Assembly: GCF_022008365.1 (NCBI RefSeq)
Contig: NZ_JAIRBA010000028.1
Coordinates: forward strand, 1-53,784
Direction: 5' to 3'
DNA: 53,784 bases
Source: Aequorivita vitellina
Lineage (GTDB): Bacteria; Bacteroidota; Bacteroidia; Flavobacteriales; Flavobacteriaceae
The position numbers were made by a program, and so were the translations under genes. Within the stretch, counting starts at the first letter, position 1; the number at the start of each line of letters is the position of its first letter. The notes under the pieces are model-generated. The model searched no databases, was not told the origin of the DNA, and saw nothing but the letters and a program-made list of their open reading frames with translations. Positions 1-53,784 of the stretch are shown piece by piece.

Positions 1-19
1 TTACTTTGTTTTGACACTG

Positions 20-27
20 CAAATATA
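20..27 (-). promoter_or_regulatory. Candidate -7 element for a leftward gene outside the window
   Basis: On the minus strand these bases read TATATTTG, a full match to the Bacteroidota -7 consensus TAnnTTTG, pointing out of the window. No good -33 element is seen at the expected distance. A 7-bp inverted repeat (TGTAGTT, 4-nt loop, AACTACA) lies at 71-88 and could be an operator or a hairpin. I see no coding sequence in 1-233. Confidence 0.3.
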
Positions 28-233
28 AAACGCATTGCAAGTTTAGTTTGTAGTTGAAACTGTAAGTGTGTGTAGTTAAATAACTACAAGGGAAAATCAT
101 TAAAATGAAAAGAATGCCGTTAACACACGGCCAAATGCCTATTAATAGGTGCACACCGGTCTATACAATAGTCCAACAAGCGATAGTTCTTCCTATTAAA
201 TTAGAGCGTGTAAGTAATTAAGTAGGGTAGAAT

Positions 234-797
234 TTATATTGCGGTTAAGGTATATGTCACCTTTTGGGTATAAATGCCAGCTGGTTTTCCCAGTATATCG
301 GTAGAAGAGGATCTGGCTTGCGGAATTATATAATCTAAGTCGAGGTTTAATTTGCTGCCTCTGTCTGCTCCGGTAATCAAAACTTGATCTTGAGTTGACA
401 ATACTACGGGAGCAGAAACGCCGGTTAATTGTGAACTTTCATTCCTGCGTATAGTTAAGACGTCTACAGGAATTACATTAGATCCGTTTTCAAAGTTTTC
501 TCCGTTTGCTTTTACCTTTAAGTCAAAAGGTTTGCTAAACGTAATGATTAAACTATTAGGAACCGTAGTTGTCTTTTCAGAATTGTAATCGCTTACATTA
601 TCGTATTGAAAATCTACCGTGCCACCATTGGCAACACTTCCAGGCTCTATTGAAAGTACATCAGCAAGTGTTAAGTTTATTGTTGTAGTGGCTTCTTGAG
701 ACCATATCGAATTAATTCCAAATAAAAAGAATATAAATACGAGCGCACTTATAGTTCTTCCTTTTTTATTTAAATATGGTAATACGTAGGTCTTCAT
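234..797 (-). CDS. Small secreted beta-rich protein, DUF4402-like
   Basis: A 187-residue secreted protein of unknown function. The start is set at 797 (MKTYVLPY...), because the longer frame from 827 runs through the promoter. Residues about 1-34 form a Lys/Arg-rich n-region and hydrophobic core ending in SIWSQ, a good Sec signal peptide. The mature part is short, rich in Thr/Ser/Val/Asn and has no cysteines. It ends in YTQKVTYTLTAI, the closing strand typical of pilin-like or DUF4402-type immunoglobulin-like folds. The phrases PNSLIITFSKPFDLKVKA and ILGKPAGIYTQ resemble a group of small secreted flavobacterial proteins I recall as uncharacterised. It stands alone, divergent from gldJ. A cell-surface or fimbria-like role is inferred only. 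Confidence 0.6.
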   Translation of the reverse strand: MKTYVLPYLNKKGRTISALVFIFFLFGINSIWSQEATTTINLTLADVLSIEPGSVANGGTVDFQYDNVSDYNSEKTTTVPNSLIITFSKPFDLKVKANGENFENGSNVIPVDVLTIRRNESSQLTGVSAPVVLSTQDQVLITGADRGSKLNLDLDYIIPQARSSSTDILGKPAGIYTQKVTYTLTAI

Positions 798-824
798 TTC
801 TGATTTGGGGGTGAAAATGAAATT

Positions 825-855
825 CAAATATAAATTAAATTTTACATTTTACGAA
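825..855 (-). promoter_or_regulatory. Promoter of the small secreted protein gene
   Basis: The minus strand reads TATATTTG at 832-825. An imperfect -33 (TTCG, in place of TTTG) lies 19 nt upstream at 855-852. Transcription would start near 818, about 20 nt before the ATG at 797. Confidence 0.5.
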
Positions 856-1046
856 ATTTTTATGCACTTTATCCGAGATATTATGCATTTCGTCTATGAT
901 TTTCATGTTTTTACTACTTCAAATAGGATGTTTTTTGTTGGTTTAAAATCGATATCTAATTGGCTGTTAGTTAATTGCAGTATTTGCTCACGGCTCAGTA
1001 GAATTCGTGAAACAGCAGTTAATAAGTTAAAATGTTTAATGATTTG

Positions 1047-1076
1047 TTGAATGCCGAGATAATAATTATAATTTTG
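1047..1076 (+). promoter_or_regulatory. gldJ promoter
   Basis: TTG at 1047-1049, 19 nt, then TAATTTTG at 1069-1076 matches the TTG-N19-TAnnTTTG promoter. Transcription would start near 1083, giving a leader of about 17 nt before the gldJ ATG at 1100. Confidence 0.6.
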
Positions 1077-1099
1077 AAAATCCTAAATCAAAAGTTGAA

Positions 1100-2761
1100 A
1101 TGCTCCGAATTTTTCTTGCTTTTATTTTACTTCTTTCAGTTTCTTGTTCTAATAAACGCGACTACAAAAACAGCTCACGGGCAACAGGTTGGAAAATGAT
1201 TGGACGCGCCGGCGGTTCGGCAAGTAATTACTATACATCCAGTAAGGGACAGGAAACCGGTCCGGGTTTGGTTTTTATTGAAGGCGGTACTTACACCATG
1301 GGCCGCGTACAAGATGACCCTATTGCCGATTGGAATAATACCCCCAGTCAACAACACGTCATGTCTTTTTATATGGACGAATCTGAGGTTACCAACCTTA
1401 TGTATTTAGAATATTTAGATTGGTTGAAACGCGTTTTTCCTCCAGATCAAGAGAACTATAAACATATACTTTCAAGTGCCGTACCAGATACGTTAGTGTG
1501 GCGAAACCCTTTGGGATTTAATGAAACGATGGTAGATAACTACCTGCGTCACCCAGCGTTTTCTGAATATCCAGTAGTGGGGGTTAGTTGGCTTCAGGCG
1601 GTAAACTTTAGCAAATGGAGAACAGATAGAGTGAATGAAAAATTACTGGAAGAAATAGACTTTACGGCCCGCGATGCGCGTTACCACGTTACCGGCGATC
1701 AATTGTTCTCAACACAAACTTACCTACAGGCACCCACCTTAACCTACGGAGGGAAAGATTCTATTTTAAGCGGCGGGAAACGTTCAGAAAAGTTACTAAA
1801 ATTTAAAAAAGACAGCACTGCCGTAGGTGCAAAATACACCAATTTATATTTGCAGCGAACCGACGGCGTCTTCCTTCCCGCATACAGACTCCCTACTGAA
1901 TCTGAATGGGAATACGCGGCCTTAGGCCTAAGCGGTATTAGAGAATACAACTCGCATCTAGGACGAAAAAAATATCCATGGAATGGTCAATACACCCGGT
2001 CGGGAAAACGCAAACTACGAGGCGATCAATTGGCAAACTTTAAGCAGTCTAAAGGCGACTATGGCGGTATTGCTGGCTGGAGTGACGACAATGCCGATAT
2101 AACTGCGCAGGTTAAAAGCTACCCGCCTAACGACTTTGGTATTTACGATATGGCTGGCAACGTAGCAGAATGGGTTGCCGATGTCTATAGACCTACAATT
2201 GCCGATGATTACAACGACTTTAACTACTACCGCGGAAATGTCTATACCAAAGATTCAAGAAATCCCGATGGTAGCTTTAATATGGTAACTCCTACCACTA
2301 TTATTTACGATACCTTACCCACTGGTAAATTGATGCCCCGACAATTACCAGGCGAGCTCGTACAAATACCCGTAGACGAAAATGAAACCTACCTCCGTAC
2401 AAACTTCGATACGAGCGACAATCGAAATTATATAGATGGCGATTTGCGTTCCAGACGTAAAATGACTCAAAATTCTGTAGATCCTCGCCCCATGTATAAT
2501 GCTCCAGTACATGAAGTTAGTATAGATAGTACTGGAAATGTACACCGCCAATACGATAAAAGCACCAACAGAACTACATTAATAAATAATAAAGTCCGCG
2601 TTTATAAAGGTGGCTCGTGGCGCGATCGCGAATATTGGTTAGATCCGGCACAAAGACGCTATTTGCCGCAATATATGGCTACAGATTATATTGGGTTTAG
2701 ATGTGCCATGTCTCGAGTAGGCTCAAAAAGTATAACCGATAAAAAACCACGCCAGCAATAA
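1100..2761 (+). CDS. gldJ: Gliding motility lipoprotein GldJ
   Basis: GldJ is an outer-membrane lipoprotein needed for gliding and for a stable type IX secretion machine in Flavobacteriia. It belongs to the formylglycine-generating-enzyme/sulfatase-modifying fold but is not known to act as an oxidase. The 553-residue length is close to known GldJ. The first 16 residues form a lipoprotein signal peptide (LLLSVSC, lipobox Cys16). The core has FGE-type motifs: GPGLVFIEGGTYTMG near 54-68, WNNTPSQQHVMSFYMDESEVTN, YRLPTESEWEYAALG near 262-276, NDFGIYDMAGNVAEWVADVY and the C-terminal GGSWRDREYW...YIGFRCA. It has its own promoter and appears monocistronic. It marks the host as a T9SS-carrying flavobacterium and fits the two sorting-domain proteins encoded at 34.9-38.1 kb. 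Confidence 0.95.
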   Translation: MLRIFLAFILLLSVSCSNKRDYKNSSRATGWKMIGRAGGSASNYYTSSKGQETGPGLVFIEGGTYTMGRVQDDPIADWNNTPSQQHVMSFYMDESEVTNLMYLEYLDWLKRVFPPDQENYKHILSSAVPDTLVWRNPLGFNETMVDNYLRHPAFSEYPVVGVSWLQAVNFSKWRTDRVNEKLLEEIDFTARDARYHVTGDQLFSTQTYLQAPTLTYGGKDSILSGGKRSEKLLKFKKDSTAVGAKYTNLYLQRTDGVFLPAYRLPTESEWEYAALGLSGIREYNSHLGRKKYPWNGQYTRSGKRKLRGDQLANFKQSKGDYGGIAGWSDDNADITAQVKSYPPNDFGIYDMAGNVAEWVADVYRPTIADDYNDFNYYRGNVYTKDSRNPDGSFNMVTPTTIIYDTLPTGKLMPRQLPGELVQIPVDENETYLRTNFDTSDNRNYIDGDLRSRRKMTQNSVDPRPMYNAPVHEVSIDSTGNVHRQYDKSTNRTTLINNKVRVYKGGSWRDREYWLDPAQRRYLPQYMATDYIGFRCAMSRVGSKSITDKKPRQQ

Positions 2762-2804
2762 TATAAATGTGTTTTGAGTAAAATGCCACATTCCATTTAA
2801 ATTG

Positions 2805-2835
2805 TTTGTTTTACAGACCACTTTTACTATCTTCA
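2805..2835 (+). promoter_or_regulatory. Nitroreductase promoter; decides the start codon
   Basis: TTTG at 2805-2808, 19 nt, then TATCTTCA at 2828-2835 fits TTTG-N19-TAnnTTTG. Transcription would begin near 2842. This rules out the upstream in-frame codon at 2806 and supports the ATG at 2854. Confidence 0.6.
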
Positions 2836-2853
2836 CGTCCCAATTTAAAAGAA

Positions 2854-3408
2854 ATGATTTCAAATACTATTAAGAGCCGTCGCGCGGTTTTTCCTGCACA
2901 ATACAATAAAGAACCAATTGAAAAACAAGAAGTAGAAAAAATACTGGAAGCCGCAAACTGGGCACCCACACACAAACGTACCGAACCTTGGCGTTTCAAA
3001 GTGTTTCACGGGGTATCACAAGTTGGCCTCGGAAAATTTATGGCCGAAACCTACAAGCAAACCGCCGAAAACTTCTCCGAATTCACCTATAATAAATTTA
3101 TGGACAATCCCGTAAAAGCAGGTTGTGTTCTGGCAATCTGTATGCAACGCGATCCAAAAGAAAGCATTCCCGAATGGGAAGAAATTGCCGCAACAGCCAT
3201 GGCAGTTCAAAATATGTGGCTCACCGCCCACGATATGGGTATTGGCGCATATTGGGCATCTCCAAGCATTCTGAAATATTTAGATAAATTTATTCAAATG
3301 GAAGACGGAGAGCAGTGTTTAGGTTTTTTCTATTTAGGCAAATACGACGCCGAACTGCCCGAAGGAACAAGAAAAACTTCAATTGAAACAAAAACTGTTT
3401 GGATGTAA
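2854..3408 (+). CDS. Nitroreductase family FMN flavoprotein
   Basis: A 184-residue member of the nitroreductase superfamily, FMN-dependent NAD(P)H oxidoreductases that reduce nitro compounds, quinones or similar acceptors as homodimers in the cytosol. Family features: the N-terminal IKSRRAVFPAQY (FMN-phosphate-binding Arg/Ser region), ANWAPTHKRTEPWRFKVF (the variant of the APS/H..PW.F motif seen in the YdjA-like branch), and the C-terminal GIGAYWASP...FFYLGKYD. The WAPTHKRTEPW form places it with the small YdjA-like group, whose physiological substrate is unknown. It has its own promoter and a strong terminator, so it is a single-gene unit. Confidence 0.85.
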   Translation: MISNTIKSRRAVFPAQYNKEPIEKQEVEKILEAANWAPTHKRTEPWRFKVFHGVSQVGLGKFMAETYKQTAENFSEFTYNKFMDNPVKAGCVLAICMQRDPKESIPEWEEIAATAMAVQNMWLTAHDMGIGAYWASPSILKYLDKFIQMEDGEQCLGFFYLGKYDAELPEGTRKTSIETKTVWM

Positions 3409-3438
3409 ATACCAAAATCAATCCAATTCGTAAAATAT

Positions 3439-3477
3439 AAACCTGACCGATCTTCCAAAATTAGTCAGGTTTTTTTT
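3439..3477 (+). terminator. Rho-independent terminator after the nitroreductase
   Basis: A perfect 9-bp stem, AAACCTGAC (3439-3447) with GTCAGGTTT (3464-3472), is followed by a run of T up to 3477. Confidence 0.85.
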
Positions 3478-3493
3478 AATGAAAAACTTTAAC

Positions 3494-3527
3494 AACTAAT
3501 AAATTAGTTCAAACTAATTATTTAGTT
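3494..3527. promoter_or_regulatory. Dyad array, likely BlaI-family operator
   Basis: Half-sites AACTAA and TTAGTT alternate through this stretch. The core AATTAGTTCAAACTAATT (3502-3519) is an 8-2-8 perfect inverted repeat. AACTAAT-AA-ATTAGTT (3494-3509) is a second perfect dyad. The array covers the -33 region and abuts the -7 element of the repressor's own promoter. That is where a dimeric winged-helix repressor of the BlaI/MecI class would act in autorepression. The sequence differs from the TACA/TGTA operators of staphylococcal MecI, so the assignment is by position and symmetry. Confidence 0.6.
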
Positions 3528-3534
3528 ATATTTG
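3527..3534 (+). promoter_or_regulatory. -7 element of the blaI-blaR1 operon
   Basis: TATATTTG is a perfect TAnnTTTG match. Its last G is also the first base of the heptamer repeat. Transcription should start near 3540, so almost the whole leader consists of the repeat. Confidence 0.65.
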
Positions 3535-3575
3535 ACAACCGACAACCGACAACCGACAACCGACAACCGACAACC
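3534..3575 (+). repeat. Heptanucleotide tandem repeat, six copies of GACAACC
   Basis: Six exact head-to-tail copies of GACAACC fill the interval between the -7 element and the repressor ATG at 3581, leaving only AAACA before the start. A 7-nt unit in the 5' leader can change copy number by slippage without touching a coding frame, so it could tune expression. Confidence 0.95.
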
Positions 3576-3580
3576 AAACA

Positions 3581-3949
3581 ATGAAACAACTAACAAAAGC
3601 GGAAGAAGACATAATGCAAATCCTTTGGGATTTAAAGGAAGCAAACGTCGCTGCAATTATAGAAAAGTTGCCCGAACCAAAACCTGCGTATAACACGGTT
3701 TCAACCATCGTTCGGATACTTGAAAGCAAAAATTTTGTCGATTACAGAAAAGAAGGTAGAGGTCATGTTTATTTTCCGAAAGTGAAAAAAACCGAATACA
3801 GCAATCAATACTTAAACAAAGTAATGGACGGCTATTTTCAAGGCTCCTTTAAAAGTATGGTTTCATTTTTTATGAAGAAAAACGATATCAGCATTCAGGA
3901 AATGGAAGCCATTATGAAAGAAATTAATTCTGAAAAATCTGAAAAATGA
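3581..3949 (+). CDS. BlaI/MecI/CopY family transcriptional repressor
   Basis: A 122-residue winged-helix repressor of the penicillinase-repressor family. The pattern LTKAEEDIMQILWDLKEANVAAI begins the family's DNA-binding domain, and YNTVSTIVRILESKNFVDYRKEGRGHVYFP is recognition helix plus wing. The C-terminal 45 residues (LNKVMDGYFQGSFKSMVSFFMKKNDIS...) match the dimerisation helices that the partner peptidase cleaves in staphylococci. It overlaps the next gene by four bases (ATGA), so the two are translationally coupled, as in blaI-blaR1 pairs. It is predicted to repress its own operon through the dyads at 3494-3527. No beta-lactamase gene is nearby, so its inducer is unknown. Confidence 0.9.
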   Translation: MKQLTKAEEDIMQILWDLKEANVAAIIEKLPEPKPAYNTVSTIVRILESKNFVDYRKEGRGHVYFPKVKKTEYSNQYLNKVMDGYFQGSFKSMVSFFMKKNDISIQEMEAIMKEINSEKSEK

Positions 3950-5367
3950 TACATACAATATTTCAAATACTCGTTTTTCAAATACTGTTTTTAGCGATAT
4001 ACGACCTCTTTCTAAAAAATGAAACGTTTTTTAAACTAAACAGAATTTATCTGTTACTAACCCCAATTCTGGGCTGTATTTTACCATTCATCAGTTTAGA
4101 TTTTTTGCAACAAACCATTCCGCAAGAATATGTTTTTCAGTTGCCAGCGGTTGTTATTGGTGCAAATACAGCAGAAACAATTTCAAGTGGAACTGGCTTT
4201 TGGCTCCCCAGTTTAACAAATGTTTGGTTGTTGGGAACTGTGTTCAGTATCTTACTTTTTGTGTGGAAATTTCACAAAATAATAAACTTAAAACCCAGTG
4301 AAACCATAAAAAATAGCGACGGATTTAAATTGAAGATGCTTCCAAATACCGATACCGCGTTTTCGTTTTTCAACACTATTTATTTAGGCGAAAATATTTC
4401 CGAAGCAAACAAAAATAACATTATTGCCCACGAAAAAATACACGTTAAACAAAAACACACTTTCGATCTGCTTTTCTTTGAATTTCTACGAATTATCTTT
4501 TGGTTCAATCCAATGGTTTACTTATTTCAAAACCGAATAACTACACTGCACGAATTTATTGCAGACGCAAAAGTTACCGCTCAAAAAAGCAAAACCGAAT
4601 ACTACCAAAACCTGCTTTCGGAAGTATTTCAAACCGAGAAAATTTCATACATCAATACATTTTTCAATCAATCAATAATCAAAAAACGAATTAGTATGTT
4701 ACAAAAATCAAAATCGAGAAAAAGCGCGCAACTCAAGTATTTATTGTTGTTGCCAGTAATTTGCAGTATGCTGTTTTACGCTTCCTGCAGCAACGAACCA
4801 AAAGCTGAAGAAACACAAACCGTGCAACAATCAGACTCCGAAGTGATGAACAAAATCAACGAATTGGCCGAAGCCATTATGAAAAAAGGCGATATGACCC
4901 CCGAAGAGGAAAAAGCCTTAAAATTGCTTACTACCGAAGCACAACCCGGTGATAAAGTTTACAACTCTGTGGGAGAATATTTAGTTGATACTGAAGACCA
5001 AAATGAAACCGATGTGCCTTTTGCAGTTATCGATAAAGTGCCGGCTTATCCGGGTTGTTCGGCGGCCGATAATGAAGCGATGAAAAAATGTATGTCGCAG
5101 AATATTTCAAAATTTATAGCGGCCAATTTCAATACAAATCTCGGGAAAGAACTGAATCTTATAGGCAGACAACGCATCGCGGTTCAGTTTAAAATTGACA
5201 AAATCGGAAAAATAGTGAACATCCGTGCCCGCGCCCCAAAACCTGAACTTGAAGCCGAAGCCATTCGCGTAGTAAAACTACTTCCACAAATGCAACCCGG
5301 CGAGCAGAAAGGTGAAAAAGTTGGCGTGCTGTATTCTTTGCCAATTGTATTTGATGTGGTGGAATGA
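3946..5367 (+). CDS. BlaR1/M56 family membrane metallopeptidase with TonB-like C-terminal domain
   Basis: A 473-residue inner-membrane zinc peptidase of family M56 and partner of the upstream BlaI repressor. N-terminal membrane helices occur near 1-20, 35-52 and 88-106. The zinc motif HEKIH is at 162-166, followed by WFNPMVYLFQ and HEFIADAKVT, the usual third-ligand region. A last membrane helix near 264-284 is followed by a Glu/Lys-rich linker and a domain from about 375 to the end. In that domain, PAYPGCSAADNEAMKKCMSQNISKF, VQFKIDKIGKIVNI and the closing LPIVFDV are typical of TonB C-terminal domains. The penicillin-sensor domain of staphylococcal BlaR1 is absent. Flavobacterial M56 proteins often carry such TonB-like tails; what they sense is not established. 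Confidence 0.88.
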   Translation: MIHTIFQILVFQILFLAIYDLFLKNETFFKLNRIYLLLTPILGCILPFISLDFLQQTIPQEYVFQLPAVVIGANTAETISSGTGFWLPSLTNVWLLGTVFSILLFVWKFHKIINLKPSETIKNSDGFKLKMLPNTDTAFSFFNTIYLGENISEANKNNIIAHEKIHVKQKHTFDLLFFEFLRIIFWFNPMVYLFQNRITTLHEFIADAKVTAQKSKTEYYQNLLSEVFQTEKISYINTFFNQSIIKKRISMLQKSKSRKSAQLKYLLLLPVICSMLFYASCSNEPKAEETQTVQQSDSEVMNKINELAEAIMKKGDMTPEEEKALKLLTTEAQPGDKVYNSVGEYLVDTEDQNETDVPFAVIDKVPAYPGCSAADNEAMKKCMSQNISKFIAANFNTNLGKELNLIGRQRIAVQFKIDKIGKIVNIRARAPKPELEAEAIRVVKLLPQMQPGEQKGEKVGVLYSLPIVFDVVE

Positions 5368-6446
5368 AAAAAATAATTTTATTCATTATTATTATCCTGT
5401 CTTTTAAAGCCGAAGCACAAAACGTTTCGGCTTTGAATATTTCACAAAAAACGGATAGTTTATACAGTTTGGCCAAAGCAAATGAGGCAATTGGAAATGT
5501 GTCAAAAGCACTTTATTATTATGAAAAAGCCAATTCAGAAGGCAAAGAAAACAAATCATTGAAATTCGATTATGCAAAACTCTTGGCGCAAGCATCAAAA
5601 TTTGAAAAGGCAGATAGCATTCTTAAAAAACTGATTATACAATTTCCAAACAACCCAAATTATTTATACCAAAGGGTACTTTTAAAAGAAGCTCAAAATG
5701 ATTCTACGGCAATTGAAGCATATCAAAAAGTATATCTTTTAGACTCAAATCATATCAATTCGCTCTATAAAATAGCGCGTTACTATATTGAAAACAGAAA
5801 ATTTATAGAGGCGGAACCCTTTATTGATAAAGGATTGGCTAAAGATAGCAGCAGTGTTAGGTTTCTGTATTTGCTAGCTTTAAAACAATTTTACACCAAA
5901 GAATGCCACAACGCTATTTCAACATATACTAAATTAATTGGTCACGGGGAGAGCAATATTCAAATTCATGAAAATTTGGCTTCGTGTTATGCCTATACAA
6001 ATCAATTTGAAAAATCATTGGATCAATACAGATTGTTATTTGAAAAATTTGATGACCAAAATCCCAAATGGCATATTGAAGCCGCCAAACGCTATCGAAG
6101 TTTAAACGATGCTGAAAATTCTGAGCATCATTTTAATATTGCCATTGGGCTGCAGGAAATTCCATTAGCGGAAAGTTATTTGGAAATGGCAAAACTCTAC
6201 AAGTGGAAGCGCGATTATAAAGATGAAATGAAGGCGCTTAAAAGTGCGTTAATCAATAATCCAAACAACGAAATGGCACTGTATTCGCTGGCTGTAGCGG
6301 CCGATAATTATTTTGCCGATAAAGAAGTAGTGCTGCATTATTACGAAGATTACTTAAAAAAATACTCTGAAACGGGACGGATGCGAGAGCTTGCAAAACA
6401 GCGCGCAAACGATTTAATAAAAGAACTTCATTTTTCAAAGGATTAA
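5364..6446 (+). CDS. Periplasmic tetratricopeptide repeat protein
   Basis: A 360-residue protein with a Sec signal peptide (residues 1-18, ending FKAEAQ). About eight TPR-like helical pairs follow, for example AKANEAIGNVSKALYYYEKAN, ALKQFYTKECHNAISTYTKLIG and MAKLYKWKRDYKDEMKALKSAL. No catalytic motif is visible. It overlaps blaR1 by four bases (ATGA) and is therefore the third translationally coupled cistron. TPR scaffolds bind peptides or proteins, and the context suggests that it assists the M56/TonB-like sensor in the periplasm. That role is inferred from position only. Confidence 0.75.
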   Translation: MKKIILFIIIILSFKAEAQNVSALNISQKTDSLYSLAKANEAIGNVSKALYYYEKANSEGKENKSLKFDYAKLLAQASKFEKADSILKKLIIQFPNNPNYLYQRVLLKEAQNDSTAIEAYQKVYLLDSNHINSLYKIARYYIENRKFIEAEPFIDKGLAKDSSSVRFLYLLALKQFYTKECHNAISTYTKLIGHGESNIQIHENLASCYAYTNQFEKSLDQYRLLFEKFDDQNPKWHIEAAKRYRSLNDAENSEHHFNIAIGLQEIPLAESYLEMAKLYKWKRDYKDEMKALKSALINNPNNEMALYSLAVAADNYFADKEVVLHYYEDYLKKYSETGRMRELAKQRANDLIKELHFSKD

Positions 6447-6453
6447 CTTTCAG

Positions 6454-6461
6454 TAAATTTG
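6454..6461 (+). promoter_or_regulatory. -7 element before the TonB-like lipoprotein
   Basis: TAAATTTG is a full TAnnTTTG match starting 35 nt before the ATG at 6489. No good -33 element is seen. The gene may therefore have its own promoter as well as read-through from the blaI operon. Confidence 0.4.
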
Positions 6462-6488
6462 TACTTTTCAAGTTGAATTTTTTCTGAA

Positions 6489-6968
6489 ATGACACAGCGA
6501 CTGCTTTTTATTTTTCTTCTGTTACTGGCAACTTCCTGCCAGTTTTTTGAGACCGAAAAAGTTACTTCCGAAAAAATATTTAAAGAAGAAATTGAAGCGA
6601 TAGATTGGAAAGAAGTAGACCGGTATCCGTCCTTTTCAAACTGCGAAAATACCTTGGAAAAGCCCGAACAAAAGGACTGTTTTATAAATACAATTAGTAC
6701 GCATCTCTATAAATCCATCAGTCACGAAGATATTGTTGCCGTGCGCGAGGTGTACGATACGGTACGCGTAAATTTTGAAGTAAGCAGCAGCGGCCAACTC
6801 TACATACTCGAAATAAAAATGGATACACTTTTAAAGAAGGAATTTCCAGGCCTTGAAAACTGGATTATTCAAAGTATCGATTCGCTGCAACCTGTGGCAC
6901 CAGCTTATAAACGCGGCATTCCCGTAAAAACTCGATTTACCCTGCCCGTAGTAATTCAGACCAATTAG
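6489..6968 (+). CDS. TonB-C-like lipoprotein
   Basis: A 159-residue predicted lipoprotein: signal MTQRLLFIFLLLLATSC with lipid-modified Cys17. The mature part has the pattern of the TonB C-terminal fold: YPSFSNCENTLEKPEQKDCF with the two spaced cysteines seen in many flavobacterial TonB-like tails, then VRVNFEVSSSGQLYILEI and VKTRFTLPVVIQ. It lacks the N-terminal membrane anchor and proline-rich spacer of a true energy-transducing TonB, so it is unlikely to power receptors. It follows the M56/TPR operon, whose peptidase has the same fold at its C terminus, so the two may form a complex. Its stop codon is separated by one base from that of the next, convergent gene. Confidence 0.65.
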   Translation: MTQRLLFIFLLLLATSCQFFETEKVTSEKIFKEEIEAIDWKEVDRYPSFSNCENTLEKPEQKDCFINTISTHLYKSISHEDIVAVREVYDTVRVNFEVSSSGQLYILEIKMDTLLKKEFPGLENWIIQSIDSLQPVAPAYKRGIPVKTRFTLPVVIQTN

Positions 6969-6969
6969 C

Positions 6970-7848
6970 TTAAAAATTAAATTTATATCCAAGTGTTAAA
7001 TCCAGTGGAAACTCTTTATTGCTGTCCACATTTAAACCCACGATATCGTTGTAATTAAAAGTGATGTAGCCATTGCCAACTTTGTAATCGACGCCAATTC
7101 CAAAAGTAAAGGGCGCGCTAAAATCAGAGCCAGATTCTTTATAAACCGTTGCCGCTCCCCCAAATGGAATGACCGTATATTCCCTACTCGAAAAAGTGAA
7201 GGCGGCAAACTTGGCATTTACAAAAGCATCAAATTTTTGAGTTTTTATAAATTTAAATCGATAGTTTAACGATAATTGCGACGCAGAATATTGATAGTCG
7301 CTGCTCTCAAAAGTTTGCTTAAAACGCAGTACCATTGCGTGCCTTTTTAGTTTTACGGCATCTATCAATTCAAAATCAATTCCAGCCACAGGTTGTAATT
7401 CGTTTGTGGGGTTTGCAGAAAAAACACTATTGCTCACCCCCGCAAAAGCCCCGAGCCGAAACTGCAAATCGACGGATGTTACACTTTCATTAAAATTAGG
7501 ATCTTTTAGTTTGTTGTATTTCGTAAAAAAGGTGTGCAGACTCGGCAACGTCAAATTCACTTTTTCGGTTGAAACAACCGCATCGCTGGTTTGTCGTTTC
7601 AAAACTGCTTTGTATTCTTCTTGATAATCGCCGTTTTGTTTGGTGTTTTTAAGCGCTACAATCTCATCTCCTTTTTTTGAGAAATAGCGGTATTCGCCAT
7701 CAATTGTATTCCAAAGCAGGGTTAAAGTACCTTCAACTTCAGTATTCAATGTGTAAGTTTGGCCATCAATTGTATATTGTTGCTGGGCTTGCAGCGTTCC
7801 CGCCATAAGCAAAAACAACAAAACAAAACTGGGGAGAAGCGATTTCAT
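6970..7848 (-). CDS. Outer-membrane beta-barrel-like protein
   Basis: A 292-residue protein of unknown function with a clear Sec signal peptide (ending GTLQAQ, about residue 22). Residues 23-110 look like a small soluble beta domain (QYTIDGQTYTLNTEVEG...). The rest alternates hydrophobic and polar residues in strands such as DLQFRLGAFAGVSNSVF, SQLSLNYRFKFI and YITFNYNDIVGL, and ends in DLTLGYKFNF. A C-terminal aromatic residue and a closing amphipathic strand are the usual outer-membrane insertion signal. Flavobacteria carry many such PorT-like or OmpW-like 8-10 strand barrels without assigned roles. It is monocistronic and convergent with the TonB-like lipoprotein. Confidence 0.65.
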   Translation of the reverse strand: MKSLLPSFVLLFLLMAGTLQAQQQYTIDGQTYTLNTEVEGTLTLLWNTIDGEYRYFSKKGDEIVALKNTKQNGDYQEEYKAVLKRQTSDAVVSTEKVNLTLPSLHTFFTKYNKLKDPNFNESVTSVDLQFRLGAFAGVSNSVFSANPTNELQPVAGIDFELIDAVKLKRHAMVLRFKQTFESSDYQYSASQLSLNYRFKFIKTQKFDAFVNAKFAAFTFSSREYTVIPFGGAATVYKESGSDFSAPFTFGIGVDYKVGNGYITFNYNDIVGLNVDSNKEFPLDLTLGYKFNF

Positions 7849-7883
7849 AAGGGCTTAATTTAAGTACGGCTAAGGTAAAAAAT

Positions 7884-9023
7884 TTAATTTGTTTGTTTGA
7901 CTTTTTTGAAGGTTCGCCCTTTCCACGAATACGTTCCGCTAAAGCTTCCAAAAACAACTGCCACCACTATTACGGCGTACAAAAAGGGTTGCCAAAGAAA
8001 TTTCCAAAACGATATTTTTTCACCAAAAAACTGTGCAGATTGCCACACAACAACATAATCGGTTGTTATTTTGAAACAAAGCAATGCTAAATAAACAATG
8101 AAATTTTCAGAATCGAAAATGATAAATAAAGGAAGTACTAAAACTGAAATATTTACCAAAAAAACAAGCATTCCCAAAAGAAGTGAAATTGCGCTTTTCT
8201 GTTTTGAAGTTTTTGAAGCCCATCGAATTCGTTGATTAACCACATCTTTCCAACTTTTTTGTGGTTTGGTGATAACAATGGTTTCTTTCGATTTTAAAAA
8301 CGAAACTTGCTTTGGAAATGCTTTTTTCATCTTTTCCAATAGAAAAATATCATCGCCGCTCGCAATGTGGTCGTTGCCCAAAAAACCATTCACTTTTAGA
8401 AAGGCATCTTTCCTATAAACCAAATTTGCGCCGTTGCTCAACAATGGATTTTTAAAACCGAAACTGCCAATAGTCACGGCTTGTAAACTAAAGCCGTCCA
8501 ATTGCTGGAAATTTTCAATAAAACTTCCGTTAGCCTCGTAAATTACCGGTCCGCAAACCATCACTGGCTTTTCTTTTTGAATAAATGCATCAATGGTTTG
8601 CAACCAGGTTTTGGGAAGTTTGCAATCTGCGTCGGTTGTAACAATCCATTCAAATTGTGCATTTTTAATTGCTTCGGAAATAGCGTCCTTTTTAGGTGAA
8701 TTTGAAACGCGTTTGTTTTGAAGAAGCTTGATTGAAAGCTTACTGCTTTTTAGTGTTTCAGAAATGATTGCTTCGGAAATATCTTCGGATGCATCGTTTA
8801 CAAAAATGATTTCAAATATTTCAGAAGGATAATTAATTCCTTCGACTGATTTCAATAATTTCGGAAGGTTTTCAGCTTCGTTCCTAAAAGGAATTACAAC
8901 ACTAAAACGAGTTGCGGGATTTGTGTCTTTTGCAAAAAACAACGGCACTTTTTTAAAACCGTAAAACAATGCCATCATACATAAAAAATATGCGACAAAA
9001 AGTATTAAAAAGGCTGAAATCAT
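7884..9023 (-). CDS. Family 2 glycosyltransferase, membrane-bound
   Basis: A 379-residue processive-type GT2 enzyme. An N-terminal membrane helix (2-22) is followed by a GT-A domain. FSVVIPFRNEAENL (40-53) and IIFVNDASED (72-81) form the nucleotide-sugar site, DAD (131-133) is the metal-binding motif, GDD (223-225) supplies the likely catalytic Asp, and QRIRW (264-268) matches QxxRW of cellulose- and hyaluronan-synthase-like enzymes. Three further membrane helices fill 278-370. It overlaps the upstream flippase-like gene by four bases, so the pair is co-translated. This suggests synthesis and handling of a lipid-linked sugar. Donor and acceptor cannot be read from sequence. Confidence 0.88.
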   Translation of the reverse strand: MISAFLILFVAYFLCMMALFYGFKKVPLFFAKDTNPATRFSVVIPFRNEAENLPKLLKSVEGINYPSEIFEIIFVNDASEDISEAIISETLKSSKLSIKLLQNKRVSNSPKKDAISEAIKNAQFEWIVTTDADCKLPKTWLQTIDAFIQKEKPVMVCGPVIYEANGSFIENFQQLDGFSLQAVTIGSFGFKNPLLSNGANLVYRKDAFLKVNGFLGNDHIASGDDIFLLEKMKKAFPKQVSFLKSKETIVITKPQKSWKDVVNQRIRWASKTSKQKSAISLLLGMLVFLVNISVLVLPLFIIFDSENFIVYLALLCFKITTDYVVVWQSAQFFGEKISFWKFLWQPFLYAVIVVAVVFGSFSGTYSWKGRTFKKVKQTN

Positions 9024-9976
9024 CGCGTTGCAGGTTGATAGGTGAGTACGTAAAAACTACCTAAAACTGCGGGCAGTACAAAATTGAAAAGCCACATAGC
9101 TAGTACAGTCGATAGAACAATCAGTTCTGGAATTTCCACAAATGAAAACAGCCAAACCGCAACCCCGCCGCGGATTACAACATCAAAAATAAAAAGGGTG
9201 GGAAGAATGGAAACCAAAAAATACATTGCAAAAATTAGCGGCACTGCTTCGGAAAAGCTAATATTTCCTTCAAAAAACAACAATAGTCCGTAAAACATAC
9301 TGCTGAAAATTAAATACCGAAATGCTGAAAAAAGCACCGTTTTAAATTTAATTTGAAACGGAATTCTTTTAAAAAAACGTGTGGTTTTCGCAATTGAAAA
9401 TCCTTTTAATAGTAGCTCTTTTTCCTTAAAATAATACCCAATCACGAAAAGTAAAACCGCCCCAATTCCGAAAGATGCCAAAGTTGAAATAGAATAATTC
9501 ACGTTGAAGTTTCGCAGTAAATACAGCACTCCAAAAAAACCAAATAGGGTTGTAACAAACATCTGCGCTCCGCCGGAAAGGAAGTTTAGCAACAGTATTT
9601 TCTTCCGCATTCTATTTTCAAAAAAGAGTGCCTTTGCACCGTATTCGCCAATGCGATTGGGCGTTGCCAACGAAACCGTTAGCGATGCCAAACTTTGTTT
9701 TAATGCAGATTTAAAAGTTATTTTTTCTACAGTTGAAACTAAGACTTTCCATTTTAAAATTTCAAAAAACCAATTTGCCGCGGCCAAACTTAAAAACAAC
9801 AAAAGCAGGTAGCCAGAAATAATTCCTTTGGAGAAAACCGTAATTATAAAATCCTCCAAATTTACCGACGCATTATTTTTCAGTTTGTAAAAAACATAAC
9901 CAAAAGTTACCGCAAGCACCAAAACTTTGGTGGCGGCAAGCAGATATTGTTTAGTTTTGCGAGGTACGGCAATCAT
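9020..9976 (-). CDS. UPF0104/LPG-synthase-like integral membrane protein
   Basis: A 318-residue polytopic protein of the lysylphosphatidylglycerol-synthase transmembrane-region family (flippase-like, UPF0104), with about eight hydrophobic helices. The family signature region is present as SLASLTVSLATPNRIGEYGAKALFF (about 91-115) and the C-terminal VIRGGVAVWLF...ILPTLF block. The soluble aminoacyl-transferase domain of MprF is absent, so it does not itself make aminoacyl lipids. In bacteria such stand-alone proteins commonly neighbour glycosyltransferases and are thought to move or handle lipid-linked substrates. Here it is translationally coupled to the GT2 gene, which fits that idea. Confidence 0.8.
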   Translation of the reverse strand: MIAVPRKTKQYLLAATKVLVLAVTFGYVFYKLKNNASVNLEDFIITVFSKGIISGYLLLLFLSLAAANWFFEILKWKVLVSTVEKITFKSALKQSLASLTVSLATPNRIGEYGAKALFFENRMRKKILLLNFLSGGAQMFVTTLFGFFGVLYLLRNFNVNYSISTLASFGIGAVLLFVIGYYFKEKELLLKGFSIAKTTRFFKRIPFQIKFKTVLFSAFRYLIFSSMFYGLLLFFEGNISFSEAVPLIFAMYFLVSILPTLFIFDVVIRGGVAVWLFSFVEIPELIVLSTVLAMWLFNFVLPAVLGSFYVLTYQPATR

Positions 9977-10019
9977 CCTGCTAAAATACTAATTCCCGCA
10001 AAGGTGGAATCTCATCGCA

Positions 10020-10616
10020 ATGGAAAACAAAACTGAAAAAATAATTTTAGGAATTGATCCCGGAACCACAATTATGGGTTTCGGACTTATAAAAGTGGCG
10101 CGAAAACAGATGCAATTTATACAACTGAACGAGTTGCAACTAAAAAAATACGACGACCATTACCTAAAACTAAAACTCATTTTTGAACGTACCATCGAGT
10201 TAATTGACACCCACAATCCAGACGAAATTGCGATTGAAGCGCCCTTCTTTGGGAAGAATGTTCAATCTATGTTAAAACTCGGAAGAGCGCAGGGAGTGGC
10301 AATGGCGGCGGGACTTTCGCGAGAAATTCCCATTACAGAATATTCTCCCAAAAAAATAAAAATGGCAATCACCGGTAACGGAAACGCCAGTAAAGAACAA
10401 GTGGCAAAAATGCTTCAAAGTCTATTAAGTTTAAAAGAACTCCCCAAAAATTTAGATAGCACCGATGGTTTGGCGGCAGCCGTTTGCCATTTCTACAATA
10501 TGGGAAAAGTTGATGTTGGCAAAAGCTACACCGGCTGGGCGGCTTTTGTAAAACAGAATAGCTCCCGAGGCTCCAAAGGGGGAGTTGAGCGCGTAGATTT
10601 ACGCAAAAAAAAATAA
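10020..10616 (+). CDS. ruvC: Crossover junction endodeoxyribonuclease RuvC
   Basis: RuvC cleaves Holliday junctions symmetrically, working with RuvAB in recombinational repair. The 198-residue frame has the RNase H-like core: LGIDPGTTIMGFG with Asp13, IAIEAPFFGKN with Glu73, and DSTDGLAAAVCH with Asp146/Asp149 and His157, so all four acidic residues are present. YSPKKIKMAITGNGNASKEQV is also typical. The last about 15 residues after FVKQN are unusual: SSRGSKGGVERVD is encoded by a GC-rich stem-loop repeat that appears to have extended the usual short basic tail. The gene starts 43 bp from the divergent flippase-like gene and is convergent with the channel gene. Confidence 0.93.
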   Translation: MENKTEKIILGIDPGTTIMGFGLIKVARKQMQFIQLNELQLKKYDDHYLKLKLIFERTIELIDTHNPDEIAIEAPFFGKNVQSMLKLGRAQGVAMAAGLSREIPITEYSPKKIKMAITGNGNASKEQVAKMLQSLLSLKELPKNLDSTDGLAAAVCHFYNMGKVDVGKSYTGWAAFVKQNSSRGSKGGVERVDLRKKK

Positions 10617-10672
10617 CAAAAATATATTGAAGGAAAGCACAATAGTTCCTCTTTGTGGGCTAGGGGGCTTTT
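10562..10672. repeat. GC-rich palindromic repeat remnants at the 3' end of ruvC
   Basis: CTCCC (10562-10566) pairs with GGGAG (10580-10584) around CGAGGCTCCAAAGG. A second GC-rich segment, GGGCTAGGGGGCTTTT, ends near 10672. Both resemble the dispersed CCCCCTTTGG/CTAGGGGG elements common between flavobacterial genes, an assignment made from memory. GCGTA and TACGC (10591-10604) form another small stem. The first segment lies inside the ruvC frame. Confidence 0.5.
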
Positions 10673-11729
10673 AATTCCTAGAAATCCAATCTTCCACAAT
10701 ATGTTGAATTTCTTTGGTGTCTTGTAAGTGAATTATCTCTAAATCAACTTTTCGTTTTAATTTGCTTCCAACCGGGAAAACAAAGCCGTAATACTGCGGT
10801 TCAATTTTCTTTTTACTTAAAACGTAATTTTCTTTTTCATTTTCAGCAAAAATATATTCCAACGGAATTTCATCATAAATAAGGGCATCTACTTTTTTGT
10901 TTAAAAGCATATCGTATCCTTCCGAAACTGTTTTTACAGGTATTGGCTGGCCATCTACGTTGCGCACCCTGTCCATAATTTTGTTATAATCGGGCACTGC
11001 CACTTTTTTGCCGTCTAGCTGCTGCATACTGGTAATGGTTTTGTTGTCGCGTGCCGTCAGGGAAAGCGTGGTGGCAATTCCGGCGACAAATGTTGTAGCC
11101 AGAATTAGCGAAATTATCATCCACGAGCCCATCACCACTCTACCCGCAGAAGTACGCGGGGCATAGTCGCCGTAACCAACAGTGGTCATCGTTACAATTG
11201 CCAACCAAATGCCAGAACCAATGCCTTGGTGTATATGCATTCCGTAATCTTCTTTGTATTTGCGCCCTTCAACCAACCAAAATAAAAAGCCAACAATAGT
11301 GAGAATTAAGAGTAGTCCAAACACCGCAAAAAGAAAAGTTTCTGAAAAAATAGGACTGGCTTTTTCCCAAATGGAGAGTTCTTGTACGGGAGCTAAAATT
11401 GCCATCTCGGTATTGTAATACGGTTGTGAAAACGAAATTTCCGCTGCCCGTTCTTCATTTATGGTAGTTGGTCCAAGTAAAATATCTATTTCGTTGTTTT
11501 TAGCAGCTTCAATTCCAGCCTCAACTGAAGCGTATTCCAGCAACGTATATTTAAGGTTGAGGTCGAATGCTATTTCTTTCCAAATATCAAACACAATTCC
11601 ATCTTCACTTTCACCCTGAATTACGAACGGTGCCGAACCTGCGTAGCCCACTCGAATTTTTTTATCTTCGGTTTGTCCGACCAATAACAAAGAAAAAAAT
11701 AAAAAGAGAATAGTTAAATAGCGATGCAT
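10671..11729 (-). CDS. Prokaryotic ionotropic glutamate receptor-like potassium channel (GluR0-type)
   Basis: A 352-residue ligand-gated channel with the order signal peptide (1-19), S1 lobe (about 22-118), TM1 (132-154), pore loop, TM2 (199-224), S2 lobe (about 230-350). The selectivity filter TVGYGD (183-188) is that of K+ channels. The S1/S2 halves are those of periplasmic amino-acid-binding proteins split by the channel, as in cyanobacterial GluR0. Arg94 in NEERAAEISFSQPYY matches the residue that binds the ligand alpha-carboxylate, and Asp286 in VDALIYDEIP matches the one that holds the alpha-amino group, so an amino acid or similar ligand is likely. The channel would be an inner-membrane tetramer with the ligand site in the periplasm. 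It is a single gene, divergent from hemW. Confidence 0.88.
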   Translation of the reverse strand: MHRYLTILFLFFSLLLVGQTEDKKIRVGYAGSAPFVIQGESEDGIVFDIWKEIAFDLNLKYTLLEYASVEAGIEAAKNNEIDILLGPTTINEERAAEISFSQPYYNTEMAILAPVQELSIWEKASPIFSETFLFAVFGLLLILTIVGFLFWLVEGRKYKEDYGMHIHQGIGSGIWLAIVTMTTVGYGDYAPRTSAGRVVMGSWMIISLILATTFVAGIATTLSLTARDNKTITSMQQLDGKKVAVPDYNKIMDRVRNVDGQPIPVKTVSEGYDMLLNKKVDALIYDEIPLEYIFAENEKENYVLSKKKIEPQYYGFVFPVGSKLKRKVDLEIIHLQDTKEIQHIVEDWISRN

Positions 11730-11802
11730 GTTTTAATGATTTTTAATGAATTATAATTCTACTTTTAAAATGAAGAAGCTCAATTTCGGTAAAAATAATA
11801 AC

Positions 11803-11810
11803 TAATTTTG
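11803..11810 (+). promoter_or_regulatory. -7 element upstream of hemW
   Basis: TAATTTTG matches TAnnTTTG. The leader from about 11817 to 11867 contains ATG-TTC-TAA at 11845. ATG-GGA-AGC-TTT-TGA at 11815 lies at the predicted transcript start. Confidence 0.4.
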
Positions 11811-11867
11811 AGGCATGGGAAGCTTTTGAAATTTTAAAGACGAAATGTTCTAAACAGAGTAAAGGAT

Positions 11868-13085
11868 TTGGAAGAAAACAAGTATCAAAATATAGAAATC
11901 GACAATGCTCTTTTGGGAAGTGGAGGAGGGTTATACATCCACATCCCGTTCTGCAAACAGGCTTGCCATTACTGCGATTTTCACTTTTCAACTTCACTGA
12001 AGAAAAAGGGCGAATTGGTCAATGCCCTGTGCAAAGAATTGGTGCTGCGAAAAGATGAATTAAAAGGCGAGGTTGAAACTATTTATTTTGGTGGCGGAAC
12101 ACCCAGCTTGCTTTCTTCGGAAGAATTGCAGCAGATTTTTAAAACAATTCATAAAAACTATCAAGTTTCTAAAAACGCCGAAATAACGCTCGAAGCCAAT
12201 CCAGATGATTTGATAAATGTCAGTCTGAGCGCAGTCGAAGACATTTCGGAGGCCAAATTAAAGTCATTAAAAGAAGCGGGTATTAACCGTCTCAGCATCG
12301 GAATCCAATCTTTTTTTGAAGAAGATTTAAAACTGATGAACCGCGCCCACAATGCAACCGAAGCCTTGGAATGCATAAAGGAAGCAAAGCAATATTTTGA
12401 AAATATAAGCATCGATTTAATTTACGGCATCCCCAAAATGACAAACGAACGCTGGAAAAAAAATCTTGAAATCGCATTGAATTTAGACGTGCCGCATCTT
12501 TCGTGTTACGCACTAACTGTTGAGCCAAAAACCGCTTTAAAAAAATTTATAGAGAAAGGCATCGTGCCTCCAGTAGATGAAGAGATGGCAAAACAGCATT
12601 ACGAAATTTTACTCGCTGAAACTGAAAAAGCTGGTTTAGATAATTACGAGTTTTCAAATTTTGGAAAACCCGGCTTTCATTCTCGCAACAATACCGCTTA
12701 TTGGGAAGGAAAACCCTACTTGGGCATTGGCCCGTCGGCACACGGCTACGACGGCAATTCGCGAAGCTGGAACGTAGCTAACAATACAAAATACATAAAA
12801 TCTATTGAAGTTGGCGTGCTTCCTTTGGAAACCGAAAAACTTTCAAAAGAAGATAAATACAACGAATATATAATGACGGGCTTGCGCACTAAAAAAGGCG
12901 TTTCTTTGGAGAAAGTTGAAAGCGAATTCGGGAAAAATTATTCCGAGTATTTATTGAAACAAGCTGCAAATGCTCTAAAAAATGAACTTTTAATCCTTGA
13001 AAATCAAACTTTAAAAGTTTCAAAAAAAGGAAAGTTTTTAAGTGATGGCATTGCGGCAGATTTATTCTTAGTAAATTTAGATTGA
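11868..13085 (+). CDS. hemW: Radical SAM heme chaperone HemW
   Basis: HemW is the radical-SAM family protein formerly confused with oxygen-independent coproporphyrinogen oxidase. It binds heme and is thought to deliver it to respiratory enzymes. The frame has LYIHIPFCKQACHYCDFHFS with the iron-sulfur cluster cysteines Cys29, Cys33 and Cys36 (CxxxCxxC), YFGGGTPSLL, EANPDD, INRLSIGIQSF, IDLIYGIP and YEFSNFGKPG, all HemW hallmarks. Its usual fourth Cys of CPDH-type enzymes is absent, as expected. No ATG precedes the core in frame. The called start is TTG at 11868 behind AAAGGA; TTG at 11913 is an alternative giving a shorter N terminus nearer the family norm. The cyclase gene follows with a one-base TGATG overlap. 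Confidence 0.9.
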   Translation: MEENKYQNIEIDNALLGSGGGLYIHIPFCKQACHYCDFHFSTSLKKKGELVNALCKELVLRKDELKGEVETIYFGGGTPSLLSSEELQQIFKTIHKNYQVSKNAEITLEANPDDLINVSLSAVEDISEAKLKSLKEAGINRLSIGIQSFFEEDLKLMNRAHNATEALECIKEAKQYFENISIDLIYGIPKMTNERWKKNLEIALNLDVPHLSCYALTVEPKTALKKFIEKGIVPPVDEEMAKQHYEILLAETEKAGLDNYEFSNFGKPGFHSRNNTAYWEGKPYLGIGPSAHGYDGNSRSWNVANNTKYIKSIEVGVLPLETEKLSKEDKYNEYIMTGLRTKKGVSLEKVESEFGKNYSEYLLKQAANALKNELLILENQTLKVSKKGKFLSDGIAADLFLVNLD

Positions 13086-13843
13086 TGAAAACCACAATTC
13101 ACCTTCAAAAAAAGACCGTTCAAGTAGATTTGTCTAAACCAATAGATATTTCAATTCCTTTGCAGGCTTCGGCGGAAAATCCATTGGCGTGGTACCAAAA
13201 GAAACCAATTATTGAGCCAGTAAAAATGGGGGATTGGGTAGGAAAAGTTGCCGAAGGTGGTTCAGTAAATTTCAACAATGTGTTTTTTAATCCGCACGCG
13301 CACGGCACGCATACCGAAGGTTACGGTCATATTTCGGAAGTCTTTTATTCGGTAAACGATGCCTTAAAAACCTTCTTTTTTTTAGCCGAAGTAATTTCCG
13401 TAAAACCCGAAAAAGTTGGCGAAGACGAAATCATTTCCAAAGAAAGTATTGCAAAAGCTTTAAATGGCAAAACACCCGAAGCGATTGTAATTAGAACACT
13501 TCCAAATTCAAATTCAAAAAAATCAAAACATTGGTCCAATACAAATTGGCCATTTCTTCACGAAAAAGCCGCTTTGTTTTTACGCGAAATTGGTGTGAAA
13601 CACCTTTTAATAGACCTGCCCTCGGTCGATAAAGAAAAGGACGAAGGCAAACTTTTAGCGCACAAAGCATTTTGGAATTACCCAAAAAACCCACGCCAAA
13701 ACGCCACAATTACTGAATTAATCTACGTTCCCGACACTGTAAAAGATGGCAGTTATTTGCTCAATCTTCAAATGGCTTCTTTTCACAACGATGCCTCGCC
13801 AAGTAAACCAGTACTTTATAAAATTGAATCCACTATTAAATAG
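13085..13843 (+). CDS. Cyclase/kynurenine formamidase-like metal-dependent hydrolase
   Basis: A 252-residue protein of the cyclase family (PF04199 type), which includes arylformamidase and other Mn/Zn-dependent hydrolases. The metal-binding motif is HAHGTHTEGYGHI (71-83), with H71, H73, H76, E78 and H82 as candidate ligands. It deviates from the HxGTHxDxPxH of KynB, so arylformamidase activity is uncertain. IDLPSVDKEKDEGKLLAHKAFW matches the second conserved block. The start is the ATG at 13085, overlapping the hemW stop by one base; the TTG at 13082 is less likely. It has no signal peptide and is cytosolic. No tryptophan-degradation genes are nearby, so the substrate is open. Confidence 0.78.
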   Translation: MKTTIHLQKKTVQVDLSKPIDISIPLQASAENPLAWYQKKPIIEPVKMGDWVGKVAEGGSVNFNNVFFNPHAHGTHTEGYGHISEVFYSVNDALKTFFFLAEVISVKPEKVGEDEIISKESIAKALNGKTPEAIVIRTLPNSNSKKSKHWSNTNWPFLHEKAALFLREIGVKHLLIDLPSVDKEKDEGKLLAHKAFWNYPKNPRQNATITELIYVPDTVKDGSYLLNLQMASFHNDASPSKPVLYKIESTIK

Positions 13844-13887
13844 AAATTGTCTTACTTTCAATGTCATAAAGTCCTAGGTCCTTTTCG

Positions 13888-13895
13888 TATCTTTG
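13888..13895 (+). promoter_or_regulatory. -7 element directly before the DUF4230 gene
   Basis: TATCTTTG is a perfect TAnnTTTG, five bases before the ATG at 13900. With the usual 5-7 nt to the transcript start, the mRNA would be leaderless or nearly so. Confidence 0.5.
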
Positions 13896-13899
13896 CGCA

Positions 13900-14517
13900 A
13901 TGGAATACCTCTTTATAGGATTGGCAGTTGGCGCCGTTTTGGCTTACTTTATTTTCGCGCGTTTTGGCGGTAGCGGAAAAAAGGAAAGGGTAAACTCCCA
14001 GTCCGTTATTTTGATTGAAAAAATTCGCAGCGTCTGTAAATTCATTACGGTTGAAGGGGATTTTTCTGAAATTTTCTATTACGAAAACGTAAAAGATAAA
14101 TGGCTGAATTTAATTTTAGGAAAAAAGAAAGCCCTAGTTTTAATTGAAGCAAAAGCACATATTGGTTTCGACCTCACAAAAGTTAAAATGAGTTCCGACA
14201 CCAAAAACCGAACGATTGTTTTAACCAATTTTCCGCACCCCGAATTGCTAACCATTGAAACAGACTTTAAGTATTACGACAAAAAGGAAGGTTGGGCAAA
14301 CCCTTTTACGGCGGGCGATTTGACTGAAATAAACCAAGAAGCAAAAAAACATATTGTTGATAAAATCCCAGAAAGCGGTCTTTTGCAAGAGGCTTCAAAA
14401 CAGGCTTTGGAAACTATTCAGCTTATGGAAAAACTGGTGGAAACCATAAATTGGAAACTGGATTATACTGCTTTAGACGTTGATAATATTCCCAAAGAAA
14501 TTGGTTCAAAAAAATGA
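13900..14517 (+). CDS. DUF4230 domain membrane protein
   Basis: A 205-residue protein with one N-terminal membrane helix (2-20, LFIGLAVGAVLAYFIFA) followed by a basic stop (GGSGKKERV) and a soluble domain. The pattern VILIEKIRSVCKFITVEGDFSEIFYYEN..., KALVLIEAKAHIGFDLTKV and VLTNFPHPELLTIETDFKYYD is that of DUF4230, a widespread family without assigned function in which the first strand-helix unit binds no known ligand. It overlaps the transglutaminase-like gene by four bases, so the two are co-translated. A near-leaderless promoter is seen. Confidence 0.8.
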   Translation: MEYLFIGLAVGAVLAYFIFARFGGSGKKERVNSQSVILIEKIRSVCKFITVEGDFSEIFYYENVKDKWLNLILGKKKALVLIEAKAHIGFDLTKVKMSSDTKNRTIVLTNFPHPELLTIETDFKYYDKKEGWANPFTAGDLTEINQEAKKHIVDKIPESGLLQEASKQALETIQLMEKLVETINWKLDYTALDVDNIPKEIGSKK

Positions 14518-15443
14518 AATTTGTAGCCCTTTTATTTATTTTTTTGAATGCTTCGGCAGCTGCACAAGATTTCCAAAAGGTGGATGCAATACTTACAATG
14601 TATCCAGATTCATTTGAAAATCCGGAGAAACTTTCCAGATTTATCACCCGTGATTTTGTTTCCGAAGAAGAAAAAGTCAGGGCAATTTACACTTGGATTA
14701 TTCAGAATGTCGCTTACGATCCGGATGAATATAAAAAGTTTGATTACAAGTTTTCCAACTATCGCGAACGGAACGAAAAAGACGAAAAACTTCGCGCTAA
14801 TATTATTCAACGAACCATTCAAACAGGCCGAGCCGTGTGCGAAGGATATGCAATGCTTTTTGAAAAACTGTGCGAGTTGCAGGGCATTAAAAACTATTTG
14901 GTACGCGGCGATATAAAATCGAATTTTTCGGATATTGGGCGACCTTTTAAACGAATTCATATGTGGAATGTGGCCAGTATCGACGGCAAACCCTATTTGT
15001 TCGATTCCACTTGGGGCGCGGGAAAATACAACGAGAAATTTATAAAAGACCCAACCTATTTTTACTACAAAACGCCACCAGAATTATTTATAAAAACACA
15101 TTATCCCGATATGCCGGAGGATGCTCTATTGGAGGAAACCATAACGAAAGAACAGTTTGCCGCCCTACCTTTAATTATTGAAAAAAATTTATCGCCAACG
15201 GATATTGAATTGCCATCCAAAGGCCTGCTTTTTGAAGACGAGTATTTCGACGAAATTTTGTTCGCCATTAAAAACGTAAATCCTGAAAAAATTTCATATT
15301 CTTATGGCACTGAAAAAATTCCTATTAACGATATAGAAAGGGGAGCAGACCGAATAAAATTTAATGTGCCCTTGCTTATCGGGGCCAAAATTTTACTGAT
15401 TTATTTTGATGGAAAACCTGCTTTGGGTTATAAAATAAATTGA
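14514..15443 (+). CDS. Secreted transglutaminase-like cysteine protease-fold protein
   Basis: A 309-residue exported protein (signal peptide 1-18, ending SAAAQ). The transglutaminase-like core spans about 50-175: RAIYTWIIQNVAYD (57-70), RAVCEGYAMLFEKLC with catalytic Cys109, RIHMWNVASIDGKPYLFDSTWGAG with His149 and Asp164. The Cys-His-Asp triad is thus intact, in the order of bacterial CYK3-like/transglut_core proteins. The C-terminal about 110 residues form a less conserved beta-rich domain. Enzymes of this fold cross-link or hydrolyse peptides; which reaction occurs here cannot be decided. It is co-translated with the DUF4230 protein, so the two may work together at the envelope. Confidence 0.82.
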   Translation: MKFVALLFIFLNASAAAQDFQKVDAILTMYPDSFENPEKLSRFITRDFVSEEEKVRAIYTWIIQNVAYDPDEYKKFDYKFSNYRERNEKDEKLRANIIQRTIQTGRAVCEGYAMLFEKLCELQGIKNYLVRGDIKSNFSDIGRPFKRIHMWNVASIDGKPYLFDSTWGAGKYNEKFIKDPTYFYYKTPPELFIKTHYPDMPEDALLEETITKEQFAALPLIIEKNLSPTDIELPSKGLLFEDEYFDEILFAIKNVNPEKISYSYGTEKIPINDIERGADRIKFNVPLLIGAKILLIYFDGKPALGYKIN

Positions 15444-15491
15444 AGTTCACTGCGAGAAATCATGGAGTTTGAATGTTATATTAAAGAAGAA

Positions 15492-15851
15492 ATGAACATA
15501 GAAGAATTCAGAGAATATTGTACTTGCAAAAAAGGTGTTACCGAGTCATTTCCTTTTGGTGAAAATACCCTCGTTTTTAAAGTAATGGGCAAAATGTTTG
15601 CGCTCGCCGCCATAGAAAATTACCCAGCAACGGCCAATTTAAAGTGCGATCCCGAATGGGCAATTGAACTTCGCGAAGAGCACGATGGACTAATTATTCC
15701 GGGTTACCATATGAGTAAAAAACATTGGAACACGGTGGAACTTGAACCTAATTTGCCGAATAAATTGGTTTTGGAGTTAATAGATCATTCCTATGATTTG
15801 GTGGTAAAAAGCCTCACTAAAAAACTTCAAACAGAACTCCAGAATCTTTAA
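15492..15851 (+). CDS. MmcQ/YjbR family protein
   Basis: A 119-residue MmcQ/YjbR protein with a CyaY-like fold. The sequence MNIEEFREYCTCKKGVTESFPFGENTLVFKVMGKMFAL is the family start, so the ATG at 15492 is preferred to 15462. HWNTVELEPNLPNKLVLELIDHSYDLVVKSL is the conserved C-terminal half. Members have been proposed to bind DNA and are often linked to stress or resistance genes, but no cellular role is settled. It follows the transglutaminase gene on the same strand after about 50 nt. Confidence 0.85.
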   Translation: MNIEEFREYCTCKKGVTESFPFGENTLVFKVMGKMFALAAIENYPATANLKCDPEWAIELREEHDGLIIPGYHMSKKHWNTVELEPNLPNKLVLELIDHSYDLVVKSLTKKLQTELQNL

Positions 15852-15871
15852 ATTCGCGAACACTTCAACAA

Positions 15872-15904
15872 AAACCTAACAGGTATCAAAGATCTTTTAG
15901 GTTT
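15872..15904 (+). terminator. Hairpin between yjbR-like and mutS-like genes
   Basis: AAACCTAA (15872-15879) pairs perfectly with TTAGGTTT (15897-15904) around a 17-nt loop. There is no T-run beyond TTT, so termination would be weak. It could also be an intergenic repeat. Confidence 0.4.
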
Positions 15905-15917
15905 CAACAAAGAGATA

Positions 15918-17690
15918 ATGAACAAACCAACAGATTTTTACAAACAACAGATAGAAACCCATTCAAAAGAATTACAAAAACTGAAAAAGAAACTTGCTGT
16001 TTCCAGTACCGTTCGGCTTTTTGTATTTATACTGGCTTGTTATGGCATTTACTTGTTCTTGGAAAATGCGCAGATAATAATTGCAATTATTGTTTTAACG
16101 ATTGTGGCTTTTATTTATTTGGTTACAAAACACAGTGGTTTGCAATACAAGCGCGATTTAAAAAAAGCGTTGATTGCACAAAATGAAACGGAACTTGAAG
16201 TGCTAAACAGAGTTTTTCACCATTTGCCCTCTGGTGAAAAATACAAAGATCCGCTTCATTTTTACAGTCAAGATATCGACCTCTTTGGACGTGGCTCTTT
16301 CTTCCAATATTTAAACAGAACTGCGTTGGAAAGTGGTTCCGATTTTTTAGCTGAGATTTTTACTGAAAACGAAGTAGATGCTATAAATAAAAAGCAAAAA
16401 GCAATTGCCGAATTATCTGAAAAACCTAAATGGCGGCAACAGTTTTCGGCCATAGCTTCATTGGTGCAAACTGAAAGTCCGGCCGCTGAGGTTAACGATT
16501 GGCTGCAAGATTACAAACGTTTTGTCCCTAAATGGATAAAACCGCTGTCGTTAGTGTTTACGGTAGTTTCCATAGGTTTAATTGTTTCTAATTACTTTGG
16601 AATGCTTTCGGGTTATTTTACGGCAGGATGGCTCATTTTAGGAATTGCAATTTCAGGAATATTTCAGAAAAAAGTTAATGACCTTACTAAACATACTTCA
16701 AAAATTCAAAGCACTTTTGAGCAATTTTACAAACTAATTTTAGAAATTGAAAACGAAGATTTTTCTTCAGAAATACTTTCCGAAAAACGAAACTCCGTAA
16801 TTCAATCAAAGACTAAAACATCGGCTGTTTTAAAACAATTTGCACGGTATTTAGATGTTTTGGAACAGGGAAATATTATGATTTTCGGAACAATTATAAA
16901 TGGATTTACGCTTCGGAACCTGCGTCAGTGTTATAATATTGAAAACTGGATTGAAACGCATAAAAACAGTGTCCCTACTTGGTTTGAAAGCATTACTTTC
17001 TTTGATGCGTACAACAGTTTGGCAAATTTCAAGTTTAATCATCCCAACTATGTTTTTCCAGAAATAAACGATAAAATTCCAGTCTTAAAAGTAAAAGGTG
17101 CAGGGCATCCATTGTTGAAAGAATCGACGATGATTCGCAATGATTTTCAGATTAATTCGGAAGAATTTTTCATTGTTACAGGCGCGAATATGGCGGGGAA
17201 AAGTACCTTTTTAAGAACTGTTTCACTACAAATTGTAATGGGGAATATTGGGCTGCCCGTTTGTGCCAAAAAAGCCGAATACAACCCAATAAAACTGATT
17301 ACAAGTATGCGAACTACCGATAGTTTAACGGACGATGAGTCGTATTTTTTCAGTGAATTAAAACGTTTGAAATTTATTGTTGACGAAATTAAAACCGATC
17401 GATACTTCATCATTCTCGATGAAATATTGAAAGGTACAAACAGTACAGACAAAGCCATCGGCTCCCGCAAATTTGTTGAAAAACTTGTTGCCAGTAATTC
17501 CACCGGAATTATAGCTACTCACGATTTAAGTCTGTGCGCCGCCGCTGAAGATTTGTCCGAAGTAAAAAACTATTTTTTCGATGCTCGAATTGAAAACGAC
17601 GAACTTTATTTCGACTATACTTTTAAACCGGGAATTTGTCAAAATATGAACGCCTCCTTTTTACTTAAAAAGATGCAGATTGTAGATTAA
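15918..17690 (+). CDS. Membrane-anchored MutS family ATPase
   Basis: A 590-residue protein with the MutS C-terminal ABC-type ATPase but without the mismatch-recognition domain. Walker A is GANMAGKST (422-430), and Walker B reads RYFIILDEILKGTNS with GIIATHD as switch His. Two hydrophobic hairpins, near 33-65 (LFVFILACYGIYLFLENAQII...) and 205-245 (LSLVFTVVSIGLIV...), predict insertion in the inner membrane. No FxE mismatch motif is present and no endonuclease Smr domain, so it is neither MutS nor MutS2. The true mutS lies at 50.7 kb. Such proteins are common in Bacteroidota; a role coupling DNA to the membrane is speculation. Confidence 0.8.
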   Translation: MNKPTDFYKQQIETHSKELQKLKKKLAVSSTVRLFVFILACYGIYLFLENAQIIIAIIVLTIVAFIYLVTKHSGLQYKRDLKKALIAQNETELEVLNRVFHHLPSGEKYKDPLHFYSQDIDLFGRGSFFQYLNRTALESGSDFLAEIFTENEVDAINKKQKAIAELSEKPKWRQQFSAIASLVQTESPAAEVNDWLQDYKRFVPKWIKPLSLVFTVVSIGLIVSNYFGMLSGYFTAGWLILGIAISGIFQKKVNDLTKHTSKIQSTFEQFYKLILEIENEDFSSEILSEKRNSVIQSKTKTSAVLKQFARYLDVLEQGNIMIFGTIINGFTLRNLRQCYNIENWIETHKNSVPTWFESITFFDAYNSLANFKFNHPNYVFPEINDKIPVLKVKGAGHPLLKESTMIRNDFQINSEEFFIVTGANMAGKSTFLRTVSLQIVMGNIGLPVCAKKAEYNPIKLITSMRTTDSLTDDESYFFSELKRLKFIVDEIKTDRYFIILDEILKGTNSTDKAIGSRKFVEKLVASNSTGIIATHDLSLCAAAEDLSEVKNYFFDARIENDELYFDYTFKPGICQNMNASFLLKKMQIVD

Positions 17691-17856
17691 AAAAATATAA
17701 GCTACACATTAATAGATGTTTGCGTTTTTTTATTTACATTTAGCAATCTGATTCCTATTCACTCTTTCCTCCATAAAATTTCTTTTTTACAACCTGTCCC
17801 AAATATTAAACTAGTAATCAATTTTAATATTTATACTAATTTAATTTTATGGAATT

Positions 17857-18678
17857 ATGAAAACAACTACCAACCTTAAGTTTATTGCAGTAGCATCTAT
17901 GATGTTGCTATTTAATTTTAGCCTTTTTGCACAAAATGCGAACAGACCACAGTATATGTCTGTTACCACGAACCATTGGAATATGGATAAAGATGATTTA
18001 AGTATGAGTGATTGGAAGGCATTAGAAAAGGAATATTTACAAAAAGTTGTAAGTAAAAACGAACACATTACGTCTGCGTCCTTTTACACACATTTATTTT
18101 CACCCGATAATACCGAAGTACTTTATGTGCAAACATACCCTTCTTGGGAAGCCATGGATAAAGCGGCTAAACGCAGTGCTGAACTTGAAAAACAAGCTTG
18201 GCCGGATGACAAAGCGAGAGCTAATTTCTTTAAAAAACGAAACGATTATTTTGCAGCATACCATTCCGATGAAATTTATGCTCCGATTGATGGCGCCAAG
18301 TTATTGCCTGCTGACAACACGAAAGATTTAGTGCTTTACGTTCGCAAAACATATTTTACTTTTCCGGAAGATGGTTCGCAAAAGGAATTTGATGAAATGC
18401 GAGCAGATAATTTTGCTAAAGTTCTTTCAAAGAACGAATACATCAAAGGATATTACCCAAATGTTCACGCTTGGGGCAGCGATAAAACCGAATATATAGA
18501 AGCATTTTTCGTTGATTCTTTATGCGATATGGAAAAAATGTTCGATAAAAATGGCGAGTTAATTAGCCAAGCTTGGCCAGGAGATTCCGGAATGGAACGC
18601 GGTAAAAAATGGGGTAAATATTTTACGGGCAAACACGGTGATGCCGCATATACGCTAATCGTAGAACTTTCAAAATAA
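17857..18678 (+). CDS. Secreted protein with two duplicated ferredoxin-like domains
   Basis: A 273-residue exported protein (signal peptide 1-25, ending SLFAQ). It consists of two related halves. VSKNEHITSASFYTH...SWEAMDKAAKRSAELEKQAWPDD (about 67-125) aligns with LSKNEYIKGYYPNVH...LCDMEKMFDKNGELISQAWPGD (about 188-247). Each half has the beta-alpha-beta pattern of dimeric alpha/beta-barrel (ABM/NIPSNAP-like) proteins and repeats an AWP.D motif. I recognise no family with a known function. It is monocistronic, with a strong terminator behind it. Confidence 0.7.
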   Translation: MKTTTNLKFIAVASMMLLFNFSLFAQNANRPQYMSVTTNHWNMDKDDLSMSDWKALEKEYLQKVVSKNEHITSASFYTHLFSPDNTEVLYVQTYPSWEAMDKAAKRSAELEKQAWPDDKARANFFKKRNDYFAAYHSDEIYAPIDGAKLLPADNTKDLVLYVRKTYFTFPEDGSQKEFDEMRADNFAKVLSKNEYIKGYYPNVHAWGSDKTEYIEAFFVDSLCDMEKMFDKNGELISQAWPGDSGMERGKKWGKYFTGKHGDAAYTLIVELSK

Positions 18679-18702
18679 GACTTCAAAATTTCTACTTTAT
18701 CT

Positions 18703-18736
18703 AAAAAAGGATGTTTTAAAAAAGCATCCTTTTTTT
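18703..18736 (+). terminator. Rho-independent terminator
   Basis: AAAAAAGGATG (18703-18713) pairs with CATCCTTTTTT (18726-18736 region) around a short A-rich loop, and the 3' arm is itself a T-run. Confidence 0.85.
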
Positions 18737-18790
18737 ATATTGAGGAAGGGTGTATTTTCGCGGCTTGGCTCTTGTAAATATTAGCTTTTA

Positions 18791-19786
18791 ATGGATTCAG
18801 TAACACAAATAGTTTTAGGCGCAGCTGTTGGCGAAGCTGTATTAGGCAAAAAGATTGGCAACAAAGCGATGGTGTTGGGCGCTATTGCTGGAACTATCCC
18901 AGATTTGGATGTGCTTTCAAGTCATTTTACAGATACGGTTACCGCTTTGGAGATTCATCGCGGTTTTACACACTCCATCGTTTTCGCTATTACTTTCGGA
19001 CTACTCTTTGGGTGGTTGCTTTCACTCTGGGATAAGCGCGCAACATTAAAAGAATGGTCGTGGTTTTGGTTTTTGTGCTTTGTTACACATCCGCTGCTCG
19101 ACGCGCATACTACTTGGGGTACACAGCTTTTTTGGCCGCTGGATTTACGCTTGGCCTATAAAAACATATTTGTAATCGATCCACTTTACACGCTGCCATT
19201 TTTAGTGTTTTTAATTTTGGCGATGCTTCAGAAAAGAGGAAGTATTAAACGACGAAAATTCAATAATCTTGGATTGATTGTGAGCAGTGCATATATGTTA
19301 CTCACTTTAATTTTGAAGGGAATTAGTTATACCAAATTTCAATCGGCGCTCAAGCATCAAAACATTGCATACGCTGCATTGGAAACCAAACCCAGCCCGT
19401 TGAATACTATTTTATGGACTGCAAATGTGGAAACCAAAGATGCATTTTTAATAGGCGATTATTCTTTTTTCGACACCCAACCCATTCAGTTTTTTCCACA
19501 TCCTAAAAATCACGCAGCTCTTGGCGATTTGAAGGAATACGACAAGGTGCAACGCCTCATAAATATTACCCAAGGTTGGTACACTATTTCTGAAAAGGAA
19601 AACGGTATTTATTTAAACGATTTACGTTTCGGATTGATTAGCCTCGACCCAACTGCAGATAAATTTGCATTTAGTTTTCTAATTGAAAAAGAAGGAAATG
19701 ATGTTGTAATCACAGAAGAGCCAAAAGACACTCGAGACGCTAAAAAATTACTACCAGCCCTTTGGGAACGGGTAAAAGGGAATTAG
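18791..19786 (+). CDS. YdjM/DUF457 family membrane metal-dependent hydrolase
   Basis: A 331-residue member of the LexA-binding inner-membrane-associated hydrolase (YdjM, DUF457) family. It begins MDSVTQIVLGAAVGEAVLGKKIGNKAMVLGAIAGTIPDLDVLSSHF. The conserved DLD and the following HRGFTHSI (about 57-64) and HPLLDAHTTWGTQLFWPLD (about 101-120) are the His/Asp-rich metal-binding motifs. Four to five membrane helices fill residues 65-180; the C-terminal about 140 residues form a soluble domain. The enzymatic reaction is unknown. The 3' end overlaps the convergent DUF4440 gene by four bases. Confidence 0.82.
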   Translation: MDSVTQIVLGAAVGEAVLGKKIGNKAMVLGAIAGTIPDLDVLSSHFTDTVTALEIHRGFTHSIVFAITFGLLFGWLLSLWDKRATLKEWSWFWFLCFVTHPLLDAHTTWGTQLFWPLDLRLAYKNIFVIDPLYTLPFLVFLILAMLQKRGSIKRRKFNNLGLIVSSAYMLLTLILKGISYTKFQSALKHQNIAYAALETKPSPLNTILWTANVETKDAFLIGDYSFFDTQPIQFFPHPKNHAALGDLKEYDKVQRLINITQGWYTISEKENGIYLNDLRFGLISLDPTADKFAFSFLIEKEGNDVVITEEPKDTRDAKKLLPALWERVKGN

Positions 19787-20211
19787 CAACTCATATCTGC
19801 TACAATTTTCCATTCGCCTTCAATTCGTTTAAAAATAATTAGAAATACACCATTTGCATTGCCCGCCTTGCGCGTTAAATGATATTGCCCCATGACGTAA
19901 TATGAATCGTCTTCAATTTTTGTAATTGCGTCAATAGTAAACTTTAGTGTACCCGTGTATTCTTTTGTGGGATATCCTTTTTTGTAGTTATCCAGTGTTT
20001 TTTGCCAACCATTTGTAAGGCCGCTGCTACCGTAAAATTTAAGGGAGTCGCTCTTCCAATAACCTTGCATAAAACCCTCTAAATCGTTTTGGGTCCAAGC
20101 AATTTCTTGGGTTTTTAATACAGAGAGGATTGCTTCTTTATCCGCGGTTTCTGTTTGTGCAAAACCTTTGATTGTTGCTATTAAGCAGAAAAAAATTAGT
20201 AACTTTTTCAT
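19783..20211 (-). CDS. Secreted NTF2-like (DUF4440/SnoaL) protein
   Basis: A 142-residue exported protein: signal MKKLLIFFCLIATIKGFAQ, then the cone-shaped NTF2 fold pattern (EAILSVLKTQEIAWTQNDLEGFMQGYWKSDSL..., YYVMGQYHLTRKAG, GVFLIIFKRIEGEWKIVADMSC). Family members act as small ligand-binding or ketosteroid-isomerase-like domains, and no catalytic set can be assigned here. It is monocistronic and convergent with the YdjM-like gene. Confidence 0.8.
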   Translation of the reverse strand: MKKLLIFFCLIATIKGFAQTETADKEAILSVLKTQEIAWTQNDLEGFMQGYWKSDSLKFYGSSGLTNGWQKTLDNYKKGYPTKEYTGTLKFTIDAITKIEDDSYYVMGQYHLTRKAGNANGVFLIIFKRIEGEWKIVADMSC

Positions 20212-20368
20212 AATTCTATTATTTTGATATTTTAGTTGTGGCGCGAAAAGCTGCTCCTACAATAAAGATAATTTTAAATTGAATTGTTTAGTAAAATGCG
20301 CAAATAAATTGTTTTAAAAATTTCACCTAACTTTACTACGAAACAGTTTAAATTAAAAATAAATTCTT

Positions 20369-21403
20369 TTGAGTACTTCAAAAATAGAAATTTCTGGCAC
20401 CTATCTTATTAAAGCATTTTTGATTGTAGGTGGCGTTTTGGCTATTCTTTACATTGGGGCTGGACTATTGATGCCCTTGCTCGTAGCCGCTATTATTGCA
20501 GTTCTGCTTGATAAACCCACCGAAAAAATGAAGCAATGGGGCTTGCCCAATTGGCTGTCTATATCACTTTCTATTTTGCTAATGATTGTCATTTTTAGCT
20601 TGCTTACGTGGTTAATAAGCTCACAGATAAATACGATGGCCAACGATTGGCCAACCATTAAAGAAAAAGCCACCGAAAAATTGAACAACCTTTCTCAATG
20701 GGCCAATCAGTATCTTAATTGGGATTATAAAGATTATTTGGAAAACAATAAACGGTTAATACAAAAGGCCGAAAGCCTTGGCAGTGCATTTCTATCTTCG
20801 GTTATGAATTTACTTTCGCAATCGCTTTTAATTTTTGTATATATTATTTTACTGCTGATGCAGCGTAAACTGTTTATCAACTTTTTTAAAAAGCTTACTT
20901 CCAATCCATCGGCAATGGCTACTTTATTAAGTAATTCAAAAAATATTATGAATAGCTATCTCTTAGGAAAAGGTAAAATAATGGTTTTCCTATTTGCAAT
21001 TTACTATCTGGGTTTTACACTAGGTTCTGTGCCTTATGCACTATTTTTAGCTTTGTTTGCGGCGCTTTTTTCTATCATTCCGTATGTGGGGAATATTATT
21101 GGTGGGGGTATTGCACTCGTTCTTTCCTATCTATATGCGGGAACTACACCGGCAATTATCGTGCTTTGTGTAATTTCAGCAGCACAACTGGTAGAAAATT
21201 ATATTTTAACTCCCTGGATAATCGGCGATGAAATAGAACTAAACCCTTTTGTTACCGTGTTTGGAGTAGTTCTCTTTTCGGTACTTTGGGGTATGGTGGG
21301 CGCCATTATCGCTTTACCGCTTATCGGTGTTTTAAAGGTGATTTTTCAACATACTCAAGGAATGGAGCCTTATGCATTTTTAATAAAAAAGAAAGATTCG
21401 TAA
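20369..21403 (+). CDS. AI-2E family transporter
   Basis: A 344-residue inner-membrane protein of the AI-2 exporter (AI-2E, formerly UPF0118) family, with about seven membrane helices in two clusters (17-90, 145-335). Family motifs: LLVAAIIAVLLDKPTEKM, FKKLTSN in the central soluble part, IPYVGNIIGGGIALVL (about 230-246) and ILTPWIIGDEIELNPFVTVFGVVL (about 275-298). E. coli TqsA is linked to autoinducer-2 release; other members work as ion antiporters, so the substrate is uncertain. No ATG precedes the first helix, so the start is TTG at 20369. Confidence 0.85.
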   Translation: MSTSKIEISGTYLIKAFLIVGGVLAILYIGAGLLMPLLVAAIIAVLLDKPTEKMKQWGLPNWLSISLSILLMIVIFSLLTWLISSQINTMANDWPTIKEKATEKLNNLSQWANQYLNWDYKDYLENNKRLIQKAESLGSAFLSSVMNLLSQSLLIFVYIILLLMQRKLFINFFKKLTSNPSAMATLLSNSKNIMNSYLLGKGKIMVFLFAIYYLGFTLGSVPYALFLALFAALFSIIPYVGNIIGGGIALVLSYLYAGTTPAIIVLCVISAAQLVENYILTPWIIGDEIELNPFVTVFGVVLFSVLWGMVGAIIALPLIGVLKVIFQHTQGMEPYAFLIKKKDS

Positions 21404-21459
21404 ATAATGAATTTTCCATCAACTTATGCGAAAAAATTAGATCGGAATTAATTCTGGTG

Positions 21460-24400
21460 TTAATAGTCCATCATAAAATCTTCCCCAAAAACAGTTTTTA
21501 ATCTAAGAAGTAGCTCTTCCGCATTCTCTTTCCTAAAAACCATTGGCGGCTTTATTTTTAAAACATTGTGGTCTGGTCCGTCAATGCTCATTAAAATACC
21601 GAGTTGTTTCATTCTGTTTGCCAAATAGGAAGCGTGTTCAGACAACGGATTTTGTTCCGGATCATTCAATTCAAACCCTAAAAATAAACCTTCGCCGCGA
21701 ACGTCGCCAATAATTGGAAACTGCTTTTGAAGCTTTTTCAATTCAGCAATTAAAAATCCTCCAATTTCCAACGCATTTTGCTGTAAGTTTTCATCATCTA
21801 TAATTTCCAAAACTGTGCGGCCTATCGCGCAAGAGACGGGATTGCCACCAAAGGTGTTGAAATACTCCATTCCGGTGTTGAATTTTTCCGCAATTTCAGC
21901 AGTACAAGCAACCACAGCAAGCGGATGACCATTTCCTGCAGGTTTGCCCATGGTTACAATATCTGGCTGTACGTCGTAAAGTTCGAATGCCCAAAAAGTT
22001 TTACCCATTCTGCCGAAACCTGTTTGTACTTCATCTGCAATACAAATGCCACCAGCTTCGCGAACGTGTTTGTAAACTTCTTTGAAATAGTTTTTAGGAG
22101 GTACAATTTGGCCGCCGCAGCTAATTAAAGTTTCGCCGATAAAACCAGCGATTTCTTTGCCTTCAGCTTTTAAATTCTGAATAATTTCTTTAGCGTGATT
22201 TGCGTAATCTATACCGCAATTTTCCGAAGTATATTTTCCTCTGTAAGAATCTGGAAGCGGAAGAATATGCGTTGTTTCGGGTTTTGGAAACCCACCATCG
22301 CCTTCAAATTTATACGAACTCACGTCCATCACAGCATTTGTGTTTCCGTGATAACCCACTTCTATTGCCAAAATATCTTTGTTGCCCGTTATGGTTTTTG
22401 CCATTCGCAATGCGAGCTCATTGGCTTCGCTGCCCGAATTTACTATGTGAATAACCGATAAATGGGGCGGTAATTTTTTCAGCAAAGCTTCGGCGTAAGC
22501 GATAATTTCTTCGTGTAAATAGCGTGTATTTGTGTTTAAAACCGCCATTTGTTTTTGCCCCGCTGATACAACTTTTGGGTGCTGATGGCCCACGTGATTT
22601 ACATTGTTTACGGTATCTAAATATTTTTGACCGTCAACATCAATTAAAAAAATACCTTCGCCGCGGACGATATGCAAAGGTTTATTGTACGACAGACTCA
22701 ATCCTTTCCCGAGGTGGTCTTTTCTGAAATTGATAATTTTATCTTCGGAAATCTTTGCTTCGGCAGTTTCCAATTCTTCTTCAAATATAAAGTTTGGGTT
22801 TGGGCAAATGCTTTTCCAAATTTCGATATTTGAAGGTAATGCTACTCCGTTAAAATTTTCATCATTCCCCAATAAATCTAAAATAAGCTGAAAGTGAAGA
22901 TGCGGCGCCCAATTTCCATTTTCTGCCGATTTTCCTATATATGCAATTCGGTCTCCCTGTTTTACTTTTTGTCCAACTTGTAAAATTTCTAACGACATTA
23001 ATGATAAATGTCCATAAAGTGAGTAGAATTTTCCGTCGTTAAATTTGTGTTCCAAAATAAGCATCGGACCATAATCTTTGTCGTAATTATTATGGTGAAT
23101 TACTTTTACAATTCCATCAAACGGAGCGTGGACAGGAGTTTTAGCAGGCACCCAAAAATCGGTTCCCAAATGAACGGTTCTGTATTGCGGACCATTATTG
23201 CCTTCACTTTTAAAAGCTGGGGTACTGTAAAACGGACGCGTTTCCATGTACCCATTTACCAATATAGTTTTAGGATTATGCTTTCGGAATTGCTTCAGTT
23301 TAAATTCTGAAATGTCCGTATCACTGTATTCCGAAAGGTTACCGAGCAGAGTACTGCCCACACTCATATCTAAATTCACAACCTTTTCAGAAGAAACGGA
23401 CGGGAACAAAGTCCTTAGCGAAACTTGATTGTTTTTCGCCCAGTTTTCAAACTTTTTTTGAAGTGGATGGGCAGAATAACCACAGGCTTTTCGGAAGGAA
23501 TAGTAGGCGAAATTTTCATTCACATGATACCATTTTTCCAACAAATGCCACGCTGGCTTTTCGCTAATTACAAAATAATCATCGTTAGGAAATTCTTCTT
23601 TTTTAATGGCAGCGCTTGTAACCGTTGTAACGAGGCGCATTCCCACCAAAGTGTATAAATGCTTTATTTCATTTTCTGATAATTTGTAGTGCTTGTTGTA
23701 GCCTTTTACTACATCCGCCGCTGCCGAAAGTGGATCGGGAAGGGCCATGATTGCATATGCCAAAACTATGGCGAGGTCATTGATTGTTTGGGTATAAACA
23801 GCATCTCCAAAATCTATAAAACCCGAGATTTTTGGGTTGCTTAAATCTTCGGAAACTAATATGTTATAATCGTTTAAATCGTTGTGAACAATACTTTTTG
23901 GAAGCTTGTTGTATGCAGTTTGTATTTTGTCAAATTTATTTTGAAAATGTGCAATTATCTTTTTTTGTTCGCCCGAAAACTTATCTAAATGAAGTTTTGT
24001 CCAAGCGGAATTTACCAAATCCCAATCTAATTTTCTGTGTGCAGCGGCATATTCAAAATCTTGAAGCGCTACAGTTAAACTACCAGCAGCGGCTCCCAAA
24101 CTGTGTCGTAATTGTTTGGTTTTCGGATTTACTGTTGCCCAGAGTCGTCCTGGCACCCAATTAAGTAGTCGTGCGGTTTTATTGTTGGTTAAGTTTGTGA
24201 GTTCTTTTTTTTCCTCATTCCTCACAACTTTAGGAAGTGAAATTTCTAGTTTTTTCGCAGAGAGATGTTTCAGTATTTTAATTTGAAAATCTAATTGTTC
24301 TTGATTTTCTTCTGTTGAAATTTTTAGAAGAAATTTTTCTCCCGAGGTAGATTTTAGGAAAAAGTTTTCATCAACGTAACCATCAAGTTTTGATGCTTCA

Positions 24401-24462
24401 GCGTTAATATTATAATAGTGTTTTGCGATTTTTAAAGCTTGTGGGGAAGTGGTTTGCGACAT
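21460..24462 (-). CDS. APH-type kinase - M23 peptidase - class III aminotransferase fusion
   Basis: A 1000-residue cytosolic fusion from ATG 24462 (MSQTTSPQ...); the longer frame from 24522 adds 20 unlikely residues. Domain 1 (about 10-330) is an aminoglycoside-phosphotransferase-like kinase with HNDLNDYN (193-200) and DFGD (from 217). Domain 2 (about 405-560) is an M23/LytM-type peptidase with zinc ligands HLGTD (431-435) and HLH (521-523). Domain 3 (about 580-1000) is a class III PLP aminotransferase: NSGSEANELALRMA, DEVQTGFGRMG and PLP Lys840 in MGKPAGNGHP. Domains 1 and 3 resemble mammalian hydroxylysine kinase (HYKK) and the AGXT2L phospho-lyases, which act in sequence. A kinase plus phospho-lyase acting on a hydroxylated amine is therefore inferred. 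No signal peptide is present, so the M23 part may be structural. Confidence 0.85.
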   Translation of the reverse strand: MSQTTSPQALKIAKHYYNINAEASKLDGYVDENFFLKSTSGEKFLLKISTEENQEQLDFQIKILKHLSAKKLEISLPKVVRNEEKKELTNLTNNKTARLLNWVPGRLWATVNPKTKQLRHSLGAAAGSLTVALQDFEYAAAHRKLDWDLVNSAWTKLHLDKFSGEQKKIIAHFQNKFDKIQTAYNKLPKSIVHNDLNDYNILVSEDLSNPKISGFIDFGDAVYTQTINDLAIVLAYAIMALPDPLSAAADVVKGYNKHYKLSENEIKHLYTLVGMRLVTTVTSAAIKKEEFPNDDYFVISEKPAWHLLEKWYHVNENFAYYSFRKACGYSAHPLQKKFENWAKNNQVSLRTLFPSVSSEKVVNLDMSVGSTLLGNLSEYSDTDISEFKLKQFRKHNPKTILVNGYMETRPFYSTPAFKSEGNNGPQYRTVHLGTDFWVPAKTPVHAPFDGIVKVIHHNNYDKDYGPMLILEHKFNDGKFYSLYGHLSLMSLEILQVGQKVKQGDRIAYIGKSAENGNWAPHLHFQLILDLLGNDENFNGVALPSNIEIWKSICPNPNFIFEEELETAEAKISEDKIINFRKDHLGKGLSLSYNKPLHIVRGEGIFLIDVDGQKYLDTVNNVNHVGHQHPKVVSAGQKQMAVLNTNTRYLHEEIIAYAEALLKKLPPHLSVIHIVNSGSEANELALRMAKTITGNKDILAIEVGYHGNTNAVMDVSSYKFEGDGGFPKPETTHILPLPDSYRGKYTSENCGIDYANHAKEIIQNLKAEGKEIAGFIGETLISCGGQIVPPKNYFKEVYKHVREAGGICIADEVQTGFGRMGKTFWAFELYDVQPDIVTMGKPAGNGHPLAVVACTAEIAEKFNTGMEYFNTFGGNPVSCAIGRTVLEIIDDENLQQNALEIGGFLIAELKKLQKQFPIIGDVRGEGLFLGFELNDPEQNPLSEHASYLANRMKQLGILMSIDGPDHNVLKIKPPMVFRKENAEELLLRLKTVFGEDFMMDY

Positions 24463-24532
24463 AGTATATTGAGGATATATTATTTCAAAATTACTGAAAG
24501 TTTGGACTATAGCCCTTCTCAAACAGTAAATT

Positions 24533-24569
24533 AATTACCTCCAGATAAATTTGGAACCTGGAGGCAATT
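24533..24569 (-). terminator. Strong hairpin between DUF4407 and fusion genes
   Basis: AATTACCTCCAG (24533-24544) pairs with CTGGAGGCAATT (24558-24569) with a single A-C mismatch. It lies downstream of the DUF4407 stop. A T-run is lacking, so it may be an attenuator or a repeat. Confidence 0.4.
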
Positions 24570-24621
24570 AAAAAGATAGACCCATTGGGCATGAGTTTCT
24601 CGACGCGGCAGGTTTTGGGGC

Positions 24622-25722
24622 TTATAGTACGCTTTTTTGCTTGCTATAAAACGCGTCTGCCTGCATCTGCATTAGCTCGCGAGCTTTTTTTCGTTTGTAA
24701 TCGTATAATTCCTGTTCTTCAGCAATGTCTGCGTAAACTCGGTTGTTAATTTCACGATCTGTAGTTACAAGTATGTCGCGTTGCGCTTGTTGTTGGGTTA
24801 CCCAAGATTTTAGTGAGCTTTCCTGTTCTTCGAGTTTTAAATCGTAAGCGCCTTTTGGCGATAAAAGTTTGGCGAGAATTGGCGAAGTTTCAATTGCCAA
24901 AAACAATAAAAAGATAAAAAGTGAAGGCAATAACGGCAGCTTATTTAAAGCATTTACACGAGCCATCAAGCCGTCAAACCCATCGATTACAGGTTGGGTA
25001 CTGGCTACTTTTGAATTGTATTCAGCAGTAATTGTTTCAATTTTTGTTTCGGCAGCCGCAATTTTTTCGGCATTCGTTTTCTTTAATTCGGTTAAAGCAG
25101 CGAGCTCGGCGTCGTGTTTTTCGCGCTTTTCTTTGTAAACGGGACCTTTGCCTATTAACTCTGTGCCTTTGCGTCCTTCGGCTTCGGCGATGTACGTTTC
25201 ATATAATGTGTTTACTTCGGTTTCTTTATCGGTAATTTCTTTTTTCAATCCGGTTATTTCAGTTTCCAAAGCAGTTACCGCAGGCGTGAATTGCAAAGCC
25301 AATTGGTCTTTGTTGGCGAGAGTCATTTCGTTTTTCTCGGTAAGCAAAACCTGATTGATTTCTTTTTCAAAAATCTTCATTTCTAAAGGTTTTGAAATTA
25401 CGATGGCGATGATTATAGCCAAAGCTATTCGCGGCGATGCTTGTATTAATTCATCAAAAAAGTTGTTTCGTTTTTTAATAGTGGAAACAATAAATCTATC
25501 TAAATTAAAAATTAACAATCCCCAAATTATTCCGAAGAAGACAGCGGAAAAGTAATTGTCAAAAACCGTGTAAAGTGCATAGGCAGCGGCAATGGTGGCC
25601 ATAACGGCTGTAAAGAAAACGGTAGCGCCAATGCCGGCATATTTTGTGCGTTCGCCGGGAGAACATTCGTCAAGGATGGCTGTATCTGCGCCAGAGCAGA
25701 AGATGAAAAAGCGTTGTAACAT
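24622..25722 (-). CDS. DUF4407 membrane protein with long coiled coil
   Basis: A 366-residue DUF4407 protein. It opens with RFFIFCSGADTAILDECSPGERTKYAGIGATVFFTAVMA, the family signature. Membrane helices lie near 31-52, 58-76 and 93-111, and a last one near 262-282. Between them (about 125-245) is a Glu/Lys/Ala-rich coiled coil (FTPAVTALETEITGLKKEITDKETEV..., LTELKKTNAEKIAAAETKIETI). The C-terminal tail is charged and predicted cytosolic. No function is known. It runs on the same strand as the large fusion gene but is separated by a strong hairpin, so co-transcription is uncertain. Confidence 0.85.
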   Translation of the reverse strand: MLQRFFIFCSGADTAILDECSPGERTKYAGIGATVFFTAVMATIAAAYALYTVFDNYFSAVFFGIIWGLLIFNLDRFIVSTIKKRNNFFDELIQASPRIALAIIIAIVISKPLEMKIFEKEINQVLLTEKNEMTLANKDQLALQFTPAVTALETEITGLKKEITDKETEVNTLYETYIAEAEGRKGTELIGKGPVYKEKREKHDAELAALTELKKTNAEKIAAAETKIETITAEYNSKVASTQPVIDGFDGLMARVNALNKLPLLPSLFIFLLFLAIETSPILAKLLSPKGAYDLKLEEQESSLKSWVTQQQAQRDILVTTDREINNRVYADIAEEQELYDYKRKKARELMQMQADAFYSKQKSVL

Positions 25723-25737
25723 AAGGTTTTTAGATTG

Positions 25738-25869
25738 ATGAAACTATATAACGCTATTTCTTTCAGAATGTTACAGGATTGGGAGTGTTTAATTAATTAT
25801 TTTGTGAATATTGAAATCCGAATTCTTGATGAAAAAATTCGCGAATTGGTGGAAGACTTGCGACAATGA
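25738..25869 (+). CDS. Possible 43-residue ORF or gene remnant
   Basis: ATG at 25738 to TGA at 25867-25869 gives 43 residues starting MKLYNAISFRMLQDWE and ending ELVEDLRQ. The C-terminal half is a charged amphipathic helix (EIRILDEKIRELVEDLRQ). It fills the gap between the DUF4407 start and the end of the next convergent gene. I see no promoter and no family. It may be a remnant or chance. Confidence 0.22.
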   Translation: MKLYNAISFRMLQDWECLINYFVNIEIRILDEKIRELVEDLRQ

Positions 25870-25876
25870 AAGGTAT

Positions 25877-26272
25877 TCAAACCCAATTCACATTATAAAT
25901 AATTAACCCGCCAAGTAGCATTGCAAAAGGAGAAATGAGCTGGAAATAAATTGGTTTGAGTCTTTCGGCACTTTTCAAAGAAAAACTATGGTGTGTTTTT
26001 CTGGGGACGATGTAAAGAATCGCGGATGTTAAGACCATTACCCATCCAAATATTTTAAATGCAATAGGGAATTTGGAGAAATCTGCATATAAAATCATTG
26101 CTATTGCCGGGATAAGCCTTATTGTAATTTCGGCGTAATTGATAAAATTGGTGCTTCCCGCTTTTCGCAATATTGCTCTTGCTTTTTTAGGCGCATAAAG
26201 CATAATAAATCCCACTAAAATTATAAAAACTCCGAACAAGATTGATATCCATTTTGCCGCAGTTATTATCAT
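25877..26272 (-). CDS. Small four-helix integral membrane protein
   Basis: A 131-residue protein with four predicted membrane helices (about 5-25, 45-63, 70-88, 108-127) and conserved-looking loops (MLYAPKKARAILRKAG, PRKTHHSFSLKSAERLKP). It has no signal peptide and no cysteines. I recognise no named family. It is the last of a minus-strand series with MepB and the lipocalin-like gene, at gaps of 35-58 nt. Confidence 0.6.
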   Translation of the reverse strand: MIITAAKWISILFGVFIILVGFIMLYAPKKARAILRKAGSTNFINYAEITIRLIPAIAMILYADFSKFPIAFKIFGWVMVLTSAILYIVPRKTHHSFSLKSAERLKPIYFQLISPFAMLLGGLIIYNVNWV

Positions 26273-26330
26273 AATTTTGGAGTGTTTAAATTACCCGATT
26301 AATTTGTTTAACGCGGCTTTCAGCTTTTTA

Positions 26331-26807
26331 TCAATTGTTTTTATTGTATAATATTTTCACTTTTTCAATATTGGTTGTTTCTCCAATTTCATAAAAATAA
26401 TCCAGCTGCCATTGTTGTGTTTTTTCAGCTTGTTTGCTGGTTACAGTATCCCAAATTGGGTAAACCCGAAAACCTCTTTTTCCGTCTTTGTTTTCAGTAG
26501 AAATTATTCCTTTTGTTTTTAAAACCGATTTTGGGAAAACGAATTGTCCGAAGCGATTTTCCTTTTCCACATTGATTATGTAAAAATGGAAATCGTCTTT
26601 TTCAGAAAATGGCACCGTGATTCCTTGTTTGTTACGTTTCCAACAAGTAACAAACTGCCCCGTTTTTTTAGGAGTTATTTTTGCGTTTCTGCTTATTATT
26701 TGAAGTCCGTTTAATTGAAACCTGCAAGCGTTGTATTCTTTGCTTTCGGTTTCAATTTTAAAGTCGGAAACTGTGAAACCGCATTTTTCATAAATTGTTT
26801 TAATCAT
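26331..26807 (-). CDS. MepB family protein
   Basis: A 158-residue MepB-type protein. The diagnostic stretch is KKTGQFVTCWKRNKQGITVPFSEKDDFHFYIINV, followed by FGQFVFPKSVLKTKGIIS and KRGFRVYPIWDTVTSKQAEKTQQWQLDYF, all close to the family consensus. In staphylococci mepB sits with the multidrug regulator mepR and pump mepA, but MepB itself has no proven role. Neither partner is present here. It is cytosolic, with no membrane segments. Confidence 0.82.
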   Translation of the reverse strand: MIKTIYEKCGFTVSDFKIETESKEYNACRFQLNGLQIISRNAKITPKKTGQFVTCWKRNKQGITVPFSEKDDFHFYIINVEKENRFGQFVFPKSVLKTKGIISTENKDGKRGFRVYPIWDTVTSKQAEKTQQWQLDYFYEIGETTNIEKVKILYNKNN

Positions 26808-26842
26808 CTGTTAAATTGCGGTCAACGCTAATGTGAATACTA

Positions 26843-27235
26843 TTAAATTGGTTTTATTACCTCAAACTTTAATCCGCTATTTTCATCTGTAAAATACACT
26901 TTATCGCCGCTTTGAGAAACTTTAAAAGTTATTTTTGAACGAGTTGTACTGATGGTTTGCGTACTGGGATTGTAGCTCCAAGTTGCATTTTTGTTTGTAG
27001 TTGTTGCGTATGAATACGCTGTTCCTCCTTCTTGTTTTTCCTTTATTTCAAAACTGTTATCGGCGTATAAGTTAATTACAGCATTGGCCATTGCGGTAGC
27101 CATTTTTGGGTTACTACTACTATTTTCTACATTTTGTACGAGCCAAGTGCCAGTAATATCTTTTTTTGAAAAAGACTGGCTTTGTACTGTGGCTGCGATT
27201 AAAATGAAAGCGAAGAGTGCGATTATATTTTTCAT
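26843..27235 (-). CDS. Secreted lipocalin-like protein
   Basis: A 130-residue exported protein (signal peptide 1-19, ending TVQSQ). DITGTWLVQNVENSS is the lipocalin-like GxW start. The later alternating strands (VINLYADNSFEIKEK, ATWSYNPSTQTISTT, KITFKVSQSGDKVYFTD) fit a small beta barrel of the lipocalin_4/5-like kind seen in many flavobacterial proteins. Ligand unknown. Confidence 0.65.
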   Translation of the reverse strand: MKNIIALFAFILIAATVQSQSFSKKDITGTWLVQNVENSSSNPKMATAMANAVINLYADNSFEIKEKQEGGTAYSYATTTNKNATWSYNPSTQTISTTRSKITFKVSQSGDKVYFTDENSGLKFEVIKPI

Positions 27236-27693
27236 TGTTCTATATTTAATATGGTTCTAAAACTTTTTGGAAAGATAGCGATTTTTTGAAGAAAATTTTC
27301 CAGACGCGGTTTGGGTTTTTAACAATTAGCAACAAAATTTGTTTGCCGCAAAATTATTCGCAAAAATCAATTAAAAAGAGGTGGTATAAAAATCGCACAA
27401 AGTGAAAACAGAACAACATTGAAATATTTGTGAAGTATACTATTTTTTGTTATACTGTCCAGTTACATTTTTAAATATTGTTATGATAATTTTTACAATT
27501 AGAAAGACAACTGCTAAAAAGTTTCGGGATATATTTACTATTCAATTTTTTAAACCTTTAAATACTAGAGGAAGCTACAAGCTCTAACTTTATTATATTT
27601 ATAAGATACCTCGCAAAACAGTTTTATAGATTCAATAAATTTTCGCATCCTAAAAAAAGGAGCGTTTTTTCATTTCTTTTAAATTAATTTTTT
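27236..27693. other. Intergenic region before the BCCT operon
   Basis: This AT-rich divergent spacer is 458 bp long. It contains an inverted repeat AGTATA/TATACT at 27434-27456 and a weak -7-like TAAATTTT at 27636-27643 upstream of the BCCT gene. No ORF with coding character is seen. Osmotic regulation from here is possible but not shown. Confidence 0.3.
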
Positions 27694-29367
27694 ATGTCGA
27701 TTAAAATAACTCGAAAGGAGAGCACCTCAAAGTTTTTGGGCCTTGTGGTCAATAAAACGGTATTTTTTTCAGCAATTGCAGTCGTAATTTTTAGCGTTGG
27801 TTTCACGCTTATATTTGAGGAGGAAGCCGTGTATTACTTTGGAATCGCGCAAACCTCAGTATCTGCACATGGAGGGTGGATATACACATTGGCAGTTAAT
27901 TTATTTATAGTTTTTTGCTTGTATATGGCCTTTAGCAAGTTTGGAGCTATACGTATTGGTGGAAAAAAAGCCAAACCTGAATTTAGTTTGTGGGCGTGGT
28001 TTGCTATGCTTTTTAGTGCCGGAATTGGAAATGGACTCGTGCTTTTTAGTATTGCCGATCCTGTTCGCGATTTTTTAGTTCCACCTCGTTTGGCCGGTGA
28101 GGAACCCGCACTTATTGCGCAAGAAGCAATTAATTTTTCGTTCCTACATCACGGAATACACGGGTGGGCAATCTATTCGGTAGTAGGGCTTTCTTTGGCA
28201 TATTTCACCTTTAATAGAAAAATGCCACTAACACTACGCTCGGCTTTTTATCCTATCCTCGGAAACAAAATTCACGGATGGATGGGCGATGTAATTGATA
28301 TAATGGCGGTAATTACAACCCTTTTTGGACTGGCAACTACAATTGGTTTTGGAGTGGGGCAGATTAATTCTGGTTTAACCCATGTTTTTGGCGTGCCAAG
28401 TTCGCTATTTTATCAAATTATTATTATTGTTGGTGTAACCCTAGCAGCAACTCTTTCGGCATTTAGCGGGGTAAATAGAGGGGTTCAAATATTAAGTAAG
28501 CTCAACGTACGAGTGGCTTCGGCTATATTTATTTTGGTTTTAATTTTGGGGCCCACGATCTTTATTTTTAAGTCGTATATTCAAAATCTTGGTAGTTATT
28601 TAATACATTTTATAGATATGTCTACTTGGACCGAAGCATTGCGAGGTACAGATTGGCAAAAAATGAGAACCATTATGTATTGGGGATGGTGGATTTCTTG
28701 GTCGCCATTTGTGGGTACTTTTATTGCGCGTATCTCGCGCGGAAGAACCATAAAAGAATTTATTTTATGTGTTTTAATCTTACCAGCCTTAGTAACATTT
28801 TTATGGTTTAGCGCCTTTGGGGGAATAACCATGCGTGATATTTTATTGGGCGATACGGCCATGATTGCAGCTGTAAACGATAATATTTCTACTGCGCTGT
28901 ACGTATTTTTCGATAAATTTCCACTGGCTATGGTTTTAAAGTCTTTGGGGGTAATTTTGATTTGTAGTTTTATAATTACTTCGGCCGATTCGGGTGCTAT
29001 TGTAGTAAATAGTATTACTTCGGGCGGAAAATTGAAAACGCCACCCATGCAAAGAGTAATTTGGGCAATAGCTACAGGTGTAATTGCGGGCGTTTTAATG
29101 TACGGCGGTGGTCTTGGTGCCCTACAAACAGTAGTGACAATTTCGGGGCTTCCCTTTGCAATTCTTTTAGTTATGATGTGTTTTTCGCTGTATCGAGGGG
29201 TTAATGAAGACTATGAAAAAGCGGCTCGAAAAGAAAAACTTTTGGAAAGAGAAAGCTATCGTAAAAACATTCTCAATTTAGTAAACGAAGAACGGGAAGA
29301 ACGAAATTTAGAAAAAATAGATCCCGAAATTGAATCTAAAAAAAACCCAACCACAACCGATTTATAA
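27694..29367 (+). CDS. BCCT family transporter
   Basis: A 557-residue secondary transporter of the betaine/carnitine/choline family, with 12 predicted membrane helices and a charged C-terminal tail (about 510-557) as in osmoregulated members. The helix-8 signature WGWWISWSPFVGTFIARISRGRT is intact, including the Trp residues that box quaternary amines. The unwound TM3 segment reads AGIGNGLVLFSIADP (109-123), with Asn113 and Ser119/Ile120 in place of the usual small-residue and Trp/Tyr-Gly pattern. This marks an atypical subgroup whose substrate cannot be assumed to be glycine betaine. It is followed after 33 nt by a universal stress protein. Confidence 0.88.
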   Translation: MSIKITRKESTSKFLGLVVNKTVFFSAIAVVIFSVGFTLIFEEEAVYYFGIAQTSVSAHGGWIYTLAVNLFIVFCLYMAFSKFGAIRIGGKKAKPEFSLWAWFAMLFSAGIGNGLVLFSIADPVRDFLVPPRLAGEEPALIAQEAINFSFLHHGIHGWAIYSVVGLSLAYFTFNRKMPLTLRSAFYPILGNKIHGWMGDVIDIMAVITTLFGLATTIGFGVGQINSGLTHVFGVPSSLFYQIIIIVGVTLAATLSAFSGVNRGVQILSKLNVRVASAIFILVLILGPTIFIFKSYIQNLGSYLIHFIDMSTWTEALRGTDWQKMRTIMYWGWWISWSPFVGTFIARISRGRTIKEFILCVLILPALVTFLWFSAFGGITMRDILLGDTAMIAAVNDNISTALYVFFDKFPLAMVLKSLGVILICSFIITSADSGAIVVNSITSGGKLKTPPMQRVIWAIATGVIAGVLMYGGGLGALQTVVTISGLPFAILLVMMCFSLYRGVNEDYEKAARKEKLLERESYRKNILNLVNEEREERNLEKIDPEIESKKNPTTTDL

Positions 29368-29400
29368 CCTAATTATCACTTAAATAGTTACGTACGTAAA

Positions 29401-30279
29401 ATGACACAGAAAATAAATTTAGAGAACAACTTAAAGTTGATGATTGCACTGGACCTTACCGAAATGGATCCTATTTTGCTTCAATATGTGAGCTTCCTGT
29501 GTAAAGTCTGGAATATTGAACAAGTATATTTTACCCATAATATTAAGCAATACAAATTAAACGATTTGTACGATGAATTTTTAGATGAAGGCATTACCAT
29601 TGAAGATATAGTGGATAGAGGTTTGCAAAAAACCATAGAGAAAAATTACACAGCCACGGCGCCACATACGGTTGTAATAACTTCAGATGATTATACCGAG
29701 AGTATTTTAACTCATTTGGCAAAAGAGTATAAAATAGATATCGTAATTGTGGGTAATAAAGATGAATTGCAGGGCACGGGCGCTTTAAATCAAAAACTTG
29801 CTAGAATGCTCGATTCTAATATGCTTTTAGTGCCCGAAGAAGCAAAACACCATATGAATAATGTCTTGGTGCCAACAGATTTTAGCTCTGCTTCGGCGCG
29901 GTGTTTTAGGGTAGCAGAAAGCCTTGTAGAACGTTCTGGAGGTACTATTGAAGGCTTGCACGTGTATAATATTCCATCGGTTTTCTTCCCGTACATCAAC
30001 ACTGAAAAAGCGATTGATAAAACTAAAAATCATTTAAAGGAAAAAGTAAAGCAGTTTAGAAAGAGGCATGCAATTACTAACGAGCTTCCCTTTAGATATA
30101 TTGACAGAGAAAATCTTTCGGTTGTAGAAGCTATTGAAATACACGCCGAAAAAGGTGGTTTTGATATTATGATTGTTTCTGCAAGAGGGGGAAATAATAT
30201 TACTTCACTTTTTGTAGGAAGCATTACCAACGATTTATTAATAAGAAATAGAAAAATGCCTTTGCTGGTTATTAAATAA
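29401..30279 (+). CDS. Tandem-domain universal stress protein
   Basis: A 292-residue cytosolic protein with two UspA folds. Domain 1 spans about 8-145 (LKLMIALDLTEMD..., IDIVIVGNKDELQGTG...NMLLVPEE). Domain 2 spans about 150-292 (NNVLVPTDFSSASARCFRVAESL..., FDIMIVSARGGNNITSLFVGSIT...PLLVIK). Domain 2 keeps the glycine-rich nucleotide-loop pattern with GS; domain 1 is degenerate. Its position 33 nt behind the BCCT gene suggests co-transcription and a regulatory role for the transporter, as TeaD has for the TeaABC ectoine carrier in Halomonas. TTACGTACGTAA (29388-29399) directly before the ATG is a perfect palindrome of unknown meaning. Confidence 0.85.
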   Translation: MTQKINLENNLKLMIALDLTEMDPILLQYVSFLCKVWNIEQVYFTHNIKQYKLNDLYDEFLDEGITIEDIVDRGLQKTIEKNYTATAPHTVVITSDDYTESILTHLAKEYKIDIVIVGNKDELQGTGALNQKLARMLDSNMLLVPEEAKHHMNNVLVPTDFSSASARCFRVAESLVERSGGTIEGLHVYNIPSVFFPYINTEKAIDKTKNHLKEKVKQFRKRHAITNELPFRYIDRENLSVVEAIEIHAEKGGFDIMIVSARGGNNITSLFVGSITNDLLIRNRKMPLLVIK

Positions 30280-30300
30280 GGAAATTTTAAAAATTAAAAA

Positions 30301-30333
30301 CCGCTTTCGGAACTACCAAAAGTGGCTTTTTTT
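30301..30333 (+). terminator. Terminator after the BCCT-Usp operon
   Basis: CCGCTTT (30301-30307) pairs with AAAGTGG (30319-30325), with one G-T wobble and A/T pairs below. A run of T ends at 30333. Confidence 0.7.
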
Positions 30334-30363
30334 ATTCTGAAATATTAACTCTGAAAACCTTAT

Positions 30364-31548
30364 TTATTCATCAATTTCATTCCCGACTATTTTATTTTTC
30401 TTTCCAAACCGATATATTTTCACTTGAAGTAAAATAACCATTAATATAAATGAAACAGCGGTAATAAGTAGTAACATTCCTAATTCAGGTGTGATAGAAG
30501 TTAAACCTCCATCATAAAAAGCAATTTTTCTAAATCCGCTTAAAAATTGGGTAAGCGGAATAAATTGCGCAATGTTGGTTATTGCGGTTGGAATTGCCAT
30601 TGTTGGCCACGTAAAACCACTTAAAATAAAAGCTGGCGTAGATATTACCATTAATAGCTCGGTAGCTTTTAATTGACTTGGGATGGCGATGGAAAATAAC
30701 ATTCCAATAGCCATCGAAGCTAGGGTTAATAAAATAACCAAAGCTAACATTGGGAAATTAAAAACATTGGCTGCTATATTAAAATATGGAAAAAATAAAC
30801 CCACAGCCAACCAAATTATTGGAAGCATCAATAAAAACGGAGTTGCTTTTAGCGCAATGTGGTATAAAGACGATTTGCTTTCCTTAATTAACTTTTTAAA
30901 ATAACCATCTTCAAAATCTCTCGAAAACACGAGTGCCATAGCCAAGAATATAATTTGTTGCATTATTCCACCCAATAAACCGGGCAACATAAATGTTACA
31001 TAATTGCCTGTAGAATTATAGAGTTTGTTGAAGTTAATCTTAAAACTTTCGTACGAACTTAAGGCTTGTGCAGGGTGCATCCCTTGTTTTTTAAGGCTTT
31101 CTATTTCCATTCCTGCATTGAGTGTCATTAAAACTGATTGTATGTGTTTACTGGCAGTATTAGCATTTAAAATATTTGCCATATTTAAATCTACTCTAAC
31201 TTCCGGATGTTTTTTCTGAAATACATCTGCTTCAAAATTACTTGGAAGGGTAATTACAGCGGCGTATTGTTTTATAGGCATTTCATCAATGAGATTTCCG
31301 GCAGAATAGCGAACATCGGTAACTAACAAACCTTCATTGTCGTTAAAAGCATCAATAATTTTATCTGAAGTTGGGCTGCGATCCTGATCTACAATTACAA
31401 TTGGTAAATCCACTACCTTCGCTTGCTGGTACACATAGCCGAACAAAAATCCATACAGAATTGGCGCCCCAAAAAAGATAGCAAGCAGCACATTATTCGA
31501 AAAAATGCGCTTGAATTCTACCTTGACTAATTTTATAAATTTCTTCAT
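30364..31548 (-). CDS. ABC-2 type efflux permease
   Basis: A 394-residue ABC-2 permease of the YhhJ/YbhS/YbhR type. One N-terminal helix (about 20-40) is followed by a large periplasmic domain (45-180, with VVDLPIVIVDQDRSPTSDKIIDAF) and five to six C-terminal helices. The family phrase LLMVISTPAFILSGFTWPTMAIP is near 305-330. It is the last gene of a TolC-HlyD-permease operon. No ATP-binding subunit is encoded in the cluster, so the pump must borrow one or use an ATPase encoded elsewhere. Related pumps export drugs, Na+ or lipids; the substrate is not predictable. Confidence 0.85.
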   Translation of the reverse strand: MKKFIKLVKVEFKRIFSNNVLLAIFFGAPILYGFLFGYVYQQAKVVDLPIVIVDQDRSPTSDKIIDAFNDNEGLLVTDVRYSAGNLIDEMPIKQYAAVITLPSNFEADVFQKKHPEVRVDLNMANILNANTASKHIQSVLMTLNAGMEIESLKKQGMHPAQALSSYESFKINFNKLYNSTGNYVTFMLPGLLGGIMQQIIFLAMALVFSRDFEDGYFKKLIKESKSSLYHIALKATPFLLMLPIIWLAVGLFFPYFNIAANVFNFPMLALVILLTLASMAIGMLFSIAIPSQLKATELLMVISTPAFILSGFTWPTMAIPTAITNIAQFIPLTQFLSGFRKIAFYDGGLTSITPELGMLLLITAVSFILMVILLQVKIYRFGKKNKIVGNEIDE

Positions 31549-31598
31549 CGTTTATATTTTTAATTTTACCAATCAACTTTGACAGTTTTCATGTAATT

Positions 31599-32558
31599 CT
31601 ACTTTTTTAGTAAAACTGTGGCGTTTAGGTAAAATGTTTTGGCATCCACATTTTCGGTTGGAGAAATTTTTATTTCATAAATAGATTCATCTAACTCATA
31701 CAAAGGGGCGGTGCTGGTTATATCGGCATATTGAGCTAACTGGTTAATGGCGAAAATTTTAGCTTTTATTATTTCTTTGGTATATGGATTTTCTACAGAT
31801 AGTTTTTGTCCTTTTTTATACTCGTAAATTTTTGATTCGGGAATAGTAAATCTGAAATAAACGCTGTTCGTTTTATAGCCGTTAAACAAAGTATAGCCTG
31901 GAGTGAGTAATTCGCCTTCTTTTAAACTTATGGTTTCAATAGACATATTTATTGGTGCGATAATAAATTTTTCATCTGCAGCCGAAACTACTTCTTCTTT
32001 GGCTCCCAAAGCACGGTCTAATTGCCCTTTTGCTTGTTCAATTTGTTCGGCACGAGCGCCTTTTCGCACCTCTGTGCGCTTGGCTTTTAAGGCATCAACT
32101 TGTGCTTTCGCCATGGAAAGTTTCATTTTCACCTCGTCAAACTGCTGCTGGCTTACCAAAGAATCTTTGTACATGTTTTTCAAACGGTTATATGATTCTT
32201 GTGCAAATTTTAACTGCGCTTTCCCTGAATTTAACTGTTGCTCTATTTGGCTCAATTGCTCCATTGTGGCACCGTTAAAAGCCATGTTCAATTGCCCTTG
32301 GGCTGCAGTAATAGCACCTTCGGCTTGCATCATTCTTGCTGCAACTTCGGGAATATCGATGTAAGCAAGTGTATCTCCTTTTTTCACTTCCTGCCCTTCG
32401 GAAACATAAATTTTTGAAATTCTTCCGGCCAGTTTACTGCTTAGTGAAATAGTTTCAAATTTTACCTTTCCTCTTTCTGAAGCAATCTTGTTATCGCTAC
32501 AAGAACTTAAAGCAACGATAGAAACAATGGTTATTAGTATAGTTTTTATTGATTTCAT
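31599..32558 (-). CDS. HlyD/RND-type periplasmic adaptor lipoprotein
   Basis: A 319-residue membrane-fusion adaptor (YhiI/YbhG-like). The signal MKSIKTILITIVSIVALSSC ends in lipobox Cys20. KLAGRISKIYVSEGQEVKKGDTLAYID is the first half of the biotinyl-lipoyl domain. Residues about 78-200 form the alpha-helical hairpin (QIEQQLNSGKAQLKFAQESYNRLKNMYKDSLVSQQQFDEVK...), and IAPINMSIETISLKEGELLTPGYTLF is the second lipoyl half. It would bridge the ABC-2 permease and the TolC protein. It lies 25 nt from tolC and 50 nt from the permease. Confidence 0.88.
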   Translation of the reverse strand: MKSIKTILITIVSIVALSSCSDNKIASERGKVKFETISLSSKLAGRISKIYVSEGQEVKKGDTLAYIDIPEVAARMMQAEGAITAAQGQLNMAFNGATMEQLSQIEQQLNSGKAQLKFAQESYNRLKNMYKDSLVSQQQFDEVKMKLSMAKAQVDALKAKRTEVRKGARAEQIEQAKGQLDRALGAKEEVVSAADEKFIIAPINMSIETISLKEGELLTPGYTLFNGYKTNSVYFRFTIPESKIYEYKKGQKLSVENPYTKEIIKAKIFAINQLAQYADITSTAPLYELDESIYEIKISPTENVDAKTFYLNATVLLKK

Positions 32559-32583
32559 ATTTGAAAAATTTCGTTTTAATAGT

Positions 32584-33957
32584 TTAATATTTTAAAGTAC
32601 CCTTGGCGTGAAGCATTTCGGTTACTGCTCTTCGCTGATCGAAATAGGATTCTTGTAGTTTAAAGTTGGCTTTTTCTAGATTGGTAAGTGCATCGAGTAC
32701 TTCGTTAATGGACGCCAAATCGTTTTTAAATTGTTTGTTTACCATTTCATAGGTGTCGGTTGCAAGTTCAATTTCCTTTTCAACAATTTTTGAATTCTGT
32801 AATGTGGATTGATAAGTTTGCTCCGCTTTTACGATGCTTAAATCTATCATTTCTTCGGCTTCCTCAATTCGCTCTCTATAAATTTCACTTTCAAGTTTTG
32901 ATTTCTGAGCTTTTAAATTCGATTGATTTCCGTCAAAAACATTCCATTTAATTCCCACGCCAACGTACCATTTTGGGTCGAGAAGCGAGAGGTAATCTTC
33001 AATAAATTCGTAATGTCCTTTTACGGCAACCTTCGGAATAAAATGACTTTTTTCCATTTTTGATTTATAGATTGTAGCTTGTTCAGCCTCTTCCAAAGCT
33101 TTGATTTCATTTCGTTTTTCAACGTTGGAATTTGAATTTAAACTGAAAGTTTCCAATTCGGGTCGTAACATTCTTAAATTTTCTCTGCTTTCGCCCGTAA
33201 GTTGAAACAGCACTTCAATCAGCAAGGTTTTGTTGTGTTCAAACTCCAGTTTTTTTCCTGCTAATTGCTGTTGCGCTAATTCTATTTTTTTGCGACCGAT
33301 TGGCGTGGCGAGACCATTTTCAATGGCTTTCTTTACATAAAATGCTTGTTCATCGAGATATTTTTCTGAAGTGTTTAAAACTTTTTCCGAAGCATACACC
33401 AAAGCGAGTTTATCATACGCTTCAATAATTTTTAAAGCTAACTTATCTTTCTCTGCCATCCCGAGATATTTTAGCGATGACTCTTTGTGTTTGCTCGCTT
33501 TAATTGCAATGGTGGCTTCAAAACCGCTAAATAGAACCCAATCTAAATCTACTGAAGTTTTTAGAATGTTTTTATCCTGTAAATTTGGTGTATCTTTTAA
33601 AGGAATTTCACCGGGAAAGGGGGCGTTAAAAGGTATTTGTAAAGCTTCTTTTATTACAAGTTTTTGCGTGGCTACCAAAAGGTTTTGAGTGTCTTCGCCA
33701 AAGGTAATGTCGTCATTTAATCGAGTGAAGCTTCCATTAAATGTGACCTTCGGAATAAAAACAGATTTTGCCAGTCGCTGATCCAGCTTGGCTTGCTGTG
33801 CTTCAATAGCTTTAATATTTACAGTCTGACTTTTATTCAAACCTTTGTTAATTAATTCGGTGAGCACAGGATCCAGTTGTTGTGAAAAGCTTACGGTTGA
33901 AAAAAGCCCAACTATACTGATAAATAGCATGTTAATAACACCCTTGTTGATTTGCAT
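32584..33957 (-). CDS. TolC family outer-membrane efflux protein
   Basis: A 457-residue TolC-like channel protein. The signal peptide spans about 1-25 (LFISIVGLFSTVSFSQ). Two outer-membrane efflux repeats follow, each with long helices and a beta hairpin (KSVFIPKVTFNGSFTRLND and KSHFIPKVAVKGHYEFIEDY are the equivalent strands). TSVDLDWVLFSG and GVGIKWNVFDGNQSNLKAQKSKLE are family hallmarks. It is the first gene of the efflux operon, behind the Crp-like regulator, with a -7 element in between. Confidence 0.9.
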   Translation of the reverse strand: MQINKGVINMLFISIVGLFSTVSFSQQLDPVLTELINKGLNKSQTVNIKAIEAQQAKLDQRLAKSVFIPKVTFNGSFTRLNDDITFGEDTQNLLVATQKLVIKEALQIPFNAPFPGEIPLKDTPNLQDKNILKTSVDLDWVLFSGFEATIAIKASKHKESSLKYLGMAEKDKLALKIIEAYDKLALVYASEKVLNTSEKYLDEQAFYVKKAIENGLATPIGRKKIELAQQQLAGKKLEFEHNKTLLIEVLFQLTGESRENLRMLRPELETFSLNSNSNVEKRNEIKALEEAEQATIYKSKMEKSHFIPKVAVKGHYEFIEDYLSLLDPKWYVGVGIKWNVFDGNQSNLKAQKSKLESEIYRERIEEAEEMIDLSIVKAEQTYQSTLQNSKIVEKEIELATDTYEMVNKQFKNDLASINEVLDALTNLEKANFKLQESYFDQRRAVTEMLHAKGTLKY

Positions 33958-33981
33958 TGTTTCAGGTTTTTAATTACAATA

Positions 33982-33989
33982 CAAAGATA
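33982..33989 (-). promoter_or_regulatory. -7 element of the efflux operon
   Basis: The minus strand reads TATCTTTG, a perfect TAnnTTTG, 25 nt before the tolC ATG at 33957. No -33 TTTG stands at 19 nt, which suggests dependence on an activator. Confidence 0.55.
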
Positions 33990-34118
33990 GGCCGAGTAAA
34001 AAGGGTTTCTTTTGACCTATATCAAAAACGGTTTTGAGTTGAAATACAACGAAAAGTTGAGCTGAAGTTTTTTACCACGAAAGCAGACAGGACGTAGAGC
34101 AAAAAAAATCAAGTTATT

Positions 34119-34679
34119 TCAACCTCTTCGAATGCGACTTAGGGTTTCTTGCGTCATTCCGAGATAGGAAGCAATATGCCCAAGTGGCACACGGTAGGAA
34201 ATGTCGGGAAATTCTGCGAGCATATAATCATAACGTTCGCGTGCAGTTTGAAATTGAATGGCATTCAGTTTATTGACCACTTTGGTGAGCATTTCAATAG
34301 AAACCAATCTCCCCAGTTGCTCCATTTTGTGGTATTTTGAAAAGAGCAAATCCATCCTTTCGTTGGAAATAGAATAAACAATAGAGTCTTCCAAAGTTTC
34401 CAAAAAGTATAAACTTGGGCTCTGCTGAAAAAAGCTATCGACGCTACTCATAAACTTTCCAACACCAAAAAACCACTGGGTTACTTCTTTGCCATCTTCT
34501 TTTAAATAATAGCTTCTACCCATTCCTTTTTCAATAAAATATAATTTTTTGCTAATCTGTCTGTGCTCAATCAGCAGTGTATTTTTTGGAATATTTTCCT
34601 TTTTAAAATGCGAAGAAATATCCTGCAGTTCAGCAGGCGTGAAGGGTATTAAGGTAAGCAGAAAGTCTGATAGGTTCAT
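34119..34679 (-). CDS. Crp/Fnr family transcriptional regulator
   Basis: A 186-residue regulator with an N-terminal cyclic-nucleotide-binding-like beta roll (about 25-115; IPKNTLLIEHRQISKKLYFIEKGMGRSYYL...) and a C-terminal helix-turn-helix ending in YRVPLGHIASYLGMTQETLSRIRR. The cAMP-contact Arg-Ser pair and Fnr cysteines are absent, as in most flavobacterial members, so the effector is unknown. The start is taken at 34679 (MNLSDFLLTL). It stands directly upstream of the TolC operon on the same strand, 162 nt away, and is the natural candidate for its regulator. Confidence 0.85.
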   Translation of the reverse strand: MNLSDFLLTLIPFTPAELQDISSHFKKENIPKNTLLIEHRQISKKLYFIEKGMGRSYYLKEDGKEVTQWFFGVGKFMSSVDSFFQQSPSLYFLETLEDSIVYSISNERMDLLFSKYHKMEQLGRLVSIEMLTKVVNKLNAIQFQTARERYDYMLAEFPDISYRVPLGHIASYLGMTQETLSRIRRG

Positions 34680-34720
34680 ATAAATTTTTAGTGGCAACAG
34701 TTGGCAGCTATTAATATAAC

Positions 34721-34728
34721 CAAATATA
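34721..34728 (-). promoter_or_regulatory. -7 element of the Crp-like regulator gene
   Basis: The minus strand reads TATATTTG, a perfect TAnnTTTG, 42 nt before the ATG at 34679. Confidence 0.5.
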
Positions 34729-34824
34729 TCGAAAAAGAACGTAGCTGAGATTTCTTCGAATAAATGAAATTAGATATTTTGGTTATTCGATACATTTTTG
34801 AATTTATTTCTTCACATTACTTGC

Positions 34825-34850
34825 AAAAAAAGCCCCTTTGTGAGAGGCTT
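34825..34850 (-). terminator. Terminator of the T9SS repeat-protein gene
   Basis: On the minus strand AAGCCTCT pairs with the AGGGGCTT side around CACAA, followed by a T-run (A at 34825-34830 on the plus strand). It lies 30 nt beyond the stop codon of the gene at 34880. Confidence 0.7.
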
Positions 34851-34879
34851 CTTTGGTCAACTATTTAAAATGAAAAAAA

Positions 34880-36469
34880 TTACTGTTTCGTTATTTTTAA
34901 GGTTGCTTGTTTCCCGTCGGAAGTTTTTAAGGTTGCGAGATAGATTCCTGCTGCGTCGTTTATTTCAACGTCTAATTTTTGTGTGTTTTTATAAGTTGAA
35001 GTCGAAACTACCTGTCCGAGTATATTGATGATACTAACATTGGTTTCGGAAAAACGTTCCCCCAGATTTATAGTGAATCTACCGTTTGTAGGGTTTGGAT
35101 AGGCGCTTAAGGCCGGGCCAAAAGTGTTGGTTGCAACACCAAGAATGTTTGGCGTGGTTTTAAAAATCCAATAGTCATCCAGGCCTCTGCTATTTTCCGA
35201 TTTATCGCCAGACACATTTGAATCTGAAGAGCAAAACATTGCAAAATTACCATCTGCAGTTTGCAGGATATACGATCCGCCTTCATCGGCAGAGCCGCCA
35301 ATGGAATTTTGTGAAATAATATTTCCCGCGGTGTCGAGTTTTAAGAGCCAATAATCATAACCGCCGTTGGAGTCTTCTGTTTTATCTCCACTGGCATTGC
35401 TATTGCTCCAGCAAGCAACCATAAAGTTTCCGTCGGCAAGCTGTTTTACATCGCGTGGATAGTCAATGCCACTACCGCCAATTGTGTTTTGCCATACCAT
35501 ATTTCCGCTGCCATCCAATTTTAAAACCCAAGCGTCGTAATCGCCTTGGGAGTTTTCCGTTTTGTCTCCCGAAATATTTGATTTTGAATACCCGGCCACA
35601 AAGAAACTATCGTCTACAAGTTGAACCATATCTCGTAGCACGTCGCTGTCATTTCCGCCAAAGGTTCGATCCCATTCCACGTTTCCGCTGGCATCAAGTT
35701 TTACAATCCAATAATCATTCCCTCCGCGTGTGTTTTCTGTTTTGTCGCCCGAGTTTGGAGAGTTTGAAAAACCGCTAATTATATAGCCTCCCTCACTAGT
35801 TTGAAAGGCTGCTTGTGGTCTATCTACCAAATTGCCGCCAATACTATTTTGCCAGATAATGTTTCCCGAACTGTCAAGTTTAAGCGCCCAAAAATCGCGC
35901 TGTCCGTTAGAAGGGTCGGTTTTGTCGCCATTTATGTCGCTATCTGAATAGCCGCCAACAAAGTAGCCGCCGTCTGTGGTTTGAACAATGTAAGTGTCAA
36001 ACTCAGGTTGGTTTCCGCCGTATGTTTTTTGCCAAGTGATGTTTCCTGTAACATCGAGTTTTAAAATCCAATAATCCAAACCTCCTCGTGAATTTTCAGT
36101 TTTATCGCCCGAAATGTTGGAGTCTGAACCCGCGCCAAGTATGTATCCTCCGTCTGAGGTTTGTTGGAGAGAAATAAGATAATCATCACCGCTTCCGCCA
36201 ATGGTATTCTGCCATTGAATGTTTCCAGAATCGTCAATTTTTACAATCCAGATATCGATGGCTCCGTTGCTGTTTTCGGTTTTTTCGCCAGAAATATTAC
36301 TGGTGGAATAACCGCCAAGAATGTATCCGCCATCCGCTGTGGTTTCAAATACTGTTGAAAAGTCGGTATCGCTTCCACCAATGGTTTTTTGCCAGAGAAT
36401 AGCGGGGTCTTGAGCATAAACACTGAAGATACCCAATAATAATGCGAAAAGTGTAATTGAAGTTTTCAT
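34880..36469 (-). CDS. Secreted repeat protein with T9SS sorting domain
   Basis: A 529-residue exported protein (signal peptide 1-19, ending SVYAQ). Seven repeats of about 55-60 residues follow. Each has WQ.TIGG...D, then T.DGGYIL.G.SDSN.SGDKTEN, then DYWI.KLD..GNI; this is the pattern of WD-like or SBBP-like beta-propeller blades. The C terminus (about 455-529) is a type A T9SS sorting domain: LSAYPNPTNGRFTINLGE, then INILGQVV, and the final GIYLATLKTSDGKQATLKITKQ. It should thus cross the outer membrane by T9SS, with the tail removed. The promoter region has no TAnnTTTG but a weak GATGACT-N15-CGAT match to the candidate ECF motif. Confidence 0.88.
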   Translation of the reverse strand: MKTSITLFALLLGIFSVYAQDPAILWQKTIGGSDTDFSTVFETTADGGYILGGYSTSNISGEKTENSNGAIDIWIVKIDDSGNIQWQNTIGGSGDDYLISLQQTSDGGYILGAGSDSNISGDKTENSRGGLDYWILKLDVTGNITWQKTYGGNQPEFDTYIVQTTDGGYFVGGYSDSDINGDKTDPSNGQRDFWALKLDSSGNIIWQNSIGGNLVDRPQAAFQTSEGGYIISGFSNSPNSGDKTENTRGGNDYWIVKLDASGNVEWDRTFGGNDSDVLRDMVQLVDDSFFVAGYSKSNISGDKTENSQGDYDAWVLKLDGSGNMVWQNTIGGSGIDYPRDVKQLADGNFMVACWSNSNASGDKTEDSNGGYDYWLLKLDTAGNIISQNSIGGSADEGGSYILQTADGNFAMFCSSDSNVSGDKSENSRGLDDYWIFKTTPNILGVATNTFGPALSAYPNPTNGRFTINLGERFSETNVSIINILGQVVSTSTYKNTQKLDVEINDAAGIYLATLKTSDGKQATLKITKQ

Positions 36470-36499
36470 AATTTGGTTGATTAAGGATTATATCTATAA

Positions 36500-36525
36500 A
36501 TCGAAATGGCAATGGAATAGTCATC
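36500..36525 (-). promoter_or_regulatory. Candidate ECF promoter, site D (weak)
   Basis: The minus strand reads GATGACT (36525-36519), 15 nt, then CGAT (36503-36500). It differs by one base in each box and by one in spacing from sites A-C. The T9SS gene starts 31 nt beyond it, at 36469. Confidence 0.3.
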
Positions 36526-36669
36526 AATTTTTTAAATAAAAGAGGAAAGAAAATAGAATAAAGTGGAAATACAATTGTACATCTTTGATATGGATTTGAT
36601 ATTTTTTAATGAGATTGATAATTATCAATCATGAATTCTTTCCAAGTTCGATTATTTATAAAGTCACCC

Positions 36670-36756
36670 TTATTTGGCCCATTCGAAAACAGTGTCTTGA
36701 GAATAGGAAGTATGTATTCCTGCCAGTAATAAGAAAAAAATTATTAAATGTTTCAT
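36670..36756 (-). pseudogene. Truncated secretory gene remnant
   Basis: ATG at 36756 opens a 28-residue frame: a complete Sec signal peptide (MKHLIIFFLLLAGIHTSYSQ) followed by DTVFEWAK and a stop at 36670. The last residues look like the start of a propeller protein (compare AQDPAILWQK in the neighbour). The rest of the gene is gone. It keeps its upstream region, including site C, and so looks like a decayed third member of the T9SS repeat-protein group. Confidence 0.55.
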
Positions 36757-36833
36757 AACTATTAATTTTTAACCATTTTGAATGAATTTGATTCGCCTTC
36801 CGAAGGCTAATTTTGGTGAGTTTCTATTCTTTT

Positions 36834-36858
36834 AACGGAGCTATTAAAAAAGGTCATC
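36834..36858 (-). promoter_or_regulatory. Candidate ECF promoter, site C
   Basis: The minus strand reads GATGACC (36858-36852), TTTT and 10 more bases (14 in total), then CGTT (36837-36834). It lies 78 nt upstream of the remnant's ATG. Confidence 0.45.
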
Positions 36859-37047
36859 ATTTTTTTAGAGAAAAGAGAAAAGAGAAAAGTGTGAAAATGA
36901 TTGCGAACCCTTTAAAATGTAGTTAAAAGGAGAACATTTCGCGGATGAGGTTGGATTGGGAGTTTTTAAAATGACTGATACCGAATTATAATACTGAAGT
37001 TTTTACAATCCGGTATTCAACATTATTTTTACGCTAAAGAAAGATTC

Positions 37048-38097
37048 TTAATCTTTTATGAACTTGATCGAATTTCCATTTTCAAGTTTTAAGAAGTATA
37101 AACCGTTAGAAAAATTTTCAAGATGGATTTTTTCGGTTTCAGAGATTTTTCCATTACTTATTTCAGTACCCAAAACATTATAAATTTTATAATTTTCTGA
37201 TTCTTTTAAACCGGAAATTTGGATAAAACTGTCAGCTGGATTTGGATAAACTACAATTAAATTTCTATTGAATTCATTTATACTTAAAGTAGGAATTTCA
37301 ATTTTAGAAATCTTGTTCCCAAGAAATTCAGAAATAAATAATTCGTTTCCGTATATTGCTAATCCATACGGAGAAGAAAGTCCAGCAACAACATCTGTCG
37401 CGGTTGGATTGGTTACGTTTATGTCAATTTGGGATATTTTGTTGCCGTCCAATTCAGCGATATACATAATGTTTCCGTGCAGAACCATTTGATAGGCATC
37501 GCTAAGACCATTCACGACATCTATTGCTGTTGGGGTGGTATCGGTTATATCAATTTTTGAAATTTTATTTACAGCCTGTTCACTAATGTATAAGTCATTT
37601 CCACGCAATATTATATCAAGCGGCCTATGAAGTCCTGAAATAACATCTATAGCTACTGGGTTTGAAGCAGTTATATCTATTTTTGAAATCTTATTGGCAT
37701 TAGATTCGGCTATGTATAAAATATTTCCATCTAAGGCTAGACCACTAGGCTCATTAAGACCCGCAACAACCTCAGTGGCCACTGGATTGGTGTCGGTTAT
37801 ATCTATTTTAGAAATTTTTCCGGCAGCATATTCGGCAATATATAAGTCATTTCCATTTAAGATGAATTCGGAAGGATTCCCCAGGCCAGTGATAACTTCT
37901 AACGGCACTGGACTGCTATCGGTTACGTTTATTTTTAAAATTTTTTCGGCATTATCACAAAAGTACAAGTCGTTTCCATTAAAGTTTAAACCAGATGGAA
38001 AACTTAGGCCAGTGACTACATCTGTAGTTTGGGCATTTGTTATGTTCACATTTATAACTAAAACAGTGAGCGCAAATAGAAAGTTAAATTTTTTCAT
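37048..38097 (-). CDS. Secreted six-bladed propeller-like protein with T9SS sorting domain
   Basis: A 349-residue exported protein (signal peptide 1-22, ending NITNAQ). Six repeats of about 43 residues follow, of the form V..GL..P.G..L.GN.LYIAE...NKISKIDIT..NP.A..VV, an NHL or SMP-30-like blade pattern giving a probable six-bladed propeller. The last about 75 residues form a type A T9SS sorting domain: IVVYPNPADSFIQISGL, YKIYNVLG, then NFSNGLYFLKLENGNSIKFIKD. No enzyme motif is present; ligand or surface binding is likely. No TAnnTTTG precedes it; candidate ECF site B lies 72 nt upstream. Confidence 0.87.
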   Translation of the reverse strand: MKKFNFLFALTVLVINVNITNAQTTDVVTGLSFPSGLNFNGNDLYFCDNAEKILKINVTDSSPVPLEVITGLGNPSEFILNGNDLYIAEYAAGKISKIDITDTNPVATEVVAGLNEPSGLALDGNILYIAESNANKISKIDITASNPVAIDVISGLHRPLDIILRGNDLYISEQAVNKISKIDITDTTPTAIDVVNGLSDAYQMVLHGNIMYIAELDGNKISQIDINVTNPTATDVVAGLSSPYGLAIYGNELFISEFLGNKISKIEIPTLSINEFNRNLIVVYPNPADSFIQISGLKESENYKIYNVLGTEISNGKISETEKIHLENFSNGLYFLKLENGNSIKFIKD

Positions 38098-38168
38098 GAT
38101 AGTTAGTTTAAATTAATATTCATTTCATAAAAGCTATGGAATGCAAAATGCAAGCAGTTTAATTTTAA

Positions 38169-38193
38169 AACGTTGAATATTGAAAAGGTCATC
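38169..38193 (-). promoter_or_regulatory. Candidate ECF promoter, site B
   Basis: The minus strand reads GATGACC (38193-38187), 14 nt beginning TTTT, then CGTT (38172-38169) followed by TTAAAA. It stands 72 nt before the propeller gene's ATG. Confidence 0.5.
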
Positions 38194-38234
38194 AAAAAAG
38201 GACCTAAGGCTTGAGGCTGCTTTGCTGAAACCTA

Positions 38235-38250
38235 CCTGTCCGTAAGCAGG
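38235..38250. repeat. Short inverted repeat downstream of CHAT gene 1
   Basis: CCTGTCCGTAAGCAGG has CCTG/CAGG arms. It resembles the CCTGC...GCAGG elements scattered between flavobacterial genes (recalled, not searched). It may act as a weak terminator for the CHAT gene. Confidence 0.3.
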
Positions 38251-38304
38251 GACGCGAGACCAAAAATAGGAGGACTACTGATAAGTTATAGGAAAAAAAT
38301 TGGG

Positions 38305-41300
38305 TTATGCTTTGCTGGATTTCTTCCTTATTAGCAGAAAAATAATAAGGATTCCGATCGCTAACAATCCGAAAACCCACCACCAAATAGGATTGAAACC
38401 GTGTTGCAATTGAATGGGAGCGGTTTTGCCAATTAAGACCATGCCTGCCCAATATTGAGGCGATACGGTGCGACCTTTAGCAGTGGCAATGTAGTTGAGC
38501 TTTGCTTGTCTTAAGGCTTCATCTTTTGTCATTCCTACGGCGAGATTGTCGTAAAAATTTTGGATGATTTTTACACTGCTTTCTTCATCAATTTGCCAAA
38601 GACTGGTCAAGATGCTTTCGCTGCCCGCATAGTTGAAAGCGTGTGCCAAAGAAATCATTCCCTCACCGGGCTGGTATGTAGGTTTTCCTGTTTCGCAAGC
38701 CGTTAAAATGGCGAGATTTGAACTTAGATTGGTGTTGTAAATCTCGAAGGTGTACAGTGAATTTTCGTCGTAATCTTCATTACGTGAATTTTTCTTCGCA
38801 AAAATAAGGCGCGAAAATTCAGGACTTACGTTGTTACTTTCTGCGTGTGTGCCAATGTGAATTATTTTGTGTTCGCCTGCATTGGCTTCAAAAATCTGCT
38901 TGGTTGAATTTTCATTTAAAAACGATATTCCATCAAAAATTTTAGAGTAATTCTCGGCCAATTCTACACTGCTTGGTTGCGATAGTAAAGTAAGGTATGC
39001 AACGTCACTAGTAACCGAATCTGTAATGGCTATTCTGTATTCGCTTTTCATTTTTTTTGTAAAGCCAGGGGCAAAGGCAACAAAATTTTCAGCAAACATT
39101 TTGGGCTTTTTGTCTTCGTTTAAAAGCAAAAGACTAAAGTTGTACGAAATGGAATGCTTCGCCAGTAAACTATTGGTAACGAGTTCTTTATAGCTTTTTA
39201 TTTTTGAAGGCGTTAAGGTTTCAAAACTTAAATTGAAGAGCGCGCCATCAGGAATAATAATTACTTTTTTGTTATTTATACGGCTGCTCAAAGGTTCCCA
39301 CAATTGCTGATAAAGCTCATAAAGTAGGGTGGATTCATCTTCCAAAGTTACCTTCGGATCGCTTAATTTTTTAATATGATTTTTTACAGAATCGAACTTT
39401 AATGGAAGAATACTTCGGTTTTTGTTATCCAAAACAATTCCGTACAAATTGTTATCGATAAACAAATAGCGAATTACTGTAGTGTTGGCGGGAATATATT
39501 TTTGTAAATCTTTAAGTGAAGCATCCAAAGTGGCATACTTCATTTTGTAATATTTAGGAAAAGCTGTTTTTAAAGAATCTAAAAACGAATTATAAATAGT
39601 ACTCGCCTCCAGATAATTTTGAAAAGAAGAAGTTGAATCTTCACTTAAAGCGCTGCGGTTAACGGCTTCTTTTTTTAACTCGCTTTCCCTTTTAATAACT
39701 GCTTGCGGAACGTCTGCAAAATTGATTTCATCTTGAAGCATCAACTTAGAACGAATGGTGTAATAGACGCTGTTTTCGTGGGTTTCAATAAGTTTGGTGA
39801 GATATATTTTGTTTTCGGTTTGGGTATATAAATCGTAATAAAGTTGTTTTGTGAAACCGTAAAGTCCCAAAAAATTTGAATACAGTACATTCACATTATC
39901 ATCTTTTGAAATTAGAGCTTTCTGTTTCCCAAGAATTTTGAAGGCATCATCCATATTTTTCAAAAGACTTTTTAGAAAAATTGAGTCTTTGGAAGTATTC
40001 TGTGCGTAATATGCTTTCGATTTCGCTAAAATCAACAAAGGTTTTCGATAGGTCAATTTTAATGCATCGAGTGTTGTGCTTTTATTTTGAGTGTGGGCAT
40101 CAATAAAATCTATTCCTTTTTCGCTCCATTCGGCAGCTTTTGAGTAATCGCCAATAGTGTAAAACACTTCCGAAAGATTTAGCATATGAGCGATGAGGTC
40201 GCTGTTGTTTTCGCCTCCGTTCTTTTTTAAATAATGAAAGGCATTTAAGGAAGTGGTTACTGCGGCTTCACTTTTTCCGTTTTTCGCCAAAAACAAACTT
40301 TTATTCTGGGCAAAATTTAAGTAGGTATCGTCTAGGTTTTCTCCGAGGGCGCTTTTGTATAATTTTTCGGCATCGTTGTATGATTTTTCCGCCTTTTCAA
40401 TTTCGCCTTTTAGACCGTAACAACTTGCAAGATTAGCAGTGGCAATTGCCCGCCAATAGACATCTGGACTGGAATCGGCTTCGTACATGGCGAGTACTTT
40501 TTCGAAGGAATTTATTGCGCTGTCTGTTTCTTTTAAAGCCATTTGTGATTGGGCTAACAATATAAGCGCACGCGGAATTTCGGGGTCGCCCGGGAGGTAT
40601 AATTGATCACGATTATTGTAAATGTACGCCATAAGCTTATAAGCCCTATTTACGTGGCCAATGTTAGTATAAAGCGAGCCGAGGTTTGAAATGCCGGTCC
40701 ATTTTAGACGCTTGCTGCGCGAAACAACGCGAACGTCTTTTGATTTTTTTAAAACAAAATTGCAATCTTGAATGAGCCTTTCAAGCGTATGTATAGATTC
40801 AGAAATATTGCCGCGAGCCTCCATTACTAGTGCCATATTCAATTTTATGCCCGAAGAGGAATACACTTTATAAACCGAATCGCCCTGTATTTTTTGTAAA
40901 GTTTTTATAGCGTTTTCAAAGAAGTATTGCGCGCTGTCCAGTTTTTGGGACCGCCACATCATAATCCCGAAAAAATTGTTGACGTCAGCTATCTTTTTAT
41001 AATTCTTTGTCTCCGAATTTTTTAATTCAGCAAGTGCTTTTTTAGCCTGTTCGTTGGCATCCAAAAATTTTCCGGAAATGTAATAGGAATAAGTTAACGC
41101 ATAGTATGCTTCGCCAATTTCGTTGTGCGTAGCATCGGGGACAGCACGTATTATATTTAGTGATTCTTCAGCAGCTTTGAAAGATTCGGTAATGTTTCCC
41201 AATTCCTCATAAAGTTGAGAAAGCCCGTACAGAGCTGTATGTTGGGCGCGTTTGGAGGCTCCCTGTGTTTTTAGATTTTTAAAAAATACATCGGCTTTTT

Positions 41301-41568
41301 TGGCCGCATCTTTTGGGTTGCTTTTTAAGAGCGCAACCTTTCCCACATATACTGTGTATTGCGCTAACGAATCTATTTGATTGGCTTGTGTAAAACTTAT
41401 TATTTGTGTTTGAAGTGCAGCATCTGCCTCTTTTATTTGATTGTTCAATAAATAGGAGTCTATTAATTTAGTGCCGGATAAATCCGTGTCTTGCCCGAAG
41501 CTATTTTGGAAGAAAACTAAAAAAGCAATCAGGAGTAAAAGTGAAAGATTGTTGTATTTAGATACCAT
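38305..41568 (-). CDS. TPR-CHAT caspase-like peptidase 1, periplasmic, C-terminally anchored
   Basis: A 1087-residue protein with a Sec signal peptide (1-25, ending NSFGQ), a long tetratricopeptide solenoid (about 30-560), a linker helix bundle, and a C-terminal CHAT domain (about 745-1050). The catalytic dyad is His908 in HIGTHAESNN and Cys958 in ILTACETGKP. GEGMISLAHAFNYAGSESILTSLW and SPQYWAGMVLIG complete the family signature. One membrane helix (about 1062-1079) ends in RKKSSKA. Signal and basic tail place the TPR and CHAT parts in the periplasm. It is the third gene of an operon behind an ECF sigma factor and a membrane TPR protein. CHAT domains are caspase-relatives that cleave partner proteins; the substrate here is unknown. 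Confidence 0.88.
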   Translation of the reverse strand: MVSKYNNLSLLLLIAFLVFFQNSFGQDTDLSGTKLIDSYLLNNQIKEADAALQTQIISFTQANQIDSLAQYTVYVGKVALLKSNPKDAAKKADVFFKNLKTQGASKRAQHTALYGLSQLYEELGNITESFKAAEESLNIIRAVPDATHNEIGEAYYALTYSYYISGKFLDANEQAKKALAELKNSETKNYKKIADVNNFFGIMMWRSQKLDSAQYFFENAIKTLQKIQGDSVYKVYSSSGIKLNMALVMEARGNISESIHTLERLIQDCNFVLKKSKDVRVVSRSKRLKWTGISNLGSLYTNIGHVNRAYKLMAYIYNNRDQLYLPGDPEIPRALILLAQSQMALKETDSAINSFEKVLAMYEADSSPDVYWRAIATANLASCYGLKGEIEKAEKSYNDAEKLYKSALGENLDDTYLNFAQNKSLFLAKNGKSEAAVTTSLNAFHYLKKNGGENNSDLIAHMLNLSEVFYTIGDYSKAAEWSEKGIDFIDAHTQNKSTTLDALKLTYRKPLLILAKSKAYYAQNTSKDSIFLKSLLKNMDDAFKILGKQKALISKDDNVNVLYSNFLGLYGFTKQLYYDLYTQTENKIYLTKLIETHENSVYYTIRSKLMLQDEINFADVPQAVIKRESELKKEAVNRSALSEDSTSSFQNYLEASTIYNSFLDSLKTAFPKYYKMKYATLDASLKDLQKYIPANTTVIRYLFIDNNLYGIVLDNKNRSILPLKFDSVKNHIKKLSDPKVTLEDESTLLYELYQQLWEPLSSRINNKKVIIIPDGALFNLSFETLTPSKIKSYKELVTNSLLAKHSISYNFSLLLLNEDKKPKMFAENFVAFAPGFTKKMKSEYRIAITDSVTSDVAYLTLLSQPSSVELAENYSKIFDGISFLNENSTKQIFEANAGEHKIIHIGTHAESNNVSPEFSRLIFAKKNSRNEDYDENSLYTFEIYNTNLSSNLAILTACETGKPTYQPGEGMISLAHAFNYAGSESILTSLWQIDEESSVKIIQNFYDNLAVGMTKDEALRQAKLNYIATAKGRTVSPQYWAGMVLIGKTAPIQLQHGFNPIWWWVFGLLAIGILIIFLLIRKKSSKA

Positions 41569-41652
41569 ACAATTTTATTTATTGACACTGGAAAAAACGC
41601 CCAATTGGTATTCAGTTTGATGCAATCTTTAGTTTTTAAAACTGTATCCGTT

Positions 41653-42402
41653 TTATTCGCTCAGCGCTTTAAGTAATTCGTTATTCTTTTCAGAAGGGTA
41701 CTCTTTCAACAATTGTTTAGCTTCTTCAATTTGTCCTAACTTTATTTTTGCCAAAGCCGTGTAATGGGCTGCATCTTCTTTAAAAATACCTTCGCTGAAT
41801 TTACTTGCAGGTTCTAAATATTTTAATGATTTTTCAGCATTTCCTTCGGCTAAATGGGCAACTCCCAAAAAGTAATTTAAGGTGTCGTTATTTGCTTTTT
41901 CGGGGAGTAGTTTTTGCCACCAATCAATAGCTTCTTTGTATTCTTTGCGTTTATAAACTACCATTCCTTCGTAAAAATCATAGTCGCTTGTTATGCCCAT
42001 CACTGTTCGTAAACCTGGGTCTGCTTCAAAATGAGTTGCAAATATTTTTTCTGGAGAATTGGAATTTTGCATCATCCAAAAAATTCCTAATAACACTACC
42101 AATACCGCAGCAATGGAATACCAAATAACTTTTTTGTTCGCTTTGTTGGTAGAAAGTTTTTTTACTTTTAAATCATTTTCATCCACTGAAATGTGTTCGT
42201 GAAATTCTTTTATTTTCGATTGACGAATACTGTCTTCAATTTCTATTCTTACTTGTTTTACGTGTGCTATTTTTTCGGAAAGGTTTGCGATTTGGTTAAG
42301 TTTTTCATCTGCCAACAGCGCTTCTTCTGAAAAATCATTTTGATCCAGATAGGTTTCTATTATGTCCCATTCTAACGAGCTTATTTCAATTGGGGAATTC
42401 AT
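41653..42402 (-). CDS. Single-pass TPR protein, likely anti-sigma factor
   Basis: A 249-residue protein with a cytosolic N-terminal part (1-90, helical, charged; SLEWDIIETYLDQNDFSEEAL...), one membrane helix (92-111) and a periplasmic C-terminal part with about three TPR units (MVVYKRKEYKEAIDWWQKLLP, NYFLGVAHLAEGNAEKSLKYLEPASKF, YTALAKIKLGQIEEAKQLLKE). It has no zinc motif of ZAS-type anti-sigma factors, but its topology and position, 23 nt after an ECF sigma gene, are those of an anti-sigma factor. Its periplasmic TPR part is in the same compartment as the CHAT peptidase encoded next, which makes it a plausible substrate or partner. That is inference. Confidence 0.7.
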   Translation of the reverse strand: MNSPIEISSLEWDIIETYLDQNDFSEEALLADEKLNQIANLSEKIAHVKQVRIEIEDSIRQSKIKEFHEHISVDENDLKVKKLSTNKANKKVIWYSIAAVLVVLLGIFWMMQNSNSPEKIFATHFEADPGLRTVMGITSDYDFYEGMVVYKRKEYKEAIDWWQKLLPEKANNDTLNYFLGVAHLAEGNAEKSLKYLEPASKFSEGIFKEDAAHYTALAKIKLGQIEEAKQLLKEYPSEKNNELLKALSE

Positions 42403-42425
42403 TTTATAATTTTACTTTTTAAGTA

Positions 42426-42995
42426 CTAGTTTTTACCAAGTGCCAATTCTTTTAATTTTTGAATGCACCTGTATTTTTTGTTTTTCGCCGATGCTTCTTC
42501 AATATTTAGCTTTTCAGCAATAGTACGCAAAGACATTTTGTTGAAATAAAACTGCGTGAGCAAATCTTTGCATCCTTGACCAAGGTTTTCGAAAGCGGCT
42601 AATGTTATAGTTAATTGTTTGTCTTTTTTTTCAAGTTCACCTGTTGGATTGTCATCTGCTGCTAGTTGATACATTTTGTCGTTTATTGAAGTTGTTTTCC
42701 GTTTAGTCGCAGCTCTAGTTTGGTCTATCCATTTATTTCTGGCAATTGTAAATAGGTATGCTTCTATTTCATTTTTGTTTTTTGGCTGAAATTTTCGCGA
42801 ACTCAGTTTTTTCCAACAAACAAAATAAGCTTCCTGAAAAACATCTTTGGCATTATCTACAGTGCCTCCATTTTTAAGAATGTAATATTTTGTTTTCGGA
42901 TATTCGGCAATGTAAAATTCACGTATTGGCACCTCCTCATTGTTTAAGAAAGCATCCAATAATTTAAATTTTCCTTGAGTTAGTGTATCTTCCAT
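42426..42995 (-). CDS. ECF-type RNA polymerase sigma factor
   Basis: A 189-residue sigma-70 family factor with only regions 2 and 4. Region 2: NAKDVFQEAYFVCWKKLSS...IEAYLFTIARNKWIDQTR (about 48-95), which holds the -10 recognition and core-binding helices. Region 4: LGQGCKDLLTQFYFNKMSLRTIAEKLNIEEASAKNKKYRCIQKLKEL (about 138-185), the helix-turn-helix for the -35 element. It is the first gene of the sigma/TPR/CHAT operon. Upstream are a weak TATATTTC and, 116 nt before the ATG, candidate ECF site A, as expected for autoregulation. Confidence 0.9.
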   Translation of the reverse strand: MEDTLTQGKFKLLDAFLNNEEVPIREFYIAEYPKTKYYILKNGGTVDNAKDVFQEAYFVCWKKLSSRKFQPKNKNEIEAYLFTIARNKWIDQTRAATKRKTTSINDKMYQLAADDNPTGELEKKDKQLTITLAAFENLGQGCKDLLTQFYFNKMSLRTIAEKLNIEEASAKNKKYRCIQKLKELALGKN

Positions 42996-43110
42996 AGAAA
43001 TCTATGGAAATATACAATTTTTTTACCTTAGTTTTTCAATTTGAATTCGGTTCCATTTCTTATATCAATTTAAGTGAAAGAACAAAATTCCGTTTGCCTT
43101 TTAATACTTT

Positions 43111-43135
43111 AACGTTTATAATATAAAAGGTCATC
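43111..43135 (-). promoter_or_regulatory. Candidate ECF promoter, site A, before the sigma gene
   Basis: The minus strand reads GATGACC (43135-43129), 14 nt beginning TTTT, then CGTT (43114-43111) followed by AAAG. It has the same boxes and exact spacing as sites B and C. Confidence 0.5.
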
Positions 43136-43218
43136 AATATAAAGTGAAAGAATAGGAAAGAGCGACAAAGCACGCATATTTAAAACGATGCGAATCTCAC
43201 GTCATTCATTTTGAAAAC

Positions 43219-43247
43219 TAAAAAATGCCCCATATTTCAGGGGCATT
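43219..43247 (-). terminator. Minus-strand terminator
   Basis: AATGCCCC (43224-43231) pairs perfectly with GGGGCATT (43240-43247). The T-run follows only on the minus strand. No established minus-strand gene ends here, apart from the possible small ORF at 43284-43406. Confidence 0.75.
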
Positions 43248-43283
43248 CCGGTTGGTTTGCAACCTCAAAAACTACTGAAAAAT

Positions 43284-43406
43284 CTATTGTTTTATAATCC
43301 TTAAAATTTTAGATTCTTCTACAGCAGAATTATAGAAACATCGAAACGTTTTTAAATTGTCATCGCAAAAATCAAAAAGAAGTTTATTTTTGTAATCTAT
43401 TCCCAT
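43284..43406 (-). CDS. Possible 40-residue ORF ahead of a terminator
   Basis: ATG at 43406 (MGIDYKNKLLFDF...) runs 40 residues to a stop at 43284, and a strong terminator follows 37 nt later. It is antisense to the mvaD leader. Longer in-frame starts would lie antisense to mvaD codons. No family is recognised. It may be the tail of a lost gene whose terminator remains. Confidence 0.25.
   Translation of the reverse strand: MGIDYKNKLLFDFCDDNLKTFRCFYNSAVEESKILRIIKQ
43385..43392 (+). promoter_or_regulatory. mvaD -7 element
   Basis: TATTTTTG, a perfect TAnnTTTG, lies 17 nt before the ATG at 43410. Confidence 0.5.
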
Positions 43407-43409
43407 AGT

Positions 43410-44489
43410 ATGCCAGAACATAAATTTATTGTTTGCACCCATAGTAAAACCCTCACTTCCGGAACCGTTTCTTGGCAATCGCCCAGCAACATAGCGTTGG
43501 TGAAATATTGGGGTAAATATGGCGAGCAACTGCCGATGAACACTTCCATAAGTTTCACTTTAAGCAATTGCCACACAATTACAAAGTTGACTTTTGAAAA
43601 ATCTCCTTCGTCAGAATTTAATTTTGAAGTGTATCTCGACGGAAAAAGAGAAGTTTCTTTTGAGCCAAAAATTCAGAAATTCTTTGAAAAAGCAGAAGCA
43701 TATTTATCATTTTTAAAAGATTTTAAATTCAAAATTGAAACCTCCAACAGTTTTCCGCACAGCAGCGGCATTGCCTCTTCGGCGAGTGGCATGAGTGCAT
43801 TGGCACTGTGTTTAATGGATATGGAAAAGCAAATGCAGCCCGAAATTCCTGAAGATTACTTTATTGAAAAAGCATCATTCTTGGCTCGTTTGGGTTCGGG
43901 AAGCGCATGCCGAAGTATTGAAGGACCGCTTATTGTTTGGGGCGAACACTCAAAAATTGACGGCAGCAGCAATCTATTCGGTTCAAAATATCCGTTTGCA
44001 GTTCATCCAAATTTTAAAAATTACCAAGACACAATTTTGTTGGTAGACAAAGGCGAAAAACAAGTAAGCAGCACGGTTGGGCATAATTTAATGTTGGAAC
44101 ATCCTTTTGCTGCACAACGTTTTAGGCAAGCAAAGGATAATCTTTCAAAGCTTATTCCCGTTCTTAAAGACGGAGATTTTTCAGAATTTATAAAAATTGT
44201 AGAAAGTGAAGCCCTGTCGTTGCACGCTATGATGCTTACTTCAATGCCGTATTTCATATTAATGAAACCAAACACTTTGGAAATAATAAATCGCATTTGG
44301 AAATTTAGGGAAGAAACCAACAGCAATGTTTGTTTTACACTCGATGCGGGCGCCAATGTTCACGTACTTTATCCCGAAACAGAGAAGGAAACGGTCTTAC
44401 AATTTATTAAAAAGGAGTTGTCGCAATTCTGTAAAAACGGTGAGTTTATTATAGATGATGTGGGACTTGGTGCAAAAAAAATGACCTAA
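43410..44489 (+). CDS. mvaD: Diphosphomevalonate decarboxylase
   Basis: A 359-residue GHMP-superfamily enzyme that uses ATP to turn mevalonate 5-diphosphate into isopentenyl diphosphate, the last step of the mevalonate pathway. SPSNIALVKYWGKYGEQLPMNTSISFTLS (25-53) is the specific N-terminal signature. HSSGIASSASGMSALALCL (about 118-136) is the phosphate-binding loop, and FTLDAGANVHVLYP (about 309-322) is the C-terminal block with the catalytic Asp. It is separated from mevalonate kinase (48.0 kb) by the second CHAT gene on the opposite strand. Flavobacteria make isoprenoids by this route. Confidence 0.93.
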   Translation: MPEHKFIVCTHSKTLTSGTVSWQSPSNIALVKYWGKYGEQLPMNTSISFTLSNCHTITKLTFEKSPSSEFNFEVYLDGKREVSFEPKIQKFFEKAEAYLSFLKDFKFKIETSNSFPHSSGIASSASGMSALALCLMDMEKQMQPEIPEDYFIEKASFLARLGSGSACRSIEGPLIVWGEHSKIDGSSNLFGSKYPFAVHPNFKNYQDTILLVDKGEKQVSSTVGHNLMLEHPFAAQRFRQAKDNLSKLIPVLKDGDFSEFIKIVESEALSLHAMMLTSMPYFILMKPNTLEIINRIWKFREETNSNVCFTLDAGANVHVLYPETEKETVLQFIKKELSQFCKNGEFIIDDVGLGAKKMT

Positions 44490-44515
44490 TCTATTATTTC
44501 CTTAAATAACAAACA

Positions 44516-47500
44516 TCACTTTTTGGTACGCTGTATTTCTTTTTTTCTTTGTACAATTAACGTCATTAAAATAAAACCAACAACACCCGCCAAAACATAC
44601 CACCACCAAGCAACACCAGCCTTTAATGCCATTGGAGCGGTGTCGCCAATAAGTATTAAGCCTGCCCAATATTGGGGCGATGTAGTTCTCCCTTCGGCGG
44701 CAGCCAAATAACTTATTTTCGCTTTGCGCAACGCTTCATCTTTGGGCATTTCTTTTGCGAGATTATCGTAAAATAGCTTCACAATTTGGGCGCTAGACTC
44801 TTCGTCAATTTCCCAAAGGCTGGTTAAAATACTCTCACTACCAGCATAGTTAAAAGCGTGTGCTAAAGAAATCATTCCTTCGCCAGCTTGGTAAGTGGGT
44901 TTTCCCGTTTCGCAAGCCGTTAAAATTGCGAGATTGGAGGAGAGGTCTATGTTGTATATTTCGTAGGAATAGAGCGAGTTTTCGTCATAGGTTTTTGTGT
45001 CATTCGTCTTTTTCGCAAAAATGAGTCGGCTCAATTCTGGGCTTATATTGTTGCTTTCGGCGTGGGTACCAATGTGTATTATTTTGTGTTCTTTGGCGCG
45101 GTTTATAAACACTTCTTTGCTTGCGTCTTCATTTACAAAATAGTTACCATCAAAAACTTTTGAGTATTGTTTCACCAAATCTTCGCTAAACGGCTGCGGT
45201 AAAAGCGTGAGATAGGCTTTATCTAAATTCACAGAATCTTTTATGGCAAGCTTGTATTCCTGCTTCATTTTTTCATTAAAACCAGGGGCAAAGGCAATAA
45301 AATCTGAAGAATAATCGGCTATATTTTTTTTGTCTTTATAAAGTAGCAGACTAAAATTATACGAGATTTCATAATTAGCTAATAAGCTATTGGTCGCCAT
45401 TTCGTTAAAACTTTTTATAGGTTTTGGGGTGAGGGTTTCAAAGCTAAGATTGAAAAGCTCCCTATCTGGAATGATTACCACTTTTTTAGTCGAAATATAC
45501 TTTTCTAACGGAGACCAAAGCGATTGATATAATTGATAGAGCACCAAACTCATTTTTTCTGCTGAAAATTCCGCGTGGTTTAAATTAGAAATATGGTCTT
45601 TTACCGAGCTGTAATTGAGAGAAATCATCCGCTTTTCTTTAGACGAAACAACAAAAACATATAATTGGTCTTCAATAAAAATATAACGAATAACCGTTGT
45701 GTTTAAAGGAATTTTTTGTTGAAGTCCGTGCATGGGTTCTTCCAAAGTTGCATAGCGCATTTTGTAGTATTTCGGAAAATTTTGTTTTAATGAATCTAGG
45801 TAATAATCCCAGTTTTCCGAAGCTTTAAAATAAGTAGCCAGATTGCCGTCAATGGTGTTATTAAGCGAAGAAACCATCTGGCTTTTTAGGTTGTTTTCTC
45901 GTTCTACAACTTCTTCAGGAATATGTTGAAAAGCTATATTATCGCGCAGGTTTAATCGCGAGCGAATACGATTATAAATGCTGGATTCGTGAAGTGCAAT
46001 GAGTTTATCTAAATATTCAGGATTATTAGTATTTTGATAAAGTTCTAACCTAATTTTTTCGGCAAAATTTAGGAGCTCTTCATTTTCTGCAAGTAGTAAA
46101 GTTACGTCTTCGTGTTTGTTTACTACTTTTTTACGTTGATTTAAAATAGCGATACCTTCATCTATTTGCAACAAAAGTTCTTTTAAAAGTTGTGTGTTTT
46201 TATCTTCGGCCAAGTAGTATTTAGAAGCTGCATTAATGAGTAAAGCTTGCGGTTTTCGGTATTGGCTTAAAATGGAATCTGAAATACTTATTTTTTCATT
46301 TTCTTTTAAAATATTAAAACGGAGGGCTTCATCACTAAACTTTTTTGCTTCGGCATAATCTTGCAGCAAATAATGAACCTGCGCTAAATTTATTGTGTGA
46401 TAAAACGCCTGTAGTGTATTTTTAAACTCTCCTGTATGTGTAAAATTATAGGTTTCATTGGCAAGCAAAATTGCTTTTTCGCGCATGTTATTTTTTGCGG
46501 CAAATAGAGAATACTCCAAGATATTATCCATAAAATCCTTGGTGTAGGTTGTTCCAATTGATGTGCGATACATGGTTCGAGCCTTTTCATAAAAAATTGC
46601 GGCATTTTCAACATCGTTCATATAATCGTAAATGGTGGCGCGAGTAGAAAGGGCAGCAGCACCCCAGTAAAGATTGGCGCCAGGGCTGGTTTTTAAAAGT
46701 TCTAATGCTCTGTCTGCATTTAGTGCGGCTCCCTCAAAATCGCGACTTGCAGTTTTGGCTTCGGCTAGAATTATGTTCGAAATAATAATATTAATATCGT
46801 TTTCTTCAAATAATTCTTTTTTCTGTTCAAATGAATATTCTATTAATTCTTGGGTGCGAGAATGCTCGCCAAGCGTATTGTAAAAAGTTGCCATATTGTC
46901 AATGGCCATGCATTGATGGCTTTTGGCTTTAAAAGTGCGAGCTTCATCGGTAGAGCGGTTAATATAGTTTTGAAACCCAGCGATGGACTCTTCGGAAATA
47001 TTAATGGCTTGTCGGTTTTTTCCCAAGGCATTCCACAATACGGCGAGGTTCATTTTTACGAGTGCCGGTCGATAATAGCGGTTCATAATATCGCTCTCGT
47101 TTGTTTTTTCGAGCACTTTTACTGCTTCTTGAAAATAGTATTTGGCACTGTCTAATTTAGTTTCTTGCCACATCATTCCGCCAAGGGCATTGTAAACCTG
47201 ATTGTAGAAAACATAATCTTGTTGCCCCGTTTTTTTTAAGAGTTGCAGCGCTTTTTGATACTGATTAGTGGCTAAAGGAAAATTACCCATTTTAGAAGCA
47301 TAAAAGCCCAATCTGTATTCTACGCTTGCTAAGTCTAGGTTGTTTGGCTCGGTATTGCGAAGCGCAAATGGTCTCGCGGTTTCCATTAAATTGTAGGCTT
47401 TTTGATGCAGGCCGGCATCGTCATAAATCCAACCTAGCTCTGTCGTGGCTTCAACAACGTAGTGTGGATTGGCGTTTTTTTTAATTTCTTCCAATAGGTT

Positions 47501-47776
47501 TTCGGCCTTCTGTACTGCCAATTTTGTGTTGCCATTATTAAGCTTAAAACTGCCTTCAAATTGAATGTAATTGTAAATGCTGTCGTAGATTTTTTCGGCT
47601 CGGTAATACGCAATATTCTTAGCAACCGCTGCACGAGCTTTTTCAAGAGAATCTTGTTCAATAAGTGTTTGTATTTCTTTGACCGTTAAATTTTTTTCTT
47701 GCGAATAGCCTTCAAAAGATAGAAGGAGAGAAAATACTTGAAAAATAAAGAGGAATCTCATGGTTTTAAAAGCCAT
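44516..47776 (-). CDS. TPR-CHAT caspase-like peptidase 2, periplasmic, C-terminally anchored
   Basis: A 1086-residue paralogue of the CHAT protein at 38.3 kb, with the same order: signal peptide (1-25, ending EGYSQ), TPR solenoid, CHAT domain, one membrane helix (about 1057-1074) and a basic tail (QRKKEIQRTKK). The dyad is His905 in HIGTHAESNN and Cys955 in ILTACETGKP. The CHAT domain is very similar to that of paralogue 1 (for example GEGMISLAHAFNYAGSESILTSLW is identical), while the TPR region has diverged, as expected if the TPRs choose different partners. It has no sigma factor of its own; a TATCTTTC near 47826 on the minus strand suggests a housekeeping promoter. MRFLFIFQ at 47761 is an alternative start. 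Confidence 0.87.
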   Translation of the reverse strand: MAFKTMRFLFIFQVFSLLLSFEGYSQEKNLTVKEIQTLIEQDSLEKARAAVAKNIAYYRAEKIYDSIYNYIQFEGSFKLNNGNTKLAVQKAENLLEEIKKNANPHYVVEATTELGWIYDDAGLHQKAYNLMETARPFALRNTEPNNLDLASVEYRLGFYASKMGNFPLATNQYQKALQLLKKTGQQDYVFYNQVYNALGGMMWQETKLDSAKYYFQEAVKVLEKTNESDIMNRYYRPALVKMNLAVLWNALGKNRQAINISEESIAGFQNYINRSTDEARTFKAKSHQCMAIDNMATFYNTLGEHSRTQELIEYSFEQKKELFEENDINIIISNIILAEAKTASRDFEGAALNADRALELLKTSPGANLYWGAAALSTRATIYDYMNDVENAAIFYEKARTMYRTSIGTTYTKDFMDNILEYSLFAAKNNMREKAILLANETYNFTHTGEFKNTLQAFYHTINLAQVHYLLQDYAEAKKFSDEALRFNILKENEKISISDSILSQYRKPQALLINAASKYYLAEDKNTQLLKELLLQIDEGIAILNQRKKVVNKHEDVTLLLAENEELLNFAEKIRLELYQNTNNPEYLDKLIALHESSIYNRIRSRLNLRDNIAFQHIPEEVVERENNLKSQMVSSLNNTIDGNLATYFKASENWDYYLDSLKQNFPKYYKMRYATLEEPMHGLQQKIPLNTTVIRYIFIEDQLYVFVVSSKEKRMISLNYSSVKDHISNLNHAEFSAEKMSLVLYQLYQSLWSPLEKYISTKKVVIIPDRELFNLSFETLTPKPIKSFNEMATNSLLANYEISYNFSLLLYKDKKNIADYSSDFIAFAPGFNEKMKQEYKLAIKDSVNLDKAYLTLLPQPFSEDLVKQYSKVFDGNYFVNEDASKEVFINRAKEHKIIHIGTHAESNNISPELSRLIFAKKTNDTKTYDENSLYSYEIYNIDLSSNLAILTACETGKPTYQAGEGMISLAHAFNYAGSESILTSLWEIDEESSAQIVKLFYDNLAKEMPKDEALRKAKISYLAAAEGRTTSPQYWAGLILIGDTAPMALKAGVAWWWYVLAGVVGFILMTLIVQRKKEIQRTKK

Positions 47777-47958
47777 AATTTTAAACTGTTTTTTTAAAAT
47801 ATACGCAGGCGGGAAAATGAAAAAGAAAGATACAACTTATTTTTATTAATGTAAATAGAGTTGCTCGCAAATAGTACGCAACTTAATTTCAATCTCTTAA
47901 AAAGGCCGTGTTTAGATTAATTAGCATTTTTTTCTGAAAATATAAATGTTAAAAAGTT

Positions 47959-47966
47959 TATATTTG
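47959..47966 (+). promoter_or_regulatory. -7 element of the mevalonate kinase gene
   Basis: TATATTTG, a perfect TAnnTTTG, with a predicted leader of about 54 nt before the ATG at 48027. Confidence 0.5.
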
Positions 47967-48026
47967 TAGCGTATTTTAATTTTAAATATAAAAACCAGTA
48001 CTTTTATAGCTACAACTACAAAGCTT

Positions 48027-48965
48027 ATGCGCGGCCCGCTTTTTTACTCAAAAATCTTACTTTTCGGTGAGTATGGTATTATTAAAGACTCCAAAGGTCT
48101 TTCTATTCCGTATAACTTTTATAACGGGGCACTTAAAATAGACGCCCACCACACTATTGCTACGCACAAATCGAATGCTAGTTTGAAACGGTTTTCAGAA
48201 TATTTGGAAAATCTTCAAACCGAAAACCCCAACTTAGTTTCTTTTCATTTGGAAGCCTTACGAAATGATGTAGAAAGTGGATTGTATTTTGATAGTAGTA
48301 TTCCGCAGGGCTATGGTGTTGGTAGTAGCGGAGCATTAGTTGCTGCTATTTATGATAAGTACGCAAAAAATAAAATTACGGTTCTTGAAAATCTTACGCG
48401 AGAAAAACTGTTGACGCTAAAAACTGTTTTTGCCGAAATGGAATCTTTTTTTCACGGAAAGTCATCTGGATTGGATCCATTAAACAGTTATTTGAGTCTT
48501 CCTATTTTAATAAATTCAAAAGACAATATTGAGCCTGCGGGAATTCCGTCGCAAACCGAAAATGGCAAAGGCGCTGTGTTTTTATTAGACAGTGGCAGCA
48601 CGGGTGAAACCGCACCAATGGTTCAAATTTTTATGGAAAATATGAAGCAGGAAGGTTTTAGAAATATGCTGAAAGATCAGTTTGTAAAACATACCGATGC
48701 CTGTGTTGACGATTTTCTGCAAGGCGATGTAAAATCACTTTTTGGCAACATTAAACAACTGTCAAAAGTAGTTCTCGACAATTTTAAACCTATGATTCCT
48801 GCACAATTCCACAAACTTTGGAAGAAGGGAATAGACAGCAACGCCTACTACCTAAAACTTTGCGGCTCCGGTGGCGGCGGTTATATGCTCGGCTTTGCCG
48901 AAGATATAGATAAAGCACGCAAAGCTTTAAAAGATTATAAACTGGAAGTGGTTTATAGTTTTTAG
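48027..48965 (+). CDS. GHMP kinase, probable mevalonate kinase
   Basis: A 312-residue GHMP kinase. SKILLFGEYGIIKDSKGLSIPYNFY is the N-terminal substrate block. PQGYGVGSSGALVAAIYDKYA (about 93-113) is the ATP-binding loop, GKSSGLDPLNSYLSLPILI (about 147-165) carries the likely catalytic Asp, and KLCGSGGGGYMLGFAED (about 278-294) is the third GHMP motif. Context (mvaD on one side, an isoprenoid-using UbiA protein 50 nt downstream) makes mevalonate kinase the best assignment; phosphomevalonate kinase is the alternative. Confidence 0.85.
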   Translation: MRGPLFYSKILLFGEYGIIKDSKGLSIPYNFYNGALKIDAHHTIATHKSNASLKRFSEYLENLQTENPNLVSFHLEALRNDVESGLYFDSSIPQGYGVGSSGALVAAIYDKYAKNKITVLENLTREKLLTLKTVFAEMESFFHGKSSGLDPLNSYLSLPILINSKDNIEPAGIPSQTENGKGAVFLLDSGSTGETAPMVQIFMENMKQEGFRNMLKDQFVKHTDACVDDFLQGDVKSLFGNIKQLSKVVLDNFKPMIPAQFHKLWKKGIDSNAYYLKLCGSGGGGYMLGFAEDIDKARKALKDYKLEVVYSF

Positions 48966-49015
48966 GATTACAACATTCTGAAATTTCGTTTCAGATTCCT
49001 TCAATTTATTAATCT

Positions 49016-49927
49016 ATGCTAACCCGAAAACAAAAACACTTTCTATTAAAGTTTTTCAGCCTGTTTTCTGTGGTTCGTGGCTACAATATTTTAATAATTG
49101 TAATTGCACAATACCTAACGAGTATTTACATTTTAGCGCCAGATTTGCCCGTTCGGGAGGTTTTGTTCGATGTAAATTTGCTAATGCTCGTGCTCGCTTC
49201 ATCATTTGCAATTGCGGGTGGTTATATTATAAATAGTTTTTACGACAGCGAAAAAGATTTAATTAACCGTCCGCGAAAAACAATGCTCGATAAGTTGGTT
49301 AGTCAACGCACCAAACTCTCTGCTTATTTTGTTCTCAACTTTTTGTCGGTTGTTTTTGCCAGTTATGTGTCGTTTAGAGCCGTTCTTTTCTTTTCTATTT
49401 ATATTTTTTTCCTTTGGTTTTATTCCCATAAATTAAAAAAGTACCCTTTTATAGGAAACATCACAGCGGCAATTCTTGCAGTGATTCCTTTCTTTGCAAT
49501 TTTTGTGCATTACGGCAATTTCGACATTGTAATTTTCGTGCATGCCACTTTCCTTTTCCTGCTAATTTCAATGCGCGAACTGGTAAAAGATCTCGAAAAC
49601 CTCAGGGGCGATTTAACTCACGGTTACAACACAATTCCTGTTGTTTACGGCGAAAAAACTTCTATTAAAATGCTTACTGTTTTAAGTGTTTTAACGCTTG
49701 TGCCAATTATTTTGCTCATCACAAAATTCAAAGAAGAAATAGGATATATGGATTTTTATTTTTACGCAAGTATCCTTGGGCTCGTAGTTTTTTTAATTGT
49801 TTTGTGGTATTCTAAAACCAAAATACACTATATAATTTTACACAACATTTTAAAGTTCGCTATCGTATTGGGTGTATTTAGTATTGTTCTAATACACGTA
49901 GAATTATTGACGAATCGGATATTTTAG
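49016..49927 (+). CDS. UbiA family prenyltransferase
   Basis: A 303-residue integral membrane prenyltransferase with about eight helices. The first Asp-rich motif is NSFYDSEKD (73-81), followed by RPRKTM; the second is KDLENLRGD (near 190-198), which bind the Mg-diphosphate of the prenyl donor. Flavobacterial members of this group are often named geranylgeranylglycerol-phosphate geranylgeranyltransferase, but the acceptor cannot be told from sequence; a quinone or heme A precursor is also possible. It lies in probable operon with the mevalonate kinase gene, linking precursor supply to use. Confidence 0.85.
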   Translation: MLTRKQKHFLLKFFSLFSVVRGYNILIIVIAQYLTSIYILAPDLPVREVLFDVNLLMLVLASSFAIAGGYIINSFYDSEKDLINRPRKTMLDKLVSQRTKLSAYFVLNFLSVVFASYVSFRAVLFFSIYIFFLWFYSHKLKKYPFIGNITAAILAVIPFFAIFVHYGNFDIVIFVHATFLFLLISMRELVKDLENLRGDLTHGYNTIPVVYGEKTSIKMLTVLSVLTLVPIILLITKFKEEIGYMDFYFYASILGLVVFLIVLWYSKTKIHYIILHNILKFAIVLGVFSIVLIHVELLTNRIF

Positions 49928-49975
49928 AAAAAGAGATAAGAGTCATAACTTTAGATTTCTTTTTCTGTTTTTGAA

Positions 49976-50509
49976 CTATTTGAGTTTTACAAAAAAATCC
50001 CAAACCACTACGCCCACACTCACCGAAATATTGAGCGAATGCTTGGTGCCAAACTGAGGGATTTCGATCACTGCATCGCTTGCAGTTACCACTTTTTGCT
50101 GCACGCCTTTTACTTCGTTGCCAAAGACCAATGCATAAGTCATTTCATTTTGAGTAGTGAAATCGTCGAGATTTATCGCCAACTCGGCTTGTTCAATGGA
50201 GGCTACAAAAACGCCTTCTTTTTGCAATTTTTCAACTACGTCTATAGTATTTTCGGCATATTCCCACTCAACGCTATCGGTAGCGCCCAAAGCTGTTTTT
50301 TGAATGTCTTTGTGCGGCGGTTGCGCAGTAATACCACAGAGATAAATTTTCTTCACTAAAAAAGCATCGGCGGTGCGAAACACAGAGCCAATATTGTTTA
50401 AACTCCGAATGTTGTCGAGAATAATTATTAAAGGCGTTTTTTCCGAAGCTTTGAATTCTTCGGGGTTAATTCGATCTAATTCGCTATTTTTAAGTTTGCG
50501 GTATTTCAT
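49976..50509 (-). CDS. TrmH/SpoU family RNA 2'-O-methyltransferase
   Basis: A 177-residue SPOUT methyltransferase. Motif 1 is ILDNIRSLNNIGSVFRTADAF (about 31-51) with the catalytic Arg. Motif 2 is YALVFGNEVKGVQQKVV and motif 3 is IPQFGTKHSLNISVSVGVVVWDFF, the trefoil knot that binds S-adenosylmethionine. It has no N-terminal substrate-binding extension, so it is the short type. Target tRNA or rRNA is not predictable. It is convergent with the UbiA gene. Confidence 0.9.
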   Translation of the reverse strand: MKYRKLKNSELDRINPEEFKASEKTPLIIILDNIRSLNNIGSVFRTADAFLVKKIYLCGITAQPPHKDIQKTALGATDSVEWEYAENTIDVVEKLQKEGVFVASIEQAELAINLDDFTTQNEMTYALVFGNEVKGVQQKVVTASDAVIEIPQFGTKHSLNISVSVGVVVWDFFVKLK

Positions 50510-50659
50510 GGTGGCAAAGTTAATTTTTAAAAGTTAATGCAGAAAACGCTTTGCGCCTTTGGATGGAAATTGTTGATAAAACCCAATAAATCACAATCAC
50601 TTCATTTTAAAGAAAACAGCAATTTGGTTACATTTATCGATTAAAGAATTTTTTGAGTT

Positions 50660-53275
50660 ATGGCGAAGAAGGAAACCCCATTGATGAAGCAATACAACAC
50701 GATTAAAGCCAAGTACCCTGATGCTTTGCTACTTTTTCGTGTGGGCGATTTCTACGAAACTTTTGGGAAAGATGCGGTACGCGCTGCAGGCATCCTTAAC
50801 ATTACACTTACTGCGAGAAATAACGGTGGCGATAATATGGAATTGGCAGGTTTTCCGCACCATTCGTTAAATACTTATTTACCAAAACTGGTAATGGCGG
50901 GTTGTCGCGTTGCAATTTGCGACCAGTTGGAAGACCCAAAACTGACTAAGAAAATTGTAAAACGGGGCGTTACCGAATTGGTTACCCCTGGCGTGGCTTT
51001 TAACGATGATATTTTACAGTCTAAATCTAATAACTTTTTGGCTGCGGTACATTTCGGCTCCAAGAATTTAGGGGTTTCGTTTTTGGATGTTTCCACGGGC
51101 GAATTCCTAGTTTCAGAAGGTTCTGCGGAATATGTTGATAAACTGCTTCAAAATTTTAATCCGTCGGAAGTGCTTTTTTCGAAACAAAAACGAAAGCTAT
51201 TTTCTGAAACTTTTGGGAATGAATATCACGTTTTTCACTTGGAAGACTGGATTTTTCAAAGCGATTATTCCTTTGAAACGCTTACAAAACACTTCGACGT
51301 AAAAAATTTAAAAGGCTTTGGCGTAGATCATTTGGAAGATGGTATTATCGCTGCTGGGGCTGCACTCCATTATTTAAGCGAGACGCGACACACCAAACTG
51401 CAGCATATTTCGCGCTTATCGCGAATTGCCGAAGACGAATACGTTTGGATGGACCGTTTTACCATTCGCAATTTGGAGCTTTACCATTCAAATCAACAGA
51501 ATGCAGTAACGCTTTTGGATGTGATAGATAAAACTATTTCGCCAATGGGCGGACGGCTTTTAAAGCGCTGGATGGCTCTTCCGCTTAAAAATGCCGAAAA
51601 GATAAATCGTCGTCACGAAGTTGTAAGTTTTCTGCTGGACAATTCAGTTACTTTGGAAAAAGTTCAGCAATACACCAAACGCATTGGCGATTTAGAACGA
51701 CTTATTTCAAAGGTCGCGACTGGAAAAGTGAACCCACGCGAGCTTATTCAACTTAAAAATTCTTTGGAAGCAGTTGTGCCGATAAAGGCCTTGGCGATGA
51801 ATTCAAAAAACGAATCGCTTAAAATAATTGGTGAACAATTGCACGATTGCGAGTTGCTTCGGAATAAAATAAAAGAAACGCTTTTTGAAGATGCTCCTGT
51901 AAATATTTTAAAGGGAAATTCGATTGCTGAAGGTTTTTCGGAAACCCTTGATTCGCTCCGAAATATTTCAGCAAACGGAAAGGAATATTTAGACGAAATG
52001 CTGGAACGCGAAACAAAACGCACAGGCATTACTTCGCTAAAAATAGCTTCAAACAACGTTTTTGGATATTATATAGAAGTCCGGAACACCCATAAAGACA
52101 AGGTTCCGCAAGAATGGATTAGAAAGCAAACCCTCGTTAGTGCAGAGCGATATATTACCGAAGAACTTAAAGAATACGAAACAAAAATCCTCGGCGCCGA
52201 AGAAAAAATACTGGCGTTGGAGCAGGAAATTTTTGCGAAACTCGTGGCGTGGCTACTTCAATATATTGGTTCGGTTCAGCAAAATGCTGCGTTAATAGCG
52301 CAACTGGATTGTTTATGCTCGTTCGCTACGCAGGCAAATGAGGCTAATTACACACGTCCGTTGCTCGATGATAGTTTCGATTTAGATATAAAAGAAGGGC
52401 GTCATCCGGTTATTGAAAAACAGCTGCCGCCAGATGCGCCGTACATTGCAAACGATGTTTTTTTAGATCGCGACAACCAGCAAATAATTATGATTACCGG
52501 GCCGAACATGAGTGGTAAATCTGCCATTCTTAGGCAAACAGCCTTAATTGTCTTACTTGCGCAAATGGGTAGTTTTGTACCAGCAGCCGCAGTGCGAATG
52601 GGCTGTGTAGACAAAATTTTTACACGAGTAGGAGCGAGCGACAATATTTCGATGGGCGAATCTACTTTTATGGTAGAGATGAATGAAACGGCGAGTATTT
52701 TAAACAATCTGTCGGAAAGAAGTTTAATTCTGTTAGATGAGATAGGGCGTGGTACGAGCACCTACGATGGAATTTCAATTGCTTGGGCGATTAGCGAATA
52801 TTTGCACGAGCACCCTTCGCATGCTAAAACGCTTTTTGCCACACATTACCATGAATTAAATGAAATGACCGAAACTTTTGCGCGAATCAAAAATTACAAT
52901 GTTTCGGTGAAGGAGTTAAAAGACAATGTGCTTTTTCTTCGGAAATTGGTTCCGGGTGGCAGTCAACACAGTTTTGGAATTCACGTTGCAAAGATGGCGG
53001 GCATGCCCCAAGCAGTGCTTTTAAGAGCAAATAAAATACTTAAAAGACTTGAAAGGAGTCATGCTTCGGAAGAATTAACCGAAGATATGAAGGCAGTTTC
53101 AAAAGAAGAAATGCAATTGAGTTTTTTTAAGCTGGATGATCCATTGCTGGAAGAGCTACGTGAAGAAATTTTAGACATTGACATTGATACACTTACGCCC
53201 GTTGAAGCATTAATGAAACTCAATGAAATTAGGCGTATGTTACAACGAAATGCTACTGTTAAAATGAAAAAGTAA
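50660..53275 (+). CDS. mutS: DNA mismatch repair protein MutS
   Basis: A full-length 871-residue MutS, which recognises mismatches and starts repair with Mut[32 protein letters not shown] carries the mismatch-wedging Phe31-x-Glu33. The connector, lever and clamp domains follow. The ATPase has Walker A GPNMSGKS (614-621), [12 protein letters not shown] (Walker B and signature) and LFATHYHEL. The C-terminal about 60 residues, with a beta-clamp-like and tetramer segment, are present. Transcription appears single-gene, and the tRNA operon follows on the same strand. Confidence 0.96.
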
Positions 53276-53303
53276 AATTCTATAATAATTTCTGAAAAAA
53301 CAC

Positions 53304-53333
53304 TTTGCGATTGAAGTAAAATTTTTAAATTTG
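53304..53333 (+). promoter_or_regulatory. Promoter of the tRNA-Gly/tRNA-Leu operon
   Basis: TTTG at 53304-53307, 18 nt, then TAAATTTG at 53326-53333. Transcription would start near 53340, leaving a leader of about 90 nt before tRNA-Gly. Confidence 0.65.
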
Positions 53334-53374
53334 CCACCGCTTACAATACGAAGCAACGTTCATTAAAATTTACT

Positions 53375-53405
53375 GCGAAAATAGCTCTCCCGATAGTTAG
53401 CGGGA
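53375..53405. repeat. Partial tRNA-Gly duplicate joined to a CCCGATAG palindrome
   Basis: GCGAAAATAGCTC (53375-53387) is identical to the first 13 bases of tRNA-Gly at 53430. It is directly followed by TCCCGATAGTTAGCGGGA (53388-53405), an imperfect copy of the palindrome at 53583-53600. Confidence 0.7.
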
Positions 53406-53429
53406 CGGAAGAGTTCCAGATATTAAAAT

Positions 53430-53502
53430 GCGAAAATAGCTCAGTTGGTAGAGCGCCACCTTGCCAAGGTGGAGGTCGCGGGTTCGAATCCCGTTTTTCG
53501 CT
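53430..53502 (+). tRNA. tRNA-Gly (GCC)
   Basis: A 73-nt cloverleaf. The acceptor GCGAAAA pairs with TTTTCGC, followed by discriminator T. The D arm is GCTC...GAGC. The anticodon stem CCACC/GGTGG encloses loop TTGCCAA with anticodon GCC at 53463-53465. The T arm GCGGG-TTCGAAT-CCCGT is intact apart from G-T closure. CCA is not encoded. Confidence 0.95.
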
Positions 53503-53509
53503 CAGCTCT

Positions 53510-53535
53510 AAATGCCGAAAGTATCGGCATTTTTT
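53510..53535 (+). terminator. Terminator-like hairpin after tRNA-Gly
   Basis: AAATGCCGA (53510-53518) pairs perfectly with TCGGCATTT (53524-53532), followed by a T-run. It would separate tRNA-Gly from tRNA-Leu, or act in processing. Confidence 0.75.
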
Positions 53536-53582
53536 GTTAAGTCCAGGCTGCAATTGGCAGCCTATTTAAGCTCGAGTGGTGG

Positions 53583-53600
53583 TCCCGATAGCTATCGGGA
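53583..53600. repeat. Perfect 18-bp palindrome
   Basis: TCCCGATAGCTATCGGGA is its own reverse complement. It belongs to the same family as the imperfect copy at 53388-53405, and the two copies bracket tRNA-Gly. Confidence 0.85.
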
Positions 53601-53618
53601 TGGTAGCCACGTAGAAAT

Positions 53619-53702
53619 GCTGATGTGGTGGAATTGGTAGACACGCCGGACTTAAAATCCTGTGACCATTTGGTCGTGCGGGTTCAAGTCCCGCCATCAG
53701 TA
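53619..53702 (+). tRNA. tRNA-Leu (TAA)
   Basis: An 84-nt class II tRNA. The acceptor GCTGATG pairs with CATCAGT (terminal G-T), with discriminator A. The anticodon stem GGA(C)/..TCC encloses TTAAAA with anticodon TAA. The long variable arm is TGTGACCATTTGGTCGTG, and the T arm is GCGGG-TTCAAGT-CCCGC. CCA is not encoded. Confidence 0.95.
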
Positions 53703-53705
53703 CAG

Positions 53706-53741
53706 AAATCCTCTTTGTTGAAAAACTTGGGGGATTTTTTT
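53706..53741 (+). terminator. Terminator after tRNA-Leu
   Basis: AAATCCTC pairs with the GGGGATTT side around a 17-nt loop, then a long T-run. Confidence 0.6.
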
Positions 53742-53784
53742 GTTTTTATTTTTCTTTAATTGAATGTTTTACGGGTTCATCCCG

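Follow-up and report, generated by a model that had tools for sequence, protein, structure and literature searches.

Which factor reads the two-box sites that recur ahead of an ECF sigma factor gene and of genes for secreted proteins in Aequorivita vitellina, and are these sites its promoters? The window, that is, the whole stretch of DNA analysed, covers positions 1 to 53,784 of contig NZ_JAIRBA010000028.1 (assembly GCF_022008365.1). It was compared with the whole assembly (3.63 Mb), with samples of 28 genomes of the genus and 249 genomes of the family (own genome included, 248 others), and with a sigma factor tree of 75 rows. Sites before sigma genes were sought within 400 nt upstream. We find it very probable that the CGTT-type sites are promoters of the sigma factor encoded beside them, sigma-A, and that a fourth site represents the promoter class of its paralogue, sigma-B (Table 1).

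Table 1. Genes and two-box sites of the sigma-A locus, with positions in the window
Feature	Position	Strand	Remarks
CGAT-type site, GATGAC-N15-CGAT	43340..43364	-	369 nt before sigma-A ATG
Sigma-A type site, GATGACCTTTT-N10-CGTT	43111..43135	-	140 nt before sigma-A ATG; proposed autoregulated promoter
ECF sigma factor gene (sigma-A), 189 aa	42426..42995	-	TIGR02937, Pfam Sigma70_r2
Membrane protein with C-terminal TPR, candidate anti-sigma	41653..42402	-	N-terminal helices, TM-like segment
TPR-CHAT protein	38305..41568	-	Pfam CHAT 6.7e-43
Sigma-A type site	38169..38193	-	96 nt before ATG of T9SS-tailed NHL-propeller gene
NHL-repeat propeller protein with T9SS sorting tail	37048..38097	-	Proposed sigma-A target
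Sigma-A type site	36834..36858	-	Precedes truncated signal-peptide frame
Truncated reading frame, 28 codons, signal-peptide-like	36670..36756	-	Behind third site; read by eye
CGAT-type site, GATGAC-N16-CGAT	36500..36525	-	56 nt before ATG of T9SS-tailed repeat gene
529-aa repeat protein with T9SS tail	34880..36469	-	Proposed CGAT-class (sigma-B) target

The three CGTT sites lie where the preliminary description had placed them, and in each of them GATGACC and CGTT are separated by 14 bases. The genome contains the form GATGACCTTTT-N10-CGTT only three times, all of them within 6.3 kb. When the window is shuffled with its dinucleotides preserved, 0.02 matches to GATGACC-N13..15-CGTT are expected, and none of 100 shuffles reached three. 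The assembly as a whole contains six such matches against three in the reversed control, and TTTT is present only in the three from the window. At up to three mismatches the search becomes uninformative, the reversed control giving more matches (266) than the motif itself (143); since there is no genome-wide excess, the CGTT-type sites are best described as few and local rather than as an extensive regulon of their own. The preliminary description had named random density across genomes as an observation that would count against its reading. The matches proved to be concentrated instead: 18 of the 20 in the genus sample are in genomes holding sigma-A, and the exact CGTT form was found in none of the 248 other family genomes, so that, as sampled, this form is confined to the sigma-A lineage. 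Downstream of the site before the truncated frame, the flank is similar to sites that precede intact T9SS genes in two relatives.

The fourth site had been taken for a weaker copy of the same motif. The site itself stands, but the idea of a degraded CGTT copy was dropped: the sequence is GATGAC-N16-CGAT, a sister class found before the paralogous sigma-B genes. In one relative (G274) the orthologue of the repeat gene has a CGAT N16 site at the identical distance of 56 nt. A further CGAT-type site, absent from the preliminary description, lies 229 nt upstream of sigma-A's own site; a site of this type occurs ahead of sigma-A in three of ten loci (369, 380 and 407 nt before the start) and allows for possible cross-regulation of sigma-A. 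The CGAT motif gives 57 matches in the genus sample against one in the reversed control. Among the 249 family genomes, its strict form is present in 26 of 33 that carry the sigma clade and in 7 of 216 that do not (p = 1e-22), though neither these nor the genus counts are independent, because each sigma clade is one evolutionary event and the targets are repeated orthologues. The exceptions run both ways, seven sigma-clade genomes having no strict match and seven sigma-less genomes having one, and five of 31 inspected family sites fall within other genes. At the genus level only modest co-occurrence is seen (sigma-A, p = 0.002; sigma-B, p = 0.02).

Conservation ahead of orthologous sigma genes, whose absence had been set beforehand as grounds for giving up the promoter reading, is present in all ten sigma-A orthologues (eight CGTT, two CATT). 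The GATGAC-N16-CGAT form precedes all 21 sigma-B genes tested, once as GATGAT. The other sigma genes of the clade have a site in 13 of 33 cases and none within the 400 nt in the remaining 20, and the outgroup ECF genes have none in the same interval (0/11). Before clade sigma genes, 43 of 46 matches have GATGAC and CG[AT]T 15 or 16 nt apart: a spacing of 15 accounts for 10 matches at sigma-A loci and for 13 elsewhere, a spacing of 16 for 20 matches at loci other than sigma-A, and three single matches are off range at 10, 10 and 23. The spacing had been thought short relative to E. coli sigma E; with GATGAC as the shared -35 core it is unremarkable. In the tree, the CGTT/CATT class corresponds to one sigma clade (support 100/99) and the N16-CGAT class to another (100/100). 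The match between class and clade, the near-constant spacing and the conservation at all ten loci support the earlier suggestion that the boxes are ECF -10/-35 pairs. GATGAC would accordingly form the -35 element, the T run following it part of the spacer, and CGTT, 15 nt away, the -10 element.

The sigma sequences accord with this division. Region 4 residues N172, K174, Y175, R176 and C177 are nearly or fully invariant (63 or 64 of 64 clade members), and 20 of the 21 sigma-A-specific residues fall in residues 10-98; shared region 4 and divergence within residues 10-98 point to the same -35 and a different -10. We claim no specificity residue in region 2, as the candidates come from one clade and some are common to sigmas without sites. 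Sigma-A would be the factor reading the CGTT site, and the sister sigma appears to read a slightly different version of the motif.

The target genes bear on whether the two sigmas differ in what they read. All 24 orthologues of the T9SS-tailed M23 peptidase gene are preceded by a site, of the CGAT type in 23 of them and of the CGTT type in genome G250 alone; a lipoprotein gene likewise never lacks one (nine of nine), and again G250 is the sole genome with CGTT. That genome holds sigma-A and gave no second sigma match at E <= 1e-15, and the sites of both genes are of the CGAT class elsewhere in the genus. A single promiscuous sigma, or both sigmas alike, might instead read all CGTT and CGAT sites, the variants being drift. 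The common -35 and region 4 helix are compatible with such drift, as is the coexistence of N15 and N16 CGAT sites within genomes, and in G263 and G270, where sigma-A was detected and sigma-B was not, CATT at the sigma-A site is combined with N15-CGAT at the M23 gene, so that the code linking site to sigma is not one to one in these two. Against drift stand the CGTT sites of both G250 genes and the five genomes in which both sigmas occur (G000, G264, G260, G249 and G274), where the sigma-A gene invariably has a CGTT site and the M23 gene a CGAT site, and we regard promiscuous reading as unlikely.

Still less probable is that the motif is the operator of a separate DNA-binding regulator acting alongside the housekeeping sigma, the motif being carried along by the sigma cassette. 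This alternative had been raised in the preliminary description, and sigma-A genes have, immediately ahead of the ATG, a conserved stretch similar to TTGTATATTTC that could be a housekeeping promoter. Against it, the CGTT and N16-CGAT classes each track one sigma clade, and the two boxes are unlike, 15 or 16 nt apart and with no dyad symmetry seen by eye. The start codon lies at least 49 nt from the start of the site in all 58 cases measured, as expected for a -35 element. The lack of the housekeeping element TAnnTTTG, first remarked on in the window, proves general for genes behind such sites: it occurs within 150 nt in 2 of 44 of them (>250 aa) against 48 of 166 other genes. Chance likeness in AT-rich intergenic DNA, with which the result at three mismatches would agree, is rejected on the conservation at orthologous loci and, at three sites observed against 0.02 expected, has a negligible probability.

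Under the preferred reading of two sigma factors with distinct promoters, sigma-A would transcribe its own operon, comprising the sigma, the membrane TPR protein and the TPR-CHAT protein, together with a few adjacent secreted-protein genes. Sigma-B, encoded on another contig, would drive the GATGAC-N16-CGAT promoters and so control itself, the secreted T9SS-tailed M23 peptidase and other surface proteins. Type IX secretion tails were found on 30 of 58 scanned proteins behind sites, a raw count and not an enrichment.

Sigma-A scores 74.1 bits against TIGR02937 (curated cut-off 42.9). Pfam alone gives region 2 only for P0001, and it is the family profile, aligning to SigW residues 9-183, that identifies the 189-aa protein as a short sigma with regions 2 and 4; this profile also matches the solved ECF sigmas SigL, RpoE/SigE and SigW. 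A gene related to that of the membrane TPR protein lies directly 3' of the sigma gene at all sigma-A (10/10), sigma-B (21/21) and other clade loci (33/33), and also at 9 of 11 outgroup loci. The predicted structure of the membrane TPR protein has helices at 9-71, a TM-like helix at 90-112 and TPR helices (mean pLDDT 74.7, pTM 0.51), and the protein is a candidate anti-sigma of sigma-A. The CHAT gene follows at 10/10 sigma-A loci, 31/33 other clade loci and 0/21 sigma-B loci. Its product carries a signal peptide and a C-terminal TM segment, as read by eye, and His904 (HIGTH) and Cys958 (TACETG), which we take to be the catalytic pair of a CHAT/caspase-like protease, are invariant in all ten aligned sequences.

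The locus shares features with several known systems. In promoters of the SigW type the -10 element begins with CG and the spacing is about 16, and the -35 of the SigW/SigE type has an AAC-type core. Sigma-A resembles the SigW/SigE type in its match to the ECF superfamily model and in the two-box sites before the sigma and nearby genes, and differs in the GATGAC -35 and in its TPR and TPR-CHAT neighbours. In Flavobacterium psychrophilum, the SM6 promoters are described as carrying CGT within the -10 region, a box attributed to a T9SS-linked ECF sigma, and the SM6 genes include those of the T9SS machinery proteins GldN and PorU (PMC9723704). The likeness in -10 box, sigma type, family and T9SS link lies at the level of this description, and many targets here, unlike those machinery genes, encode proteins resembling T9SS cargo. 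SigP of Porphyromonas gingivalis is likewise an ECF sigma tied to T9SS; it is described as controlling genes for T9SS components through a cascade that includes the two-component system PorX/PorY, and the abstract-level description makes no mention of a CHAT protein (PMC4800418, PMC8265659). A similar gene content is outlined for Craspase, in which a TPR-CHAT protease, a sigma inhibitor and the ECF sigma CASP-sigma share one locus with predicted CASP-sigma sites inside it (PMC10028731). A TPR-CHAT protein, a candidate inhibitor and an ECF sigma share one locus here too, but this CHAT protein carries a TM anchor besides its signal peptide (both read by eye) and the candidate inhibitor belongs to the membrane; among the ORFs near the cassette no Cas7-11/gRAMP effector was noticed. 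By analogy with Craspase, the TPR membrane protein would hold the sigma as an anti-sigma and the CHAT protein would cleave it, setting the sigma free. Our literature search listed no paper on the motif, nor one describing a Bacteroidetes cassette of ECF, TPR and CHAT genes; a group name and promoter for this sigma clade may already have been published.

More speculative, and rather less likely than not, is a cassette for envelope signalling found throughout Flavobacteriaceae, in which a periplasm-facing TPR-CHAT protease would cut the membrane TPR anti-sigma and so free an ECF sigma; this sigma would control T9SS surface cargo through GATGAC-N15/16-CGWT promoters, their -10 having co-evolved with the duplicated sigmas, and the cassette would be a CRISPR-free counterpart of the sigma switch of Craspase. 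For two ECF sigmas of the family, the sites described here offer promoters that can be tested, along with small regulons. The two target promoters of G250 carry the variant that matches the retained sigma, which suggests regulon rewiring. A TPR-CHAT protein and an ECF sigma are also joined here in one conserved cluster, near which we noticed no CRISPR effector; whether TPR-CHAT proteases more generally serve to release sigma factors can therefore be tested directly.

The motif GATGACC-N14-CGTT occurs three times in the window, against 0.02 occurrences expected by chance, and at exactly the positions named in the preliminary description; within the 3.63-Mb assembly, its TTTT-bearing form is confined to these sites. 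Four members of the cassette have a site in front of them: P0001 (the sigma gene), P0004, the truncated frame and P0005. We consider it very likely, judging from sequence comparison, that the three CGTT sites of the window are promoters read by the ECF sigma factor of P0001 (sigma-A), that of its own gene included. P0003 carries a signal peptide and a C-terminal TM segment, as judged by eye. The flank of the third site, CGTTAAAAGAATAGAAACT, recurs in two relatives (L080, L081) at sites that precede intact T9SS genes, and the reading frame following it in the window is cut short.

Features of the cassette in minus-strand gene order, with sites and neighbouring elements
Feature	Position	Strand	Description
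P0001	42426..42995	-	ECF sigma (sigma-A)
P0002		-	membrane TPR protein
P0003		-	TPR-CHAT protein, 1087 aa
P0004		-	NHL propeller, T9SS tail
Truncated frame between P0004 and P0005		-	signal-peptide-like
P0005		-	repeat protein, 529 aa, T9SS tail
First site	43111..43135	-	before P0001
Second site	38169..38193	-	before P0004
Third site	36834..36858	-	before truncated frame
Third site with truncated frame	36670-36858	-	shared flank, frame cut short
Fourth site	36500..36525	-	before P0005
Inverted repeat	42990-43009		across sigma-A start codon
1086-aa frame	44516-47776	-	overlaps neighbouring + strand gene
Sigma-B gene	contig C129		paralogous sigma

A likely autoregulated ECF promoter had been proposed, and the orthologues agree with it: GATGACCTT-N12 followed by CGTT (eight loci) or CATT (two) precedes the sigma gene at 10/10 orthologous loci (eight of the genus, Gelidibacter japonicus and MAG UBA5544), beginning 94-141 nt 5' of the called start codon. 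At four of the six named orthologous loci examined (L034, L035, L036, L039) the motif recurs about 5 kb downstream, past the CHAT gene; L037 and L038 have no such copy. Across the sigma-A start codon lies a 9-bp inverted repeat, TTCCATAGA-TT-TCTATGGAA, possibly a start-codon hairpin or an operator. The repeat is also present in G264; 7-bp arms of the same kind occur in A. todarodis, A. xiaoshiensis and A. sinensis, and a scripted search revealed none in five other orthologues.

The density of the motif exceeds the random level, as the proposed regulon demanded. Across 28 genomes of the genus, GATGACCTT-N12-CGTT yields 20 matches against 6 for the reversed motif; 18 fall within six of the eight sigma-A genomes, and two within 2 of the 20 genomes without sigma-A (p = 0.002). 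The remaining two sigma-A genomes, G263 and G270, display the CATT form instead. A fitting gene is missing behind 4 of the 20 matches: two (G249:638872, G250:3050611) lack any ORF longer than 50 aa in a 420-nt range, that of G273 lies within a gene, and that of G268 is followed only by a 62-aa frame. With the looser pattern GATGACNTT-N12-CGWT, three further genomes gave three CGTT and three CGAT matches (Gelidibacter; two reversed), two and five (UBA5544; two reversed), and none and four (MAG HKST-UBA79, whose sigma is a mere 40% identical; none reversed).

The fourth site, GATGACTATTCCATTGCCATTTCGAT, had been placed in the same class but is of the form GATGAC-N16-CGAT, found before the gene of a paralogous sigma (sigma-B, 32-40% identical) present in 22/28 genus genomes. 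This form is exact 5' of 20 of the 21 sigma-B genes tested, with GATGAT in the other, and was observed separately at the 22nd (G274). The G274 orthologue of P0005 likewise has an N16-CGAT site, at the same distance of 56 nt as in the window. The own genome has 8 N16-CGAT matches against 5 reversed; the four with inspected context precede sigma-B, P0005, an M23/T9SS gene and a secreted-looking 472-aa protein. Genus-wide, GATGACNTT-N12/13-CGATNTA gives 57 matches in 21/28 genomes against 1 reversed, and is found in 19/22 genomes with sigma-B against 2/6 without (p = 0.02).

A family sample of 235 genera (249 genomes) contains 55 matches to the strict CGAT motif, spread over 33 genomes, compared with 13 for the control; the spacing is 15 in 49 of the 55. 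Members of the sigma clade (E < 1e-45) occur in 33 genomes. Motif and sigma clade coincide in 26 genomes, with 7 motif-only and 7 sigma-only (p = 1e-22); leaving out the own genus, in 24, with 7 and 7 (p = 4e-21). Of 31 family sites at 28 inspected loci, five fall inside other genes; the genomes of three of the five (G069, G080, G125) lack the sigma. At L167 of G153, a genome in which no clade sigma was detected, a CGAT-type site lies 245 nt 5' of a start inside a frame resembling the C-terminal part of CHAT.

In a 75-row tree, one clade (100/99) unites the CGTT/CATT sigmas and another (100/100) the N16-CGAT sigmas, and the N15-CGAT sigmas (13) and site-less clade members (20) are scattered. 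We infer that CGTT and the N16 spacing probably derive from an ancestral N15-CGAT form. A shared -35 with an altered -10 predicts a near-invariant region 4 helix and sigma-A differences in residues 10-98, which we take, from a SigW alignment, to be region 2 and the preceding stretch. The region 4 helix is near-invariant among 64 clade members, and 20 of 21 residues distinguishing sigma-A (kept in at least 9/10 sigma-A and at most 2/34 CGAT sigmas) lie within residues 10-98. As this represents one evolutionary event, the pattern is a consistency check for a shared -35 and changed -10, and no proof.

A T9SS-tailed M23 peptidase is represented by a single close orthologue in each of 24/28 genomes, and a site lies 57-69 nt 5' of the called start codon (in G254, of the match start) in all 24. 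The site is CGAT in 23 and CGTT solely in G250, which has sigma-A and no match for sigma-B. A lipoprotein-like gene, present in 9/28 genomes and preceded by a site in all nine, has CGAT in eight (one with GATGAT) and CGTT in G250. The CGTT form at both of these G250 genes is suggestive of a rewired regulon. The second M23 homologue of the own genome (36% identical) has no site. The M23 gene has CGAT in five genomes with both sigmas. The code is imperfect, since G263 and G270 combine sigma-A and CATT, sigma-B being undetected, yet have N15-CGAT at the M23 gene.

Among 58 proteins behind genus sites, representing a few orthologous families recurring across genomes and leaving out sites without an ORF of at least 100 aa starting within 200 nt (8/20 CGTT, 9/55 CGAT), a scan found a T9SS sorting tail in 30, sigma region 2 in 12 and FHA-trypsin in 7. 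All five CGTT targets of G264, G260, G249 (two) and G274 bear the tail, as do P0004 and the G250 M23 product; the G250 lipoprotein had no Pfam match. TAnnTTTG occurs within 150 nt of 2/44 site-preceded genes over 250 aa versus 48/166 controls (p = 0.0003), and of 0/14 shorter ones, 13 being sigma genes. Proteins of 556 aa that combine FHA and trypsin-like parts and show no evident signal peptide lie 103-107 nt behind CGAT sites in seven genomes (L238, L152, L242, L243, L246, L247, L165; all sites with spacing 15 but for one with 16). CGAT-type sites in G269 (L248:120) and G262 (L245:150) lie about 220 nt before a gene for a 926-927 aa, presumably aconitase-like, product.

A TM-TPR relative lies directly 3' of the sigma at 64/64 clade loci and 9/11 outgroup ECF loci. 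CHAT lies 3' at 10/10 sigma-A and 31/33 other clade loci, and at 0/21 sigma-B and 0/11 outgroup loci, many covering just ~1.5-2 kb downstream; 12 longer sigma-B loci (11-20 kb) also had none. His904 and Cys958 of CHAT are invariant in 10 aligned proteins, and the P0002 structure model (pTM 0.51) places a linker and a TM-like helix between N-terminal helices and TPR helices. At the position of the 1086-aa window frame, five of the sigma-A relatives retrieved encode a further CHAT protein that shares 40-43% identity with P0003. In Craspase, a TPR-CHAT protease cuts the inhibitor of an ECF sigma, and there, as in the window cassette, the TPR-CHAT protein is encoded at the locus of an ECF sigma (PMC10028731). 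Given this parallel, we propose that the TPR-CHAT protein may release sigma-A by cleaving P0002, the candidate anti-sigma. The system is ordinary in kind, an ECF regulon; the co-variation of sigma and promoter and the TPR-CHAT partner are unusual.
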